From: Paraglaciecola marina | GTDB lineage: Bacteria > Pseudomonadota > Gammaproteobacteria > Enterobacterales > Alteromonadaceae | Reading direction: 5' to 3' | DNA: 64,000 bases | Assembly: GCF_004360155.1 (NCBI RefSeq) | Contig: NZ_SAIS01000001.1 | Coordinates: 620,001 to 684,000 of the forward strand | In this document: piece by piece, positions 1-64,000 of the stretch | Layout of the letters: every line of letters starts with the position of its first letter | How positions within the stretch are numbered: the stretch's first letter is position 1 | Position numbers and translations under genes: made by a program | The notes under the pieces: model-generated | The model's input: the letters and a program-made list of their open reading frames with translations, nothing else | The model's database searches: none | What the model was told of the DNA's origin: nothing

Positions 1-43
1 TCGCTGCCATTAACAATAGGGCAGAGATTTTCATTTTGCTCAT
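1..43 (-). CDS. 5' end of a secreted or membrane protein, cut by window edge
   Basis: Only the first 14 codons are visible on the minus strand, read from position 43. They encode MSKMKISALLLMAA, a basic start followed by a hydrophobic run that looks like the beginning of a signal peptide. A GGAG ribosome-binding site lies about 9 bases upstream of the ATG. The gene follows the TonB-dependent receptor on the same strand, with a terminator-like hairpin between them, so it may belong to the same utilisation locus. Nothing more can be said about its product. Confidence 0.5.
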   Translation of the reverse strand, partial: MSKMKISALLLMAA

Positions 44-322
44 CAGCAGTAGCTCCGATTTTATTTAATGTAAGGTATTTTTCATTTTTTGGTTAGCCGA
101 TAATGCATGGTTATCGTCTTAATGATTTTTATTAGTGATCCACCTATTAGATATTAAGTTGTTTAGGTTGGCAATGTAAGTGCTCGACTATACATGTTGA
201 AACACCTCATAATCCTTATCCAAATAAAAACTTAACCTTGTATAAATGCTAACCCCAGCAATAGCTGGGGTTAGTTTAATACTTTTATGTTTTCACGTAT
301 GTGTGAAAGTCATTATTACATC
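44..322. other. intergenic gap with one terminator hairpin
   Basis: AT-rich spacer between the TonB receptor stop and the next minus-strand gene. Apart from the hairpin at 249-274 and the ribosome-binding site of the partial gene near 50-57, I see no structure here. Confidence 0.5.
249..274 (-). terminator. hairpin terminator downstream of the TonB receptor
   Basis: Perfect 11-bp stem CTAACCCCAGC / GCTGGGGTTAG with loop AATA, 49 bases past the receptor stop. The T-rich tail on the minus strand is short and interrupted, so termination may be partial. Confidence 0.6.
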
Positions 323-3300
323 TTAGAAGCGGTAGCTTGCACCGAATGTAATACGACGGTCTGCTAAACCTTGGAAACAAAGGATAGCACCTTCGTTAAC
401 ACAAGACTGGCTTACTCCTTCTTTATTTAAGTTAACTGCTTCCACACCTAGATTTAGGTTTTCATTCACGTCATAACTAACACTGGCATTAAGTTGGCCA
501 CGGTCATGAGTAACAACTGGGAAACCTAATGTAGAGTTACGTGATGCGCCACCCGCAGTATCATCAGTACGGAACGCTTCACGCCATGTGTAACGTAGAC
601 GTGCTGATAATCCATATTTTTCGTAGTATGCAGTAATGTTATATGCATTCTCAGAAAAGTCTAATAGGCCTTGAACAGCTGTATATGTCACAAAATCAGC
701 ATCGTCATAAATACCGTTAATTGCATTGAAAATATCTGTACCACGGGTAGCTGATTCGTTAACTACAGAGCCACCTTTGTACTCTTGGATAGTGTAGTTT
801 GCTAAGAAACCAAAACCAGACGCCCAACCTAACTCGTCTTCAAAGCTTGATAAGTCATACTGAACAGCCATTTCAATACCCGTTTGAGTAGTTTTTGCAC
901 TGTCGTTAACGTCAGTTTGTAAATCAACACATGCACCAGTTACACCTAAAGGAGCCAAGAAGTCATCACCTGCTGCAATAGGGTTAAAGAATCCGCCACC
1001 AGGACATGAAGTGTCAGTGTATTCAAAATAACCATTTGCATCTGTTGGAGATGAATCTAAGGTGCTAACAAATAAGTTACTGATTTCTTTGTCAAAGTAG
1101 CCAATACTTATTACAGCGGCCTCAGCGAAATACCATTCTGCAGATATATCTAGAGTCGTGATTTCTTGTGGCTCTAAACCTGGGTTTCCAACATTTACAG
1201 ATTGGTTAATGTTTGGATCAAAAGACACTGAGGTGTTTAATTGATCAAAGTCAGGACGACGAATATCTTGCCCCCAACCTAAACGTAGAACCACGTCATC
1301 ATGTGGTGTAACTACTAAATTCAGTTTGGGTAATGTAAAGCTATAGTCACCAGAAATAGTGGTCAATGTATTGCCAGCATCGGTGACGGTGTTACCCGTT
1401 GAATCAACTGATGTCTCTATGTGTCTAACACCAAAGTTACCAACAACATAGTCAAATTCAAAATTAGCTTGGGCATATATTGCCAAAGTTTCTTCAGAAA
1501 TATTAAAGAAAGCAGTAGAGTCCGGCTCTAAGTTTGACAAATCAGGTGTGTCGTCATGGGCAATCAAAGCAGCTTCTAAGGTTTCAATAACATAATCTGG
1601 GTTTTTAAACGCTAGATCTGGATCAATGATTACGAAGTTACGAATGGCCAATTCACGACCATCAGCATCACCAAAGTTGCTTGGCCCTTGAACAAGTAAC
1701 TCAGAGAACAATGAGCCACTTGGACTATCTGCCATTTGACTAAATCCGCCGATATTATCAGATATATCGTTGAATGTACTTTCACGTTCGCTAAAGCGGA
1801 AACCAAAATCAATTGACGTCACTGGTGAATCATCTAAGTAATAGGAGAAATCAGCACGTAATGCATCCAATGAGTTTTCTGTTTCATTACGACCAATTTG
1901 AACTTGGTCTAAAACAACATGTTCACCTGATGTGTCTGATAATTGGTCAACTGTTGGTGCATAGTCTGAATCAAAGTTGATACCAAATGTTAATGCACCA
2001 CCCGTTAAATCATATTTAAATGGTACACAATTATCGTTGCTTGTTGCGTCTAATGGGCAGTTTGGATTAATAAAGTTTAACGTAGAACTAAGGTTGGGAT
2101 TAACAGTATCAGAATTAGCTGAAGATATTTCAAAGCTAGCGAATATGTTCTCACCTTGCCATTCACCTCCGATACGGAAAAGGGAAGTATCAGTTACACG
2201 TGCGCCAGTATCACTACTAAAACGCAGGTTTGGGTCATCATCATCTTTATCTAAATCTGGTTCAATTACGCCGACAACTGCAGCTTGGATACTACCTAAT
2301 TGAACGCCGTCTAAAGAACCATAGTTAACTGTTTCAAATTCAGTTGGTAAGTTTTGGTTAAGTACCGCGCTCACGCCAGAACCTTGGACACGGGTACTAT
2401 CTTGACGACGCTCTTGATCTGTTATAACTAGGTCTACGAAAAATTTCATGTCATCATTTGGGGCATATTCAAATGTGGTAGAAATGTTAGTGGTGTCATA
2501 CTCATAGTTTTCATATTCTTGGTTTAAGAATTGTATACCCAAGAAATCGAAGTCTTGACATACTGGACGGTCCTCTATGGGTTCAAGGTTGCCACTACGT
2601 ACAACGTCCGCGTCACAGTTTTCAACCAAGCTACCGTCACGGTCAACACGGGGACGGAAAGAGGAAGATTCTTGTTTAGTTAAACTACCACTAAATACAA
2701 AACCAAATTTACCGCTGTCGGTATCCCAGTTATCACCATAAACTGCAGAAAAACGAGGCTGAATACCATCAGTAGTTAGACTACTGTCTTCACCTTGAAT
2801 TCGGACGTTAATTAACTGTTCACTAAGCTCTAAAGGGCGAATTGTACGCAAATTAACCGTGCCGCCAACAGAACCTTCAATTGTTTTTGCATCTGAAGCT
2901 TTAGTAACTTCAACTCCTGCGATGATGGATGCTGAAACATCTTCAAAACTAATACCACCACGGCCAGTACCTGAACTGACTGTCTGAACGCCGTTAATCA
3001 ATACATTGTTTGAGTTTGAGCCACGAATTTGAACACCGGTACCAACACCGGCTGTTCTTGTAATTTGAATACCTGTTATATTTTCTAGCACTTCTGCCAA
3101 GTTTTGGTCAGGTAGCTTACCTATATCTTCGGCTTCTATTACTTCAATAAGGTTAGTGGATTCACGTTTTTCTAGAAGAGCGCTGGTAAGAGAGCTACGT
3201 ATTCCTGAAACCTGAATAACTTCATAATCATCAGCTGCTTCTACTTCTGCGGTAGTTTCTTGAGCATGAACCAATGATGGCATGTACAACGCGGTCGCTG

Positions 3301-3340
3301 ATAACATAGCCAAGGTAATTTTCGATAACTTATGTGTCAT
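323..3340 (-). CDS. TonB-dependent receptor (SusC-less, TIGR01782 type)
   Basis: Outer-membrane receptor of about 1005 residues that would import a glycan or other large ligand using TonB energy. It has an N-terminal signal peptide ending near SLVHAQ, then a TonB-box-like segment EVIQVSGIR, a plug domain with the hallmark EDIGKLPDQNLAEVL and VQIRG motifs, and a beta-barrel ending in the C-terminal Phe (SYRF) required for BAM recognition. The ATG at 3340 is chosen because AGGAG lies ten bases upstream; an in-frame start 18 codons earlier has no such site. The plug resembles receptors found in carbohydrate loci of Alteromonadales and Xanthomonadales. Substrate cannot be read from sequence; the flanking ManA-like and transporter genes suggest a sugar or uronate. 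Confidence 0.9.
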   Translation of the reverse strand: MTHKLSKITLAMLSATALYMPSLVHAQETTAEVEAADDYEVIQVSGIRSSLTSALLEKRESTNLIEVIEAEDIGKLPDQNLAEVLENITGIQITRTAGVGTGVQIRGSNSNNVLINGVQTVSSGTGRGGISFEDVSASIIAGVEVTKASDAKTIEGSVGGTVNLRTIRPLELSEQLINVRIQGEDSSLTTDGIQPRFSAVYGDNWDTDSGKFGFVFSGSLTKQESSSFRPRVDRDGSLVENCDADVVRSGNLEPIEDRPVCQDFDFLGIQFLNQEYENYEYDTTNISTTFEYAPNDDMKFFVDLVITDQERRQDSTRVQGSGVSAVLNQNLPTEFETVNYGSLDGVQLGSIQAAVVGVIEPDLDKDDDDPNLRFSSDTGARVTDTSLFRIGGEWQGENIFASFEISSANSDTVNPNLSSTLNFINPNCPLDATSNDNCVPFKYDLTGGALTFGINFDSDYAPTVDQLSDTSGEHVVLDQVQIGRNETENSLDALRADFSYYLDDSPVTSIDFGFRFSERESTFNDISDNIGGFSQMADSPSGSLFSELLVQGPSNFGDADGRELAIRNFVIIDPDLAFKNPDYVIETLEAALIAHDDTPDLSNLEPDSTAFFNISEETLAIYAQANFEFDYVVGNFGVRHIETSVDSTGNTVTDAGNTLTTISGDYSFTLPKLNLVVTPHDDVVLRLGWGQDIRRPDFDQLNTSVSFDPNINQSVNVGNPGLEPQEITTLDISAEWYFAEAAVISIGYFDKEISNLFVSTLDSSPTDANGYFEYTDTSCPGGGFFNPIAAGDDFLAPLGVTGACVDLQTDVNDSAKTTQTGIEMAVQYDLSSFEDELGWASGFGFLANYTIQEYKGGSVVNESATRGTDIFNAINGIYDDADFVTYTAVQGLLDFSENAYNITAYYEKYGLSARLRYTWREAFRTDDTAGGASRNSTLGFPVVTHDRGQLNASVSYDVNENLNLGVEAVNLNKEGVSQSCVNEGAILCFQGLADRRITFGASYRF

Positions 3341-3356
3341 GTGTGTGTCTCCTGGT

Positions 3357-3392
3357 GCAGAGTTTAGGTAAATGTAGGAGACCTTACTCTGC
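3357..3392 (-). promoter_or_regulatory. 5'-UTR stem-loop of the TonB receptor
   Basis: Arms GCAGAGT and ACTCTGC with further partial pairing inside. On the transcript it sits immediately upstream of the ribosome-binding site, as a similarly placed inverted repeat does for the second receptor at 18024-18072. Possible translational control; unproven. Confidence 0.35.
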
Positions 3393-4425
3393 ATAGTTGG
3401 TTTTTAAATTCTAGTGCCTTACAACATTAATAATTAACCTATGTGGCGCATATTGATTACAGGTGAATTACAAATCTATTACAAATTATCCATGAAAATA
3501 AATATTGGTCAACCTCTAATCCTGATTGAAACATGTTTTTTAACAAATTCTGTATTACCAATATGGTATTTTTGGACATACCAATCCTTAATTTTTTAAG
3601 ATTAATATTGCAAATTTCATTAAAAAACAGTGCTTTAATAATTTTATGTTGTTTTTTTTGAACTTATTTGAAATGGTTTTTGTAAATAAAAGGTTAATTT
3701 GGTGTTTTATCTTATAACTTTTAGATTGGGTGATTATTAAACGGTTTTACAAACAAATATTTTACATTGCTTGGTTTTTAGTTTTGCTTTTGTTCGATAA
3801 TCGTTCGATTTAGGTTGGGTGGATTAAAAAATAGACATGTTTTTTAGTGCTAACTGCATGGTTTGTTAAATTTTATTTTCTTGGTTAATGTAAAAGAGAT
3901 TATTGAATTGGTTTTATTTATAGCTTGGCGAATGAAGATTATGCTGAATGTGGCATAAATAGTATCTGTTATAACTTGATGCCAGCCATCTTAATAGTGC
4001 ATTGATATGATAGCTTTGGTTCAAAAGCTGCTAAACAATGAATCTAGAAGAGCGACCTAAGACAGATAAATGTTAACCATTTATGTTTGCCCTGATTATA
4101 GTCATCAAAAACTGTAAATCCTGGTTATTCAGCACTAGTTCTTATAAGAAGGTTAGTTGAAGTCCGTAGAGGTATTCGTGCTTTGTCTGCACTGCAGTAT
4201 ATTTGCGTTATGAGTCTAAAGCTTTAGTTTTATTACTTAGAGCTTATGAGCCAATATTAAAATCCTTTGTTTATTAGGTAGTTATTGACAATTATTAATA
4301 ACACTAGATACAATTAATTAACAAATATGTCATGATTTTCCCTTGGCACTAAACCGTTTTAGTCTAGTTGGTTTTGAGCCGGCAAATGATTGCTTCAATT
4401 ATTCAAACTAGCGGTACTTATAATA
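3393..4425. other. 1-kb AT-rich divergent intergenic region
   Basis: Separates the minus-strand TonB receptor from the plus-strand transporter. It contains a 13-bp palindrome TACCAATATGGTA at 3556-3568, followed at 3579 by a further ATACCA half, and a perfect inverted repeat ATAAATG-TTAAC-CATTTAT at 4066-4084. Either could be an operator. I find no convincing coding sequence or RNA gene. Confidence 0.35.
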
Positions 4426-5667
4426 ATGACAAATATCAAAACATTTTTTAAATCACTTTTACCGGGCATCTTTTTATTTGGCTTTACTGTTGGAACTGGC
4501 AGCGTTACTTCTATGGCTAAAGCTGGGGCAGACTATGGCATGTCATTGCTTTGGACCATCTTCTTATCCTGCGCCATTACTTATTTTCTGATTTCCTTGT
4601 TTGGAAAGTTCACATTAGTGACAGGGTTAACCGCGCTACAGTCCTTCAAAAAACATATTCACCCCAGTGTAGCACTGTTTTTCATTGTCGCATTAACCGC
4701 ACAAATTTGTGGCAGTGTGATTGGAGTAATGGGGATTTTGGCAGATGTTTGCTATGAATGGTCAAAGACCTTTATTGATGGTGGTATTTCGCCACTGTAT
4801 TTTGCGTTATTTTTTATTGGGTTTGTGTACATCATATTCTTGATTGGTAAAACAGAAGTATTCGAAAAGGTGTTGGCGCTTTTTGTTGCCATTATGGCCT
4901 TATGTTTTTTGATTAACTTCTTTATTTTGATGCCTCCTGCAATGGATATCCTAAAAGGCATGCTGCCAAATGTGCCAGATGCGACCGCCAATAAAAGCTC
5001 ATTTTTGGTGATAGCTTCTATGGTAGGAACTACAGTTTTCTCTGGCTTATTTATATTAAGAACCATATTAGTAAAAGAAGCGGGTTGGACATTGGCAGAT
5101 TTAAAATCTCAAAATAGAGACGCTTTGTTTTCTGCATTTTTGATGTTTATTGTGAGCACCTCAATTATGGCTGCCGCCGCTGGTTCATTATATGTAAAGG
5201 GGATTAGCTTACAAAATGTAACTCAGATGATAAACCTATTGGAGCCTTTGGCTGGTGCCTCTGCTGTTGCTATTTTCACAATAGGCTTGATAGCTGCAGG
5301 CGTGTCTTCACAATTTCCTAATGTAGCCTTGTTACCTTGGCTTTTAGATGATTACCATGAACGTAAACCTAACTTAAAACGCCCAAGCTACCGAGTGATG
5401 GCCCTTGTTATCTCATGCTTAGGATTAGTTGTGCCAATATTCAATGCTAAGCCAATTGCCGTTATGGTTGGCTCTCAAGCGTTTGGGGCATTGGTTTTAC
5501 CCGCTACCGTTGCTTGCATTTTTTACATAGGGAATAAAAAAGCATTAATGGGGGGGCACAAGTTTTCGACTCTAGTAAACGTTTTATTATCTTTGATATT
5601 TGTGTTTGCTTTGGTAATGAGCTACATGAGTTACAATGGCATTGTTTCTACATTACAAGCGTTGTAA
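4426..5667 (+). CDS. Nramp-fold membrane transporter without metal motif
   Basis: Integral inner-membrane protein of 413 residues with about eleven hydrophobic segments and overall similarity to the Nramp (SLC11) family. In Nramp metal transporters helix 1 carries DPGN and helix 6 carries MPH; here the aligned positions read TVGTGS (residues 21-26) and VFSG, so the metal ligands are absent. This argues against Mn/Fe transport and for another solute. A close relative lies at 8629-9870 inside the alginate operon. The ATG at 4426 is preferred over a TTG 12 codons upstream because the protein then starts like its paralogue; neither has a strong ribosome-binding site. It is followed by the ManA-like gene on the same strand, so an organic substrate of the sugar-acid type is a reasonable guess. 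Confidence 0.75.
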   Translation: MTNIKTFFKSLLPGIFLFGFTVGTGSVTSMAKAGADYGMSLLWTIFLSCAITYFLISLFGKFTLVTGLTALQSFKKHIHPSVALFFIVALTAQICGSVIGVMGILADVCYEWSKTFIDGGISPLYFALFFIGFVYIIFLIGKTEVFEKVLALFVAIMALCFLINFFILMPPAMDILKGMLPNVPDATANKSSFLVIASMVGTTVFSGLFILRTILVKEAGWTLADLKSQNRDALFSAFLMFIVSTSIMAAAAGSLYVKGISLQNVTQMINLLEPLAGASAVAIFTIGLIAAGVSSQFPNVALLPWLLDDYHERKPNLKRPSYRVMALVISCLGLVVPIFNAKPIAVMVGSQAFGALVLPATVACIFYIGNKKALMGGHKFSTLVNVLLSLIFVFALVMSYMSYNGIVSTLQAL

Positions 5668-5774
5668 TACTTACTTTTAACATAGCTCTCAAAATGTCAT
5701 GAGAGTGTTAGTGATTGCAGTAAACGGGTCCTGACTAAAAAAGTAAAACCGTAAAATAAATTGGAGCCGTACCC

Positions 5775-6851
5775 ATGAGTAAAGTTATAAAGTTTGGTGC
5801 CAATCGAGTTTGGCGTACCTATCAAGGTGGAAAACTGTTAGATTCCATCGAAGGAAAGGAAGTGCCGGTGGATTCGAGCTTTCCTGAAGATTGGATTGGC
5901 TCAACTGTTGAAGCTCGTAATGTTGGCCGAGAGCATATCTCTGAAGGGCTCGCCATTGTTAAGGATGAAAAAGGTGAGTCTGTTCCTTTTCGAGATCTCC
6001 TTAAAAATAATCAAGAATACTTTTTAGGGAAAAATGGCTCTGAGGTCCGTCCATTGGATGACATACCTTTGGTGAAATACCTAGACAGTTCTACTCGTTT
6101 ACATTTTCAAGCCCATCCTACTAGAGAGTTTGCTCAAGAACGTTTAGGTCTACCTAGAGGTAAAACTGAAGCTTATGTTATTTTGGAAACCCGCGAAGAT
6201 ATAAGCGAACCTTATATTTATGCTGGCTTTCAACGTCCGCCTAGTCGTGAACAGCTTAAAGAGTGGATTGAGACTCAAGATATAGATGCTATCGAAAGGT
6301 GTTTTGACCGTATCCCCGTTAAACCCGGAGATGTATTTCTGTTACCTGGTGGCAGACCTCATGCACTAGGGGAGGGGATATTGATGTTAGAAATAATGGA
6401 GCCTTCTGATCTTGCTGTGCGATTTGAATTTGAACGTTGTGGTTACGAAATACCAGAGAAAGCAAGGTTTATGGATAGAGGTATTGAAACAGCATTAGAT
6501 GTATTTAACTTTGACCCTGTTACTCCAGAAAAAACTGATGCTGAATTTCGTTGTGAGCCAACAGAGTTAAGCTCAGATGGGCAGGGTAACCGTTTAGAAG
6601 AATTAATTGGCTCAGATCAAACCCCTTGTTTTACTGTTAGAAGAGCATCGGTAACGGGGCGTTTTGAACGAAAAGAAGAAACTTTCTTTTACGGTATTGT
6701 TACCGACGGTTCTGGTAAACTAAAGATTGGAAACGAAGTGGTCCAATTGGAACGTTGGGAGCGCTTTTTTTGCCCTGCTGGTGTCACCGAATTTGAATAT
6801 CAATCTGACTCAGGTATGTCTATCTTAGAATGTTATCCCGGTAATACTTAA
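5775..6851 (+). CDS. manA: class I mannose-6-phosphate isomerase-like cupin
   Basis: A 358-residue cytoplasmic cupin resembling short class I phosphomannose isomerases, which interconvert mannose-6-phosphate and fructose-6-phosphate with zinc. The four expected zinc ligands are visible: Gln112 and His114 in FQAHP, Glu132 in GKTEAYVIL and His196 in GGRPHALGEG. The C-terminal cupin half includes EIMEPSDLAVRF, comparable to the family's SD.TYR region. GGAG lies about ten bases before the ATG. It lies 107 bases downstream of the Nramp-fold transporter and is probably cotranscribed. Position beside alginate genes fits a role in sugar or sugar-acid metabolism; a substrate other than mannose-6-phosphate is possible. 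Confidence 0.8.
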   Translation: MSKVIKFGANRVWRTYQGGKLLDSIEGKEVPVDSSFPEDWIGSTVEARNVGREHISEGLAIVKDEKGESVPFRDLLKNNQEYFLGKNGSEVRPLDDIPLVKYLDSSTRLHFQAHPTREFAQERLGLPRGKTEAYVILETREDISEPYIYAGFQRPPSREQLKEWIETQDIDAIERCFDRIPVKPGDVFLLPGGRPHALGEGILMLEIMEPSDLAVRFEFERCGYEIPEKARFMDRGIETALDVFNFDPVTPEKTDAEFRCEPTELSSDGQGNRLEELIGSDQTPCFTVRRASVTGRFERKEETFFYGIVTDGSGKLKIGNEVVQLERWERFFCPAGVTEFEYQSDSGMSILECYPGNT

Positions 6852-6890
6852 AATTAGTGCGTTAAGCATTTAAGATTAATTTAGATACGA

Positions 6891-6922
6891 AAAAGGGAAA
6901 TGGTTTTATCCATTTCCCTTTT
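6891..6922. terminator. bidirectional Rho-independent terminator
   Basis: A 13-bp stem AAAAGGGAAATGG / CCATTTCCCTTTT with loop TTTTAT lies between the convergent manA-like gene and the PL7 lyase gene. The A/T ends of the stem supply a U-tract in both directions. Confidence 0.85.
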
Positions 6923-6947
6923 GCTTGTTGGGGAGTTAATTTTTTAA

Positions 6948-8030
6948 CTATTCTTTAGGCGCTGTCGCCGGACCAACTTTTAATTCCATAAAGGTGACCT
7001 GTGCATAATCGCCATTTGCTTTATCAGTTTCCCAGTCGCCCGTACCTAAACATGCTGGGTACCAAAACCCTGGATCGTCTTTGATACTGCATTGGTCATA
7101 GGCTCCGGCTTTGAAGAAGTTGCCATCTCCTGTGTAACCATTCGGGTTATCAAGCTCGTCAATTTTTCCATAGGCATCAACATTGTCAGCCAAATTTATA
7201 GAATACTTAACTGTACCAAGACGCTCGCTTATAAAGGTCAAATACATGGTGTTTTCATATACGTTGACTTCATAGCTGAAGGTTTCATTGAGGGCGATAC
7301 CTGCTTCACCGGGCGCTGCATTATCTATCCAGGAATTACCCCAAACCGGGTAGCTGATGTCTTTTCTATCTGGGTTTTCTTTTTCAAGATTACGTTCGTA
7401 GTTCCAAAACACAGAGCCGTAGTCGTGATCCGGCCATTTTTTAAAATAGATTTTTAATGGCTCATTGCCGTAGCCATATCCTTCTCCTTCTGCAACAAAT
7501 TCTTTGTCTTTAGTGGCGTGTATTTGCCCTACGACAACAGAATAAGCTGGAGCTTTTTCTGTGTATTTAGCCCGCTTGGCTACATGGTTTACTTGGAGTG
7601 TTGCTTGTAAGTTACCGCCAATTTGTCCGTATTTCTCAGCGTCTTCATTGGCTTGAATGGTAAAGTTATTATCGTATTTATCGCCTTTGTCTTCTAGTCC
7701 TGCTACTACTTGATGTAACTCACTACGAGTATTAGAAGAGTTAGGGGTAGTGAAGGCTTTATTAGGCGTTGTAAATACCAAATTGTCATCGGCGTCTAAA
7801 TAAAAGTAGTCTGGGTGTTGGTAGGTCTGGATAGCTTGGGTACTGATAGAATCTACTTTGCCATCATTGTTTATGTCAGTTGGAATGGTAATTTTCCAGT
7901 GAGTTAGATCAAATTTTTCAGCCGGTAAATTGGTATGCTTGGTTACATCATCTGTCGTGTTACAACTAACAAGTACAAATGTACTTAAGGCTGTAGTTGT
8001 CAATGTAACTAGTTTTTTATTGAAATTCAT
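6948..8030 (-). CDS. alginate lyase, family PL7, lipoprotein
   Basis: Secreted lyase of 360 residues that would cleave alginate by beta-elimination. The ATG at 8030 gives a lipoprotein signal peptide with lipobox LVSC; the open frame extends 25 codons further upstream from a TTG but that overlaps gntK and lacks a signal sequence. PL7 signatures are all present: TRSELHQ (the R-x-E-L-R-like substrate motif), VVVGQIHA (QIH motif with the catalytic His) and FFKAGAYDQ with the catalytic Tyr. It is the last gene of the minus-strand alginate run, just after gluconokinase. A second PL7 paralogue lies at 13774-14868. Lipidation suggests anchoring in the outer membrane. Confidence 0.92.
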   Translation of the reverse strand: MNFNKKLVTLTTTALSTFVLVSCNTTDDVTKHTNLPAEKFDLTHWKITIPTDINNDGKVDSISTQAIQTYQHPDYFYLDADDNLVFTTPNKAFTTPNSSNTRSELHQVVAGLEDKGDKYDNNFTIQANEDAEKYGQIGGNLQATLQVNHVAKRAKYTEKAPAYSVVVGQIHATKDKEFVAEGEGYGYGNEPLKIYFKKWPDHDYGSVFWNYERNLEKENPDRKDISYPVWGNSWIDNAAPGEAGIALNETFSYEVNVYENTMYLTFISERLGTVKYSINLADNVDAYGKIDELDNPNGYTGDGNFFKAGAYDQCSIKDDPGFWYPACLGTGDWETDKANGDYAQVTFMELKVGPATAPKE

Positions 8031-8101
8031 TTTTAGTACTCTGTTAATCTCTATTGCTGTTTTGTTGTAGGGGGGATACGTTAACGATTTTATGTTGGCC
8101 G

Positions 8102-8617
8102 TCAATTGTTCCGTGTTTTATTCGGTAATTTTAATTCTTGTAACCGTATTGAAATTGTATCAACTATCGTAGCTGGAGTATCTTTGATATCCACTAACCA
8201 TCCGTAGTCAGGTAATTCCAAGGTATTTAGCTGCGAGTCTAAAAGGGTTGAGTCAAAGAAGTGGCCGCTCCTTGAGTCCAAACGTTTGATTAATAGGTCC
8301 CGTGTCCCATCGAGCATAACCCAGGTTATGTTGGAGTTTGCTTGTGAAGCTAAAATGGTCCGGTAAGTTTCTTTTAATGCAGAGCAAGCCAATACAGCGC
8401 CGCCGTCAATTTCCCAAGAAGCAATGTGCTTGGCTAGAGACTCCAGCCAAGGTTGCCTATCTAGATCATTTAATGGACTGCCATTTTGCATTTTTTGCAT
8501 GTTGCTTTCTGAATGAAAATCATCACCATCATAAAAAGGTAGTTCAAGTTTCTTTGCAAGTTGACTACCTATAGTTGATTTTCCCGTACCAGAAACGCCA
8601 CAAATGATCAGGATCAT
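8102..8617 (-). CDS. gntK: gluconokinase
   Basis: Cytoplasmic kinase of 171 residues that phosphorylates gluconate or a related sugar acid with ATP to feed the Entner-Doudoroff or pentose phosphate pathway. Walker A is GVSGTGKST at residues 7-15, followed by the family motif YDGDDFHS and LNDLDRQPWL, and ACSALKETYR. AAGGAAA precedes the ATG. It lies 11 bases after the Nramp-fold transporter and upstream of a PL7 lyase in one operon. In this context its true substrate could be a product of alginate catabolism; no PfkB-type KDG kinase is in the window. Confidence 0.88.
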   Translation of the reverse strand: MILIICGVSGTGKSTIGSQLAKKLELPFYDGDDFHSESNMQKMQNGSPLNDLDRQPWLESLAKHIASWEIDGGAVLACSALKETYRTILASQANSNITWVMLDGTRDLLIKRLDSRSGHFFDSTLLDSQLNTLELPDYGWLVDIKDTPATIVDTISIRLQELKLPNKTRNN

Positions 8618-8628
8618 TTAATTTCCTT

Positions 8629-9870
8629 TTATTGTCCAATTAAGGCTAAAACACCATTGTATGAAATGATGATAGAGAAAAGAAACGCTAGTCCCAATAC
8701 AAAGTTGAGTACATAACCCGCTGTATGTTTAGCCATAATCTCTTTTTTGTTTATTAGTAAAATAATACCCAAGATAACCAGAGGCAGTACAAACACGTTA
8801 AACACTTGAGTCAATATTTGGCCCTTTACAGGGTTAAAACCAACCACAGGAATAGTAAGTGCCACAATGGCTGCAATACCAGTAATAATTCGAAATTGTT
8901 TAGATTGAGTATCGAGTCTTCCAGAGCGGTAATCTTCTATTAATAATGGGGCAATTAGCATACAAGGGAATACAGAAGATAACCCTGCGGCAAGGGTTCC
9001 AAAAAAGAATACGGTCAGCGCGCCTTTACCAGCTATAGGCTCTAGGGCATTTACCATATCAAGTACGTCGGTTACTTTGTTTCCGTCATGATACAAAGCG
9101 CCTGCAGCTACAGCCATGACTGAACCACTGATTATAAATACTAAAACAGCCGCAACTATGGCATCTTTCTTTTGCTGTGCTCTGTCTGCCATGCCCCAGC
9201 CTTTACCTTGAATGAAAAGGGGGCGTGATAGAAATGTAGCTGCAGCCATAGTGGTGCCTACAAATGCAGCCACCATCATTTTTCCACCATCTACATCTGG
9301 AATAACAGGGATCATACCTTGAATAACTTCTGACGGTAGTGGGCTAACAACAAATAAAGAGAGTATGAAAGACAACCCCATACAAGATACAAAAATCACT
9401 AAAATCTTCTCAAATAGCGAAAATCTACCAATCAGTAAAATTGTATACATAGTACCAATAACAATCACGGCTATGGCGATCACCATTTCATACTTGTATT
9501 CAATTACCGCTGGGAAATAAAGTGCAATCATTTCAAAGATGATATTAGCTGATATCCCTAAAATACCGACTAAGGAATTCCACTGACCAAAGCTCACACC
9601 AATGATGATAAGTATCGCCATAGGTTTACCGAATTTGAGATGCTTTTTAAAGCTATATAAAGCGGTTTCACCTGTGACTAACGCAAAATTACCGTATGCA
9701 TAGATCAGTACCCCTGAAAACAAACAGCTTAACAATAGTACCCAAAGTAACTGCATTCCAAATGTACTGCCGGCTACTATCATTGCCGTCACACTGCCAG
9801 TACCTATGGTATAACCTATGGCTAAAAACGCTGGACCAAAACTTAAAATTGCTCTTATTAATGTTGACAC
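8629..9870 (-). CDS. Nramp-fold transporter without metal motif, alginate operon copy
   Basis: Inner-membrane protein of 413 residues, about eleven helices, and a paralogue of the protein at 4426-5667. Helix 1 reads TIGTGS (residues 21-26) where metal-transporting Nramp proteins have DPGN, and the helix 6 region reads GTTMAAATFLSRP without MPH. The metal ligands are therefore missing. The start is GTG at 9870 with GGAG about eight bases upstream; an ATG two bases earlier is out of frame. It sits between the RbsD/FucU mutarotase and gluconokinase genes, so a monosaccharide or uronate such as an alginate breakdown product is a plausible cargo. This is inference; the fold assignment is firm. Confidence 0.75.
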   Translation of the reverse strand: MSTLIRAILSFGPAFLAIGYTIGTGSVTAMIVAGSTFGMQLLWVLLLSCLFSGVLIYAYGNFALVTGETALYSFKKHLKFGKPMAILIIIGVSFGQWNSLVGILGISANIIFEMIALYFPAVIEYKYEMVIAIAVIVIGTMYTILLIGRFSLFEKILVIFVSCMGLSFILSLFVVSPLPSEVIQGMIPVIPDVDGGKMMVAAFVGTTMAAATFLSRPLFIQGKGWGMADRAQQKKDAIVAAVLVFIISGSVMAVAAGALYHDGNKVTDVLDMVNALEPIAGKGALTVFFFGTLAAGLSSVFPCMLIAPLLIEDYRSGRLDTQSKQFRIITGIAAIVALTIPVVGFNPVKGQILTQVFNVFVLPLVILGIILLINKKEIMAKHTAGYVLNFVLGLAFLFSIIISYNGVLALIGQ

Positions 9871-9989
9871 ATTTTTTCTCCACGAACATATTGTCTATTG
9901 CAGGTTTAAGGCGTTAGCCAGCCCGCTATTATATTTTTCGGTATTACTTTAAGGCCAATTACCATGGCTTTAGATATTTAAATAAGCGA

Positions 9990-10424
9990 CTAAAAGCCGC
10001 TTTCTTCTGCCATTTTTACTACACCAACCGTTAGTATTAAGTTGGCGAAACGACGCTGTTCACCGGTTTGAATAATTAAAACCGTAGCTGGCTCACGAAT
10101 TTTATCGTAAAAAGCCCAGCGCTCCATTTCATCCCAAGCAACGTCACCTAACAACACCTTATAGGATTGATGAATTTCAGCATTGGCTTCTGGTGGTTTC
10201 TCCATGACAATTGCGCCCTGGATAGGACACACTTCTAGAATTCCTTCGAGAACCGTTAGTGCATCTAATAAACCAGGGCGAAAATTTAAATGCACAGTTG
10301 AAGAGTTTGGACCGTTCATAGCTCCAACAGGTAAATTGCCATCAGCGATAACAACCTGCGAGAAGTGACCCGAACGTCCAAGGGCTTCCATTATAGTTGG
10401 GTGTATTACTGGTGTTTTGAGCAT
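9990..10424 (-). CDS. RbsD/FucU family sugar mutarotase
   Basis: A 144-residue cytoplasmic protein of the RbsD/FucU family, which catalyses anomer (or pyranose-furanose) interconversion of sugars. The N-terminus MLKTPVIHPTIMEALGRSGH is very close to FucU/RbsD, with the conserved His20 and the ADGNLP segment that holds the conserved Asp. AAGGA precedes the ATG. It lies between the SDR and the Nramp-fold transporter on the same strand. Members of this family accompany sugar-acid and deoxysugar loci; here it may speed ring opening of a monomer before reduction by the neighbouring SDR. Confidence 0.85.
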   Translation of the reverse strand: MLKTPVIHPTIMEALGRSGHFSQVVIADGNLPVGAMNGPNSSTVHLNFRPGLLDALTVLEGILEVCPIQGAIVMEKPPEANAEIHQSYKVLLGDVAWDEMERWAFYDKIREPATVLIIQTGEQRRFANLILTVGVVKMAEESGF

Positions 10425-10467
10425 TTATTCAATCCTTAAAGCAAGAGTTTATGATGGTTAGGTTAAT

Positions 10468-10489
10468 CCCATGCAGATAACTGCATGGG
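10468..10489 (-). repeat. intercistronic hairpin between SDR and mutarotase genes
   Basis: Perfect 9-bp inverted repeat CCCATGCAG / CTGCATGGG with loop ATAA and no U-tract. It likely affects mRNA stability or partial termination within the operon. Confidence 0.6.
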
Positions 10490-10498
10490 CTTATTCCT

Positions 10499-11263
10499 TT
10501 ACATGTTATAAACGCCACCATTGATATCTAACGTGGCTCCAGTAATAAAGCCATCATATTCAGAAGCGAGATAAACCACAGCTCTTGCTACGTCATCTAC
10601 ATTACCGGCTCGGTTTATTGGAATACCAGAAATAGTCTCGTCTGCAGACTCTTTAGTCGTGTGGGTATTGTGGAAAGACGTGCCTAAAATAAGGCCAGGA
10701 GCTACTGCATTGACTCTGGTGCCTTGCGCGCCTAATTCTGATGCTAAGGCTCTTGTAAAAGTAAGGATAGCGCCTTTGCTCGTAGAATAAACAAGAGAAC
10801 CAGCGTGTCCTCCTTTACGTCCTGCCAGTGACGCTAGATTAACTATGCTACTGTTGTCATTCTTAGCCAAATAAGGAGAGGCAGCGCGGGTAACGAACAT
10901 CATAGAGGTAAGGTTAATATCCATAACCTTGTGCCAGAATTCGGCGTCCATATCGTTTAGTGAACGTCGCCCTACTAAAGAGCCCGCATTGTTGATTAAA
11001 ATGTCTAAACCACCAAGGGCTGATACTGCTTCAGAGACCATAGCGTTAGCGTCTGCCTCTGTGGTTAAATCTCCACTTACTGCAATGGCTTTTTGTCCCT
11101 TGCTGGTTGCGTATGATACTAGTGAATTTGCTGTTTCTGCACTAGAAAAGTAGTGAATTACGATATTAGCGCCGTTATCAATTAATAGCTTACTGGTGGC
11201 TTCTCCAATTCCTTGGGCGCCAGCTGTGATAAGGATATTTTTACCTTTTAATTTGTTATTCAT
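10499..11263 (-). CDS. SDR family oxidoreductase, possible DEH reductase
   Basis: Classical short-chain dehydrogenase of 254 residues, cytoplasmic. The NAD(P)-binding glycine motif is GAQGIG (residues 15-20), NNAG is at 91-94, and the catalytic set is Asn117, Ser145, Tyr159 and Lys163. In known alginate pathways an SDR reduces 4-deoxy-L-erythro-5-hexoseulose uronate (DEH) to 2-keto-3-deoxygluconate; its place directly after the PL6 lyase gene makes that the leading hypothesis. Sequence alone cannot exclude a gluconate-type dehydrogenase, which would fit the nearby gluconokinase. Confidence 0.85.
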   Translation of the reverse strand: MNNKLKGKNILITAGAQGIGEATSKLLIDNGANIVIHYFSSAETANSLVSYATSKGQKAIAVSGDLTTEADANAMVSEAVSALGGLDILINNAGSLVGRRSLNDMDAEFWHKVMDINLTSMMFVTRAASPYLAKNDNSSIVNLASLAGRKGGHAGSLVYSTSKGAILTFTRALASELGAQGTRVNAVAPGLILGTSFHNTHTTKESADETISGIPINRAGNVDDVARAVVYLASEYDGFITGATLDINGGVYNM

Positions 11264-11320
11264 GTTAATCCTGAGTCAATTGAGACTATAAATTTAAAGA
11301 AAAATTAAGTAGTTAATTTA

Positions 11321-11355
11321 TTGGCCTTACACTCCTAAATAGGAGGTAAGGCCAA
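11321..11355 (-). terminator. long hairpin downstream of the PL6 gene
   Basis: Arms TTGGCCTTAC / GTAAGGCCAA continue into CTCCT / AGGAG with loop AAAT. It lies between the PL6 stop and the SDR start, with only a weak AT-rich tail on the minus strand; probably an attenuating or mRNA-protecting hairpin rather than a full stop. Confidence 0.6.
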
Positions 11356-11383
11356 ATAAAAATCGAATTAAAACAACAACAGG

Positions 11384-13636
11384 TTATTCGTAAGTTACGT
11401 TCTCTGCTGTGTATTCATCACTGTTGGCACTAATTTCAGCTGTCTCCTTCATTACTACATCTTTAATCTCGGTGATTGGGCCACCATTGGTAAGGAATAA
11501 TTCAAGTGGTGCACTTTTATTCCAAGTGGTGTTTGAGATATTTAACTTTTGTACTCCATGAAAATACATAGAAGCGCCAGACCTATGGGTAGGGCCTTTT
11601 CCTACATTGTTTAAAGTATTGTTTGTGACTGTCACGATTGGGCCAAAGGTGCTTTCGTCTGTACCACCTCTGTAAACCGTAGCTACTTCTTCTTTTACAT
11701 CTGTAAATGTGTTGCCAGAAATAACTAGGTTTTCAACGCTGTAAACACCTAGGTCATCAACTTCACGGTTTAACTGCAAAATCGCGCCAGTGATATTGGT
11801 GAACTCTGAGTCTAGGATTTCAATGGTGTCGGCGAAAGTGCCGGCATTAGCTTTGAAAAAGTAGAAATATCCATTTACGTCAAGATCTGTCACTTTGATG
11901 TTACGTACAAACAGGGTGTAGTTAATGTTCATTGAAGTACTGCTAGTACTGATAACGTTGTTACCTTTGTAATCTGGTGATTCAGCTCCATCAAACCAAA
12001 GGTTTTCAAGTTCTAAAGCACCACCATTTTCGATGTTAATGAAGTTTGGTTTTTGCGAACGAATAATAGGTTTATCGCCAGCTGCGGCCATAATAGTAAT
12101 AGGATGGTGTACTTCAGCGAACTTAGTTAACAGGTATTCGCCGCCATTTTCTAGAACTAATGTATCGCCAGGTTTACTTAGATTTAAAGCTGCAAGTATG
12201 GTGTCGGTTCCTGATTTTACACTAATAGTTTTGCCACTTTGAAAGGCTATAATAGCTTCAGTTTTTGGATAAAAGCTTGCCCCCACTTCATCTTTAGTCA
12301 CTGGTAATTTCACTTCACCGAAACCAATCTCATCAAGTAGCGCTTGAACAGGACTTTTTAAGCCGTATTGGTTGGTAGAAACTGAGTAAGGGGTGTTTGC
12401 AAAGCCAGATGTTATTGGGGTACTTGCTTCTTCATTTAGGTAGTTACCTGCAAAGTTAATCCCTGACATATCGTCATACAGGGTAAATGGGGTTAAGTTT
12501 GACTTACCCAAAATGATGTTGCCTTTAAACTCTGAGGTAGTTGGTGGAGCAGAACGCTCTTCGTCTGAGCCAGCGCCCAATTCAATGTGGTCACTATCGA
12601 TAACAATATTGTTATTCATCGCAGAGTCGATAACCGGATCGTAACGGTTAGGTGGTGAATTAGGTACACCATTCATAATAACTAAAGCGCCACGTAATCG
12701 TTTACCCGTTAAACCATACATATAGTTGTTGCTCACTGATTGGCTTTCATTAATGATGCGAATACCACCAGTATTTGGCTTACGATTTCCTAAAAAGTAA
12801 TTCCCTTCAACTTTAGTGAAATGGCCGTGGCGCATGGTTAGTGTGCCTTGGGTTTCAAAAAACACGTTGTTGATTAACGAGTTACCACTAGATTTATTAG
12901 AAATGATTTCGTGTTCACCATTAGTGCGGTCAAAGTAGTTAAATTGGGCAGTGGTGTTTGAATATTCACGAGAGAAATGGCTAGTACCAATACGTAAGGT
13001 TTCGCCACCATTAGAGCCAAGTACTTGTCTTGGTCCAAAGTAATTGTATTCAATTAGATGATGGTTTTTGCGGCTACCTTCTGAGTTCATACGAACTGCA
13101 ACGGTTACTCCACGGTTTCGCTTATTAACTAGAGAGTTGTGGTCAAGGCGGTTGTTTTTACCGTACATGGCAACCCAAAGGTCTGACATAGGTCTGTCTT
13201 CGGTACTAAAGTTATCGATAACAACATTAGTTACTCTGGAATTGTTCGCTAGATCATCATTAGAAGTTCTAAAAGAAATAACTTCTCCAGTGGGGGTTGA
13301 ACCGTTTTTAAATACCAGCCCAGAAATCACAATATATTCACCTGAGAATGCCAAGTTAGACTGACCTGTGATAATCACTTTACCTGGTGTTTGTGCTTTT
13401 AATTCAATGGGTTTATCTGCAGTTCCCATAGCTTTAAATACAAACTCAACATCGGTCCAGGTGCCGTCTGCAAGTACTACTTGGTCACCTGGCTCTAGTG
13501 TCTCCACTACTTCATCGAATTGTTCGATGGTTTCAACCAGATTGATTGGGCTGTCTTCTGTTTGTGTTTCCGAGCAAGAGAAAAGTGCAATACTTAGCGC
13601 AAGCAATAAAAAGTGTAATCTAGACACTTTTGACAT
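11384..13636 (-). CDS. alginate lyase, family PL6, two-domain lipoprotein
   Basis: A 750-residue lyase of the chondroitinase-B/PL6 family made of two parallel beta-helix domains. Length and order match AlyGC of Paraglaciecola chathamensis, an exo-acting alginate lyase. The catalytic pair appears as Lys248 (EIISNKSSGN) and Arg269 (LTMRHGHF); their spacing of 21 residues equals Lys220-Arg241 of AlyGC as I recall it. A lipoprotein signal peptide ends at the lipobox LFSC. Residues about 25-450 form the catalytic domain and about 465-750 the second beta-helix. It lies between the PL7 and SDR genes, and an exolytic enzyme here would complete depolymerisation to monomers after the PL7 enzymes make oligomers. 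Confidence 0.93.
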   Translation of the reverse strand: MSKVSRLHFLLLALSIALFSCSETQTEDSPINLVETIEQFDEVVETLEPGDQVVLADGTWTDVEFVFKAMGTADKPIELKAQTPGKVIITGQSNLAFSGEYIVISGLVFKNGSTPTGEVISFRTSNDDLANNSRVTNVVIDNFSTEDRPMSDLWVAMYGKNNRLDHNSLVNKRNRGVTVAVRMNSEGSRKNHHLIEYNYFGPRQVLGSNGGETLRIGTSHFSREYSNTTAQFNYFDRTNGEHEIISNKSSGNSLINNVFFETQGTLTMRHGHFTKVEGNYFLGNRKPNTGGIRIINESQSVSNNYMYGLTGKRLRGALVIMNGVPNSPPNRYDPVIDSAMNNNIVIDSDHIELGAGSDEERSAPPTTSEFKGNIILGKSNLTPFTLYDDMSGINFAGNYLNEEASTPITSGFANTPYSVSTNQYGLKSPVQALLDEIGFGEVKLPVTKDEVGASFYPKTEAIIAFQSGKTISVKSGTDTILAALNLSKPGDTLVLENGGEYLLTKFAEVHHPITIMAAAGDKPIIRSQKPNFINIENGGALELENLWFDGAESPDYKGNNVISTSSTSMNINYTLFVRNIKVTDLDVNGYFYFFKANAGTFADTIEILDSEFTNITGAILQLNREVDDLGVYSVENLVISGNTFTDVKEEVATVYRGGTDESTFGPIVTVTNNTLNNVGKGPTHRSGASMYFHGVQKLNISNTTWNKSAPLELFLTNGGPITEIKDVVMKETAEISANSDEYTAENVTYE

Positions 13637-13716
13637 GTTGTTATACTCCTAGTTAAAAAATTACTCACTGAAAAGCTAATGCTTCTCAGCTCCATATACA
13701 ATCTCACACCTAATAT

Positions 13717-13756
13717 GAAGTTGACGATATCCAATATAAGATAACTTATATTCAAT
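13717..13756 (-). promoter_or_regulatory. candidate operator upstream of the PL6 gene
   Basis: Contains the perfect inverted repeat AATATAAG-ATAA-CTTATATT and, read on the minus strand, CTTATATTGGATAT. The latter resembles sequences at 18043-18057 and 18343-18361 between the TonB receptor and the GntR regulator, so it may be a binding site for that regulator. Confidence 0.4.
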
Positions 13757-13773
13757 ACCGCCCTTAAGTTTAT

Positions 13774-14868
13774 TTACATAGGTACAGATGGGCTTACTAC
13801 TAAATTAGAAAAAGTGACCTTGGTATAATCACCATTTTCTAAATCGGTTTCCCAATTTCCAGTTCCTGCACATGCAGGATAGCGAAAGCTGAGTTTTACA
13901 TCTTTGGTACTACATTGGTTATAGGCTCCCGCTTTGAAATATAATATTTCTTGCGCGTAGGACGTTGGGTAATCTTTCGAATCTATCTCACCATTTGCAT
14001 CGATGTTATCTGCAAGGTTAATTTGGTGATGCACGGTTTTATGATTTGGGCTTGTAAATACAAGGTGCATGACATTTTTGTATATGTTCACCGTATAACT
14101 GAAATCCTCTCCTAAAGCTATACCGCTTTCTCCTGGGTCTGTGGCGTCATCCCAATTACGACCCCACACTGGATATGAGATATCGGTTCTATTTGGATCA
14201 TCGGTAGCTAGGTTTCTTTCATAGGTCCAATACACAGAGCCCTTCTCATGGTTAGGCCATTTTTTATAGGATATTTTTAAGGGTTCGTTACCCCATCCAA
14301 ATCCTGGGATTTGTTCTTCATCTTTAACTTGATGAGCATGTACTTGACCAATTACCACTGAGTAGGCAGGGGGTTTATTGGGGTAAGTAGCATTTACAGC
14401 AACGTGGTCAACATGCAAGGTGGCCTGTAATTGGCTACCAATTGAAGCAAAGTCATCCGCATTATTATGAGCGGCTAATGCAAAGTTGTTGGCTAAGTCT
14501 GCTTCTGAAATTGATTTATCAAGGCCTCGGATCATATAGCGCAGTTCACTACGGGTGTTAGTAGATGTACGCTCTGTGGCTGCTTTATTCGGGGTTGCAA
14601 ACACCATGTGCTGATTATCATCCAGATAAAAGAAATCTGGATGTTGATAGGTTTTTAGTTCTGCCACATCATATATGTCTGACACTTTGTCATTGTCGTC
14701 ATCCATAGGTACGGTGAGGTACCAATGACTTAAATCAAACTTACTGGCTGGTACTTGAATACTATTTGCTTTGTGTTTTTTGACATCAACTGACTCACTC
14801 GAGCTGCCACAACTGCTTAAGATAATACTTAAAATTGACGCTGTTAAAGTTGCTTTTTGTATGGTCAT
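13774..14868 (-). CDS. alginate lyase, family PL7, lipoprotein (second copy)
   Basis: A 364-residue lyase paralogous to the protein at 6948-8030. The lipobox LSSC ends the signal peptide. PL7 signatures are TRSELRYM, VVIGQVHA (QVH form, where the other copy has QIH) and YFKAGAYNQ. The Q-I/V-H difference in this motif is associated in the literature with G versus M block preference, so the two copies may divide substrates. AGGGA precedes the ATG. It is the first lyase gene after the terminator of the TonB receptor gene and lies 137 bases before the PL6 gene. Confidence 0.92.
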   Translation of the reverse strand: MTIQKATLTASILSIILSSCGSSSESVDVKKHKANSIQVPASKFDLSHWYLTVPMDDDNDKVSDIYDVAELKTYQHPDFFYLDDNQHMVFATPNKAATERTSTNTRSELRYMIRGLDKSISEADLANNFALAAHNNADDFASIGSQLQATLHVDHVAVNATYPNKPPAYSVVIGQVHAHQVKDEEQIPGFGWGNEPLKISYKKWPNHEKGSVYWTYERNLATDDPNRTDISYPVWGRNWDDATDPGESGIALGEDFSYTVNIYKNVMHLVFTSPNHKTVHHQINLADNIDANGEIDSKDYPTSYAQEILYFKAGAYNQCSTKDVKLSFRYPACAGTGNWETDLENGDYTKVTFSNLVVSPSVPM

Positions 14869-15000
14869 AAATCATCCCTTTAGAATAATACTTAAAAAAG
14901 TGAACAAGCCGTTTTGTTCAAAAAGACCCTTTGGGATTTAATGTGTAACGCTAAAAATCGCCCTAATAACAGGCGATTGATTTTCATATTTGTTGTGTGT

Positions 15001-15046
15001 TTAAAAAAAAGCGAAGCCAGTTATCCGTTAGGATAAAAGACTTCGC
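15001..15046 (-). terminator. Rho-independent terminator of the TonB receptor gene
   Basis: On the minus strand GCGAAG pairs with CTTCGC around an inner stem TTATCC / GGATAA, followed by eight T residues. It lies 12 bases after the receptor stop and separates it from the lyase genes. Confidence 0.88.
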
Positions 15047-15057
15047 AGACACACACC

Positions 15058-18009
15058 TTAAAACCTACCGCGTACTCCAACAGTAAAGCGTCTATCTGCT
15101 TCGCTGTATTTCCAGATACTATCTAGTTCTGTGATTTGACGAATTGGCTCACCAGTTAAGTTAACCGCATTAGCAACTAGGGTGATGTTTTCATTCACAT
15201 CTAGACTTGCTGAGAAATCAAATTGACCTCGGGCATCACGGTAGTTATTACCTAATGTTGGGTCATAATAATCAGCTGTAGGATCTGTACGGTTATAAAC
15301 ACCTGTTGCTAGTGCGCCTACTGGCCGAACACGCTTTTCATCTTGAGTGTCTAGGTATTTGTCGCGCCAGTTATAGGCTAAACGTACCTGTAAACCTTCG
15401 TATTCCCAGTAAATTTGTCCGTTGAAGGTATTATTAGAAATGTCTAGTAATGGGTTGCCATCAGGCTGTTCGCTGTCTGCATAGGTGTAGTTAGTGCTAA
15501 TACCTAATCCAGACCAAGCTCCTGGCAATGAACTAAACTGTTGCTGGTATGCTAGTTCTAAACCAACAATTTCACCGCTTCCGCCATTAACATCTGTGTC
15601 AATTACAATACCGGTTAAGCCTGCGTCTCTTTGAGCTTCAACATAGGCAAGGTCTTGATCACTTGTGGCATAATTTACATTTGCTTGGCTAACACCTGCA
15701 GTATCAAGTAAACACACATTTACGTACTCGGTGACGTTTTGACCTTCGATGGTATCGCCATCAGCTACACAAGAACTGCTACTAACAGTGAATGATTTAA
15801 CATCTTTATAGAAGATTGCTGCCGAGATTAAACCGCCATCTCCAAAGTAATGCTCTGCAGACAAGTCATATTGAGTTACACGGTAAGGGTCTAGTTGATA
15901 CGAGCCTTGTGTACCGGTGACTAAAGAGTTATCTACGCTTAATGCTGGGCTTAACTCACCAAATTCAGCGCGGCGCATAACTTTTGCTGCGGCGAAACGA
16001 ATAATGGTTTCATCATTAAGGGTATAAGTAGCATTTAAGCTCGGTAAGAAATCGGAATAATCGTGTTTAGCTGTTTCGTCGATCAGGCTAGAGGTTAAAT
16101 CTGTAGAAACATAACGAGCCCCTACAATTGCAGTTAAACTATCAAAATCTAAGTGAAATTGCGTGTAAAGGGCTTGAGTGGTTTCTTCAATTTTGGCATA
16201 TGAACCTGTATTGCGAACCATATTGTCATCAAGGGTACCCGTTAACTCATGACTACTCCCTGCTAACATTTGTTTCACTCTGTCATAGGTGCCATTGATG
16301 TCGTAGGCTAATAATGCACCGTCATATACAAAGTAGTTAGTTAAGGCGTTGTTACCTGTAATACCACTTTGTGAGAAAGAGTTAGAGTGATTCACTTCTT
16401 TAAAACCGCCGTAAGCGTCATTAAAATCGCCAATCCAAGTAGGAGTTACCACACCATCATAAGATACACTGGTTTGCAGGTTTTTAAGTTCGCTTCCGTT
16501 GTTTCTAAGGTCGTATCTATCTAATTCATATTCGCGATCTGTGGTACGAATACCAGCTTTAACTGCAGCAAGAAACTCTAAATCAAAAGGTTCTGCGTAT
16601 TCAAGGTCAAGACGAAATGCCGTTTCTTCATTGTCTTCGGTGTATCTTTGGTGAGTGAACTGACGAATGGCTAGGTTATCTGGATCTAGCAGTGCATCTT
16701 CGTCTGAAAAGGCTAGCCCTGGTACGGTATCACCATTTTGAGTCATGGTAATAGTGAATAAGTGTTCGGTAATGGTGCCATCTGCATCATATTGTTCACG
16801 AGAGATAGGACGTAAGTTGAACTCTGAGTTTCTGCGCTTAGCTTCAGATTTTGCGTAGGATAATTCACCAGAGATTTTTAATTGGTCGGTTACTTGATAC
16901 TCACCACCTAAGGCGTTAGAAATTGACTCATTGGTAGTAAAATCTGACCAAGTTTTAGGTTGGACGAATACACTGCCTGAACCAAAACTATGTAATTGTC
17001 CTTGGGCATCGCCATAGGCGTCATCAAGAATTAAATCGCTGTAATCTTTACTGTCATTAAGAACTGAGTAGGCTTCTTGGCCACCATCAAGTTCAGTGGC
17101 ATTAATATCTAAATAGATAAAGCCTTCAGCATCTTTTGGTGCCCACTGTAAAGACACACCGTAAGCTGTGCGCTCACGTTGCTCGGTTTTCTGTTCAACT
17201 GTATTTTGACTTCTTACAAGATAGTTACCGCTAGGAGTATTGGCTTGGTCGATTGTGCCATCTCCGTCTAAATCTAATTCAGTTGGGGTTACTAGGTTAA
17301 TGAATTCGTCGCGGCGTAATTCTCTGTCTTGGTAAGCCAATACAAATGACGCACCAAATGTGCCAGCGTCATCTAAGTCCCAATTTTTACCAGCTGATAC
17401 GTTAAACTTAGGGGCCCAGTTTTCTGTTTTATCTGCATATTCACCATCTAGGGTAAAAGCAATTAAAGGCTCGTCTAATTCTAATGGGCGAACTGTGGTC
17501 ATGTTGATGGTTCCACCTAGAGCTCCTTCAATCATTTCTGGAGTCGGTGATTTTATTACTTCAACGGTTTTCAAAAAGCTAGAAGGGAAGTCATCTAAAC
17601 TAATACCACCACGCCCACTGCCGGATGTAGAGCGACCGTTTAGTTCTACACGGTTCTGAGAAATACCACGTATAGTGACGCTTTCGCCAACACCAAAGTC
17701 TGTGCTTATTGAAACGCCAGTAATTCGTTGTAGCGCTTCAGCTATGTTGTTATCTGGCAATTTACCTATATCTTCAGCAACAATGGCATCGACAATGCGA
17801 GAGTCAAAGCGTTTTTGACGTGCTGATTCGGCCAAGCTTCCAGCTATACCTTGAACCTGAATAACTTCTACATCAGAAGTTGGTTCTTCGGTTTCTTGCG
17901 CAACGGCTGGCACGGCTATCAAAGCCGCTAGGGTAGCACCAAATAATTTGACGTTACGGTTGGTATTTCTATGTTGGTTAAACATAGAGGTAATTTTGTT
18001 TAGTCTCAC
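15058..18009 (-). CDS. TonB-dependent receptor of the alginate locus
   Basis: Outer-membrane receptor of 983 residues, probably importing alginate oligosaccharides. A signal peptide ends near AVPAVAQ, followed by the TonB-box-like EVIQVQGIA, a plug with AEDIGKLPDNNIAEAL and VTIRGISQNR, and a barrel ending in the canonical Phe (VRGRF). The start is GTG at 18009, supported by GGAGAG seven bases upstream; an ATG at 17985 lacks a comparable site. It is transcribed away from the GntR/FCD regulator, ends at its own strong terminator, and is followed by PL7 and PL6 lyases on the same strand. It is about 30 residues shorter than the receptor at 323-3340 and clearly of the same family. Confidence 0.9.
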   Translation of the reverse strand: MRLNKITSMFNQHRNTNRNVKLFGATLAALIAVPAVAQETEEPTSDVEVIQVQGIAGSLAESARQKRFDSRIVDAIVAEDIGKLPDNNIAEALQRITGVSISTDFGVGESVTIRGISQNRVELNGRSTSGSGRGGISLDDFPSSFLKTVEVIKSPTPEMIEGALGGTINMTTVRPLELDEPLIAFTLDGEYADKTENWAPKFNVSAGKNWDLDDAGTFGASFVLAYQDRELRRDEFINLVTPTELDLDGDGTIDQANTPSGNYLVRSQNTVEQKTEQRERTAYGVSLQWAPKDAEGFIYLDINATELDGGQEAYSVLNDSKDYSDLILDDAYGDAQGQLHSFGSGSVFVQPKTWSDFTTNESISNALGGEYQVTDQLKISGELSYAKSEAKRRNSEFNLRPISREQYDADGTITEHLFTITMTQNGDTVPGLAFSDEDALLDPDNLAIRQFTHQRYTEDNEETAFRLDLEYAEPFDLEFLAAVKAGIRTTDREYELDRYDLRNNGSELKNLQTSVSYDGVVTPTWIGDFNDAYGGFKEVNHSNSFSQSGITGNNALTNYFVYDGALLAYDINGTYDRVKQMLAGSSHELTGTLDDNMVRNTGSYAKIEETTQALYTQFHLDFDSLTAIVGARYVSTDLTSSLIDETAKHDYSDFLPSLNATYTLNDETIIRFAAAKVMRRAEFGELSPALSVDNSLVTGTQGSYQLDPYRVTQYDLSAEHYFGDGGLISAAIFYKDVKSFTVSSSSCVADGDTIEGQNVTEYVNVCLLDTAGVSQANVNYATSDQDLAYVEAQRDAGLTGIVIDTDVNGGSGEIVGLELAYQQQFSSLPGAWSGLGISTNYTYADSEQPDGNPLLDISNNTFNGQIYWEYEGLQVRLAYNWRDKYLDTQDEKRVRPVGALATGVYNRTDPTADYYDPTLGNNYRDARGQFDFSASLDVNENITLVANAVNLTGEPIRQITELDSIWKYSEADRRFTVGVRGRF

Positions 18010-18399
18010 TGTTCTCTCCTCTGTTTATATATTTCCTGTACTGCTTATTTGGATATACAGGAGATATATCAATTTTCTGCATTAGTATGGTTAGTGCAGA
18101 TCTAATATATTAGTTGTCGTTTTTATATATCAGATGCATTTTAAGTTTATTTGTTCTAAAATCGCAACAACTTTTTAACAATAAATTGTAAAAACCAACA
18201 AAAAGATGCCAAAGTATTGTTTTTACTAATAAAGATGTAACAATTATTTCAAGTTCCATTTGCTATAAAGTTTGTTGCTAGGTGTAAGGGGTCGCAATAC
18301 TGGGCCAAAGATGCGGTATTCATTGCTTTTACTTGCAAGCATCTTATATATGGATATAAGGTGTAGTGATTTTAGAATAAGAGGCTATTAACGTATTTA
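18010..18399. promoter_or_regulatory. divergent promoter region, TonB receptor / GntR regulator
   Basis: Holds two notable elements. At 18024-18072 two 17-base arms (TTTATATATTTCCTGTA and the complement of TACAGGAGATATATCAA, 15 of 17 matching) flank a 15-base centre that contains CTTATTTGGATATA. At 18343-18361 lies CTTATAT-ATGG-ATATAAG, a dyad just upstream of the regulator gene. The shared core suggests operators for the adjacent GntR protein and autoregulation. Confidence 0.45.
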
Positions 18400-19239
18400 A
18401 TGAACACAATTAACTTCGAAATTAAAAGTATCGATAAAATTATAGCCTCAGGTATTACCAAAGAAGGCAGCTTAGTCGATCAAATTTATTGGGTTTTAAG
18501 GGACAATATTATTAATTTGTCTTTACCTCCTGATATGCCTTTAGTAGAAAAAGAAATCGCCTCTATATTTGAGATCAGTAAAACTCCCGTCAGAGAAGCA
18601 CTCATTCGCTTAGCCAATGATGGTTTAGTACAAATTATTCCTAAAAGCGGAAGCTATGTTACTGCTATTAGTTTAGAGAGATATTTGGAAGCCTGTTTTA
18701 TCCGCACCAACCTTGAAGGTGGTTGTGTAAAACGGCTCGCTGATAAAGGCATTAGTTTATCTGAACAAGTACAGCTAAAGGCAATTATTACTGAGCATAA
18801 ACAAATCGATGAAAGTAACACCAACCCTAACAGCACCTACCATAATTCACCTTCATACGAGATAAACGAGTTGTTTCATCGTACGCTTTTTGAATACGCA
18901 GGAATTGTTGGTGCTTGGTTATTGTTAGATAGCTCAAGAGCCGAAATTGACAGGGTTAGAAATTTAAAAGCTATGATTGGTATTGATCGCAATACTTCAG
19001 TTATTAGTGAGCATTCCGATATTGTTGATGCCATCATTAGTCGCGATCCTTCACGGGCGAAAAAAGCCATGATGTATCATATTGGTGATGTGGATGATGA
19101 AATGGAGTTTATTTCAAATAATCCAGAATTTATTCGGGCAATGGATGTATTCAATGCTGTCATCAGTGAACAAAGCAACCGTCGTAACGCTAGTCGATAC
19201 AACGGTAAATTATTTGTTGGTAATCGAGTGGTGTTTTAA
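18400..19239 (+). CDS. GntR family regulator, FCD (FadR) subfamily
   Basis: DNA-binding repressor of 279 residues. The winged helix (about residues 25-92) includes PLVEKEIASIFEISKTPVRE and LIRLANDGLVQ, the standard GntR recognition region. The C-terminal all-helical FCD domain (about 97-235) has the spaced histidines of the metal/ligand site in NELFHRTLFEYAG, SEHSDI and MMYHIGD. Such proteins usually sense sugar acids or their breakdown products, fitting an alginate-derived effector. It is transcribed away from the TonB receptor and its stop abuts the stop of the convergent oxygenase gene. Autoregulation is likely given the dyad at 18343. Confidence 0.88.
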   Translation: MNTINFEIKSIDKIIASGITKEGSLVDQIYWVLRDNIINLSLPPDMPLVEKEIASIFEISKTPVREALIRLANDGLVQIIPKSGSYVTAISLERYLEACFIRTNLEGGCVKRLADKGISLSEQVQLKAIITEHKQIDESNTNPNSTYHNSPSYEINELFHRTLFEYAGIVGAWLLLDSSRAEIDRVRNLKAMIGIDRNTSVISEHSDIVDAIISRDPSRAKKAMMYHIGDVDDEMEFISNNPEFIRAMDVFNAVISEQSNRRNASRYNGKLFVGNRVVF

Positions 19240-20247
19240 CTAGCTACTAAAGTTTGCCGCAATTCGCATCTTTAAGTAGTCTTCTGCACTTATAGGGGGA
19301 TAGGTTTTTTTAGGCCCCTGAATAGTTACATTTTTATTAGCTTGACAGAAAAAAGCCATACTATGCCGTGGATTTTTCTTTTCTCCTTTATGGGGCATTC
19401 TTACTCTATGTAGTGTTGATTTTAGCTGGTCATCACTCCAACGCATTAACATATCCCCTATATTACAGGTGATCACATCATCTAAGGCTTCTACTTCACA
19501 CCATGACTGATGGATTGAAGCATCTTTTCCCGCACATACTTGCAACCCTGCTTGTCCCTCTTTTTGAAATACCATAGTTAAGCAGTCATAGTCTGTGTGC
19601 GCTCCTGCGCGCCATGTATTTTCAGGTAATTCTGCGTCCTCTGAAAAGGGTAGGTAATGCAACAGTCTTAGGGTACTTTGATAATCGGCTTGAGTTCGGT
19701 CGTGAGCAACTGTAAAAAAATTTCTTTCAAATCCAAGTTTATAGGCAAAGCATTGTAAAACCTTCATACCCAGCTCCCAAGCTTGATGCTCTAAGGAAAG
19801 AATGTGAGTTTTAAAATTGGCTAACTCATTAGTGTTAGGCCATAACCCTTGCATACGTGGTAGGGTGACTTGATAAGATTCTTTCTGATCAGCAACGCCA
19901 GTTGAAGGACGCACTTGTTCCATATATTCCCAACCCGCATTTGAGCCATTTTTTAATGGATATTGGCCCTTAATAGACTCAGGTAAGTCAAAAAAGGCTT
20001 TGGACTCAGCAAACCCTTGGGTGATACTCGATAATGGCAGCCCGTGATTCACTAGTTGAAAAAATCCTACTTCAGTAGCTGCTTCCCATAATTGATTAGC
20101 TATATCTTCAAAACGGTTTTCAAACTCAGTTAAATCAATCTTAGGAATGCTGATTTCTTGCATATCAGACTTTACTTGGCTAAATGCAGCTTCTAGCTTT
20201 AATTCTTGAAGCTCGTAATTCGATTGTTTTGTTTCTGTTTTTTTCAT
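19240..20247 (-). CDS. 2-oxoglutarate/Fe(II)-dependent oxygenase (IPNS-like)
   Basis: Cytoplasmic oxygenase of 335 residues with an N-terminal DIOX_N domain (VGFFQLVNHGL) and a C-terminal 2OG-Fe(II) domain. Iron ligands are His217 and Asp219 in AGAHTDYD and His280 in STLHRVRM; Arg294 and Ser296 in PRHSM bind 2-oxoglutarate. The ATG at 20247 has AGAGAG upstream; an open frame extends 23 codons further but has no such support. It is the last gene of the ABC-importer operon. By analogy with thymine or xanthine hydroxylases it may hydroxylate an imported N-heterocycle, but the substrate is unknown. Confidence 0.85.
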   Translation of the reverse strand: MKKTETKQSNYELQELKLEAAFSQVKSDMQEISIPKIDLTEFENRFEDIANQLWEAATEVGFFQLVNHGLPLSSITQGFAESKAFFDLPESIKGQYPLKNGSNAGWEYMEQVRPSTGVADQKESYQVTLPRMQGLWPNTNELANFKTHILSLEHQAWELGMKVLQCFAYKLGFERNFFTVAHDRTQADYQSTLRLLHYLPFSEDAELPENTWRAGAHTDYDCLTMVFQKEGQAGLQVCAGKDASIHQSWCEVEALDDVITCNIGDMLMRWSDDQLKSTLHRVRMPHKGEKKNPRHSMAFFCQANKNVTIQGPKKTYPPISAEDYLKMRIAANFSS

Positions 20248-20375
20248 TTTTACTCTCTTAAGTTTATGTAATAAGAGCAATGCTGACCTTACCAGCGCTT
20301 CTACTCTGGTTGCCATTTATCATGGCGTGAAAGCGGCTGATAAAATTAATTGATCAGAAGCCAATATATGTAGTG

Positions 20376-21155
20376 TCAGAACTTGTCTTTCGGCAGACTC
20401 CAACGAAAAAATAAATATTGAATCAACTGTACTGTTTTAAATAATAGCAAGCTTAATGTAGATAAAAGTAGCAGGGCTGCAAAAGCCTGAGGGATTTTAA
20501 AATATGAAGTGGAGAATTGCACAAAGTAACCTAGTCCTTGTTCAGCAGCGACAAATTCAGCCACCACTGCCCCAATGATCGCTAAGGTTATAGCTACTTT
20601 CATGCCACTAAAAATATGTGGCACAGCATAAGGTAAGCGAATATGCCACACCTCTTTTACGGCAGATGCTTTTAAAGATTTTGATAACTCTATCAATTCT
20701 TCTGGTGTTGACATCATGCCAGTTGTTGCGGATACCACTAAAGGGAAGAAGGTAATTAGGCAAGTGATGGCAAGCCTTGGGGCTTCGCCAGCGCCCATTA
20801 TAACCACTAACAATGGGGCGATAGCGATAACAGGAGTTGATTGGATAATAACCAAAATTGGGTACAGGGTCTTTGCTAAAAATTTAGACTTAACCATAAA
20901 AATAGCCAAAGGTAAGCTGATTACCAAGGATAAACAAAATCCTAATATAGCCACCCTTAGCGTCGCCCATAAATGTATAGCCCAACGAGAGGGGTCAACC
21001 GCTATAAATGCCTGATAAATTGACGATGGAGCAGGTAATAGAAAATTTGGAATTTCGAACATCCTGACCATAACTTCCCAGATAGGTAATATGGCTAACA
21101 AAGTAAACACTGGAAAAAGTTTGCTGGTAGAGAAATTAAGCGTTCCTTTAGTCAT
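20376..21155 (-). CDS. ABC transporter permease, SsuC/ThiX type
   Basis: Inner-membrane permease of 259 residues with about six helices and the BPD_transp_1 signature around the EAA loop (ELSKSLKASAVKEVWHI). The ATG at 21155 has GGAG seven bases upstream and overlaps the ATPase gene by eight bases; an upstream in-frame start lacks a site. It partners the ATPase and substrate-binding protein immediately upstream, forming a taurine/pyrimidine-precursor-class importer. Confidence 0.9.
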   Translation of the reverse strand: MTKGTLNFSTSKLFPVFTLLAILPIWEVMVRMFEIPNFLLPAPSSIYQAFIAVDPSRWAIHLWATLRVAILGFCLSLVISLPLAIFMVKSKFLAKTLYPILVIIQSTPVIAIAPLLVVIMGAGEAPRLAITCLITFFPLVVSATTGMMSTPEELIELSKSLKASAVKEVWHIRLPYAVPHIFSGMKVAITLAIIGAVVAEFVAAEQGLGYFVQFSTSYFKIPQAFAALLLLSTLSLLLFKTVQLIQYLFFRWSLPKDKF

Positions 21156-21954
21156 TTTTGTCTCCAGAAACAGAAGAGCGCGCATTCGTATTCGGATGAT
21201 AAATTAATTGCCGGATTCGATCCGTGTAGGCGCTAAATTCTGGCGTATTTATGGTATTTAGCGATCTAGGCCTAGGTAGACTAATGGTTATATCTGCAAT
21301 TATATGAGCGGGCCTTGGGCTCAATACTAATACTTTATCGGCTAGTAAAACCGCTTCGGATATTGAATGGGTAATAAACAATACAGTTTTGGGTTTTTGC
21401 CGCCAGATATCTAATAATTCAAAGCCCATTTGTTCACGGGTTAGGGCATCTAAAGCTGAGAAAGGCTCATCCATAATTAAAATTTCTGGATCCATCAACA
21501 AGGCGCGAGCAATGCCGACTCTTTGTTGCATACCACCCGATAACTGATGAGGCATGTGCTCAGAAAACTCACTTAACCTCACCATATTTAACATATTCGC
21601 TGCTGACTCTTTGTTTTTTCTAGAGACACGGCCCTGCTTATATTGGATAGGAAATAACACGTTTTCTAATACATTTTTCCAAGGTAGTAGAGTTGGCTTT
21701 TGAAACACTATACCCGTATTTAACTGTGGTGCTGCAACAGGGTAGTCATAAATAGAAACTTGGCCTTTTGTTGCTGGAAATAAACCCGCTAATAATCTAA
21801 GTAAAGTTGATTTACCGCATCCTGAAGGCCCTAAAACTGCAACAAATTCCCCTTTTTTAATTGAAAAATTTATATTATCTAAGGCACAGACGTTTTTACC
21901 ATCCTGTGTTTCATAGGTATGGCCAACACCTTCAAAGGTGACGTGGGGAAGCAT
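21148..21954 (-). CDS. ABC transporter ATP-binding protein, SsuB/ThiZ type
   Basis: ATPase of 268 residues. Walker A is GPSGCGKST, the Q-loop VFQKPTLLPW is of the nitrate/sulfonate/taurine type, the signature is LSGGMQQRVGIARAL, Walker B ILIMDEPFSALD, and the switch His is in FITHSISEAV. It follows the binding-protein gene with two bases between stop and start and overlaps the permease gene. Confidence 0.92.
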   Translation of the reverse strand: MLPHVTFEGVGHTYETQDGKNVCALDNINFSIKKGEFVAVLGPSGCGKSTLLRLLAGLFPATKGQVSIYDYPVAAPQLNTGIVFQKPTLLPWKNVLENVLFPIQYKQGRVSRKNKESAANMLNMVRLSEFSEHMPHQLSGGMQQRVGIARALLMDPEILIMDEPFSALDALTREQMGFELLDIWRQKPKTVLFITHSISEAVLLADKVLVLSPRPAHIIADITISLPRPRSLNTINTPEFSAYTDRIRQLIYHPNTNARSSVSGDKND

Positions 21955-21956
21955 TT

Positions 21957-23009
21957 TTATTTACTCTCTACTTTAAGATAGCCTGTTTTTTCTTCACTAT
22001 TGGTTGTGACTGGTGAAATTGCTTTCATAAAGCTACGGTTTATGGCTTCTTCAGGGTCTATAGCGTCTAACTCAAACCCTTGAGATTGAGCTACATAAGA
22101 CCAAGATGTTGCTAACCTTTCTGAGTTAATTATGCCTAAACCGTGGGCGTCACTTGCGTTGTTATAGACCAAACTGCGGATATTAATAATAGTGTCTAGG
22201 GCGATTTGGGTATCTACTTCAGGAACCAAATCATGCACTATTGCAGCCGATTCTTTAGGGTAAGCCCATGTAAACTCAATGGCCTTTTGAAAAGCGACTA
22301 AAAAACGCTTAGCCACATCTGGCCGGGCTTTTAAAAATTTGTCAGTGCCTACAATTACCGTTGAGTAAAACTCTAAGCCTGCATCATACCAGGGCATAAC
22401 GTGAAGTTCTTTACCAACAATAGCAACTTGTGATTGGTACTTTACTGTGTCTGTCATCCAAGAAATAATCACGTCGGTATTGCCTGTGGCTAACATGGGC
22501 CCTAAGGCTCCTGCATCTACTTTTATAATGCGGATACTGTCTTTAGGAATGCTATTTAGATTTAAAAGCAAAGGTAAAAATACTACGGATGAACTAAAAG
22601 CTGAGGTAGCGACTCGCTTTCCTTTTACATCTGTGACCGATTCAATACCAGAGCCTTTTAGAGAGAAGAATGCGTGGGGCGCTTTACTAAAAACACTCAT
22701 GATTGCAGAAACGGCTAATGGTTCTTGAGCTTTAGCTGCAAGTAAAGAAGACAAGTCGGCGTAACCTACATCAGCAATTCCCACTCCTAGTTTGGTTAAT
22801 GAGTCTGATGATCCCTTACCGTGAGAAATTTTCACCTTGATGTTTTGCTCTGCAAAAAAACCTTTACCTATGGCAACGTATAGTGGTGCTTTATCGCCAC
22901 CCGGCAACCAATCTAGTTGAAAGGTTACTTCATCCATTCTTGCAGCTTGGGAACTAGCACAGAAAAAACAAACAGCTAAAATAACACGGGGGAACAGTGG
23001 TTTCTGCAT
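21957..23009 (-). CDS. NMT1/THI5-like substrate-binding protein
   Basis: Periplasmic binding protein of about 350 residues with a signal peptide ending near CASSQAA. The motif VTFQLDWLPGGDKAPLYVAI and GKGFFAEQNIKV is characteristic of the NMT1/THI5 (ThiY/SsuA) family that captures pyrimidine precursors, sulfonates or related small organic N/S compounds. The ATG at 23009 has GAGG six bases upstream and is preferred over an ATG four codons earlier. First gene of the operon binding protein-ATPase-permease-oxygenase. A sigma-54-type promoter about 290 bases upstream suggests nitrogen control. Confidence 0.88.
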   Translation of the reverse strand: MQKPLFPRVILAVCFFCASSQAARMDEVTFQLDWLPGGDKAPLYVAIGKGFFAEQNIKVKISHGKGSSDSLTKLGVGIADVGYADLSSLLAAKAQEPLAVSAIMSVFSKAPHAFFSLKGSGIESVTDVKGKRVATSAFSSSVVFLPLLLNLNSIPKDSIRIIKVDAGALGPMLATGNTDVIISWMTDTVKYQSQVAIVGKELHVMPWYDAGLEFYSTVIVGTDKFLKARPDVAKRFLVAFQKAIEFTWAYPKESAAIVHDLVPEVDTQIALDTIINIRSLVYNNASDAHGLGIINSERLATSWSYVAQSQGFELDAIDPEEAINRSFMKAISPVTTNSEEKTGYLKVESK

Positions 23010-23297
23010 TGTTGACCTCATTACAAGATAAAAAAGATTAAGTCAAGACTGTAAAATGTCTGATACTAAAAGTGATTACTAGCGAGGGTAAATGGTGAGA
23101 TTTATAAACTATTTTATTTAGCAAGCTCACACCCCAGTCAGTTAAACCACACTAACTAAACGTTGTGAGCAATGTCCTAGCGTAAACGTGTATCAAGACA
23201 CTTACAGTTCTCACCTGACAGCTTCTACTCAAAGTTTGTGTACTGATTTCTTACTATCAATTCTCTAGCTATTCGAAATCAATATTGAGTTTAAATT

Positions 23298-23313
23298 AGC
23301 AGTTAGTGTGCCA
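23298..23313 (-). promoter_or_regulatory. sigma-54 (-24/-12) promoter candidate, ABC-importer operon
   Basis: Minus-strand sequence TGGCACACTAACTGCT matches the consensus TGGCACG-N4-TTGCT at the GG and GC dinucleotides with correct ten-base spacing. Predicted transcript starts near 23286, leaving a leader of about 275 bases before the binding-protein gene. Confidence 0.6.
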
Positions 23314-23376
23314 AATTCAATGTGTACCTAAAACCTTATATTTAAAGGTGGTTGACTGGGTTTTAGTTTTGATTCA

Positions 23377-23393
23377 TGCATTAACATTGTGCA
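23377..23393 (-). promoter_or_regulatory. NtrC-like dyad upstream of the importer promoter
   Basis: TGCATTAACATTGTGCA differs at two places from TGCACY-N4-TGGTGCA and lies about 90-107 bases upstream of the predicted start, the usual enhancer position. Confidence 0.5.
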
Positions 23394-23550
23394 ATTAGTT
23401 CACTTCGCCCCAAAAGTACCCAATTATTTTTGTGCTTATAAATGAGCTTTGCCTCTTGAGGGATATTCGATATAGTCATATTGTTAGCCTGATCAAATTA
23501 AGTCGTTAGCATGTAAATATGGCTTCGTTGTGACCTCCAAGGAATATTTC

Positions 23551-24951
23551 TTGAATTACCTTATTAAAAATGCGACTGGGATCTTAGCGTCATCGACAGT
23601 TAGAACTATAAATCAGTTTCAATCTGAATCAGAAAATCCTCCGTCTGACATACGTGTAAGCCAAGGTCTGATTAGCGAAATAGGTCGGGGGTTAGAGTTA
23701 ATTAATAATGAGACCTTAATTGATGCTACTAATTGCGTTATCTATCCTGGGCTAATAAACACTCATCATCACCTAGCTCAAAGTGTATTAAAAGGTATTC
23801 CAGCAGGGTTAAATTCGGGTTTAGGTGATTGGTTAGCAGCGGTCCCTTACCGGTTTTGGCCTAACATAGATGCGCAACTTATGTATGACACTGCAACATT
23901 GGGGCTGGCTGAGTTATTACGCTCTGGTGCTACAACCTGCTGTGACCATCATTATTTATATCATGAATCTGTGAGCCCTGAAATTGAAGAGGCTGTTTGG
24001 CAGGCTGCGAGCGATATTGGTATGCGTTTAGTTTTGTGCCGAGGAGGAGCAACATCTATTGGGAGTCACAAAGGCTTAAAAGGAGGGGGTATTCAGCCCG
24101 AAACAGTAGAGCAAATGATAAACCGTTTAGATGATAGCCGGTCACGCTATCATCAAGCAGATGCCAACGCTATGCGGCGTTTAGTCGTGGCTCCCACTAG
24201 TTTAATTCATAGTACTAAAGCTGAAGATTTAAAAGCATTGGTAGCATATGCTAGAAGCCATAGTTTAAAAATGCACTCTCATTTGTTAGAAGTAGACTTT
24301 GATGAACACCAATCACACATGTTACACAGTAAGTCAGCGGTGCAATATGCTGAGGAATGTGGTTGGTTGGGAGAAGATGTATGGTTTGCACACTTAGTTA
24401 AGGCTTCAACGCAAGATATTGACTTATTAGCTAAAACTAGTACGAGTATTAGTCATTGCCCTACTTCTAACTGTCGTCTTGGTAGTGGTGTAGCGCCTGT
24501 GATTGCCATGGAAAACTCAGGAATGAATATCACCTTAGGCGTGGATGGCTCTGCTTCTGCTGAAAATGCCTCTATGATCCAAGAACTAAACTTAGCTTGG
24601 TTGTTACATAGAAGTATTCATGGCCCCGAGGCTACAAGTGCAGAGCAAATAGTAAAGTGGGGCAGCCAAAACGCAGCAAAGCTTTTAGGTTTAGACGCTA
24701 TTGGAGAGTTAAAGGTTGGTAAAGTCGCTGACTTAGTTTTGTTTGATATGAGTCACTATCGATACTGGGGCAATCATAGCCAGATCTTAGCCCCCGTTAT
24801 CGCTGGTGAGCCTGTAGTAGTAAAAACATTATTAGTTAATGGTAGAGTGATTCTAGACAGCGAGGAAATTAAAGGTATTGATCTAGATAAAACTCAGAGC
24901 AGTTTGATTCAAGGTTTAACTAGGTTAAAGCAAAAGGTTGGTAATTTTTAA
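23551..24951 (+). CDS. 8-oxoguanine/guanine-deaminase-like amidohydrolase
   Basis: Metal-dependent amidohydrolase of about 466 residues (ATZ/TRZ family). The HxH motif is in NTHHHLAQ (His72, His74), further ligands are His in MHSHLLE and WFAHLVK, and the Asp is in GVDGSAS. The overall pattern, including PGLINTHHHLAQ and SHCPTSNCRLGSG, is that of 8-oxoguanine deaminase and hydroxyatrazine hydrolases, releasing ammonia from a purine- or triazine-like ring. A TTG at 23551 with AAGGAA six bases upstream is the better start (MNYLIKN...) than the GTG at 23530, which has no site. Divergent from the N-heterocycle-type importer, it may degrade the imported compound. Confidence 0.85.
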   Translation: MNYLIKNATGILASSTVRTINQFQSESENPPSDIRVSQGLISEIGRGLELINNETLIDATNCVIYPGLINTHHHLAQSVLKGIPAGLNSGLGDWLAAVPYRFWPNIDAQLMYDTATLGLAELLRSGATTCCDHHYLYHESVSPEIEEAVWQAASDIGMRLVLCRGGATSIGSHKGLKGGGIQPETVEQMINRLDDSRSRYHQADANAMRRLVVAPTSLIHSTKAEDLKALVAYARSHSLKMHSHLLEVDFDEHQSHMLHSKSAVQYAEECGWLGEDVWFAHLVKASTQDIDLLAKTSTSISHCPTSNCRLGSGVAPVIAMENSGMNITLGVDGSASAENASMIQELNLAWLLHRSIHGPEATSAEQIVKWGSQNAAKLLGLDAIGELKVGKVADLVLFDMSHYRYWGNHSQILAPVIAGEPVVVKTLLVNGRVILDSEEIKGIDLDKTQSSLIQGLTRLKQKVGNF

Positions 24952-24986
24952 AGGTTAAAATAACTTTCAAGATGATGAGTGATGTC

Positions 24987-25023
24987 TCCCTCTTTAACTA
25001 GAGTTAATTTTGTTAAAGAGGGA
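24987..25023. terminator. hairpin between convergent genes
   Basis: 12-bp stem TCCCTCTTTAAC / GTTAAAGAGGGA with a 13-base loop, between the amidohydrolase stop and the M14 peptidase stop. No long T-run. Confidence 0.6.
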
Positions 25024-25039
25024 CGGGAAGATGAACTAT

Positions 25040-27706
25040 TTAGCTATCTAAATAGCTTTCTAAATCATCGCCTTGTTGGTTATCAACATCTTCAGGATCA
25101 ATTTCTATCACAGGAATAGTTTGATCTACACTAAAATGCACACAACTTGATTGAGAAAAGTTTGGTACGTTATCATAACTAAATACTGAATAGTATTTAG
25201 GTTTGTTAGGGTTACCAAAACTGTCATAGGTGTATTCATCTGGACCACCGTATAATTTCACCCCATCAAAGGGAGAGCGTGGCGGATGAAAGCAGTTTCT
25301 CACTACAAATGAGCCTACAAAATCAGGATCTTTAGGGTTATCCCAAAGGATTTTAACTTTGTTGTTTTCAATTTTGGTACGAATGTTCGTAGGTGACTCT
25401 AGAGGCGTTTTCTTGCGCTCAATATACTCTACTACCAATTTTGGTTGTAAGTTTTCAGTAGGACTATTTACCCATTCAACTAGTTCATCTTGACCATCTC
25501 TAAAGCCTGAAGTTGCTCTTATTAGGAAAAATGCTTGGGCATTATGCTCATAAAGGCTCTCTAACTCACCTCGGCTATAACTATCAAAATCAAAATAGTG
25601 GGTCTTTTTATTGCGTAGCTCTGCATTACTCACTTCATAACCAATATATTGAATACTCTCCCTTTGTTTCATGCTCTCGAAACTGAGTTCTTCAAAATCA
25701 GCCAATTCAACTGTAAAACGAATATCTTTTTTAGGGCCAAGAGAATTGTGATTAGATAACTGTAAGTAGGCATTGGTAATCACAGTGCGTTTAGGGTCTG
25801 GCATTGAGTGCATAGCAAACGCAAGTTGGCCGTATATTTTGTTGCCATCTTTATCATATCCAGTTTGTAATTTTCCGGTTACGTTACCTTCAGCCATTAT
25901 AGTATTGATACTGGTAGGCGATATCTCAACTTTATTAGCTTGTCGGGTATAGATAATTTCGAGGTTAGGCCGGTAATGGATACCCGAACCAAAGCGGCCA
26001 TAGCCAATATCAAACTGCATCATTTGAGAGTCTGCGCCGTTAGGGAGCGTGGTTGGCCCATCGATACGCATCAATACTTTTCCAGTTTTTAGCTGTTCTT
26101 GCAAAATAGCGCGCTCTTTACCGTTTAAAGGCCAATCACTCCAAACACCCTGAGTCACTCTATCTGATTCTATTGTTTGCCCAGAATGAATGACAGTAGC
26201 GTTAGCAATGTCATTGTAATCTCTAATATTAGGTACACTGGACGCGTCTAAGAATGAGATGCCCCATTCACCATAGCCTTCTAATTTTGCACTGACTCGG
26301 TTCATTGGATATAAAGAGAAACACGCCTCTTTAATTTCTGCGTCATCTGGCAATCTATCTAGGGAAAATTCGATTACCCCATAACACGCCCCTCGAGATT
26401 TATTTACACCAATAAAAAGCGAGTTTAATCCAAAGTGTTCATGGTTTTTTTCTTGGGTATACTGACCCACGTAACCAATTTGGTTGGCTGGCGGAAACAG
26501 AGTTTTGCTAAACTGCTCGTGGGCCAATAAAGTTCTAATTTTTACTTCAGGGGCGTAGGGGCCTTTTATTTTGGTCTCTAAGGAGACACTACGAATTTTA
26601 TAAAAATATAATTGCCCACTTTTAAGCTGTATATCACTGAAGCTTAAGGACTTAGTGATACCTACTAAATTATCATCGGTACAGGGGCTTTTATGATGGG
26701 TATTTCGATAGATCTCAAAATACACATTTGCATCTTCTGGGGATTCCCACTCTAGCGTAATACTATTCTCGGTTACTTCAGACATATTGAAGTTATCGGG
26801 TCTACTAGGTGCAAGGTCAGAGTAATTAACTGCAGAGCGCAGAGCATGAACCAGGGCTGGAATGTTTTCGTTAACACTTTCAGACATGTTTTCCATATAG
26901 TCTGGAATATTTTTGGTGCCAACTTCCACTACAGTGGCTAATATGCCCTTGCTGTAATAATACTCGCGGCCACTGCCATTGATTAGGTTTGTGGGGGGCT
27001 TCCCTCTATGAATCCCATATTTTCTGCCGGTCACTTTTTCAATTTCAAATGCCATGTTGGCACAAAGGGTATTTAGATCTGTGGTGTCGATTTCAGCTTC
27101 GTGATCAAATTTATGGGCGGGGAAAAACACATTCCCTTGGGAGTGGTAATCTAGAGAAACAGTAATGTTGCCATGATCCGCCACAAAATCTCTTATAGCT
27201 TGGGTTTCTGGCTCTGAAAACGCACTAGGGCCACCATAAATATTCGATGATGGGTCGCTTCTTTCTTTAAATCTCACCCCGAAGTTTCGATTAAGATCGA
27301 CACCATAGGTGCCATCGCCGTTATTACGGCGGTTTTTTCGCCAAAAGGAAAAATGGGTGCGGGAATACTCAAAACCATCAGGATTTAAACAGGGCACTAT
27401 ATAAAGGGTATTTCGGGTTAATGCATCTTGTAACTTAGGGTTAAACTGATAGTTATCGATTATATATTTGATAAAGCTATTGGCTAATTCTATGCCTATC
27501 CATTCACGGGCGTGAATAGTTCCTGTGTATAACAGTGCAGGTTTTTTGTCGGCATTGTGTACGTCAAGACTGATGGTCGCCAACATAATAGGGCGTCCTT
27601 CCCATGTTTCACCGATGCTTTTAACTTTTATTAAGTCAGGGTAATCCCGGGCTGCATCGTCTAAAAACTCCATGGTTTCTTTGTACGAAAAATACTGTTT
27701 TTTCAT
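25040..27706 (-). CDS. leaderless M14 carboxypeptidase with FN3 and beta-sandwich modules
   Basis: An 888-residue protein whose first 300 residues are an M14 zinc carboxypeptidase domain. Zinc ligands are His65 and Glu68 (GTIHAREWIG) and His188 (SLDYHSQGN); Asn139-Arg140 (DLNRNF) would bind the substrate carboxylate and Glu261 (VVEVG) is the general base, so the enzyme looks active. After it come a fibronectin-III-like domain (about 305-390), two DNRLRE-like beta-sandwich stretches (about 400-585 and 590-760, the latter ending LVEWVNSP...LVVEYIE), another FN3-like segment (about 770-860) and an acidic tail ending DDLESYLDS. There is no signal peptide (MKKQYFSYKET), odd for a protein built of modules usual in secreted enzymes. 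It is third in an operon after two ATP-grasp ligases. Confidence 0.85.
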   Translation of the reverse strand: MKKQYFSYKETMEFLDDAARDYPDLIKVKSIGETWEGRPIMLATISLDVHNADKKPALLYTGTIHAREWIGIELANSFIKYIIDNYQFNPKLQDALTRNTLYIVPCLNPDGFEYSRTHFSFWRKNRRNNGDGTYGVDLNRNFGVRFKERSDPSSNIYGGPSAFSEPETQAIRDFVADHGNITVSLDYHSQGNVFFPAHKFDHEAEIDTTDLNTLCANMAFEIEKVTGRKYGIHRGKPPTNLINGSGREYYYSKGILATVVEVGTKNIPDYMENMSESVNENIPALVHALRSAVNYSDLAPSRPDNFNMSEVTENSITLEWESPEDANVYFEIYRNTHHKSPCTDDNLVGITKSLSFSDIQLKSGQLYFYKIRSVSLETKIKGPYAPEVKIRTLLAHEQFSKTLFPPANQIGYVGQYTQEKNHEHFGLNSLFIGVNKSRGACYGVIEFSLDRLPDDAEIKEACFSLYPMNRVSAKLEGYGEWGISFLDASSVPNIRDYNDIANATVIHSGQTIESDRVTQGVWSDWPLNGKERAILQEQLKTGKVLMRIDGPTTLPNGADSQMMQFDIGYGRFGSGIHYRPNLEIIYTRQANKVEISPTSINTIMAEGNVTGKLQTGYDKDGNKIYGQLAFAMHSMPDPKRTVITNAYLQLSNHNSLGPKKDIRFTVELADFEELSFESMKQRESIQYIGYEVSNAELRNKKTHYFDFDSYSRGELESLYEHNAQAFFLIRATSGFRDGQDELVEWVNSPTENLQPKLVVEYIERKKTPLESPTNIRTKIENNKVKILWDNPKDPDFVGSFVVRNCFHPPRSPFDGVKLYGGPDEYTYDSFGNPNKPKYYSVFSYDNVPNFSQSSCVHFSVDQTIPVIEIDPEDVDNQQGDDLESYLDS

Positions 27707-27797
27707 CTTTTCTCTTAACTATTATCGAGTAATGTTTAGCCTATAGGCGCCATTAGCCTCATAGGCGCAAATTAATGCGCCAATACTAGTTCCATAA

Positions 27798-29249
27798 TTA
27801 TTGAGGCGATGAGTGAATGTATTCTTGCCATGTTTCCAATATGCTGATTACTTTCTTCTCACCAATATTTTTTACTTTGTAAAACTCACTACCATCACTT
27901 TGTAATGCTTGGTGAATCGTTGGTAAATCTAATGTTTCAAATATTAGTGAAACCTGTTGTTTACCAAAGCCCTTAATACTACCAAAAAATTCGGCGAATG
28001 CCTCAGCACTAAGCTCAACAGTTTCTACATTTTGATCATTTTTTACTATTTCTGGCGATTCTTCTGCTTCGTCGGTTACTTTTATAGTCGCAGCTTCAGA
28101 TGCGTCCAAGGTTTCTGCAACTTGAGGTGCTGAAACTGTGGCCGCTGTATCGCCTTTGTTTTTTAAATAATTGTCTTGGCGGTTCCAAATATCACTCGGC
28201 CATTCTTCGGCAGTCATGGCTGTGGTTGCTAATATTGGGTAATTGTCATCACTGATTTCAGTGAATAGCTCTCCACCATCACAGCTTGGCATGACTTGTT
28301 TACCAAAGGTTATATTCCGCATTGTGCGCAAAACATTGGAACTCATTTTGCTCAACTCTTCCCAATTAAATAATGGAATATAGGGCAGCTTGAATTGACC
28401 ATTAGAAAACTTCCACATCAGGTATTGGCCAATCCAATCCCTAATGTAAGGAAATGCCGCAAATGCTGTGGCACACTCAAGAATTCTGTACTTACCGTCC
28501 ACACCAACCGCAACGTCGCAAGCCCAATATTCAGCTTTTGCCGCTTTAGATACTTTAACCGATAAGTCTAAAACTTCTTGGGGTACAGCTTGGTAATCCA
28601 TTGAGCCACCTTGGCTGGTATTGGTTAACCATTCACCTTCAGGTGGTCGACGCCAAAAGGCGCACACTGGCTTGTGGCCAATAAGCATAACGCGAATGTC
28701 TGCTGCCATAGGCACGAAATCTTGTAAATAAACGGGGTAATATTTTTTTTCATCAAGTAAACTTCGTGCTTCTTTGTAACTATCTACTTTATGTACAAAG
28801 TAGCCCCCATAGTTTGACGGACCATAGGACTTCTTGATTATTTTCGGAAACTTAGTTTGTTTTAAAAACTCGTCTGCTTCTTGTTTTTCATAAAAGATGC
28901 GGGTTTTTGGAATAGGGATGTCGTATTTTTCACAAAATAGTGTCACATTTTCTTTAGATTTGTTTGAAAACTGAGTGTCGAGTGAGGGCACAAATTGTAC
29001 ATCAGGCAATGCATTACTAATTTCTCTAAATGTCTCATAGGCTGTGGCTGGTACATTTCCTATCAAAACATTAATTTTTTTACGTTTAACTTCATTGATA
29101 AACCGCTGCTTGTCATTTCGCCAATGGTAGGTGACGGTTTCAATTTTGTCAGGCCAGCCTTTAAAGTTAGATTTGTCGAAAAATCTTAATACGTGATCTA
29201 AGTATAATAGGCCTATTTTTGGTAATGGAGATTTCGCATTTTTTTTCAT
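27798..29249 (-). CDS. ATP-grasp ligase with C-terminal helix-hairpin-helix domain
   Basis: A 483-residue cytoplasmic protein. Residues about 1-110 look like a pre-ATP-grasp domain; 110-300 form an ATP-grasp domain with nucleotide-binding lysines in KFPKIIKKSYG and a metal-binding segment YRILECATAF, where the usual E-x-N is replaced by E-C-A. A low-complexity acidic linker (about 370-420) leads to a C-terminal HhH-like domain (IKGFGKQQVSLIF...VKNIGEKKVISIL). ATP-grasp enzymes of this RimK-like type join a carboxylate to an amine, but this architecture is unfamiliar to me. Its ATG overlaps the stop of the upstream ligase gene, so they are translationally coupled. Confidence 0.8.
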   Translation of the reverse strand: MKKNAKSPLPKIGLLYLDHVLRFFDKSNFKGWPDKIETVTYHWRNDKQRFINEVKRKKINVLIGNVPATAYETFREISNALPDVQFVPSLDTQFSNKSKENVTLFCEKYDIPIPKTRIFYEKQEADEFLKQTKFPKIIKKSYGPSNYGGYFVHKVDSYKEARSLLDEKKYYPVYLQDFVPMAADIRVMLIGHKPVCAFWRRPPEGEWLTNTSQGGSMDYQAVPQEVLDLSVKVSKAAKAEYWACDVAVGVDGKYRILECATAFAAFPYIRDWIGQYLMWKFSNGQFKLPYIPLFNWEELSKMSSNVLRTMRNITFGKQVMPSCDGGELFTEISDDNYPILATTAMTAEEWPSDIWNRQDNYLKNKGDTAATVSAPQVAETLDASEAATIKVTDEAEESPEIVKNDQNVETVELSAEAFAEFFGSIKGFGKQQVSLIFETLDLPTIHQALQSDGSEFYKVKNIGEKKVISILETWQEYIHSSPQ

Positions 29250-30181
29250 TACTGTTTCTCTTCTACAATTCGTTCAATTAAATTAACAATTTTATTGATT
29301 TTAAGGGCGTTAAAATCTAATCCTAATTTTTCTTGTTCTGGTGTAGCAAATGCTGGAATACCATTGACCTCCAACACAACATATTCTTCTGTATCTAAGT
29401 CATATAAGAGGTCTACGCCAGCAATTTCTAGTCCTGATACTTTTGCAGCTTTGATAGCTAATTCAATGATAGCGTCATCAGGTTGACGTAATATGACAGA
29501 GCCCCCACTAGTGATATTAGTTTTCCAATCATCCTCAGGGGCACTGCGGCCGTAACACCCTACAAATTCTCCATCTACAATATCTATGCGGTAGTCGGTT
29601 TTGTCGTAATTGATGAATTTTTCCAAATAAAAATGTTTCATATCCATTCTATTTAGAAAAGGAATAAGAATGTCTAAAGAGCGCTCATCTTCTATCTTAA
29701 CTATACCATTTCCACCCCAGCCATCTGTGGGTTTGTAGACTACTTGTCCCTGCCATTCACGTACTGTATTTTTTAATAACTGAATGTCTATGTGGTTTAT
29801 TAAACGGTAATCTGCTGTTCGAATTCCTGCTCTGTTTAACATGTGAGCGGTTAGAAATTTATCTTCTGTTAGCGCAAAAGCGTCATAATTATTTATGGTT
29901 GGTACAGAGCGGCTAAGGGCATTATACAAGTATACTTGATAGGCTGTTTGACCACCTGCATTATATGAGAAAAATGCTGAAAGCTCTTCCATGCAAATTC
30001 CATTGCAGACGATCTCACCGCCGTGAGCTGAGGCATTAGCCATATCTAGGCTAGGTATGGTTTTTATGTTTTTTTGGCTTAAAAGGTCGATTATTTGCCT
30101 TTGAATTTCATTCCCACCACTATTTTGGTACATCCACATACCTATGGTCGGCTCTAACCCAGAACTTGTATTCGAATGCAT
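29249..30181 (-). CDS. RimK-like ATP-grasp carboxylate-amine ligase
   Basis: A cytoplasmic ligase of about 310 residues resembling RimK/LysX-type enzymes, which attach glutamate or another amino acid to a carboxylate through an acyl-phosphate. The ATP-grasp core includes VVYKPTDGWGGNGIVK, FYLEKFINYDKTDYRIDIV and the magnesium-binding end DTEEYVVLEVNGIPAF with intact E-x-N. The ATG at 30181 is chosen because GGAG lies nine bases upstream; the in-frame ATG at 30196 has no site. First gene of the operon RimK-like, ATP-grasp-HhH, M14. A sigma-54-like promoter is about 85 bases upstream. Substrate unknown. Confidence 0.85.
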   Translation of the reverse strand: MHSNTSSGLEPTIGMWMYQNSGGNEIQRQIIDLLSQKNIKTIPSLDMANASAHGGEIVCNGICMEELSAFFSYNAGGQTAYQVYLYNALSRSVPTINNYDAFALTEDKFLTAHMLNRAGIRTADYRLINHIDIQLLKNTVREWQGQVVYKPTDGWGGNGIVKIEDERSLDILIPFLNRMDMKHFYLEKFINYDKTDYRIDIVDGEFVGCYGRSAPEDDWKTNITSGGSVILRQPDDAIIELAIKAAKVSGLEIAGVDLLYDLDTEEYVVLEVNGIPAFATPEQEKLGLDFNALKINKIVNLIERIVEEKQ

Positions 30182-30230
30182 AAAAAATTTCTCCATTAAA
30201 CTGAATAGGGCCCAGTTACACTATAAAATT

Positions 30231-30246
30231 GGTGTAGTTATACACC
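30231..30246 (-). promoter_or_regulatory. palindrome in the RimK-like operon leader
   Basis: Perfect inverted repeat GGTGTA-GTTA-TACACC, between the predicted sigma-54 start and the ligase gene. Could be an operator or a leader hairpin. Confidence 0.4.
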
Positions 30247-30275
30247 GCTCATTTCTGATATTTACAAATGTGGAC

Positions 30276-30291
30276 AGCAATTTTAACGCCA
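30276..30291 (-). promoter_or_regulatory. sigma-54 (-24/-12) promoter candidate, ATP-grasp operon
   Basis: Minus-strand TGGCGTTAAAATTGCT keeps TGGC and TTGCT with ten bases between GG and GC. Predicted start near 30264. Confidence 0.55.
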
Positions 30292-30424
30292 ATAGCTAAT
30301 AAGAGTTGCAACTTTAGTATTATATTGACAAATTGAGACAGAGAAGGTCCAACGACTAATATACTATTTTAAATCGATTATAACTCAATAACTTAAGTCA
30401 AATTATATTCATTTTAAATAGCAG

Positions 30425-30475
30425 ACGCACCAAAGCTGAACTGATATTAGTTGGTATTGTATCTTGTTGGTGCGT
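30425..30475. promoter_or_regulatory. inverted repeat / NtrC-like site between divergent sigma-54 promoters
   Basis: ACGCACCAA (30425-30433) and TTGGTGCGT (30467-30475) are perfect inverted 9-mers. The right arm is part of TGTATCTTGTTGGTGCG (30458-30474), which differs at three positions from TGCACY-N4-TGGTGCA. It lies 100-116 bases upstream of the predicted M20 start. Confidence 0.45.
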
Positions 30476-30546
30476 AAAACAGTGGCACTAGGAACATATA
30501 GATAACTAAGCCTTAGATATTCAATACTATGGCACCATAAAGATCT

Positions 30547-30562
30547 TGGTATTTCAATTGCT
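30547..30562 (+). promoter_or_regulatory. sigma-54 (-24/-12) promoter candidate, M20 gene
   Basis: TGGTATTTCAATTGCT has GG and GC spaced by ten bases and a full TTGCT element. Predicted start near 30574, just before the M20 coding region. Confidence 0.55.
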
Positions 30563-30591
30563 ATATAGGATTACATTCATGTTTATTAACT

Positions 30592-31698
30592 ATGGTTGGA
30601 GTTACTTTGAACTTTACTGAACTAGCACAAATTATAAATCTTAATTCTTATACTAAAAATAAACCGGGTGTCGATGAAAATGGAAAAATTTTTAGTGCAT
30701 GGATGGAGACTTTAGGCTTTGAGACTGAAGTATTTGCTCGAGAGCATATTGGTGATCACTTGTTATTTACGTCTCCAGTCGTAGCAGGTAAAAAACGTGT
30801 TTTACTATTAGGGCATTTAGATACTGTGTTTCCTCCGGGAACTTTCACTGACTTTTCTGAAGATGCCGAATGGGTATATGGGCCTGGTGTATGTGATATG
30901 AAAGGGGGCAATGTAGTTGCTCTTGAGGCCTTGCGTAATGTTAAAGCACAACAAGGTGAAATTGCTAATATAGACATGTTGTTAGTAAGTGATGAAGAAA
31001 GTGGTAGTGACGATAGTAAATATTTGAGCGCTGAGCTGGGCAAAAATTATGATATTTGCTTAGTTTTTGAGGCTGCTGGTGTCGATCATGAAGTGGTCAT
31101 TGCAAGAAAAGGCGTAGGAACCTTTTTTATTAACCTTGAAGGAAAAGCGGCCCATGCTGGTAACCATTATGTGGATGGGTGTAATGCAAATTTGGCTGCG
31201 GCCCATATGATTATTGCATTGACTGAGCTGACTAACTTGGCAGAAGGGACAACGGTTAACGCTGGTAAAATGAGTGGTGGTATTGGCGCTAATACAATTT
31301 CTCCTAAAGCGGAAATCATAGTAGAGACTCGTTATACCCAAAAGGTAGAAAAAGAACGCTTGTTAGCCAGCCTAGAAGAAATATGTGCAAATCCAGCCGT
31401 AAAAGGTGTAACTGCGACATTATCGGGTGGTATTCAGAGGGATGTGATGCAAAGTTCACCCAATCAAATGACGCTATTGGCACAAATTGCAAGTATTTTA
31501 GGGTATCCCCTGAAGACTGAAAAACGAGGTGGGGTAAGTGACGCTAATATAGTATCGTCGGTTGGCGTAGCTACTTTGGATGGCTTTGGTCCCTTTGGAG
31601 ATGGTGACCATACCATTACTGAGCGTGCAAGTAAGGCTAGTTTTTCAAGGCGTATAGATGAGGTGACTAAAATATTATTAGATTTTAATGCTGGCTAA
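30592..31698 (+). CDS. M20 family metallopeptidase, glutamate-carboxypeptidase-like
   Basis: A 368-residue cytoplasmic peptidase of the M20A (CPG2-like) family. Metal ligands are His and Asp in LLGHLDTVF, Asp in GVCDMKGG, the Glu pair in SDEESGS, and a His near GDGDHTITE; the dimerisation domain contains GKAAHAGNHYVDGCNA. Enzymes of this group remove C-terminal glutamate or deacylate amino-acid derivatives. A TTG at 30607 with GGAG five bases upstream is a possible alternative start to the ATG at 30592, which has no site. Divergent from the ATP-grasp/M14 operon and apparently sharing its sigma-54 control, it may hydrolyse the product of those ligases. Confidence 0.85.
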   Translation: MVGVTLNFTELAQIINLNSYTKNKPGVDENGKIFSAWMETLGFETEVFAREHIGDHLLFTSPVVAGKKRVLLLGHLDTVFPPGTFTDFSEDAEWVYGPGVCDMKGGNVVALEALRNVKAQQGEIANIDMLLVSDEESGSDDSKYLSAELGKNYDICLVFEAAGVDHEVVIARKGVGTFFINLEGKAAHAGNHYVDGCNANLAAAHMIIALTELTNLAEGTTVNAGKMSGGIGANTISPKAEIIVETRYTQKVEKERLLASLEEICANPAVKGVTATLSGGIQRDVMQSSPNQMTLLAQIASILGYPLKTEKRGGVSDANIVSSVGVATLDGFGPFGDGDHTITERASKASFSRRIDEVTKILLDFNAG

Positions 31699-32108
31699 TA
31701 TATTAACGGTTTAGCTCCAATCGCAGGATATCTGTCGCTGTACTGGATAGTGTGAACAAGGTGTTTATGATATCTATAAAATAACCATTCCAAGAAATAA
31801 GTATCACCTATATCGTTTGATATATTATTTTTTATGGGTAGGCCCAATTCCATTTTTATGTTGGCAAACAGCTAAGCCATTCCTATTTGGCAGCTGTACT
31901 GGTTCATATTAAACAGGTTGTTTTTTTAGCCTAGATTATTCCTATTGAATTGTTTTGCTTTGAATTAAACATAGTAATAATTCAGGTTTTTGTGTGATAT
32001 TTGACCAGTTAGACCGCATTTTCCATAAATTAGTGAGCGTTTACCGGTTTGTTCTACTATTAATTAAATACCTTTAATTAATAGTTTAAAACTTAACAGG
32101 AAAAAGTA
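31699..32108. other. intergenic region with a strong palindrome before cheY
   Basis: About 400 AT-rich bases. The only clear element is a perfect inverted repeat CTATTAATTAAA-TACC-TTTAATTAATAG at 32057-32084, 24 bases upstream of the cheY-like start, which could be an operator or a leader hairpin. Confidence 0.5.
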
Positions 32109-32474
32109 ATGGCGATACCTGTAACTATTGCAGACGATTCTGCGCTTTCTCGCAAAAATGTTCGACGTGCAATCCCAGAAGATTGGGATGTCACTATATC
32201 TGAGGCGACCAATGGGCAAGAGGCCATTGACGCTGTAGAGGCAGGCTTAGCTGATATCTTATTTTTAGACCTCACAATGCCTGTGTTAGATGGGTTTGAT
32301 GTACTTCGTTATGTCAAAGGTAATCATCAAAAAACCGTAGTTATTGTGATTAGTGCTGATATACAACCAAAATCAGTAGAGCTCGTAAATTCTTTAGGAG
32401 CATTTCGTTTTTTACAAAAGCCATTAAAAGCTGAGGAGTTAAAACAGACGTTGCATGAAGTAGGTTTACTATGA
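32109..32474 (+). CDS. CheY-like single-domain response regulator
   Basis: A 121-residue receiver domain with all key residues: acidic pair Asp9/Asp10, phospho-acceptor Asp54 (LFLDLTMP), Ser82 and Lys104 (FLQKPL). There is no output domain, so it would act by protein contact. AGGAAAA precedes the ATG. It overlaps the CheC-like gene by four bases and is followed by a histidine kinase, a self-contained phosphorelay with its own putative phosphatase. Confidence 0.93.
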   Translation: MAIPVTIADDSALSRKNVRRAIPEDWDVTISEATNGQEAIDAVEAGLADILFLDLTMPVLDGFDVLRYVKGNHQKTVVIVISADIQPKSVELVNSLGAFRFLQKPLKAEELKQTLHEVGLL

Positions 32475-33052
32475 AAGATTTATTATTAACAGAAGACCAG
32501 CGAGATGCCTTGCAAGAAATGATGAATATTTCAATGGGGCAAGCAGCAAAATCATTAGCACAGTTAATTGATGTTCAAATAACCTTATCGATTCCGACAA
32601 TTAATGAAGCTAGTCCAGATGATCTAGTTGAGATATTAAATCATAGTGATGACACTTGGTATGCTAGGCAGTCTTTTCTAGGGCAAATTAAAGGTGAAGT
32701 TCTCTCTTTAATAAGTAAAGAGGGTTGTGATGCCATGGCTGAATTAATGGATTATGATAAACCTTTGTGTGACGCGCAAACCCAAGAGTTAATTTTAGAG
32801 TTAACAAATATATTATCTGGTGCATGCTTGAGTGGTTTATCAAGCCAGCTAGAATTAAAATCCAACCTAAATATGCCGACTTTATTTAACTCCTTAACAA
32901 ATGGAAAACCCAATTATAATTGGGCTACTGTATTATTAGTTGAAGTATGTTTTAGCATTGAAAGTTTTAGTTTTAACGCAAGGGTGGTTATTTGCCTAGA
33001 AGAAAACTCAATTGTTGCTTTGAAGGCTAGTCTAGATGCCTTATTAAGTTGA
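32471..33052 (+). CDS. CheC-like CheY phosphatase
   Basis: A 193-residue protein of the CheC/CheX/FliY group, which dephosphorylates CheY. The D-x3-E-x2-N active-site pattern is present twice: DALQEMMN near residue 12 and, with Glu in the first position, ELILELTN near residue 106. It overlaps the cheY-like gene by four bases (ATGA), implying coupled translation and direct partnership. It is followed after seven bases by the kinase gene. Confidence 0.82.
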   Translation: MKDLLLTEDQRDALQEMMNISMGQAAKSLAQLIDVQITLSIPTINEASPDDLVEILNHSDDTWYARQSFLGQIKGEVLSLISKEGCDAMAELMDYDKPLCDAQTQELILELTNILSGACLSGLSSQLELKSNLNMPTLFNSLTNGKPNYNWATVLLVEVCFSIESFSFNARVVICLEENSIVALKASLDALLS

Positions 33053-33058
33053 TTCAGA

Positions 33059-34342
33059 ATGCACAAACCTGAATTATTAGAAAGTCTGTTACGTAAGTTA
33101 CCTATGGGCGCTTGCATGGTAGATAAAGAGTACCGCATTGTTTTTTTAAATGACTTTTTTGCTGACCGAATGGATTGTGATGAAAAGGACGTGCTTGGAA
33201 AGTCTTTGTTGGAACTTTTTCCTGATCAAGCTAGGTTTTTAAAAAAGAAAATTAATAGTGTTTTTATTTTAAAAAATGAAACCTTTTCTTACTGGGAGCA
33301 ACGCCCACATATATTCAATTTTTTGAGTTCACGCCCTGTGACTGGTGAAGAGTCCTTGATGTTTCAAAATATGGAAGTATTACCTCTAATGGATGATAGC
33401 CATGAGGTACTTTATGCATGTATTACTATTCAAGATGTAACAGCGCAAGCCAGTTATTACAATGATTTATCTAAAGTAGCTGATGAGTTGGAGTTAGAGC
33501 ATAAAGCTCAAGCGAGTCTTATTAGTAAGTTGAAAGATACGCAAAGCCAGTTAGTTCACTCCGAAAAGATGGCTTCTATTGGTCAATTGGCTGCTGGTGT
33601 AGCTCATGAAATTAATAGTCCAATAGGATTTGTATACTCAAATATTGAAATCCTCCAAGATTACATTGGAAAGCTCGTAAAAATCACCCAGTTTTCAGAT
33701 AAATTGATAGATAAAATTGGTCAGGAACTTCATCTTAAATTAAAAAAGGACTTCTTTGAGCGCCACGAGTTTGATTATATAAAAGAAGATGTGGTCGATT
33801 TGGTGGAGGAATCCTTAGATGGTGCCAAGCGCGTCAAAGCTATAGTAGAAAGTTTAAAGGAGTTCTCCCATGCAGATGCTAAACATTGGACAGAAAGCAG
33901 CTTAATTGATGGAATTGAGAGCACTCTAAAAATAGTCAGTAGTCAGTTTGAGTCTAATGTCACATTGCATAAAGATTATGAAAAAGGCTTAACTCCTTTA
34001 TTTTGTATGGGAATGCAGTTAAATCAGGTTTTTATGAACTTGCTTGTAAACGCAGCTCATGCGGTAGGTGAAAATGGTTCAATTTTTATTAAAGTGTTTA
34101 GTGAGGGCGAGTTTCAAAAAGTTAGTGTAAGAGACACTGGTATTGGAATTGACGCAAAAAACTTATCAAAAATATTCGACCCATTTTTTACAACAAAGCC
34201 GGTTGGCAGAGGTACTGGGTTAGGTTTATCGCTTTCTTATAATATTATTAAAAACCATAACGGTAATATTGATGTTAAGAGTTCGGTAGGAGAGGGGACC
34301 GAGTTCATTGTTAGCATTCCAATTAAACATGCCAAAGAATAA
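33059..34342 (+). CDS. PAS-domain sensor histidine kinase
   Basis: A 427-residue kinase without membrane segments. Residues about 8-130 form a PAS domain, then a coiled coil (about 135-170), and an H-box GVAHEINSPIGF with His183. The catalytic domain has the N-box NQVFMNLLVNAAHAV, G1 VRDTGIGID, F-box FDPFFTTK and G2 GTGLGLSL. The H-box and long dimerisation region resemble the kinases often found with CheC-like phosphatases. It would phosphorylate the CheY-like protein encoded two genes upstream. Being soluble, it probably senses a cytoplasmic signal. Confidence 0.92.
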   Translation: MHKPELLESLLRKLPMGACMVDKEYRIVFLNDFFADRMDCDEKDVLGKSLLELFPDQARFLKKKINSVFILKNETFSYWEQRPHIFNFLSSRPVTGEESLMFQNMEVLPLMDDSHEVLYACITIQDVTAQASYYNDLSKVADELELEHKAQASLISKLKDTQSQLVHSEKMASIGQLAAGVAHEINSPIGFVYSNIEILQDYIGKLVKITQFSDKLIDKIGQELHLKLKKDFFERHEFDYIKEDVVDLVEESLDGAKRVKAIVESLKEFSHADAKHWTESSLIDGIESTLKIVSSQFESNVTLHKDYEKGLTPLFCMGMQLNQVFMNLLVNAAHAVGENGSIFIKVFSEGEFQKVSVRDTGIGIDAKNLSKIFDPFFTTKPVGRGTGLGLSLSYNIIKNHNGNIDVKSSVGEGTEFIVSIPIKHAKE

Positions 34343-34378
34343 ATACCTTTGGCTTTGTTTAATAATTATTCTTAAAAG

Positions 34379-34915
34379 TTAAAGACCTTCTGAATCACGT
34401 TTCTTTTTGCGTTTTCGCTGCTGCCAAGCATTGGATACTGATAATCTCCAAAAATAATTAAATGTAAAATATCCCACTGTACTAAAAAATACCGAGCATA
34501 TAAGACAACCCACTAAAAAGGCTGGCCCAATGGTTTCCATACTTTGCATTACCCAGTGCCAACTTAGCTCAAAAGTAAACTCTTGAGTTGTGGTACCTAG
34601 TGCCGTTGCTCCTATCAGATACGCGCCATAAAAAATAGGAGGCATGGTGAAGGGGTTAGTTATCCATACTGTGGCCACAGATAGCGGTAAATTAACGCGC
34701 AAAGGGATGGCCATCCCTGCAGATAACCACATTTGAAATGGCAATGGAATAAAAGCAAAAAACAACCCCACAGCCACGGCTCCCGCTGCTGAACGTCTGT
34801 TTAAATGCCATAAATTTGGATCATGTAATAATGTCCCAAAGATAGACAGTACCTTATGTTCTTTTATTTTTTGCGGGCTAGGCAAAAATCGCTTAATAAA
34901 CTTTTTCAGAATTAT
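34379..34915 (-). CDS. DUF2062 membrane protein
   Basis: A small inner-membrane protein with two to three hydrophobic segments and the DUF2062 core FGTLLHDPNLWHLNRRS and VTVWITNPFTMPP-like sequence (here VATVWITNPFTMPP). Function unknown. The nearest standard start is TTG at 34885, but the frame stays open upstream and encodes LKKFIKRFLPSPQKIKEHK, the conserved N-terminus of this family, so translation probably begins near 34909-34915 at CTG or ATT. The upstream end given here is approximate. It is convergent with the histidine kinase and divergent from comEC. Confidence 0.8.
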   Translation of the reverse strand: MILKKFIKRFLPSPQKIKEHKVLSIFGTLLHDPNLWHLNRRSAAGAVAVGLFFAFIPLPFQMWLSAGMAIPLRVNLPLSVATVWITNPFTMPPIFYGAYLIGATALGTTTQEFTFELSWHWVMQSMETIGPAFLVGCLICSVFFSTVGYFTFNYFWRLSVSNAWQQRKRKKKRDSEGL

Positions 34916-34963
34916 TCTCTATACTTATTTTAGTCAAGCAATGGAAGGCGTGATGCACCTACT

Positions 34964-37240
34964 ATGGACAGTAAACTTTTCAGTTTTATTGCAGCTGCAA
35001 TATCTAGCCTCATTTGGACTAATTTACCTTCCATTTTTAGCATTATTTTACTTCTTGGTGCCAGTTTTCTATTCGCTAAACAATTTATTCATTTAGCTTA
35101 TTTCTTAATTGGCATTGTCTGGATGGCGAGTGTAGGCCATTGGCAATACTCTTTGCAACTGTCATCAGAGCAGACCTCTGAATCAATTGTTGTTGTAGGT
35201 GAAATTACCACCTTAATTCATAAGCGACAAGAAGTACGTTTTACTCTTAAAGTAACACAAATTAACACTAACAAGCTTTCCTTCTCTCGGAATATTCGAG
35301 TGAGTTGGCGTCAGCCGTCTTGGTTAGTGCAGCAAGGTCAAATAGTTAAACTAGAAGTGAAACTCAAACCCCCTCATGGGTTAGCTAACGAAGCTGGGTT
35401 TAATTATCGGCAGTGGTTATTCAGCAAAGGAATAATCGCCACAGGGTACGTTAAAGAAACGAGTGACAATGAGTTATTGCAAAATGTAATTACTAGCCGT
35501 CAAGCCTTGTTAAATAAGCTACTTAATTTAGAGCTAGATAATATTTCTTGGATAAGCGCTTTAACTGTGGGGTATAGAGGGTTATTACAACAAAAAGATT
35601 GGTTGCTGGTTCAACAATCAGGGATAGCGCATTTAATTGCTATATCTGGACTACATCTAGCTATGGTGGCGAGTGCAAGTTATTTTATATTTTCCTGGGC
35701 CGCAGCTGTTATTGTCAGTCGAATATATAGGCTACACCAGCTTAATTTACATATTGTGGCTATGACTTTGACAATATTGACTACTTTTGGTTACTCATCT
35801 TTAGCCGGGTTTGGTTTACCGACACTTAGAGCTTGGCTGATGCTAAGTATTGCGGCTTTATTAATTGCAAATAATAAAAACATAAAGATTTATAGGCAAT
35901 TACTGATTGGAATTAGTGTATTTTTAATTCTGTTTCCACTGAGTATATATGGCTTAAGTTTTTGGCTAAGTTATACAGCCGTCGTTATCATTTGTTTAGT
36001 ATTTTGGCGTTGGCCAATTACAAAAGCAGGCTTTTCAATTACAACCGCATTTTCAAGTATGTTGCGGGTGCAACTTTGTTTAACTTTTTTAATGTTACCT
36101 ATTGTTGCGTGGCAATTTTCTTATGTCTCGATTGTTTCACCTCTTGTTAATTTAATCGCGGTTCCTTTGGTTACTTTATGTTTGTTACCGCTTTGTTTAT
36201 TGGCGACATTGTTGCTCTGGATATACCCAGACTTGGCAATTTTGTTATTCAGGTGGGTTGATTATTTAATTGGGTTAAGCTTAGATGCTTTAAACAATCT
36301 TGTAATATTTCCATGGGCGTCAATAGATTTAGCTGCCATGCCTTTTGTGGTTTGGGGGCTGGTGTTTATTGCCTTGGTTTTGTTGCTCTTACCCAATTTT
36401 GGTGTGCCTAAAAAATGTCTAGTATTGCTGTTTTTACCCTTTCTTAGTTTTTTATTGCAAAGTCGTGATACAAACTGGAAATTAGATATTTTAGATGTAG
36501 GGCAGGGAACATCTGTATTGATTACTAAAAATCATAAAGCGATAATTTATGATGTTGGTGCGAGTTACCCTAGTGGTTTTAATATGGCAGACAGCGTGTT
36601 ACTTCCCATTCTAAAGTCTAAGGGTATTAAAGAGGTTGATATTGTCATTGTTAGTCATGGTGATAATGACCACGCTGGGAGTTTACCGTTTTTGCTTAAA
36701 GGTGTCGTTGTAACTAAGCTTATGACCACAGCAGACTTATGCCGAGAAGGTTCTCAATTTAACTGGCAAGGTTTGAATATTGAAGTGTTTTGGCCAGATG
36801 ATCCCATCAAGTACGATGACAATAATAGTTCTTGCGTGGTCAAAATTTCTGATCAAACCCATTCTGTATTATTACCTGGAGATATTGATAAAACTATAGA
36901 GTATGTCCTAGTTGAAAAATATGCAGAAAACCTTAAAGCGGATATTTTGTTAGCTCCTCACCATGGTAGCAATACATCTTCCTCGACTGCATTTATTGAA
37001 GCGGTTAACCCTCGATTTGTGATTTTTAGTCAAGGGTTTATGAATCGCTGGCAATTTCCTCGCAAAGAGGTAATTGAAAGATACCAGACAGTATTTCTGC
37101 AAGAACAAATTCCACTTCAGGGGATTTATGCTACATCAGAAACAGGGCAAGTATCTTTCAGCTTGCCCTTTGATTCATTGGGCCCAATTCAAGTGAAAAC
37201 CTACAGGCAAGACATTTATCCCTATTGGTATGCCAATTAG
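34964..37240 (+). CDS. comEC: ComEC/Rec2 DNA-uptake channel protein
   Basis: A 758-residue inner-membrane protein for transport of single-stranded DNA during natural transformation. It has an N-terminal DUF4131 region, the Competence domain (ISGLHLAMVAS and SLAGFGLPTLRAWLM, multiple helices) and a C-terminal metallo-beta-lactamase-like domain with VSHGDNDHAGS and LLAPHHGSNTS. Length is normal for proteobacteria. It lies upstream of the lipid A export genes, a common gammaproteobacterial arrangement of comEC-msbA-lpxK, here interrupted by a convergent gene. Confidence 0.94.
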   Translation: MDSKLFSFIAAAISSLIWTNLPSIFSIILLLGASFLFAKQFIHLAYFLIGIVWMASVGHWQYSLQLSSEQTSESIVVVGEITTLIHKRQEVRFTLKVTQINTNKLSFSRNIRVSWRQPSWLVQQGQIVKLEVKLKPPHGLANEAGFNYRQWLFSKGIIATGYVKETSDNELLQNVITSRQALLNKLLNLELDNISWISALTVGYRGLLQQKDWLLVQQSGIAHLIAISGLHLAMVASASYFIFSWAAAVIVSRIYRLHQLNLHIVAMTLTILTTFGYSSLAGFGLPTLRAWLMLSIAALLIANNKNIKIYRQLLIGISVFLILFPLSIYGLSFWLSYTAVVIICLVFWRWPITKAGFSITTAFSSMLRVQLCLTFLMLPIVAWQFSYVSIVSPLVNLIAVPLVTLCLLPLCLLATLLLWIYPDLAILLFRWVDYLIGLSLDALNNLVIFPWASIDLAAMPFVVWGLVFIALVLLLLPNFGVPKKCLVLLFLPFLSFLLQSRDTNWKLDILDVGQGTSVLITKNHKAIIYDVGASYPSGFNMADSVLLPILKSKGIKEVDIVIVSHGDNDHAGSLPFLLKGVVVTKLMTTADLCREGSQFNWQGLNIEVFWPDDPIKYDDNNSSCVVKISDQTHSVLLPGDIDKTIEYVLVEKYAENLKADILLAPHHGSNTSSSTAFIEAVNPRFVIFSQGFMNRWQFPRKEVIERYQTVFLQEQIPLQGIYATSETGQVSFSLPFDSLGPIQVKTYRQDIYPYWYAN

Positions 37241-37288
37241 TAAAGCCTTTACATATAAAATGTAATGGCTTCTTAAATTGCTGTTCCC

Positions 37289-38317
37289 CTAAATGGAAGT
37301 TTCAATTATATCGAAAGTTGTACCTACGTCCCCCTGAATTAACAAGATACATTCATTCGCTTGTGATGGTATCTCCATTTCATTTTGCCAGTTACTCGCA
37401 TATTTTTGTTGGAATTGGTTGCATCTCAACTCTACCGAATCAATATTGCCGTTGGTCAGCTTGATCTGAAATTTTGGTATTTTGTGATCATAAGACCAAG
37501 CACCTAAATGAGTTAGTTTTCCTTTTATAACTTTTACTGATTCAGAGGCCATTTTATCTTTAAGTAAATCTAAAAACTCGGCTTGTGTTTGCTCTGACAG
37601 GTTAAGGCCTTCAGCATTTCCGATGCGAGCAAGGGTTTGTTTTGCTTCAGAAAAGTAACCGAAATAAAGCTGGGATTCAAACAGGTTTACCGAAGATTTA
37701 GCGAGTATTGCTATGGGTAAGTATTGATATAGGTCAACCGTGATTTGAGATTGGCGCATATATTCGAGGAAATCTTGGTTTTTATAATAATAAATTGATT
37801 TTAACCATGCTGCGAGAGCGTGCTCATTTAGGTTTTTAGTATGATCATCTACTAATTTATCTATCAATAGGTTTATGTCAGACATATTTACTGAAGAGTT
37901 GGCAAGCGAGTCCATGATTAGTTGGTATTCTCTAGCAAATGCAGGCGTTACACTTGCTTCGCTGTGTCCTGCTTCTGAATAGGTGTGGGTAATGAACATA
38001 TTTTTAGCACTGCTAACTGGATTGTCGTTTGCTCGTGCAGGCGCATATTTTAGATTCTTTATGTATCTAATTGTTTTAGTGGTGTATCTGTCTTTTCCTG
38101 AATTATCAAAAACGACTATATCTCGAGTATTACCTTCTTTATCTATAATGAAAGAAACTTTTGCCCACCCTTCCATTCCGCCTCGTGAGGTGAATGCTTC
38201 CTCCGTTTGGTTATCGTTATCAATTACTTTAGCGGCTATGAATGGCTTGGTATTTCCAAATGAATAGGTACTTAATATCAATAATGTAATGCCTAGCGAA
38301 ATTTTAACTTTCTTCAA
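37289..38317 (-). CDS. periplasmic TonB C-terminal-domain protein
   Basis: A 342-residue exported protein with a signal peptide (ISLGITLLILSTYSFG) and a TonB_C-like fold at about 45-110 (GMEGWAKVSFIIDKEGNTRD, IKNLKYAPA). The remainder is helical and unrecognised. It lacks the membrane anchor and Pro-rich linker of real TonB proteins, so it is not a standard energy transducer. Start is TTG at 38317, supported by AGGGAG upstream. It lies between comEC and msbA in opposite orientation. Confidence 0.75.
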   Translation of the reverse strand: MKKVKISLGITLLILSTYSFGNTKPFIAAKVIDNDNQTEEAFTSRGGMEGWAKVSFIIDKEGNTRDIVVFDNSGKDRYTTKTIRYIKNLKYAPARANDNPVSSAKNMFITHTYSEAGHSEASVTPAFAREYQLIMDSLANSSVNMSDINLLIDKLVDDHTKNLNEHALAAWLKSIYYYKNQDFLEYMRQSQITVDLYQYLPIAILAKSSVNLFESQLYFGYFSEAKQTLARIGNAEGLNLSEQTQAEFLDLLKDKMASESVKVIKGKLTHLGAWSYDHKIPKFQIKLTNGNIDSVELRCNQFQQKYASNWQNEMEIPSQANECILLIQGDVGTTFDIIETSI

Positions 38318-38492
38318 GTTTTCTCCCTAAATTGAATTTACTAAACTGGTTAAATAGTACCACTGTTAAATTAACTAGGACTAATCTATAACATATATTA
38401 GTTAATTATTAGTGACTGATTATTTGGGGATTATCGTTCTACCAGTTACACTAGTCTCGTTTTCCTAATTGAGTTCAAATAATTACATTTTC

Positions 38493-40265
38493 ATGAGTAA
38501 AAACAAACCCGCAAACCCTGACTTAACTTCTAGCGTATTTAAGCGCTTTCGTGGCTACCTTAAAAATTTCAAACTTGCCTTTCTTTTTGCAGTCCTTGGG
38601 ATGATTGGCTATTCCGTTATTGACGTTTTGGTCGTAGCGCAATTAAAGCCTATAGTAGATGATAGTTTAGGCAATGGTGATTACGGGTATTTACGTTTAG
38701 CTGCATTTTTTATTGTGCCAATTTTTGTATTGCGTGGCATATGCAATTTTTTGGGGACCTATACAGTGGCATGGATAGGTAATCATGTGGTGATGAAAAT
38801 GCGCCAAGAGTTGTTTAGTCGATATACTCATTTGCCCGTAGAGTTTCATGATACTAATGCAACGGGGCAACTTATATCTAAAGTAACCTACGACACTGAA
38901 CAAGTTAAAGTTGCCGCCGCTAAAGCATTGTTAACTCTTGTACGTGATGGGGCCTTTGTTGTGGGCTTATTGATTGCGATGTTTTATTACTCATGGCAAT
39001 TATCGTTAATTTTTGTACTTATCGGCCCTTTGGTGGCTGTGATTGTTTCTGTGGTGAGTAAACGTTTTAGAAAGGTAAGTAAAAAGATTCAAGAAGTGAT
39101 GGGAGATTTAACTTCTTCTGTAGAACAGGTGATTAAAGGCCATAAAGTGGTATTGATGTTTGGCGGCCAAGATTTAGAGGCTAGGCGGTTCGCCAGTAAG
39201 AATAATTACAATCGTCAACAGAACATGAAGCTGATTGTCGCTAGGATTTTAAGTGTTTCGTCAATTCAAGTTATTGCCTCTATCGCCCTCGCTGTTGTTT
39301 TGTATGTAGCTAGCTTCCCTAATTTGGTTGAGTCTTTAACTCCTGGGGTATTTGTTAGTGTAGTAGTCTTCATGACTATGTTGCTTAAGCCTTTAAAGCA
39401 GCTCACTACAGTAAACAGTGAATTTCAAAAAGGTATGACAGCTTGTGTCAGTATTTTTGAAGTATTAGACCAGCAGCCTGAGTTAGATAATGGAACTACT
39501 TTGGTTGAGAGAGTGGCTGGAAATATTACTTTTAAAGACGTCACATTTAGCTATCCCGGTAAGGATACAGCAGCGCTTCAAGATATTACTTTTTCGGTGA
39601 AGTCTGGTGAAACCTGCGCTTTAGTTGGCCGTTCAGGTAGTGGTAAATCGACTATTTCGAGCTTATTGACACGCTTTTACAATCATCAGTATGGGGATAT
39701 ATTAATTGATGATTTGCCGATACAGGAATTGCCACTTAAAAGTCTACGCAAACAATTTGCTTTAGTTTCGCAACATGTGGTGTTATTTAACGATACCATA
39801 GCGAACAATATTGCTTATGGGTCTGAGGGAGTCGTTAGTCGTGAGCAAATCCTTGCTGCCGCTAAAACCGCACATATATTGGAGTTTGTAGATGAATTAC
39901 CTGATGGTTTAGATACCATGGTAGGTGAAAACGGCTTTATGTTGTCCGGAGGTCAACGTCAACGTTTAGCCATAGCTAGGGCTTTGTTATTGGATGCGCC
40001 TATTTTAATTTTAGATGAAGCAACCTCAGCTTTAGATACTGAGTCTGAACGATTAATTCAAGATGCCTTAGAGATGCTACAAAAAGATCGTACCAGCATA
40101 GTGGTAGCTCATCGTTTATCAACCATAGAGAACGCCGATACCATTTTAGTTATTGAAGGAGGCAAAATATTCGAGCAGGGTACGCATAAAAGCTTAATGG
40201 CTCTTAATGGTCATTACTCTCAATTATATCAAATGCAATTTAGTGAGGAGCCAAAGGAAGCGTGA
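38493..40265 (+). CDS. msbA: lipid A flippase MsbA (ABC exporter)
   Basis: A 590-residue half-transporter that flips lipid A-core across the inner membrane. Six membrane helices (about 1-310) are followed by an ATPase domain with Walker A GRSGSGKST, signature LSGGQRQRLAIARAL, Walker B ILILDEATSALD and switch His VVAHRLST. The ATG at 38493 is preferred over an upstream TTG. Its stop overlaps the lpxK GTG start by four bases, fixing this as the msbA-lpxK operon. Confidence 0.95.
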   Translation: MSKNKPANPDLTSSVFKRFRGYLKNFKLAFLFAVLGMIGYSVIDVLVVAQLKPIVDDSLGNGDYGYLRLAAFFIVPIFVLRGICNFLGTYTVAWIGNHVVMKMRQELFSRYTHLPVEFHDTNATGQLISKVTYDTEQVKVAAAKALLTLVRDGAFVVGLLIAMFYYSWQLSLIFVLIGPLVAVIVSVVSKRFRKVSKKIQEVMGDLTSSVEQVIKGHKVVLMFGGQDLEARRFASKNNYNRQQNMKLIVARILSVSSIQVIASIALAVVLYVASFPNLVESLTPGVFVSVVVFMTMLLKPLKQLTTVNSEFQKGMTACVSIFEVLDQQPELDNGTTLVERVAGNITFKDVTFSYPGKDTAALQDITFSVKSGETCALVGRSGSGKSTISSLLTRFYNHQYGDILIDDLPIQELPLKSLRKQFALVSQHVVLFNDTIANNIAYGSEGVVSREQILAAAKTAHILEFVDELPDGLDTMVGENGFMLSGGQRQRLAIARALLLDAPILILDEATSALDTESERLIQDALEMLQKDRTSIVVAHRLSTIENADTILVIEGGKIFEQGTHKSLMALNGHYSQLYQMQFSEEPKEA

Positions 40266-41269
40266 GTTTCATTGATAAACTTTGGTACTCACCTAGTTGG
40301 TATCATTGGCCTTTCATAATATTACTTCTGCCACTAACTCTGTTGTTTTGGGGAGTGTCTGCCAGTAGAAGATTTGCTTTTAATACAGGAGTGAAAAAGT
40401 CAACATCTGTAGCCGCTCCGGTAATTGTCGTAGGTAACATTAGTGTGGGTGGTAATGGAAAAACGCCTTTAGTTGTCTATTTAGCAAAACGCTTGAGACA
40501 AGAAGGTTATCATCCTGGGGTGCTCAGTCGCGGGTATGGTGCAAAACAAACTTCTTTTCCTCATTTTGTCACTGCTTCATGTACAGCCCATCAAGTGGGT
40601 GATGAGCCGGTATTAATGCGCCAACATATAAATTGCCCTTTGGTGATAGATCCCATTCGCGCTAGGGGGGCCAATAAATTAGTTGATGATCACAAATGTA
40701 ACGTGATTATTTGTGATGACGGCCTACAACACTACGCCCTAGTTCGAGACATTGAAATTGTGGTTATGGACGGGCAACGTCTTACGGGTAACGGCTGCTT
40801 GCTGCCATCTGGTCCTCTACGTGAAGGGCTGTGGCGCTTGAAATCAGTAGATTTTGTGGTCTTAAATGGCGGCTTAGCAAACAATGGTGAGTATTTAATG
40901 GCGCTAGAATCGGGCCGTTTGGTGAATGTCAGTAATCCAAATAAGAGTTTATCGATACATGATATCAGCCAAGATGTCACTGCCATTGCAGCAATTGGTA
41001 ATCCACAGCGATTTTTTACAATGTTAGAGCAAAAGCAGGTTAAACTTAAAACCTGTACCAGTTTTGTGGACCACCATCAATTTACCGTAAAAGACATACC
41101 AAGTGGCACTGTGATAATGACAGAGAAAGATGCTGTAAAGTGCCGAGAGTTCGCACATAAGGATTGTTGGTATTTACCGGTTAATGCTCATTTACCACAA
41201 CAGTTTGATACAAAACTTATTCAAAATTTAAAACAAGTTTCAGAGAACAAAAAGAGACTCTCTAAATAA
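40262..41269 (+). CDS. lpxK: tetraacyldisaccharide 4'-kinase
   Basis: A 335-residue membrane-associated kinase that phosphorylates the 4' position of lipid A precursor. Walker-type motif [12 protein letters not shown] and DDGLQHYAL are diagnostic, with an N-terminal amphipathic/hydrophobic segment. GTG start overlaps the msbA stop. Followed by ycaR-like and kdsB genes of the same envelope pathway. Confidence 0.95.
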
Positions 41270-41279
41270 AGGACCCTTT

Positions 41280-41477
41280 ATGGCTTTTGATAAAAAACTA
41301 TTAGAAATATTGGCGTGCCCTGCATGCAAAGGCAAGTTAATATACCAGCCTAATAATAATCAGTTGATCTGTAAGTTTGATAGGTTGGTTTTTCCCATTC
41401 GTGAAAATATTCCGGTGTTGCTAGAATCTGAAGCGAAAGAAGTCTCAAGTGATGAACTAGAACAACTCTTAAAATAG
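41280..41477 (+). CDS. ycaR: Trm112/YcaR family protein
   Basis: A 65-residue protein with the start [14 protein letters not shown], the family's CPxC motif, though the second Cys pair is reduced (LICKFDRL). Usually placed between lpxK and kdsB, as here. AAGGA precedes the ATG. Confidence 0.93.
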
Positions 41478-41525
41478 TCTTTACCTTTTATTGTAAATAC
41501 AACAAACAAGTAACGAGACAACTCT

Positions 41526-42287
41526 ATGCAATTCAGTGTCATTATTCCTGCTAGATATGCTTCAAGCAGATTCCCTGGTAAACCTCTGGTAAAAATAAAG
41601 GGCAAGCCAATGGTTCAGCATGTTTATGAAAGAGCAATTGAATCAGGTGCGAGTAATGTTGTGGTTGCTACAGATGATGTGCGCATAGCTAATACTGTAG
41701 AGGCGTTTGGTGGTAAATACTGCATGACAGGTGAACACCATGAATCAGGTACTGAAAGGTTAGCTGAAGTTGTTGAGCTGCAGAATATGTTATCCCATGA
41801 AATAGTTGTCAATGTACAAGGGGATGAGCCTTTTATACCGGCAGAAAATATTCAACAAGTGGCTGAAAACCTGCATCAACATCAGCTAGCAGAAATGGCT
41901 ACATTGGCTGTGAAGATTACAGATGTAGAAGAGGCTTTTAATCCAAATACAGTTAAAGTTGTTATGGATAAGCTTGGTTATGCAATGTATTTTTCTCGCT
42001 CGACTATACCCTATGATAGAGCGCGATTTTTAGATGCTGATTCTATTGATGAAATTGGTGATTTTTATTTTAGGCACATTGGGATCTATGCTTATCGGGC
42101 CGGGTTCATTAAGCAATACATTAATATGTCTCCCTCTGGGATAGAGCAGATTGAATCATTAGAGCAGCTACGAGTGTTATGGCATGGTGAAAAAATTCAT
42201 GTTGAAGAAGCAAAAGTAACTCCACCAACAGGAATCGACACCCCTGAAGACTTAAACCGTTTATTGCAAGTCATTGACAAGGATTGA
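41526..42287 (+). CDS. kdsB: CMP-KDO synthetase
   Basis: A 253-residue cytoplasmic cytidylyltransferase that activates KDO for lipopolysaccharide. Diagnostic N-terminus [26 protein letters not shown] and [11 protein letters not shown]. Length is typical. Part of the msbA-lpxK-ycaR-kdsB cluster. Confidence 0.96.
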
Positions 42288-42289
42288 AT

Positions 42290-42952
42290 ATGTTAAATGT
42301 GGTGATCACTGGCGCAAATAGGGGCATTGGCTTAGCCTTAGCAAAGCAGTATCTAGCCAAGGGACACAAGGTATATGCTCTTTGCAGAAATAGTAGTGAT
42401 GAATTAAATCAAACTAAAGCCATCGTCATTGATAATGTTGATGTGGCTAATATTGATTCATTACAATATAGCCTAGAGAAAGTTTCTACTATCAGTATTG
42501 ATATTTTAATTAATAATGCTGGAGTGTTAGCTGATGAAAGTTTGAATAATATGTCGGCAATTACCATTGACTATCAATTCCGGGTTAACGCTTTGGGACC
42601 AATATTGGTGACACAAATACTAAAAGATCAATTAGGTAGTGGGGCTAAGGTTGCCTTGATTACTAGCCGGATGGGGTCTGTTGCTGATAATACATCAGGT
42701 GGTCGTTATGGTTACCGTATGTCAAAGGCTGCCTTAAATAGCGCAGGAGTTTCATTAGCCCATGACTTAAAACCCTTTGGTGTTGCAGTGGCACTTTTAC
42801 ACCCCGGATATGTGCAGACTGAGATGGTTAACCATAATGGTGATATTTCGGCTAACCAATCAGCAAGCCGTTTAATGCAAAGAATAGATGAGCTAAACCT
42901 AGACAATTCTGGAACATTTTGGCATGCAAATGGAGAAGTATTACCTTGGTAG
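42290..42952 (+). CDS. SDR family oxidoreductase (C-factor-like)
   Basis: A 220-residue short-chain dehydrogenase with GANRGIG, NNAG and the Tyr-Lys pair YGYRMSK. It resembles the carbonyl-reductase/CsgA subgroup. ATG at 42290 has AAGGA six bases upstream, overlapping the end of kdsB, so it is probably translated with that operon. Substrate unknown. Confidence 0.88.
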   Translation: MLNVVITGANRGIGLALAKQYLAKGHKVYALCRNSSDELNQTKAIVIDNVDVANIDSLQYSLEKVSTISIDILINNAGVLADESLNNMSAITIDYQFRVNALGPILVTQILKDQLGSGAKVALITSRMGSVADNTSGGRYGYRMSKAALNSAGVSLAHDLKPFGVAVALLHPGYVQTEMVNHNGDISANQSASRLMQRIDELNLDNSGTFWHANGEVLPW

Positions 42953-43111
42953 TGACTCATTTTGAGAGAGTTAGCGCAAGTATCAGTATACAATTTATCA
43001 CTTGTTACCTTAATTGTAGTTTCAGCTTTAACATCTAGTTACCCGTTCCTCCTAATAAGTGACAGATAGTTTTAAATTACCCACCTCAATTGTTAATATT
43101 TTATTAATTCC

Positions 43112-43147
43112 TGTGCCGATTTGGTGCGATTGCACTTTTTTGGTTTT
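43112..43147 (+). promoter_or_regulatory. tandem NtrC-like sites upstream of nasT
   Basis: TGTGCCGATTTGGTGCG (43112-43128) and TGCACTTTTTTGGTTTT (43131-43147) each differ at three places from TGCACY-N4-TGGTGCA. They lie about 88-123 bases upstream of the predicted sigma-54 start. Confidence 0.5.
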
Positions 43148-43208
43148 AGAACTAAGTGCTTAAAGCTATTTAGCCCTATAAATACAAGAGCTAAATTAAT
43201 TTTTAAAT

Positions 43209-43224
43209 TGGCTCATGAATTGCT
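43209..43224 (+). promoter_or_regulatory. sigma-54 (-24/-12) promoter candidate of nasTS
   Basis: TGGCTCATGAATTGCT has the GG and GC pairs spaced by ten bases and a perfect TTGCT. The ATG at 43215 lies inside it, so that codon cannot be the translation start if this promoter is used. Confidence 0.65.
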
Positions 43225-43313
43225 ATTCCATTGGTATAAGATTTTACCGTCAAGGTTGGAGTATCAACTTGCGACATAATGTTTTAACTAATGACAAACA
43301 GGTAGGGACACCA

Positions 43314-43886
43314 TTGCTACGTATCTTGTTGATTGATGATGATCAACAGCGTGCAGACTCTATTACATCTGTTTTAAACAACTCAAGATATAAAGTTATT
43401 CATTTGGCGAGCCCAGATATGGCTTTATTAAAACAAGTAGACGACATTAAGCCAGATATAATCGTAATTGATATTGAATCCCCTAGTCGAGATATATTGG
43501 ATAGCTTAAGTACCATTTCTCACTACAACCCCAAACCCGTTGTAATGTTTTCAGCACAAGAAGATACCAATACTATTAATCAATCTATTGCATCTGGTGT
43601 TAGTGCATACGTGGTGGGGGATCTAGAGCCAGAAAGGGTTAAGCCTATTTTAGATGCGGCAGTTGCGCGTTTTCGTGAATACCAGAAGATAAAGACTGAG
43701 TTAAGTGATACCAAGCAACAACTAGCATCACGAAATACAATTGATCAAGCAAAGCGGTTGTTAATGAAGAAAAAGAAACTGTCTGAAGACGAGGCATTTA
43801 AAGCCATGCGAAAAACTGCCATGGATACAGGTCAAAAGTTGGATGATGTAGCCAAAACATTAATTTCTTTGCTCGATAATTTTTAA
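43314..43886 (+). CDS. nasT: NasT, ANTAR-domain nitrate antiterminator
   Basis: A 190-residue response-regulator-like protein: pseudo-receiver LRILLIDDDQQRADS followed by a coiled coil and a C-terminal ANTAR RNA-binding domain (RNTIDQAKRLLMKKKKLSEDE, AFKAMRKTAMDTGQKL). It binds leader RNA and prevents termination when released from NasS by nitrate. TTG at 43314 is preferred because TAGGGA lies six bases upstream, the length then matches known NasT proteins, and the longer frame begins inside the promoter. NasS follows after 14 bases, and a terminator-bearing leader precedes nrtA downstream. Confidence 0.9.
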   Translation: MLRILLIDDDQQRADSITSVLNNSRYKVIHLASPDMALLKQVDDIKPDIIVIDIESPSRDILDSLSTISHYNPKPVVMFSAQEDTNTINQSIASGVSAYVVGDLEPERVKPILDAAVARFREYQKIKTELSDTKQQLASRNTIDQAKRLLMKKKKLSEDEAFKAMRKTAMDTGQKLDDVAKTLISLLDNF

Positions 43887-43900
43887 GGTTTTTATTTATA

Positions 43901-44986
43901 ATGATTACACCCGAACAAACTAACTTAACATTGGGCTTTATCCCGCTAACCGACTCAGCTCCCCTCATTGTTGCTAAAAATATGGGGTTCTTTGAGCAAT
44001 GGGGTCTAGATGTTAAATTACAAAAACAAAATTCTTGGTCAACCTTAAGAGATAAGCTACATGCAGGTCTGTTAGATGCGGCTCAAATGTTAGCCCCCAT
44101 GCCTTTGGCTAGCTCTTTAGGGTTGCGCTGTACGCCCACAAAAGTTATTACCCCTCTAGTCCTTAGCTTAAATGGTAACGCAATAACGTTATCCGAAAAG
44201 CTACATCAAGAAGTATTAAAAGATAATGGGCTATCCGAAGTAACCTTACCTTTAGCTGCCTATTTGTTGCAACAAGTTATCAGTGTTAGAAAGCAGCAAA
44301 AAAGGCCTAAACTTAAGTTTGGTACGGTATTCCCCTATAGCTGTCACTATTATCAGTTAAAAGACTGGCTTGCTTCTGCGAATATTACGGAGCTTGATGT
44401 AGAGATCATGGTTGTACCTCCTGTCAATATGGTGGGTTTTTTGGAAAGTGGTGAAATAGATGGCTGTTGTGTAGGAGGTCCGTGGAACGCTAAAGCGGTA
44501 AGGGCGGGCATTGGACTAACGGCTTTAACATCATTTGATATCTGGCAGGACTCTCCAGAAAAAGTGTTAGGTCTATTGGATAGTTGGCAAAAAAAGAATC
44601 CAAACACTGTTTTGGCATTAAGCGCTGCATTAAAGCAAGCGTGTAATTGGCTAGAAACAATTCCTAATAGGTTTGAGGCTGCACGACTTTTGAGTGCGGA
44701 ACAGTATCTGGATGCTTCGACTGATGTTATTGCCCCCTCTTTAATAGGTAGTTGTTTGACTCATGTAAACCTACCTCCCAGGGCAATTCCATCCTACAAC
44801 CAGTTCTCAAAAGCAAATAATGGCTCTATTAATGTTCCAGAATATATTCGCGGAGAATGGTTACTAAGCCAAATGGAAAAGGCGGGACAATTATCGGGAG
44901 TAGAGGTGCCAAATGACTTGGTTAAAAATGTTTTTAGACCAGATATATATCAACAAATGCGTTTACATTTAGAGGATATCTCTTAA
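43901..44986 (+). CDS. nasS: NasS, nitrate/nitrite sensor of the NasTS pair
   Basis: A 361-residue homologue of NrtA-type binding proteins (LTLGFIPLTDSAPLIVAKN, SLNGNAITLS, GCCVGGPWNAKAV) but with no signal peptide, as expected for the cytoplasmic sensor. In known systems it holds NasT inactive until nitrate or nitrite binds. It directly follows nasT and shares its promoter. Confidence 0.9.
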   Translation: MITPEQTNLTLGFIPLTDSAPLIVAKNMGFFEQWGLDVKLQKQNSWSTLRDKLHAGLLDAAQMLAPMPLASSLGLRCTPTKVITPLVLSLNGNAITLSEKLHQEVLKDNGLSEVTLPLAAYLLQQVISVRKQQKRPKLKFGTVFPYSCHYYQLKDWLASANITELDVEIMVVPPVNMVGFLESGEIDGCCVGGPWNAKAVRAGIGLTALTSFDIWQDSPEKVLGLLDSWQKKNPNTVLALSAALKQACNWLETIPNRFEAARLLSAEQYLDASTDVIAPSLIGSCLTHVNLPPRAIPSYNQFSKANNGSINVPEYIRGEWLLSQMEKAGQLSGVEVPNDLVKNVFRPDIYQQMRLHLEDIS

Positions 44987-45053
44987 TAAGACCTATTTAG
45001 TTTAGCGGGCTTTTTAAGGGAGGAGTAGGTAGGGCAACATATAAAGCATTCAA

Positions 45054-45729
45054 ATGTGATGGGAGTTTATAAACGCAAGAACATGCTAGATAACCCAAAG
45101 CCAAGTTTAGAGCAGGTGCGTACAATCATAAGTCAACTCATAACTGCTCTAAGGGGTTTTACAGCGTAAAGATATGGTACACAGAGACGTTAAACCAGAA
45201 AATGTTATGGTCACCCACCAAGGTGAAGTTAAATTAATCGACTTTGGATCCGTATTAGTAAAAGTACTGGCAGAGACTAATTCGTTACCTGTAGAAAAAG
45301 TTGAGGTTGGGGCAGTACATTATATTGCCCCAGAGTATTTGCTTAAACATAGTAGTTCCCATCAAAGTGACATGTATTCTGTGGCCATGGTGATCTACGA
45401 AATGTTAACCGGGAAATTACCCTTTAAAGCGTTTAAATATCAAGACTAGATCTCAGTATCGTATAATGAATGGGTGTATCAGTCCCTTAATAAATATCGA
45501 ACTGATTTACCGCCATGGCTCGATTTAACCTTACGTAAAGCATTACAGCCTAACCCAGAGTTACGCTATTAAGTTTACTCTAAGCTTTTACAGGACTTGT
45601 CGCTGCCAAATAAAGGCATGTTGCTAGCAGTGGCAAAGCACCCTTTATTGGAACGTGACCCTTTGTTGTTTTATAAAGCGTTATGTATCGTTCAGTTAGT
45701 GGTGATTTGCATCTTGTTGGCTTTTTAGT
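45054..45729 (+). pseudogene. remnant of a Ser/Thr protein kinase gene
   Basis: Kinase sequence is readable with damage. A first frame gives MLDNPKPSLEQVRTIISQL then ITALRG; a one-base shift near 45152-45160 leads into the frame LQRKDMVHRDVKPENVMV, with the catalytic HRD and the LIDFGS magnesium loop, AVHYIAPEYL and SDMYSVAMVIYEMLTGKLP. A TAG at 45447-45449 and a TAA near 45570 interrupt the same frame, which continues as SYNEWVYQSLNKYRTDLP, then LPNKGMLLAVAKHPLLERD and a terminal hydrophobic helix. The N-lobe and any upstream phosphatase domain are gone. Kinase/phosphatase genes occur beside nitrate assimilation genes in other gammaproteobacteria (for example between nirB and nasA in Pseudomonas), which this would match. 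The 276-base open stretch at 45174-45449 is unlikely to be functional. Confidence 0.85.
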
Positions 45730-45739
45730 AACAAAATGT

Positions 45740-45777
45740 AGCACTTGATGGGTGCACCAATGCACCTGTTTGGTATA
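45740..45777 (+). promoter_or_regulatory. tandem NtrC-like sites upstream of nrtA
   Basis: AGCACTTGATGGGTGCA (45740-45756) and TGCACCTGTTTGGTATA (45761-45777) each differ at two positions from TGCACY-N4-TGGTGCA. Centres are 21 bases apart, two helical turns, and they lie about 90-127 bases upstream of the predicted start. Confidence 0.6.
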
Positions 45778-45840
45778 TCTATCAAATATTTAAACTTGTG
45801 GCTTAATTTTAAGTTATTGAAATTACTGAGTTTTTAAAGT

Positions 45841-45856
45841 TGGCATCATTGATGCT
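45841..45856 (+). promoter_or_regulatory. sigma-54 (-24/-12) promoter candidate of nrtABC
   Basis: TGGCATCATTGATGCT matches TGGCACG-N4-TTGCT at TGGCA and TGCT with correct spacing. Predicted start near 45868, giving a leader of about 187 bases that contains the antitermination structure. Confidence 0.65.
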
Positions 45857-45940
45857 AGTCTGTGTGTATACGGTACTTAAATACTTAAAATATTAACCGT
45901 TATATAATTAGAAGCGTTCAGCGCTCTAAAAAATTTATTT

Positions 45941-46033
45941 GTAATCTTTGTTGCGACGACGCAAAAAAGATTACATGGCAATGTAGCCCGCAAAGACTTT
46001 CCATGTCCTGGAGTCTCTGCGGGTTTTTTTTTT
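45941..46033 (+). promoter_or_regulatory. NasT-type antitermination leader of nrtA
   Basis: First stem-loop 45941-45974: arms GTAATCTTTGTTGCG and CGCAAAAAAGATTAC, 14 of 15 paired, apical GCG-ACGA-CGC. Second stem-loop 45987-46023: CCCGCA / TGCGGG, AGAC / GTCT and TCCA / TGGA, followed by ten T (46024-46033), a strong intrinsic terminator. Two successive hairpins with the second in a terminator, upstream of nitrate transport genes and downstream of nasT, is the ANTAR target architecture. The apical loops do not obviously show the published hexaloop with A1 and G4, so the exact binding form is uncertain. Confidence 0.8.
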
Positions 46034-46054
46034 GGAAAAAATTCGGAGTCGGTA

Positions 46055-47479
46055 ATGGCAAGTCTTAAAGTTTTAAGTTCATTAAAATCAGCGGTTAAAG
46101 TACTTCGGGTTGGTGCAGTGTCTGCTGTGCTTACTGGGTCTTTAGTCAGTAATATAGCGTCAGCAGAAAAATTAGGCTGGCCTGAAAAAGAAGAATTGAA
46201 GTTTGGTTTTATTAAATTAACAGATATGGCACCACTGGCCGTAGCTTATGAGAAAGGTTACTTTGAAGATGAAGGTTTGTACGTCACCATCGAAGCACAA
46301 GCTAATTGGAAAGTACTATTAGACCGTGTAATTGACGGCCAATTAGATGGTGCTCATATGTTGGCTGGTCAACCACTTGGTGCGACCATCGGTTATGGTA
46401 CTAAAGCAGACATCATTACTGCGTTTAGTATGGACTTAAACGGTAATGCCATCACTGTTTCTAACGATATTTGGAAAGAGATGAAGAAGCATGTGCCACA
46501 CGAAGATGGTAAGCCGGTTCATCCTATTAAAGCCGACGCTTTGAAACCTGTAGTTGATGACTTTAAAAGCAAAGGTAAACCTTTCAACATGGGAATGGTG
46601 TTCCCAGTATCTACTCATAATTATGAACTACGTTATTGGTTAGCGGCGGGTGGAATACACCCTGGTTACTATGCGTCACTGGAGGGGGCTGTTAAAGGGA
46701 TCAGTACTGATACGAAAGGGCTCTTAGATGCTGACGCTTTGTTATCGGTTACACCGCCACCACAAATGCCGGCTACTATGGAAGCGGGAACAATATACGG
46801 ATATTGCGTAGGTGAACCATGGAACCAGCAGGCAGTATTTAAAGGTATTGGTGTGCCAGTGGTAACCGATTACGAAATTTGGAAGGACAATCCTGAAAAA
46901 GTCTTTGGTGTGAGTAAAACTTGGGCCGAAAAATATCCTAACACTCACATTCGTGTAGTTAAGGCTATGATCAGAGCAGCTATGTGGTTAGATGAAAACA
47001 ACAATGCTAACCGCCCAGAAGCCGTAAAAATATTGTCTAAAAGCCAGTATGTTGGTGCAGATTACGAAGTCATTGCAAACAGCATGACAGGTACTTTTGA
47101 ATATGAAAAAGGCGACAAACGTTCTGTTCCTGATTTCAACGTATTCTTCCGTTATAACGCTACCTATCCTTTCTATAGTGATGCTATTTGGTACTTAACT
47201 CAAATGCGTAGATGGGGACAAATCTCTGAGCCTAAGTCTGATGAGTGGTACAAAGATATTGCTAAGCAAGTTTATCGCCCTGATATTTATGCTCAAGCGG
47301 CTAAGTCTTTGATTGCTGAGGGTAAGGCAAAGGCTTCAGAATTCCCAGAGTTTGCTACAGAGTCTGGTTTCAAACCTGCTCAGAAACACTTTATTGACAA
47401 CATAGTATACGACGGTACTCAACCTAATGCCTATTTAGAAAAATTTACTATCGGGCTGAAAAGCGATAGCAAAATCTAA
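46055..47479 (+). CDS. nrtA: nitrate ABC transporter substrate-binding protein
   Basis: A 474-residue periplasmic protein of the NrtA/CmpA/NasF family with a signal peptide ending near NIASA. Family segments include [31 protein letters not shown] and [18 protein letters not shown] precedes the ATG at good distance. It is first in nrtABC, downstream of an antitermination leader, and is separated from nrtB by a stable hairpin that probably favours its higher expression. Confidence 0.93.
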
Positions 47480-47491
47480 GTGGTTTTTTAT

Positions 47492-47515
47492 GTAGGCGAG
47501 AAGAGTCTCGCCTAC
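47492..47515 (+). repeat. intercistronic hairpin nrtA-nrtB
   Basis: Perfect 9-bp stem GTAGGCGAG / CTCGCCTAC with loop AAGAGT, ending just before the GAGGAG site of nrtB. It likely stabilises the nrtA part of the message and limits nrtB translation. Confidence 0.65.
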
Positions 47516-47529
47516 GAGGAGTGTTAAAA

Positions 47530-48519
47530 ATGTTTAAACAACAAGCGGTTCCCATGATTTTTAGTCAAGTAAAACAAATTCGTATTCCTTCTATCAATAA
47601 CATTTTGAGGGCTGCAGCTTTACCTCTCATTGGTTTAGTTATATTTCTTGGTTTGTGGAGTGTGATGGCTAAAAATATCGATACTTCTTTGGGGCAGTTT
47701 CCTGGGCCTATAGCTGTATGGGAACAGGCGACGACCTTAATTGACGAGCATAACGCACAAATGGATAAAGCTGATGTGTTTTACACCCGTCAAGAAGAGC
47801 GAAATGCAGCTAGGGTAGCGCAAGACCCAACGTACGAGCCAAAAATTAGGGCCTTTACAGGGGCGCCTACATTCTTTGAGCAAATATGGACCAGTTTATA
47901 TACGGTCTTAGTTGGGTTTGTAGTTGCGTCTTTGATTGCAATACCAATCGGAATTATTTGTGGCTTGAGTAAAAATGCTTATACCGCCATTAATCCGCTT
48001 ATTCAGTTGTTTAAACCTGTATCTCCTTTGGCTTGGTTACCACTTGTTACTATGGTGGTCAGTGCTGTCTATGTCACTTCAGATCCTATGTTTTCAAAGT
48101 CATTTATCACCTCAGCTGTAACTGTATCTTTATGCTGTTTATGGCCGACCTTGATAAATACGGCTGTGGGTGTATCTAGCATAGAGTCAGATTTGATAAA
48201 TGTGAGTAAAGTCTTACGTTTAAATGCTTTATCTCATGTTACCAAGATTGTACTTCCATCTTCTATACCGGCTATTTTTACCGGTCTTAGACTATCCTTA
48301 GGGATAGGTTGGATGGTACTTATTGCCGCAGAAATGTTGGCTCAAAACCCAGGGTTGGGAAAATTTGTTTGGGATGAATTCCAAAACGGAAGCTCAGAAT
48401 CACTAGCTCGTATTATGGTTGCGGTTCTTACCATAGGTGTGATTGGTTTTATTTTAGACAGACTAATGTTGATGCTACAGAAACAAGTTAGTTGGGACAA
48501 AAGCGCTGTACTGCGTTAA
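47530..48519 (+). CDS. nrtB: nitrate ABC transporter permease
   Basis: A 329-residue inner-membrane permease with about six helices and the BPD_transp_1 EAA region (VSKVLRLNALSHVTKIVLPSS is the coupling segment). A periplasmic insertion between helix 1 and 2 (about residues 60-110) is typical of NrtB. The ATG at 47530 has AGGAG eight bases upstream; the GTG three codons earlier is too close to it. Confidence 0.92.
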   Translation: MFKQQAVPMIFSQVKQIRIPSINNILRAAALPLIGLVIFLGLWSVMAKNIDTSLGQFPGPIAVWEQATTLIDEHNAQMDKADVFYTRQEERNAARVAQDPTYEPKIRAFTGAPTFFEQIWTSLYTVLVGFVVASLIAIPIGIICGLSKNAYTAINPLIQLFKPVSPLAWLPLVTMVVSAVYVTSDPMFSKSFITSAVTVSLCCLWPTLINTAVGVSSIESDLINVSKVLRLNALSHVTKIVLPSSIPAIFTGLRLSLGIGWMVLIAAEMLAQNPGLGKFVWDEFQNGSSESLARIMVAVLTIGVIGFILDRLMLMLQKQVSWDKSAVLR

Positions 48520-48553
48520 TTCCAGTCACTACAAACGATTTTAAGGAAAGGTT

Positions 48554-49414
48554 ATGAGTAATAAACATCATTTAGAACTAACTCAAGTAGGCATTGATTT
48601 TCCTACTCCTAAAGGGCCATTTACTGCTCTTCAAAATGTAAATTTACGTATTGATAAGGGCGAGTTTATTTCATTAATTGGACACTCAGGCTGCGGTAAA
48701 TCTACGGTATTGAATATTGTGGCTGGCTTGTACCAAGCTACCAATGGCGGTGTGATTTTAGACAATCAAGAAGTGAATGAACCTGGTCCAGAGCGGGCTG
48801 TAGTATTTCAAAATCATTCATTATTACCTTGGTTAAGTGCCTATAAAAATGTGGAGTTAGCGGTAAAGCAAACCCCAAATGGACGCTCTAAGAAAGAAAT
48901 GAAAGAGTGGGTTGAGCATAACCTAGAGTTGGTTCATATGAGTCATGCAGCAGATAAGCTACCCGCAGAAATTTCTGGGGGGATGAAGCAAAGGGTAGGG
49001 ATCGCTAGAGCATTAGCTATGGAGCCCAAAGTCTTATTAATGGATGAACCATTTGGCGCTTTGGATGCTTTGACTCGTGCTCACTTACAAGACTCGGTTA
49101 TGGAAATTCATGCTGAACTAGGTAACACAGTTATTATGATCACCCATGATGTAGATGAGGCTGTGTTGTTATCAGACCGGATAGTGATGATGACCAACGG
49201 TCCTGCAGCTACTATTGGTGAAATATTGCCTATTGAATTAGCTCGCCCAAGGAACCGGATTGAATTGGCTGATAATCCTGAATACAACCATTACCGCCAT
49301 GAAGTGCTGAAATTTTTGTATGAAAAACAACGTAAAGTTGAATCAGTTGATGAACACCGTAAAAAATTAGCTAAGCATAATAAAGCTAGTTCCAAGGGAG
49401 CCAGCGTAGCTTAA
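48554..49414 (+). CDS. nrtC: nitrate ABC transporter ATP-binding protein
   Basis: A 286-residue ATPase equivalent to NrtD/NasD (no C-terminal binding-protein fusion as in cyanobacterial NrtC). Walker A GHSGCGKST, Q-loop VFQNHSLLPWL, signature ISGGMKQRVGIARAL, Walker B LLMDEPFGALD, switch MITHDVDEAV. Third gene of the nitrate import operon. Confidence 0.92.
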   Translation: MSNKHHLELTQVGIDFPTPKGPFTALQNVNLRIDKGEFISLIGHSGCGKSTVLNIVAGLYQATNGGVILDNQEVNEPGPERAVVFQNHSLLPWLSAYKNVELAVKQTPNGRSKKEMKEWVEHNLELVHMSHAADKLPAEISGGMKQRVGIARALAMEPKVLLMDEPFGALDALTRAHLQDSVMEIHAELGNTVIMITHDVDEAVLLSDRIVMMTNGPAATIGEILPIELARPRNRIELADNPEYNHYRHEVLKFLYEKQRKVESVDEHRKKLAKHNKASSKGASVA

Positions 49415-49540
49415 ATAAAGTCTATATTAATCAGCTATATAGATTTAAATCTTGTTAAATAATTTATAAAAAATAGCGGTATTAGATCGCCGGTTTTTAT
49501 CGGCGAACTCTTTAGCTGCGCCTAAAATTAGAGAGAAACC

Positions 49541-50767
49541 ATGAAAACATTAAATAGTAAACCCCAAAAAACGGCCCTTAATATTGCTTTAGGGTTAGCA
49601 CTAATTGGTGCATCTAGCTTTGCTGTTCAAGCAGAGAGCATTACTGAAGCGTTAACGTCTGGTAAAGCTAGTGCAAATTTAAATTTACGTTATGAAAGCG
49701 TTGAGCAAGATAACGAGTCTAAAGATGCTAGTGCGTTAACATTGCGTACTCTCTTGTCTTATGAAACTGGTTCATTTAAAGGCTTTTCAGCAAAAGTTGA
49801 AATGGAAGATACTCGCATAGTTCTGGGTCAAGGAGATTACACAGTCGGCCCAAGCGGCTACAACCCTGGTATTTATTCGGTCATTGCTGATCCAGAGCAC
49901 ACTGAATTAGATCAAGGTTACATTCAATACAAAAATGATGTGGTAACTGCGAAAGTAGGCCGTCAGGTGATCACTATGGACGGTCATCGTTTTATCGGTC
50001 ATGTTGGCTGGAGACAAGATAGACAAACCTTTGATGCTGCAACATTTAAGGTTACACCCAATAAAGACTTAACCTTGCAGTACGCTTATATTACACAACG
50101 CAATCGAATTTTTGCACAAGATGCGGATTTTGATGCTAAAGATCATCTTATTAATGCATCTTATAAGACATCTGTGGGTACATTGACGGGGTATGGGTAT
50201 TTACTTGAAGTAGATAACGATACTGACAATGCTCTAGATACTTTCGGTATTAGTTTTGCTGGTGCAACCAAGGCAGGAGATGCAAAAATTATTTATCGCG
50301 CTGAGTATGCTAGCCAAACAAGTGAATCTGCTACTACTGAATATGACGCTTCATATTTAAATCTAGAGGCAGGTGCGGTTTTCTCTGGTATCACTGCAAA
50401 ATTGGGTTATGAGGTATTAGGTTCTGATGATGGCGCTTATGGATTTTCTACACCTCTTGCGACGCTACATAAATTCAATGGATGGTCAGATCAGTTTTTA
50501 GCTACTCCAACTCAAGGCCTAGTGGATACTAATGTTTCACTAGCTGGTAAGGCATTCGGTGGAGGCTGGAAAGTTGCTTACCACATGTTTGATGCTGACG
50601 ATTCAGCTGATACTGGTGTTGATGATCTTGGAACAGAGTTGAATCTGTCTTATGTGAAGAAGTTTGGAAAGCATTATAATGCAGGCATTAAATACGCTGC
50701 TTATTCCGCAGGCGATACTAAAGTCGATGCAGACAAATTATGGGCATGGGTAGGAGTTAAATTTTAA
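49541..50767 (+). CDS. outer-membrane porin (alginate-export-like family)
   Basis: A 408-residue beta-barrel protein with signal peptide (ASSFAVQA) and alternating strand pattern ending WAWVGVKF. It resembles AlgE/Opr-like barrels that databases call alginate export family, but its place directly after nrtABC suggests a nitrate or small-anion porin. Followed by a clear terminator. Confidence 0.75.
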   Translation: MKTLNSKPQKTALNIALGLALIGASSFAVQAESITEALTSGKASANLNLRYESVEQDNESKDASALTLRTLLSYETGSFKGFSAKVEMEDTRIVLGQGDYTVGPSGYNPGIYSVIADPEHTELDQGYIQYKNDVVTAKVGRQVITMDGHRFIGHVGWRQDRQTFDAATFKVTPNKDLTLQYAYITQRNRIFAQDADFDAKDHLINASYKTSVGTLTGYGYLLEVDNDTDNALDTFGISFAGATKAGDAKIIYRAEYASQTSESATTEYDASYLNLEAGAVFSGITAKLGYEVLGSDDGAYGFSTPLATLHKFNGWSDQFLATPTQGLVDTNVSLAGKAFGGGWKVAYHMFDADDSADTGVDDLGTELNLSYVKKFGKHYNAGIKYAAYSAGDTKVDADKLWAWVGVKF

Positions 50768-50810
50768 TTTTTACAGGTTAATACAATTGGTTAGATAAAT
50801 TTTCGATTAT

Positions 50811-50843
50811 GAGGGCTGATATATTTTTATCAGCTCTTTTTTT
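50811..50843 (+). terminator. Rho-independent terminator of the nrt-porin unit
   Basis: GAGGGCTGATA pairs with TATCAGCTCT, followed by seven T residues. Confidence 0.88.
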
Positions 50844-50963
50844 GTTCAATGTTAAATGTATGGTAAAAAAATACCCTTAATATTTACCATGTTGTATGTA
50901 AATTAAGTATAGTTGTAATCAGAATGTGATTTAAATTAACGTATTTTTAATAAGGATGTTTTT

Positions 50964-52997
50964 ATGCTAGCAATCTCTCGTTATGTTTCCGTCTTAATTG
51001 TAATCCCTTCATTTTTATTGATTCTTATTATATTAACTGAGTTTTTAGTCAAAGCGAAAGACGTACGCAATGCATCAAAAGGCTCTCATTTATTATCATT
51101 AGCTGATAATGCCGCTTCTTTAGTCCATGAATTACAAAAAGAAAGGGGGATGTCTTCAGGTTTTTTGGGGTCGCAAGGGGGGAAGTTTAAAGCTGAATTG
51201 ATTATTCAGCGAAAGCTTGTCGATCAGAGCCTCCAACAATACCGTGACTTTACAACACAATACAATGATGAACTTGGTAAAACGTTACGCCTAAATATTG
51301 ATGCTGTATTGAGCCACCTACAAAACCTCCCAAACGTTCGACAACAAATAGATAGTCAGACTATTAATTTAGCCGATGCTCTAGGCTTCTACACTAAGAT
51401 AAATAAAGAGCTTATTAAACAGCCACTGGCTTTAATAGAGTTTGTTGATTTAAATGGATTAGTCCAAGGTCTCATTTCTTCTTATAATTTAATGCAAGTT
51501 AAAGAGAATGCTGGTATCGAAAGGGCTGTCCTCACAAATGTCTTAGCAGGACAATCGTTATCTGAAGACAATAAAAAAAGAGTATATTCTCTGATTGCTA
51601 ATCAAAACTCGTATCAGGACTCTTATAATAAATCTATGCCTGATAATCAGGAATGGTTTGAGCGATATAATAGATTTAATACGAGTAAAGAAAATAATTC
51701 GATTATTAAGTTACGGCAACAAGTTTTATCTGAAGCGTTAATAGATAAGTATACCGTTCTGCCAGAGACGTGGTTTGATGCTGCTACAGCGCGTATAGGT
51801 GAGTTAAAAAAATTGGAGTTTGATAGTATCAAAGCGCTTCATGTGGAAATTGATACCATGTACTTCGATTCATTTGTATTCATTCTTGTAATGATAGTGT
51901 TTTTAATTGTGGTGTTATTGCTAACTTATTTAGTATTTATCACGATACGAACTATGGGCAAACAAGCATCAGAAATAAAAGACACGTTAAATATTATAGA
52001 TAGTGAACACGACTTAACTAAGCGTATTTCTATTTTATCGCAGGATCATTTAGGGCAATCAGCTGTTCGCTTCAATCAATTGTTGGAAAAAATACGTATA
52101 GATTTTGTCGCAATCGCAAAAACCGCATATGAAGCGGTATCGTCTACTCACGATACAGTCGTTTCTGTAGTTGACACCGATACAAGTATTGAAAAGCAAC
52201 AAGTAGCGACGGCTAATGCTTCAGCAGCAGTCGAAGAAATATTTGTCAGTATGGGGGATATTGGTAGGCAAATTGAAGAGTCGACTTCATCAGTTATGAA
52301 AATTGTTGAGGACTGTGACCAAGGGAGATCTTCTGTATCAAATGCTCTAACAAGCATTGAAGGGGTGGCATCTGAAGTTGAAAATGTGAATGTTATTATT
52401 GGTGCGGTTAATGAAGGGGTTGTAAACATCTCAGTAGTTTTAGAGGTTATTCAGTCTGTAGCACAACAAACTAATTTACTGGCACTAAATGCTGCTATTG
52501 AGGCTGCTAGAGCAGGTGAGCAGGGGCGCGGGTTTGCTGTAGTAGCAGATGAAGTTAGAGCGTTGGCTCAAAGAGTACAAAGCTCTACAGAAGAGATATC
52601 TAACATTATTGCCTCGTTGCAAAGTGATTCTAAGCGTGCAATGGAAGGTATTACTGATGGAAGAGAAAAAGCAGGTGAAGCAGTTGAATTATCTAGTGTC
52701 ATTGACCAAGCATTCAGTCAAATTTTAACAAGTATGAAAACTGTCGAGTCTATGAGTACTTCTATTAGTATTGGCGCAGTTGAGCAAATTTCCGTCGTTA
52801 GAGAAGTAAGTAAAAATGTTAGCGATATTGAGGTCATGTCAACAGAAAACATGAAAGGAGCTCAAGATATTGGCCAATCGGCCAGTAAATTATCAGAAGT
52901 TACAATGTCTTTACTCGATGTTATTAAAATATATAAAATAGAAGAGTCAGATCGGTTTATTATGCCAAGTGAGTGGAAATATGGCTCCAGTAAGTAA
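50964..52997 (+). CDS. NIT-domain methyl-accepting chemotaxis protein
   Basis: A 677-residue chemoreceptor. Helix 1 is at about 7-27; the periplasmic NIT (nitrate- and nitrite-sensing) domain at about 45-295 carries the family signature [18 protein letters not shown]; helix 2 at about 303-327; HAMP at about 330-385; and the signalling tip [20 protein letters not shown] near 499-520. There is no C-terminal CheR-binding pentapeptide. Strong AAGGATG before the ATG. It lies after the nitrate import operon beyond its terminator, so nitrate taxis is the likely role. An inverted repeat ATGGTAAA / TTTACCAT lies at 50860-50890. Confidence 0.92.
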
Positions 52998-53104
52998 TTG
53001 GGGTTGTTCACTCTATATTTTACTCAGTATATCGCGCTCTAATATTTATTATAAAAGTCTATATTAGTAATGGTTAGAAGCTTTATGTAACGAAGGAGAA
53101 CAGT

Positions 53105-53458
53105 ATGAGTCAACATCATAAAATTAATTATATTGAAATCCCTGTGAAAGGTTTAGCTTCTAGTAAAGCTTTTTTTAAAAAAGCTTTTGGTTGGGATTTT
53201 GTGGATTATGGTGACGATTATGCCGCTATAAGTGGTGCAGGTATTGATGGTGGATTGTATGTATCTGAACAGTCTGTATCTGCAGATAATGGCAGTGTCC
53301 TAGTGGTTTTGTATAGCGAGGATCTAGTAGAAAGCGAGCAGGCCATTCTTTCTGCAGGTGGCAGTATCAAAACGCCAACATTCGATTTTCCTGGGGGGCG
53401 GCGCTTTCATTTTCTAGATAGAAATGACAATGAATATGCGATGTGGAGTGATAAATAG
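53105..53458 (+). CDS. VOC (glyoxalase/bleomycin-resistance) family protein
   Basis: A 117-residue single VOC domain (INYIEIPVKGLASSKAFFKK, RFHFLDRNDNEYAMW). AAGGAG precedes the ATG. Role unknown; genes of this type act as small metal-dependent lyases or binding proteins. Confidence 0.88.
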   Translation: MSQHHKINYIEIPVKGLASSKAFFKKAFGWDFVDYGDDYAAISGAGIDGGLYVSEQSVSADNGSVLVVLYSEDLVESEQAILSAGGSIKTPTFDFPGGRRFHFLDRNDNEYAMWSDK

Positions 53459-53481
53459 CGATAAGGTCTCTTCCTTATCGC
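53458..53481. terminator. hairpin between VOC gene and rnhA
   Basis: 9-bp stem GCGATAAGG / CCTTATCGC with loop TCTCTT starting in the VOC stop codon, between convergent genes. No T-run follows. Confidence 0.55.
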
Positions 53482-53491
53482 CATCTACTAG

Positions 53492-53953
53492 TTATTCTGA
53501 GAAACCAGTATCTTCAATTAGATTTTTACCCTCAGCTGCGTGTCTAGCGAGCTGGTCACAAGCTTCGTTTTCAGGGTGGCCAGAGTGGCCCTTAACCCAA
53601 AACCAAGTTACTTTATGGCGATTAACTTGTTCATCAAGACGCTTCCACATATCTACATTTTTAACTGGCTTTTTAGCTGCTGTTCGCCAGCCATTTTTAC
53701 GCCAGTTTTTTATCCACTGATTAATTCCATTTTTTACATATTGGCTATCAGTGGTTAGATTTACTGTGCAAGGCTCACTTAATGTTGCCAGTGACTCTAT
53801 AGTGGCTAATAATTCCATTCTGTTATTAGTGGTGTGTTTAAAGCCTTGGCTAAGCTCTTTGCGGTGTTTATCAAATTTTAACACTGCACCATAGCCGCCT
53901 GGCCCTGGGTTGCCTAAACATGAGCCGTCTGTATAAATGTCAACTTGTTTCAT
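53492..53953 (-). CDS. rnhA: ribonuclease HI
   Basis: A 153-residue endonuclease degrading RNA in RNA-DNA hybrids. Start [17 protein letters not shown] with the first catalytic Asp, then NNRMELLA (Glu), LTTDSQYV (Asp) and [10 protein letters not shown] (Asp). Divergent from dnaQ, the standard gammaproteobacterial arrangement. Confidence 0.97.
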
Positions 53954-54064
53954 AAGTGCCTATTAGGTTAAGTAAATAGAAATTAGATAAATTTCGAGAA
54001 TTAAAAATTTAGCCCAGTATAATAACAGAAAGTAAAACCAGCTACTCAAGCAAAAGAGAGTGAA

Positions 54065-54772
54065 ATGCGTCAGATAGTATTAGATACAGAGACCACAGGG
54101 ATAGATCCAAAGCAAGGGCATCGCATCATTGAAATTGGATGCGTAGAAATGATAAACCGGAAATTAACGGGTAGAACCTATCATGTATATGTCAACCCAG
54201 AACGCTTAGTGGAACAAGAGGCGATTGAAGTACATGGGATTACCAATGAATATTTAGCTGATAAACCTTTATTTAGTCATATTGCTAAAGACTTTATCGA
54301 GTTTATTAATGGGGCTGAATTGGTTATTCATAACGCCCCCTTTGATATCGGCTTTATGGATCATGAGTTTCGAAGGTTACTGGGTAATCATATTAAAGAA
54401 ACGTCGCAAATTTGCACTGTCTTAGACACATTAGACTTAGCTAGAAAGATACATCCTGGTCAAAAGAATAATCTTGATGCGCTTTGTAAACGTTATGGTA
54501 TTGATAACTCTCACCGAGAGAAGCACGGAGCCTTACTCGATTCAGAAATTTTAGCCGATGTTTATCTAATGATGACTGGCGGACAAACTGATTTAAACTT
54601 AAGTGGTAAGTCCAGTGGAGACTCAGGTGTGCAAGTTGAAATGATTCGCCGCTTGCCCATAGATAGAAAACCGCTAAAGGTTGTAAAGGCAACGGCCGAT
54701 GAATTAGAACAACATGAAAGCCGTTTAGACTTAGTTGTGAAAGAAGGTGGTGTCAGTTTGTGGCGCCAATAA
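54065..54772 (+). CDS. dnaQ: DNA polymerase III epsilon subunit
   Basis: A 235-residue 3'-5' proofreading exonuclease. Exo I motif VLDTETTGID, Exo II HNAPFDIGFMDHEF and Exo III HGALLDSEILADVY are all intact. AAAGAGAG precedes the ATG. Divergent from rnhA. Confidence 0.97.
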   Translation: MRQIVLDTETTGIDPKQGHRIIEIGCVEMINRKLTGRTYHVYVNPERLVEQEAIEVHGITNEYLADKPLFSHIAKDFIEFINGAELVIHNAPFDIGFMDHEFRRLLGNHIKETSQICTVLDTLDLARKIHPGQKNNLDALCKRYGIDNSHREKHGALLDSEILADVYLMMTGGQTDLNLSGKSSGDSGVQVEMIRRLPIDRKPLKVVKATADELEQHESRLDLVVKEGGVSLWRQ

Positions 54773-54800
54773 TCGCCGTTTTATTATGAGTTGAAAGTAA

Positions 54801-56300
54801 ATGTCAAAAAGGCTTATATCTGCATATCTGTTATCTGTGGTTACATTACTAAGTTTGTATACTTATGCCGCGGATGAAACGATAGCGCCTGTTTCCCAAT
54901 CTGACAGCTCAGTGTTACCCCAGCCTAAAGAGCCGCCATTGACTCAATTAGGAAACGAATTCCACAATAATATTGAGTTACTACAAAACCGCTTTAGAAT
55001 TGATTATGAAGTGGAAGAAGTAACTATGATTTTCTTCCGAGAGTATGGCTCAACCCCCGTCGTCCTTGTAAAACCGGATGGTTCAAAGATATTTCAATCA
55101 AGTGCAAATGGCGAAGATATTTTCTGGTTTGATACTGCTACCTATGACATGGTAAGTCTAAAAAAGCCGACTCCTGGTCCATGGCAAGCCGTTGGTCAAA
55201 TTCAAGATGGTAGTCGTGTTATGGTTATAAGTGATTTAGCTTTACACGCAGATCCTTTACCTAACATAGTTTTTTCTGGTGAAATTCTAAAACAGACCGC
55301 TTATCTAACAAATAATGGTGTACCAATCGACTATGCTGCTTTTCGCGATGTAGTTGAGTTAACTATTACGTTAGCGAGTACCAATAACCCAGACTTTAAT
55401 AACTTTGGGGCCAAAATCGAAACGGTAGCCACTTTTGAAGATGATGGTAGGGGCATGGATGAAGTTCCTTTAGATGGTGTATTTACGGGGCAATTTAATT
55501 TGGCCATTGCTGATGGAGAGTGGATCCCTATGTTTAAGGTGTCCACTCCCATGTATTCTAGAGAACAGGTGGACCCCCCAATAAAATTATTTGCAAACCC
55601 CATTAAAGTAGATGTGGAATTAGATGGAGGGGGAGACGGTTACCATAAGTTAAAGGTAGATGCTCTACGAGAACATGTAGATATTTCAACTTTGCTTATC
55701 GATGGCAAAGTGCGTTTTCCAAATGGAGATATCCAAAATTTTTCTATTACCGATATGTCTGCGGATGTACGGGAATATTTAATCGTTAACTATGACTATG
55801 GGGTATATCGCGTCAAGCTTACAGCATACGGAAATACTGTAGACGGTAGGGAGTTTATTTTAGATGTTCCTGAGTATACATTTTTATCAGAAGAGCCTGA
55901 ACCAGAAGTCATAGAAACCGCCATGACTACAGATAATCCCTATGATACTACAGGCAATAATCTTCAGGTGGAACAGCAGGTGCTTGAAGATGAAAAAATG
56001 TCTAAGGCCATTTTGTATAGTTTAGTTATTGCTATTAACGGATTGCTGATTTTAGTTGGTGGCGCTTTAATTTATTGGTTTATATTGGGAAGAAGGCCTA
56101 AATTTTCTATTAAAGAGTTACTACAAAAATTGAAGCCAGAACCGAAACTTAATATTAATGATGAGACAGAGACAGAAAAGCCCTCTGGATTTTTTGCGAA
56201 GTTGTTTAAGCGGCAACCAAAAGTAGTAAAGAAGGCTGCTGATGAAACTAAAGAAAAACCTAAACAAGTAAACGAAGGTTTTAAAGATTTAAGCATTTAA
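54801..56300 (+). CDS. TIGR03503-like exported membrane protein
   Basis: A 499-residue protein with signal peptide (LLSVVTLLSLYTYAADE), a large periplasmic part of beta-rich character, a single membrane helix near 397-422 (ILYSLVIAINGLLILVGGAL) and a charged cytoplasmic tail rich in Lys/Glu. I match it to the conserved family TIGR03503 of marine gammaproteobacteria from the overall pattern and its position after dnaQ; function unknown. Confidence 0.7.
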   Translation: MSKRLISAYLLSVVTLLSLYTYAADETIAPVSQSDSSVLPQPKEPPLTQLGNEFHNNIELLQNRFRIDYEVEEVTMIFFREYGSTPVVLVKPDGSKIFQSSANGEDIFWFDTATYDMVSLKKPTPGPWQAVGQIQDGSRVMVISDLALHADPLPNIVFSGEILKQTAYLTNNGVPIDYAAFRDVVELTITLASTNNPDFNNFGAKIETVATFEDDGRGMDEVPLDGVFTGQFNLAIADGEWIPMFKVSTPMYSREQVDPPIKLFANPIKVDVELDGGGDGYHKLKVDALREHVDISTLLIDGKVRFPNGDIQNFSITDMSADVREYLIVNYDYGVYRVKLTAYGNTVDGREFILDVPEYTFLSEEPEPEVIETAMTTDNPYDTTGNNLQVEQQVLEDEKMSKAILYSLVIAINGLLILVGGALIYWFILGRRPKFSIKELLQKLKPEPKLNINDETETEKPSGFFAKLFKRQPKVVKKAADETKEKPKQVNEGFKDLSI

Positions 56301-56396
56301 TTGCTTTTTATAAGTGCGACTTCGCTGTAGATTTGGACAAATTGCTCAATCCTGCAGCAATCAACGATTTAAAGCGAATTTCATGCTAAAAACCTA

Positions 56397-56425
56397 TTGA
56401 CTAGTATGATGCGAACCCGTATTAT
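56397..56425 (+). promoter_or_regulatory. sigma-70 promoter of the tRNA-Asp array
   Basis: TTGACT, 17 bases, TATTAT, then a GC-rich discriminator CTGCGCCGCGG typical of stringently controlled stable-RNA promoters. It lies about 68 bases before the first tRNA. Confidence 0.75.
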
Positions 56426-56492
56426 CTGCGCCGCGGTTGAGGAGGGATATCCAATATTTCTTATCTAACCGTTTGATAATGTTGAAGATTGT

Positions 56493-56569
56493 GGAGTGGT
56501 AGTTCAGTTGGTTAGAATACCGGCCTGTCACGCCGGGGGTCGCGAGTTCGAGTCTCGTCCACTCCGCCA
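56493..56569 (+). tRNA. tRNA-Asp (GTC)
   Basis: 77 bases with encoded CCA. Acceptor GGAGTGG / CCACTCC, anticodon loop CTGTCAC with GTC, T-loop GTTCGAGTC. Close to the E. coli tRNA-Asp sequence. Confidence 0.98.
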
Positions 56570-56656
56570 ATTTCAACTTTGTTAATATTGCTTGTTTATG
56601 CTTATTTTACCTTAGGGTTTTAGATTCGTTTAAACAGTAATGTTTTGATTACGGCT

Positions 56657-56733
56657 GGAGTGGTAGTTCAGTTGGTTAGAATACCGGCCTGTCACGCCGG
56701 GGGTCGCGAGTTCGAGTCTCGTCCACTCCGCCA
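56657..56733 (+). tRNA. tRNA-Asp (GTC), second copy
   Basis: Identical over 77 bases to the copy at 56493-56569; spacer of 87 bases unlike the other flanks. Confidence 0.98.
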
Positions 56734-56762
56734 ACATCAAAACAAATATGCAATTTATATGC

Positions 56763-56839
56763 GGAGTGGTAGTTCAGTTGGTTAGAATACCGGCCTGTCA
56801 CGCCGGGGGTCGCGAGTTCGAGTCTCGTCCACTCCGCCA
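56763..56839 (+). tRNA. tRNA-Asp (GTC), third copy
   Basis: Identical to the other two copies, 29 bases after the second. All three are likely transcribed together from the promoter at 56397. Confidence 0.98.
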
Positions 56840-57003
56840 ATAAATTTGCTAGTTTTAAATCATCTTAGTTACTTCTTTATTAAATTTAATTCATGGGTTA
56901 TCTAACTAGGCTTTATTGTTACCTAGCTTGCAAATCAATGTTTTGATAAGCTCTATCTCCTAAATTTACTAGCTTTTACATATCCTCCAGAGAAGTCATC
57001 AAA

Positions 57004-58068
57004 ATGCTTTTGTTGTTACTATATATTTTTATTGCATTAGGATTTTCATTTATCTGTTCAGTTGCCGAGGCAGTTATTCTTAGTGTTTCTTCCGCCTATA
57101 TTTCAGTTCTTGAAAAAGGTAATGGTGCTGCAGGGAGTTTGTTACGTTCGCAAGTAACAGACATCAATCAGCCATTGGCAGCAATTTTAAGTTTGAATAC
57201 TATTGCTCATACAATGGGGGCAGCAGGTGCAGGTGCTCAAGCTGCTGTTGTATTTGGAGATGCTTATTTAGGCGTTGCTTCTGCTGTTTTAACTTTGTTG
57301 ATACTAGTATTTTCTGAAATTATTCCTAAAACCTTAGGGGCCACTTATTGGCGTCAGTTGGCACCGGCAACTGCTTACTTTCTAAAATATTTGATCCTTA
57401 TTTTGTGGCCTTTAGTGAGGCTTGCAAATATGTTGACCTCTAGAATGCACGATGAATCACCATTAAAAGGGTTGAGTAGGGATGAGTTATCGGCTATGGC
57501 AGCTTTGTCTCAGGAAGAAGGACAAATTGCGGCTACTGAAGCGACAGTAATGCAAAACCTACTCAACCTCAAAAATATAAAAGTTCGAGAAGCTATGACC
57601 CATCGAACAGTGGTGTTTTCAATTCCTGAGCTTATGACGGTTGCAGAATTTATTGATAAGCATGGGGAAGTTACGTTTTCACGTATTCCTATTTATGAAT
57701 TCAACGAGCCTGAAAATATTAATGGTTATGTTCTTAAATCAGACTTGTTGTTGGCTTTTTCTAAAGGGCAAGGTGATAAATTAGTTAAAACTTACGCCCA
57801 TGAAATGGTGACAATATTAAGTAGTATGCCATTAGCAAAAGGCTTTGAATTATTACACTCTAAGCGCAGTAACATGCTGTTGTTAGTTGATGAATACGGA
57901 GGACTTGAAGGAATACTAACAGTTGAGGACTTAGTCGAAAGCTTATTCGGAATTGATATTATTGATGAGAAAGATCAGGTCGTGAGTATGCGCAAGTTAG
58001 CTAAAATATTGTCCAAAAGACGAGAACGAAAACGTTTGAGTAAGTTTAAGGGTCAAAAAGTTGATTAG
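57004..58068 (+). CDS. CNNM/CorC-type transporter (DUF21 and CBS domains)
   Basis: A 354-residue inner-membrane protein. Residues about 1-150 form the DUF21/CNNM membrane domain (SVAEAVILSVSSAYISVLEK, FSEIIPKTLGATYW), followed by a CBS pair (about 190-310; VREAMTHRTVVFSIPE, LLVDEYGGLEGILTVEDLVE). The C-terminal CorC transporter-associated domain is missing. Linked in the family to magnesium or sodium/magnesium export. Immediately upstream of lolD. Confidence 0.9.
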   Translation: MLLLLLYIFIALGFSFICSVAEAVILSVSSAYISVLEKGNGAAGSLLRSQVTDINQPLAAILSLNTIAHTMGAAGAGAQAAVVFGDAYLGVASAVLTLLILVFSEIIPKTLGATYWRQLAPATAYFLKYLILILWPLVRLANMLTSRMHDESPLKGLSRDELSAMAALSQEEGQIAATEATVMQNLLNLKNIKVREAMTHRTVVFSIPELMTVAEFIDKHGEVTFSRIPIYEFNEPENINGYVLKSDLLLAFSKGQGDKLVKTYAHEMVTILSSMPLAKGFELLHSKRSNMLLLVDEYGGLEGILTVEDLVESLFGIDIIDEKDQVVSMRKLAKILSKRRERKRLSKFKGQKVD

Positions 58069-58083
58069 GATTAGATATTGATT

Positions 58084-58776
58084 ATGGGTGAGTTATTGTC
58101 TTGTGTAGGCTTAAGCAAAGAGTATAACGAAGCTGAAAATAGCGTAACAGTGTTAAGTAATCTCAATTTTTCAATTAACAAAGCGGAACAAGTGGCTATT
58201 GTAGGCAGTTCTGGCTCTGGTAAAAGTACCTTGCTACACCTATTAGGTGCATTAGATAAGCCTACTCAAGGTCGTGTATTATTTGAAGGTAAAAATATAT
58301 TCGAGTTTTCTCAGCGTCAGCAAGCGCAGTTTAGAAACCAGTCTTTAGGCTTTGTTTATCAATTCCATCATTTACTACCAGAGTTTAACGCCTTAGAAAA
58401 CGTAGCCATGCCATTGATGATTGGTAAAGTCCCTATCAAAGAATCAAACCAAAGGGCCTTGGCTATGTTGGAGAAAGTTGGGTTAGCAAACAGAAGTCTT
58501 CACAAACCATCTGAATTGTCTGGTGGTGAGCGCCAGCGGGTTGCAATAGCTCGAGCCTTAGTGACAGAACCTCAATTAATTTTGGCTGATGAACCTACGG
58601 GTAATTTAGATCAAAAAACCGGTGAAAGTATCTATCAATTATTAAGTGATTTACGTACACAAATGCAAACCAGCTTTGTGGTTGTAACTCATGACATTAA
58701 ATTAGCACGCCGTTTAGACCGCTCATTACATTTGATTGAAGGTACGTTAACTGCTAATGATTTGAGTGGTATTTAA
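58084..58776 (+). CDS. lolD: lipoprotein-releasing ABC ATPase LolD
   Basis: A 230-residue ATPase that powers extraction of outer-membrane lipoproteins. Walker [10 protein letters not shown], the LolD-typical [20 protein letters not shown], signature [15 protein letters not shown] and Walker [16 protein letters not shown] at 58084 or TTG at 58078, the latter with AGGA seven bases upstream. Its stop overlaps the ATG of lolE. Confidence 0.95.
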
Positions 58777-60011
58777 TGCACTTAATTTGGTTGTTAGCTT
58801 GGCGTTTTCGTTCTAATAAACGCCAAAATGGCTTTATTTCATTTATTTCAGCCTCATCGACTTTTGGTATTGGTTTGGGCTGTTTTGTGTTGATTTTGCT
58901 GCTATCTGTAATGAATGGATTCGAAAAAGAGTTAAAAGAACAGCTTCTGTCCATAATTCCTCACGCTGAGTTTAAATCTGTATATCGTCAAGGTATTAAC
59001 GATTGGGAAGGTGAAATAACTCAATTGAAAGCTCATCCAAAAGTGACATTTGTTGAGCCCTATGTAAAAGCAACTGGCATGTTACAAAAGGGCAATAAAA
59101 TGAAAGCCGTGGACATGACTGGGCTCGAACCTTCTTATGCAGCCAGTGGTTTTTTACCAGCTTTGGTCTCTACAAGTGAATGGCAAGAATTTAAAAGTGA
59201 CACTTCTAATATTTTTTTAGGGAAAGGCTTACTTACAACACTCAGTTTAAAAGTAGGGGATAAGGTTCAAATACTCTTACCTCAGTTAACAGATGATTTA
59301 AGTTTGAGTGCTCCTAAGTCATTAACACTTAAGGTTGTGGGGAGTTTAGAACTAGGGGGGGAACTAAATAACCATACAGGTTTTATGCATATGTCTTTAG
59401 CAGCTGAGATTCAAAATATTACACAAGGAGCCCAAGGTATTCGCTTGAGGTTTGACAATCCTTTCGAAGCTCAGACCCTAACTCAAGAAATTGGGTATGG
59501 ATTAAAACCTGAGGTGTATATGTCTAACTGGACAATTAGCGATGGTAATTTATACCAAGATATTCAATTAGTAAGAGCGGTGGTTTATATCGCTTTGTCT
59601 TTGGTTATCGCTGTAGCTTGTTTTAATATTGTTTCCAGTTTGGTCATGGCTGTGAATGAAAAACAAAGTGAAATTGCCATGCTCAAAAGTATAGGAGCAG
59701 ACAACAGTTTGATTATATTGGTGTTTATGATGCAAGGTACCTTTAATGGCATAATAGGGACGTTATGTGGGGTTGTTTTAGGCGTTATGTTCTCTGTATA
59801 TTTAGCAGATATTTCACTATTTATTGAAGGCCTATTTGGTATTCAGTTTTTATCAGGAGATGTTTATTTTATTGATTTTTTGCCATCTAAATTAGAGTGG
59901 CATGATGTATATTTGACTGCTTCAATAGCGATTGGGTTGAGTATTTTGGCTACTATTTATCCTGCTATTAAGGCTTCTAGAATAAATCCTGCAAAAGTTT
60001 TAGGTCATTGA
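58776..60011 (+). CDS. lolE: lipoprotein-releasing ABC permease LolC/LolE
   Basis: A 411-residue inner-membrane protein with one N-terminal helix, a large periplasmic MacB-like domain and three C-terminal helices (LVIAVACFNIVSSLVMAVNE, KQSEIAMLKSIGAD; ILATIYPAIKASRINPAKVL). It overlaps lolD by one base. Only this one permease gene is present locally, so it may act as a homodimer (LolF type) or partner a LolC encoded elsewhere. Confidence 0.9.
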   Translation: MHLIWLLAWRFRSNKRQNGFISFISASSTFGIGLGCFVLILLLSVMNGFEKELKEQLLSIIPHAEFKSVYRQGINDWEGEITQLKAHPKVTFVEPYVKATGMLQKGNKMKAVDMTGLEPSYAASGFLPALVSTSEWQEFKSDTSNIFLGKGLLTTLSLKVGDKVQILLPQLTDDLSLSAPKSLTLKVVGSLELGGELNNHTGFMHMSLAAEIQNITQGAQGIRLRFDNPFEAQTLTQEIGYGLKPEVYMSNWTISDGNLYQDIQLVRAVVYIALSLVIAVACFNIVSSLVMAVNEKQSEIAMLKSIGADNSLIILVFMMQGTFNGIIGTLCGVVLGVMFSVYLADISLFIEGLFGIQFLSGDVYFIDFLPSKLEWHDVYLTASIAIGLSILATIYPAIKASRINPAKVLGH

Positions 60012-60039
60012 TAACGCGAGTAATTAAATTGTGTTTATT

Positions 60040-60077
60040 AAAAAAGGGCTGCAAAGTTAAATTTACAGCCCTTTTTT
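60040..60077. terminator. bidirectional Rho-independent terminator
   Basis: Arms AAAAAAGGGCTG / CAGCCCTTTTTT with a loop of about 14 bases between the convergent lolE and symporter genes. Confidence 0.85.
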
Positions 60078-60089
60078 ATCACACCACTT

Positions 60090-61466
60090 TTAATTAGATT
60101 TTTTATTTATATCTTCCAAGTGGACTTCTTCTTCTTTCAATCCTGCTTCTAAATCATTATAGGTATGGGTATCAAGTTCGTTTTCACTTTTCCCTACAAT
60201 ACAGGCCACCATACAATCACCAGTTACATTCACTGCGGTTCTAGTCATATCAAGTAATCTGTCCACACCGATAATTAACGCAATCCCCTCTACCGGTAAA
60301 TTAACCTGTTGTAACACCATAGCAAGCATAATAAGACCTACACCTGGCACACCAGCGGTACCTACAGACGCTAATGTTGCGGTTAGGATCACCATCATAT
60401 AATCACTCAAGCTTAAATCTACAGCGTAAACTTGAGCTATAAATACAGTCGCGACACCTTGCATAATTGCGGTGCCATCCATGTTAATGGTTGAACCTAA
60501 TGGCACGGTAAAAGATGCAACAGATGATTTGACGCCTAATTTTTTGGTCGCTGTTTCCATAGTAATAGGTAAGGTAGCACTACTACTGGATGTGCTAAAT
60601 GCAAACAATGCTGCATCTCGCATTTTTCTAAGTAAAATTAGAGGGTTTAGTCCACTTAATAATTTTAAAATTATCGGGTAAGAAACAAACGCATGGACAC
60701 CTAACACAAACATAACTAACGCAAAGTACTTAATTAGACTTTTTATCGTATCAAAATCAACAGTTGAAAATAACTTTGCCATTAATACGAACACGCCATA
60801 TGGGGCTAAATTCATCAGTATTGTGACTAATTTCATAATAACCACGCTTAAGTCATCAAATACTGCAGTTAGACGTTTCCCTGTTGCACCCGTCATAGTC
60901 ATCGCAATACCAAATAAAACAGCAAATACAATGATCTGCAACATGTTGCCTTGAGCCATTGCATTGATTGGATTGGTGGGCATCATGTTAATAATAACTT
61001 GGCCTAATGAAGGCGCTTCTTTGGCAACGTAGGTTGCATTTGTTTCCAGGTTTAGTCCTTCTCCAGGTGCAACCAATAGAGCGAAGCCTACTGCTAAACT
61101 GATGGCAATCGCTGTGGTGCCTATGTAAAGTAAAATAGATTTACCACCTAAACGACCTAGTTTGGAGGGATCAGATAAACTTGATGTACCGCAAACTAAT
61201 GATACAAATACCAGAGGTACAACAAGCATTTTTAAGCTGGCAATAAAAATTGAACCAATTACGTTAAATATACCGTCGACTAAAAGTGCATACGTAGAAA
61301 CCTGTATCCCCAATACACTAAACGAAAAATCTCCGCTATCATCAAATAACCGATTTAGTAATGCTCCGATAACTATTCCGGCGATCATGCCGATAAAGAT
61401 ACGAGCGGTAAGACCCATTTTGGGCTTTGCTGATTTTGGTGGTGATACATGATTAGATTTGGTCAT
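60090..61466 (-). CDS. dicarboxylate/amino acid:cation symporter (DAACS)
   Basis: A 458-residue inner-membrane symporter of the GltP/DctA family for glutamate, aspartate or C4-dicarboxylates. The serine-rich hairpin STSSSSATLPITMETA, NMDGTAIMQG (HP1/TM7 cation site) and DMTRTAVNVTGD (TM8 substrate Arg/Asp) are intact. AGGA precedes the ATG. Which acid is transported cannot be fixed from sequence. Confidence 0.93.
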   Translation of the reverse strand: MTKSNHVSPPKSAKPKMGLTARIFIGMIAGIVIGALLNRLFDDSGDFSFSVLGIQVSTYALLVDGIFNVIGSIFIASLKMLVVPLVFVSLVCGTSSLSDPSKLGRLGGKSILLYIGTTAIAISLAVGFALLVAPGEGLNLETNATYVAKEAPSLGQVIINMMPTNPINAMAQGNMLQIIVFAVLFGIAMTMTGATGKRLTAVFDDLSVVIMKLVTILMNLAPYGVFVLMAKLFSTVDFDTIKSLIKYFALVMFVLGVHAFVSYPIILKLLSGLNPLILLRKMRDAALFAFSTSSSSATLPITMETATKKLGVKSSVASFTVPLGSTINMDGTAIMQGVATVFIAQVYAVDLSLSDYMMVILTATLASVGTAGVPGVGLIMLAMVLQQVNLPVEGIALIIGVDRLLDMTRTAVNVTGDCMVACIVGKSENELDTHTYNDLEAGLKEEEVHLEDINKKSN

Positions 61467-61656
61467 GAAAATCCTAAGCTTTTGTTTTTGTTAGTTGACG
61501 CTGTGATTAAATGTTTGCGATAAACCTTAATACACGAGCCATTTAATTAGCTTTAGTAAAGTAATCAACAATAGATTACCAAGTTTGTTCGCTAAGCTGA
61601 ATAGTTAAAGTACATCTGTAACAAACTCAAACCTTATAATTGGATAGGAAAGGTAT

Positions 61657-63840
61657 ATGATTTTACGTTTTAAAACTCTTTTTGGTGTTTTGGCTTTGGT
61701 AAGTCTTTTTTCATGTGGGGGAGGGGGAAGCATTTCCAGAGATGATGATGACACCACTACAGATACTGATACAGATGTCTCAGTGACAACCACAATAGAG
61801 TTAACATTAACAGATGCTAATGGAGATGTTTCATCGGAATTAGCAGAAGGTACTCCATTAACTTTAACCGCACTTGTGTATGACTCTAACGGTGACCCAG
61901 TAACCGATAGTTTAATTACTTACTCCTTTCAACCTGAAGGGCTAGCAGAATTTGGTAATGATGCGGGTACGGCTTCTACCAACAGCAATGGTGTAGCTAC
62001 AATAGAAATTTTAGTAGGCGCGAGTTCTGGGGCAGGACTGATAACCGCGCTACTTGATTCTGGTGAAACAGAAACAACTACTTACAATTCAACCGGTACT
62101 ACACAAGTTAGTGAACAACCTGCATCATTAGACTTATATGCCAGTGCTATCCAACTCGCATCAAGTGGTACAGATGAAATAGAATTAATTGCTTTAGTTA
62201 AAGATGCAAATAATGTGTTGCTTGAAGGTATAGATGTAACTTTTTCGGCAGATTCAGGTGCCAGTTTACAAATAACACAAGGTACAACTGAAGCAGACGG
62301 AACAGCAAGAGCAACTTTAACCACCCAAAATAACCAAGAAAATCGCACTATTGTCGTTTCAGCACAGTCCTCAGTGTTCTCTGAATCAATTGATATAGAT
62401 GTTGTCGGTACAGAGGTGAATGTTGATGCCGCGTCATCTGCTATTATCGATGCACCAGTCACAGTTACCATTAGTTTGGTAGACTCAGATGGGAATGGTA
62501 TTGAAAATGAACCCGTTACAGTTAGTACAATAAATGGAGTGGTAAGTGCTACGTCCGTAACCACAAACACGAGTGGACAAGCCTCTGTCCAATATTCTGG
62601 TAGTGTTTCAGGTACAGATACAGTCACCGCCACAGCACTTAATGCTGAAGGTAGCTTTGATATTGTTATCCAAGAGGATGACTTCTCTTTTACCGCGTTA
62701 CCAGCGCGTGAGGTAACGCTAAATGAACAGGTTACTCTTACCCTTACGTGGCTTAAAGATAGTGAAGCTTTTGCAGGGGGCACTGTATCTTTTACGACCT
62801 CCCGAGGTAACATAATAGCGTCGGATTCAATTACGGATGCAAACGGCCAAGTCACCGTAACCCTTGGTTCAGATAATGCAGGTTTTGCCTCTTTGTCAGC
62901 CACTGGTGTTGACGATGATGGTAATCAAGTAAGTGCATCAACTGAAGTTGAATTTATTGCAGCCGAAGCCAATAGTATTATTGTTGATGCGTCTCCTGAC
63001 TCAGTGGGTCCAGATGGTGAAACCAGTACCATCACTGCAGTGGTTCGAGACGAAGAAGGTAACCTAGTAAAAGGTAAAATAGTTAACTTTTTGGTAGACG
63101 ATGTTAGTGGTGGCAATATTTCTGTGAATCAAGCAACTACTGATAGCAGCGGCATCGCAACCACAGTTTATACATCAAATGCCGTGAGCACCTTTGAAGC
63201 TGTGAAAGTTTACGCTACCGTTGATGGATCATCTCCAGAGGTGTCTGAATTTGTAAGTTTAACTGTTGGTAACCGTGCATTTGATATCTCTATTGGTACT
63301 GGCAGATTGATTGAGATCCCTACTGATTCTTCATATTCAAAAGAGTTTTCAATTTTTGTAACGGACCCCAATTCAAATCCAGTTGAAAACGTAGACTTAT
63401 CTTTTTCTGCCACTCCACAGTCTTTTTCTTCTGGGGGTGTTTACCGAAAAGGCTATTGGGAATTTGATGAAGATCAAGATGTTTGGTATTCAATTGTCAC
63501 TGCTACCTGCGATAACGAGGACATAAATGGTAACGGCTTGTTAGATGAAGGAGAAGATGAGAATGGTGATGAACAGTTAACACCGGGTAATGTTGCTTCA
63601 ATTCCAGCAACGGGTTTAACCGACGAAAATGGTCAAATGTTAATTGATGTGAGTTATGCTAAACAGTTTGGTGCATGGGTAGATATAACCATTGCCGTCA
63701 ATGGCGAATCTGCGGGTAGTGAAGCATCAGAAACCCAAAACTTTAGTTTAACTGTTGCGTCTTCTGACCTAACAGATGAAACATCACCTCCCCCTAATAG
63801 CCCTTATGGAACAGGTGTTAATTGTAATGATGTTAATTAA
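61657..63840 (+). CDS. Ig-like (Big_1) repeat lipoprotein
   Basis: A 727-residue lipoprotein: lipobox LFSC then a Gly-rich and Asp/Thr-rich spacer (GGGGSISRDDDDTTTDTDTD), followed by five or so invasin-type Ig-like domains of roughly 95-110 residues with the repeated pattern D-x-G-x-A-x-(V/T)-x-(I/V/L). The last part (about 590-727) contains DEDQDVWYSIVT, a Ca-binding-like DINGNGLLDEGEDENGD segment and a Pro-rich end. Possible adhesin or surface stalk; function unknown. AGGAAAGG precedes the ATG. Confidence 0.85.
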   Translation: MILRFKTLFGVLALVSLFSCGGGGSISRDDDDTTTDTDTDVSVTTTIELTLTDANGDVSSELAEGTPLTLTALVYDSNGDPVTDSLITYSFQPEGLAEFGNDAGTASTNSNGVATIEILVGASSGAGLITALLDSGETETTTYNSTGTTQVSEQPASLDLYASAIQLASSGTDEIELIALVKDANNVLLEGIDVTFSADSGASLQITQGTTEADGTARATLTTQNNQENRTIVVSAQSSVFSESIDIDVVGTEVNVDAASSAIIDAPVTVTISLVDSDGNGIENEPVTVSTINGVVSATSVTTNTSGQASVQYSGSVSGTDTVTATALNAEGSFDIVIQEDDFSFTALPAREVTLNEQVTLTLTWLKDSEAFAGGTVSFTTSRGNIIASDSITDANGQVTVTLGSDNAGFASLSATGVDDDGNQVSASTEVEFIAAEANSIIVDASPDSVGPDGETSTITAVVRDEEGNLVKGKIVNFLVDDVSGGNISVNQATTDSSGIATTVYTSNAVSTFEAVKVYATVDGSSPEVSEFVSLTVGNRAFDISIGTGRLIEIPTDSSYSKEFSIFVTDPNSNPVENVDLSFSATPQSFSSGGVYRKGYWEFDEDQDVWYSIVTATCDNEDINGNGLLDEGEDENGDEQLTPGNVASIPATGLTDENGQMLIDVSYAKQFGAWVDITIAVNGESAGSEASETQNFSLTVASSDLTDETSPPPNSPYGTGVNCNDVN

Positions 63841-63870
63841 ACTAAATTAATCATTATTTAAAAAGTAAAC

Positions 63871-63899
63871 AATAAAGCTCGGTTAATCCGAGCTTTATT
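63871..63899. terminator. bidirectional terminator
   Basis: Perfect 12-bp stem AATAAAGCTCGG / CCGAGCTTTATT with loop TTAAT, serving the Ig-repeat gene and the convergent partial gene. Confidence 0.88.
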
Positions 63900-63916
63900 G
63901 TTTTAAATTTATAAGT

Positions 63917-64000
63917 CTAATCCTGCTGAAACGGGTATACGGAACCTAGTTTTAATAATTGAGTAAGTTCATCCAAAGCCGTTCTGGACTCGATTAATAA
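63917..64000 (-). CDS. 3' end of a gene cut by the window edge
   Basis: Minus-strand frame of 27 codons plus TAG, reading LLIESRTALDELTQLLKLGS then VYPFQQD, ending just before a terminator. Likely the C-terminus of a real protein, but it is not recognised. Confidence 0.5.
   Translation of the reverse strand, partial: LLIESRTALDELTQLLKLGSVYPFQQD

Follow-up and report, generated by a model that had tools for sequence, protein, structure and literature searches.

We analyzed a 64,000-nucleotide stretch of DNA from Paraglaciecola marina, referred to as the window, and found a four-gene cassette encoding two ATP-grasp proteins and two metallopeptidases. Its genes and features, numbered from the first letter of the window, are as follows.

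25040-27706, minus strand: M14 gene, 888 aa (Pfam M14, E=9e-60)
27798-29249, minus strand: HHG, the second ATP-grasp protein, an HhH ligase, 483 aa (Pfam RimK, E=2e-14)
29249-30196, minus strand: RMK, a RimK/MptN-like ATP-grasp ligase, 315 aa (Pfam RimK, E=5e-19)
30592-31698, plus strand: M20 metallopeptidase gene, 368 aa (Pfam M20, E=1e-19, and M20_dimer)
30197-30591, no strand: intergenic region from which RMK and M20 diverge, without a conserved ORF or clear known operator
27810-28022, minus strand: helix-hairpin-helix-like C-terminal tail of HHG (HHH_5 and HHH_3 matches)
26966-26968, minus strand: codon for M14 Arg247, the equivalent of position 255, which sets C-terminal specificity
25430-26806, minus strand: accessory beta-sandwich region of M14, predicted to be mostly beta
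25043-25153, minus strand: acidic tail at the M14 C-terminus, present in a minority of relatives

The coordinates and strands of the four genes in the original prediction were correct, and the stop/start overlap it described for the two ligase genes is real, with the RMK stop and the HHG start sharing one base (TAATG). An amidohydrolase gene that neighbors the cassette in the window (23530-24951) was set aside, as it does not adjoin the cassette in relatives.

A lack of synteny elsewhere had been named beforehand as one finding that would refute the unit. The unit survived this test: all four genes were present in 61 of 68 relatives' loci, counting only loci with enough flanking sequence, and the four-gene association is far above chance. 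HHG, RMK, and M14 were found in the same 9 of 295 genomes from the window's order. In five genomes where HHG has no M14 gene beside it, M14 is encoded elsewhere, and unlinked genes were kept overall (M14 in 11/11 genomes, M20 in 6/7). The divergence of the cassette proteins is correlated (r 0.74-0.87 over 73 loci). In one genome, M14 and M20 are fused as a single protein of 1243 residues, which places both peptidases in one compartment and pathway. The cassette occurs in two phyla, with hosts including Campylobacterota and Gammaproteobacteria, and no fifth gene conserved beside it across lineages was found. A mobile or viral origin was rejected: no relative was found in viral contigs, 16 phage records gave only partial RimK-type matches, and the plasmid set held one true relative, carried by a 2.1-Mb Photobacterium replicon. 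A role in phage defence was likewise dropped after PADLOC matched the four proteins to 0 families at E 0.001.

To characterize the two ligases, we compared them with family models. RMK scored 69.1 bits against Pfam RimK (cut-off 21). Its top NCBIfam match was MptN (126.5 bits, under the equivalog cut-off of 350), and it was also under the subfamily cut-off of TIGR00768, the RimK family alpha-L-glutamate ligase (122.5 bits against 143.4). Scores against E. coli-type RimK (42.8 bits, cut-off 331), cyanophycin synthetase models (45 bits, cut-off 850), and N-acetylglutaminylglutamine (NAGGN) synthetase (39.7 bits, cut-off 569) were lower, and RMK fell under every NCBIfam cut-off among the matches listed. 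Judged by sequence, RMK is nearest to MptN and RimK, both glutamate ligases. E-x-N is the Mg-binding motif of ATP-grasp ligases; the RMK site (E276-V-N278) is canonical, and E-x-N, including N278, was found in 101/101 alignment rows.

HHG also exceeded the Pfam RimK cut-off (54.3 bits against 21) and was under that of TIGR00768 (74.1 bits). Its best Foldseek match was ArgX:LysW (3vpb), then LysX and RimK, with the graspetide ligase PsnB at rank 7; the HHG core is thus LysX/ArgX/RimK-like. At the Mg-site, Glu258 and Ala260 were found in 104/104 rows. Ala260 replaces the usual Asn and aligns to RMK N278 (hhalign), a changed metal site with which HHG could possibly be a pseudo-ligase. The helix-hairpin-helix label given earlier to HHG was borne out with variation: the match is weak in the window (HHH_5, 17.5 bits, cut-off 27) and clear in two relatives, L126 and L127 (HHH_3, about 94 bits), and structure prediction gave a confident helical bundle for the tail. 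The tail varies among relatives and is absent in L123-L125.

The Foldseek matches of the M14 protein were CPA, CPT, CPB, and CPO. The zinc ligands H65, E68, and H188 were found in 89/89 rows, as were N139, R140, and E261, while R126 was found in 88/89; we take these to be the HxxE...H zinc site, the Asn-Arg substrate site, and the catalytic Glu. By these residues, the protein has what is expected of an M14 metallocarboxypeptidase. The residue at 247, which corresponds to 255 in carboxypeptidase A numbering, is Arg in 89/89 rows. It lies 59 residues after H188, and D255 of carboxypeptidase B likewise lies 59 after H196. The alignment placing R247 over position 255 is ungapped but weak, resting on one phmmer match (E=0.16) ranked below two chance ETS-factor hits. 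A profile of the R247 stretch against the same carboxypeptidase B chain gave E=1.2, again below chance hits, and the full-length M14 profile matched that chain at 4e-35, ending in the same register (profile 256, chain 262). For other M14 loci, 2 of 16 among the matches listed span position 255, both being one protein (L142/L151). The available portion of one study states that Arg255 confers acidic specificity in CPO and that pocket shape matters too (PMC9925722); that of another states that CPO prefers acidic residues and there does not name the arginine (PMC6214572). With a basic residue at position 255, M14 fits the pattern of an acid-specific, CPO-like enzyme and is predicted to remove C-terminal Glu or Asp.

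The accessory region of M14 includes an fn3-like part (residues 301-375; Pfam 4e-5, 24 bits, cut-off 25), a DNRLRE-like part (residues 612-759; NCBIfam 7e-8, 32.8 bits, cut-off 34), and further beta domains. Beta-sandwich domains of the type found in M14 are common in secreted proteins, and we counted them against a cytoplasmic model. The original prediction had suggested that the acidic tail of M14 could itself be the substrate. Tails of at least 25 residues past the last conserved motif were found in only 12 of 87 scored rows, the window included, and the tail was therefore dropped as a general substrate. The M14 protein of L136 could not be scored for motifs, yet its C-terminus is acidic.

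The best PDB profile match of the M20 protein was carboxypeptidase G2 (8e-44). H75, D102, E135, E136, E160, H188, R283, and H340 were found in 81/81 rows and presumably comprise the metal ligands, the catalytic Glu, the dimer-domain His, and the carboxylate-binding Arg. On these positions, M20 has the residues of a carboxypeptidase-G2-like M20 enzyme; the match points to a preference for Glu and falls short of proving it.

We then examined the N-termini. None of the window's four proteins has a hydrophobic N-terminus, and none was found in 89 M14, 81 M20, or 104 HHG rows, in agreement with the earlier description of M14 as leaderless. Among the RMK rows, 4 of 101 passed the hydrophobicity threshold; these are likely over-long start calls, since two have the family's usual start about 20-30 residues inward. 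The cassette looks cytoplasmic, as originally proposed. The location bears on whether the role of M14 and M20 is limited to digesting imported peptides while the ligases serve otherwise or recycle the products. Both peptidase families are common in catabolism, and the beta domains of M14 resemble those of enzymes that are typically extracellular. However, we consider peptide scavenging unlikely, given the strict co-occurrence of the ligases with M14, the retention of unlinked genes, the correlated divergence, and the lack of hydrophobic N-termini. ABC-type genes, moreover, are near the cassette only in one syntenic Pseudoalteromonas group (9 loci).

Searches of the cassette gaps, of the 700 bases after M14, and for LysW turned up no precursor or carrier gene. 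When small frames in the gaps and after M14 were clustered (80 loci), the 14 largest clusters were gene ends, out-of-frame shadows, and the HHG C-terminus, and none fell within the 700 bases checked downstream of M14. The earlier remark that no precursor peptide gene is visible thus extends to relatives, none being conserved among these clusters. This result, the lack of a conserved fifth gene, and the HHG score against MvdC (15.7 bits, cut-off 425) make it quite improbable that the cassette yields a graspetide-like product, with a ribosomal precursor from elsewhere in the genome being modified by the ligases and matured by the peptidases, even though the tandem ATP-grasp pair resembles MvdC/MvdD clusters and PsnB is among the HHG matches. 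LysW exceeded its cut-off in 0 of 10 cassette genomes searched, with weak matches only in 5 of the 10 (E 0.05 to 1), and was dropped as the carrier. We therefore regard as very improbable a LysW-type system, in which, as with LysX/ArgX and LysK, the ligases would load an amino-group carrier protein and M20 would free the product. The HHG fold and an M20 release enzyme are shared with that pathway, HHG being structurally closest to LysW-bound ArgX and LysX, and M20 weakly matches the LysW-lysine hydrolase model (39.6 bits, cut-off 363), but the cassette has no additional neighbor that is conserved across lineages.

From what was seen directly (the four-protein association, the families and residues, the N-termini, and the M14-M20 fusion), we infer a chemistry, a step order, and an acceptor. 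We give about even chances to the reversible cytoplasmic attachment of an acidic chain, likeliest of alpha-linked Glu, to an acceptor that the cassette does not itself encode and that may be a small-molecule cofactor or a protein. Glu or Asp is indicated by M14 R247 and by the closest families of M20 and RMK. RMK, with its complete MptN/RimK-type metal site, would first add Glu to a C-terminal carboxylate using ATP. HHG would select or start on the acceptor, or act as a non-catalytic partner of RMK. M14, with its carboxypeptidase-O-type arginine, would then shorten the chain from the C-terminal end, and M20, being carboxypeptidase-G2-like, would take the last glutamate off the acceptor.

Alternatively, the ligases could build a free storage or osmotic polyamide (poly-glutamate or two-residue) that M14 depolymerises, with M20 finishing the small products. 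Two ligases and two peptidases without an acceptor gene suit a free polymer, the conserved beta-sandwich half of M14 could hold one, RMK matches the cyanophycin synthetase models weakly, and many marine genera are among the named hosts. Cyanophycin is likewise made by ATP-grasp amide ligation and degraded by dedicated hydrolases. The RMK score is far under the CphA cut-off, however, and neither a Mur-ligase half nor a cyanophycinase such as CphB was among the matches listed (for M20, the best 25 of 47). A free polymer therefore seems rather doubtful.

Several known systems resemble the cassette in part. In the eukaryotic tubulin code, as described in the sources available, TTLL enzymes write and M14 cytosolic carboxypeptidases erase glutamate chains. 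TTLL ligases are ATP-grasp enzymes. The cassette differs in being bacterial, in its extra M20, and perhaps in its M14, whose fold matches CPA/CPB/CPT/CPO. In the Rim system (RimK, RimB, RimA) and the Pseudomonas rlo operon, an ATP-grasp glutamate ligase or homologue is operonic with a peptidase that either cleaves polyglutamate or takes part in the process served by the ligase, and the ligase is cytoplasmic; those peptidases are retropepsin-like aspartic enzymes rather than M14/M20, and there is one ligase rather than two (available text of PMC12239564). According to the same text, polyglutamylation in bacteria is known for only two proteins, RpsF and SdeA (PMC12239564). MyfA and MyfB are two ATP-grasp ligases thought to act sequentially on the polyglutamate side chain of methylofuran, which has up to 24 Glu, and MyfB is 33% identical to MptN. 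Their neighborhood differs in containing C1 metabolism genes, and no trimming pair is described, the word "carboxypeptidase" being absent from the available main text (PMC8141765).

The original prediction of a cassette that makes and breaks amide bonds is thus supported by family membership, and its cytoplasmic setting stands, while the acidic tail as substrate does not. Its statement that no known pathway fits holds for the ligases, which are under the NCBIfam cut-offs for cyanophycin, LysX, NAGGN, and MvdC-type graspetide systems, and needs to be qualified by RimK/RimB, rlo, and MyfA/MyfB. We found no description of this cassette among the open-licence papers that our literature searches listed. 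Tentatively, and with less confidence than in attachment as such, the cassette may be a dedicated bacterial polyglutamylation writer-eraser, in which an active glutamate ligase and an ATP-grasp partner with an altered metal site (perhaps a pseudo-ligase for recognising the target) are opposed by a fused or paired M14/M20 eraser, acting on a target other than ribosomal S6. In that case, prokaryotes would have an equivalent of the tubulin glutamylation cycle, or the cassette would maintain an undescribed polyglutamylated cofactor or polymer. Few bacterial systems pairing a glutamate ligase with a peptidase are known; the cassette points to a conjugate, polymer, or protein modification not yet recognised, which exact deletions of the four genes could help to find.

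We also searched the divergent region for regulator motifs at 71 loci. Nine motif patterns gave no clear known operator; a sigma-54-like pattern occurred at 2 loci against an expectation of 0.13 under simple base shuffling, a number too small to support a conclusion. The region also contains recurring AT-rich palindromes.

The host genome of the window is 4.64 Mb, and the positions originally predicted for the four cassette genes were confirmed:
25040-27706, minus strand: M14, an 888-aa metallocarboxypeptidase (family match E=9e-60)
27798-29249, minus strand: HHG, a 483-aa ATP-grasp ligase with a HhH-like tail
29249-30196, minus strand: RMK, a 315-aa RimK/MptN-like ATP-grasp ligase
30592-31698, plus strand: M20, a 368-aa carboxypeptidase G2-like metallopeptidase (family match E=1e-19)

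The RimK domain was matched in both ligases. The claimed stop/start overlap of RMK and HHG is indeed there, with one base shared (TAATG). HHG and M14 are separated by a 91-base gap, and M20 is divergent from RMK, 395 bases apart. The divergent region contains an inverted repeat (ACGCACCAA/TTGGTGCGT, 33 bases between the arms, 30425-30475), and AT-rich palindromes recur in intergenic regions of relatives.

The cassette fits a cytoplasmic cycle of glutamyl-chain build-up and removal, each functional step of which we infer. RMK together with HHG would build the chain, and M14, then M20, would dismantle it. Two ATP-grasp ligases, MyfA and MyfB, can serve one polyglutamate side chain (PMC8141765), and the Rim and rlo systems combine ligase and peptidase in one operon (PMC12239564). 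Both precedents differ from the cassette in gene set.

Scanning genome contigs with the HHG protein uncovered 171 encoding relatives; the analysis continued with the best 80. By title, these best 80 were from Campylobacterota (mostly Sulfurovum and kin), Gammaproteobacteria (Pseudoalteromonas, Colwellia, Shewanella marina, Veronia, Photobacterium, Motilimonas, Endozoicomonas, Sansalvadorimonas, and Cycloclasticus) and one marine-biofilm bin without placement. With 8 other genomes from the window's order, 88 loci were examined, and the 68 with at least 2.3 kb upstream and at least 1 kb downstream of HHG were scored for completeness. All four genes were found in 61 of the 68, while the remaining seven lacked M14 (4), M20 (2), or both (1). 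Where RMK and M20 were both present (76 loci), the two were divergent in 74. Among neighbour clusters of the relatives' loci, no fifth gene was conserved across lineages: the next clusters occurred in at most 17 loci, the largest coming from syntenic Pseudoalteromonas and a cluster of 11 loci from Sulfurovum and kin. In a syntenic Pseudoalteromonas group (including L017, L022, L025, and L029), the gene located just upstream of M20 (cluster c4, 17 loci) presumably encodes a MutM-like DNA glycosylase, judging from its first residues.

Whole-genome searches found the cassette M14 in 11/11 genomes, including five in which M14 lies apart from HHG, and recovered M20 in 6/7, G301 being the exception. 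The incomplete loci support the link between the cassette genes. HHG was present in 9 of 295 genomes of the window's order, and the same 9 hold M14 and RMK. In the order's 8 other genomes, an M20 fragment (35 to 158 bits) was observed where the first stretches were cut off, and M20 was whole in the three retrieved over a longer span (L136-L138). Because every order-scan match was far beyond threshold (weakest 4e-174 against 1e-20 for HHG and 3e-151 against 1e-40 for RMK), HHG, M14, and RMK form a discrete family set. HHG was also identified in 5/398 Pseudomonadota and 18/200 Campylobacterota genomes, one of the latter a fragment. Pairwise divergences of the four proteins were correlated (r 0.74 to 0.87, 73 loci), partly through shared ancestry. 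In the HHG tree, one branch (support 92/95) split named Campylobacterota from Pseudomonadota; 25 rows had no named group.

We compared gene order in 16 fetched loci (L123-L138). All four genes were co-directional in ten (L124-L133; in L128 and L130 cassette genes were hidden under longer opposite-strand frames and revealed by tblastn), and M20 was divergent in five (L134-L138). In L123 (genome G339), a single 1243-aa open frame joins a full M14 (1-866, 44% identity) to a full M20 (875-1228, 57% identity), as Pfam confirmed.

The predicted structure of M14 groups with CPA4, CPT, CPB, and CPO, its zinc-site loops having low confidence. An ungapped phmmer alignment of 76 columns to carboxypeptidase B, with E=0.16 and ranked below chance ETS hits, pairs the zinc-ligand histidines and places M14 R247 on D255, both 59 residues past a zinc-ligand His. 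A full-length M14 profile matched the same chain at 4e-35 and ended in the same register. R247 was Arg in 89/89 aligned M14 rows, some being copies of the same genome. According to PMC9925722, residue 255 governs carboxypeptidase specificity: CPA has Leu or Val there, CPB has Asp (basic ends), and CPO has Arg (acidic ends); pocket shape likewise has an effect. M14 is predicted to cleave off C-terminal Glu or Asp. The suggestion that its acidic tail is itself a substrate fails for most members, the tail occurring in 12 of 87 scored rows. The cassette yielded no acceptor: no LysW-type carrier scored over cut-off in the 10 cassette genomes searched, and the largest small-ORF clusters included no conserved small ORF.

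The closest solved relative of M20 was carboxypeptidase G2 (8e-44), a glutamate-releasing enzyme, and M20's metal ligands, H188, and R283 were invariant in 81/81 rows. For RMK, the best NCBIfam models were MptN and the RimK family, both under cut-off; E276 and N278 were kept in 101/101 rows. In structure, HHG best matched LysW-bound ArgX, LysX, and RimK, but it has Ala260 in 104/104 rows at the position of RMK's Asn. Its first ~360 residues contain long invariant stretches, whereas the tail varied among relatives (HhH as in the window, tandem HHH_3, DUF1643, or none). This suggested an optional HhH tail and a core that recognises something conserved. The DUF1643 tail (Pfam 1e-38) was found in one uncultured Cycloclasticus (L052:7992-9641).

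A simple hydropathy test, on which a binding protein of the window scored high as control, detected a hydrophobic N-terminus in 0/89 M14, 0/81 M20, and 0/104 HHG rows. Four of 101 RMK rows passed the threshold, probably through over-long start calls, since two have the usual IGMWM start 24-33 residues further in and the remaining two, from copies of one genome, sit in a frame of 385 residues. Within the reach of this test, the proteins are leaderless and cytoplasmic, as proposed, although the fn3 and DNRLRE-like beta domains of M14 are types frequent in secreted proteins.

In the window, a dioxygenase-like gene, an ABC transporter with binding protein (named from sequence reading), and an amidohydrolase scoring over the PRK12393 cut-off occupy 19240-24951. 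They look like a separate uptake/catabolism cluster and were beside the cassette in none of the relatives' loci compared. Located 3' of M20 (32109-34342) are genes read from sequence as a receiver-domain protein, a CheC/CheX-like protein, and a PAS histidine kinase. In Veronia nyctiphanis (L036:10141-12723), M14 is spread over four reading frames, possibly a decayed copy or a sequencing error. In 4 of the 6 Campylobacterota M14 loci fetched, M14 is followed almost immediately by an endonuclease III-like gene (L107:6334-6984, HhH-GPD, Pfam 2e-27; homologues in L102, L104, and L105 by BLAST), with or without the ligases alongside.
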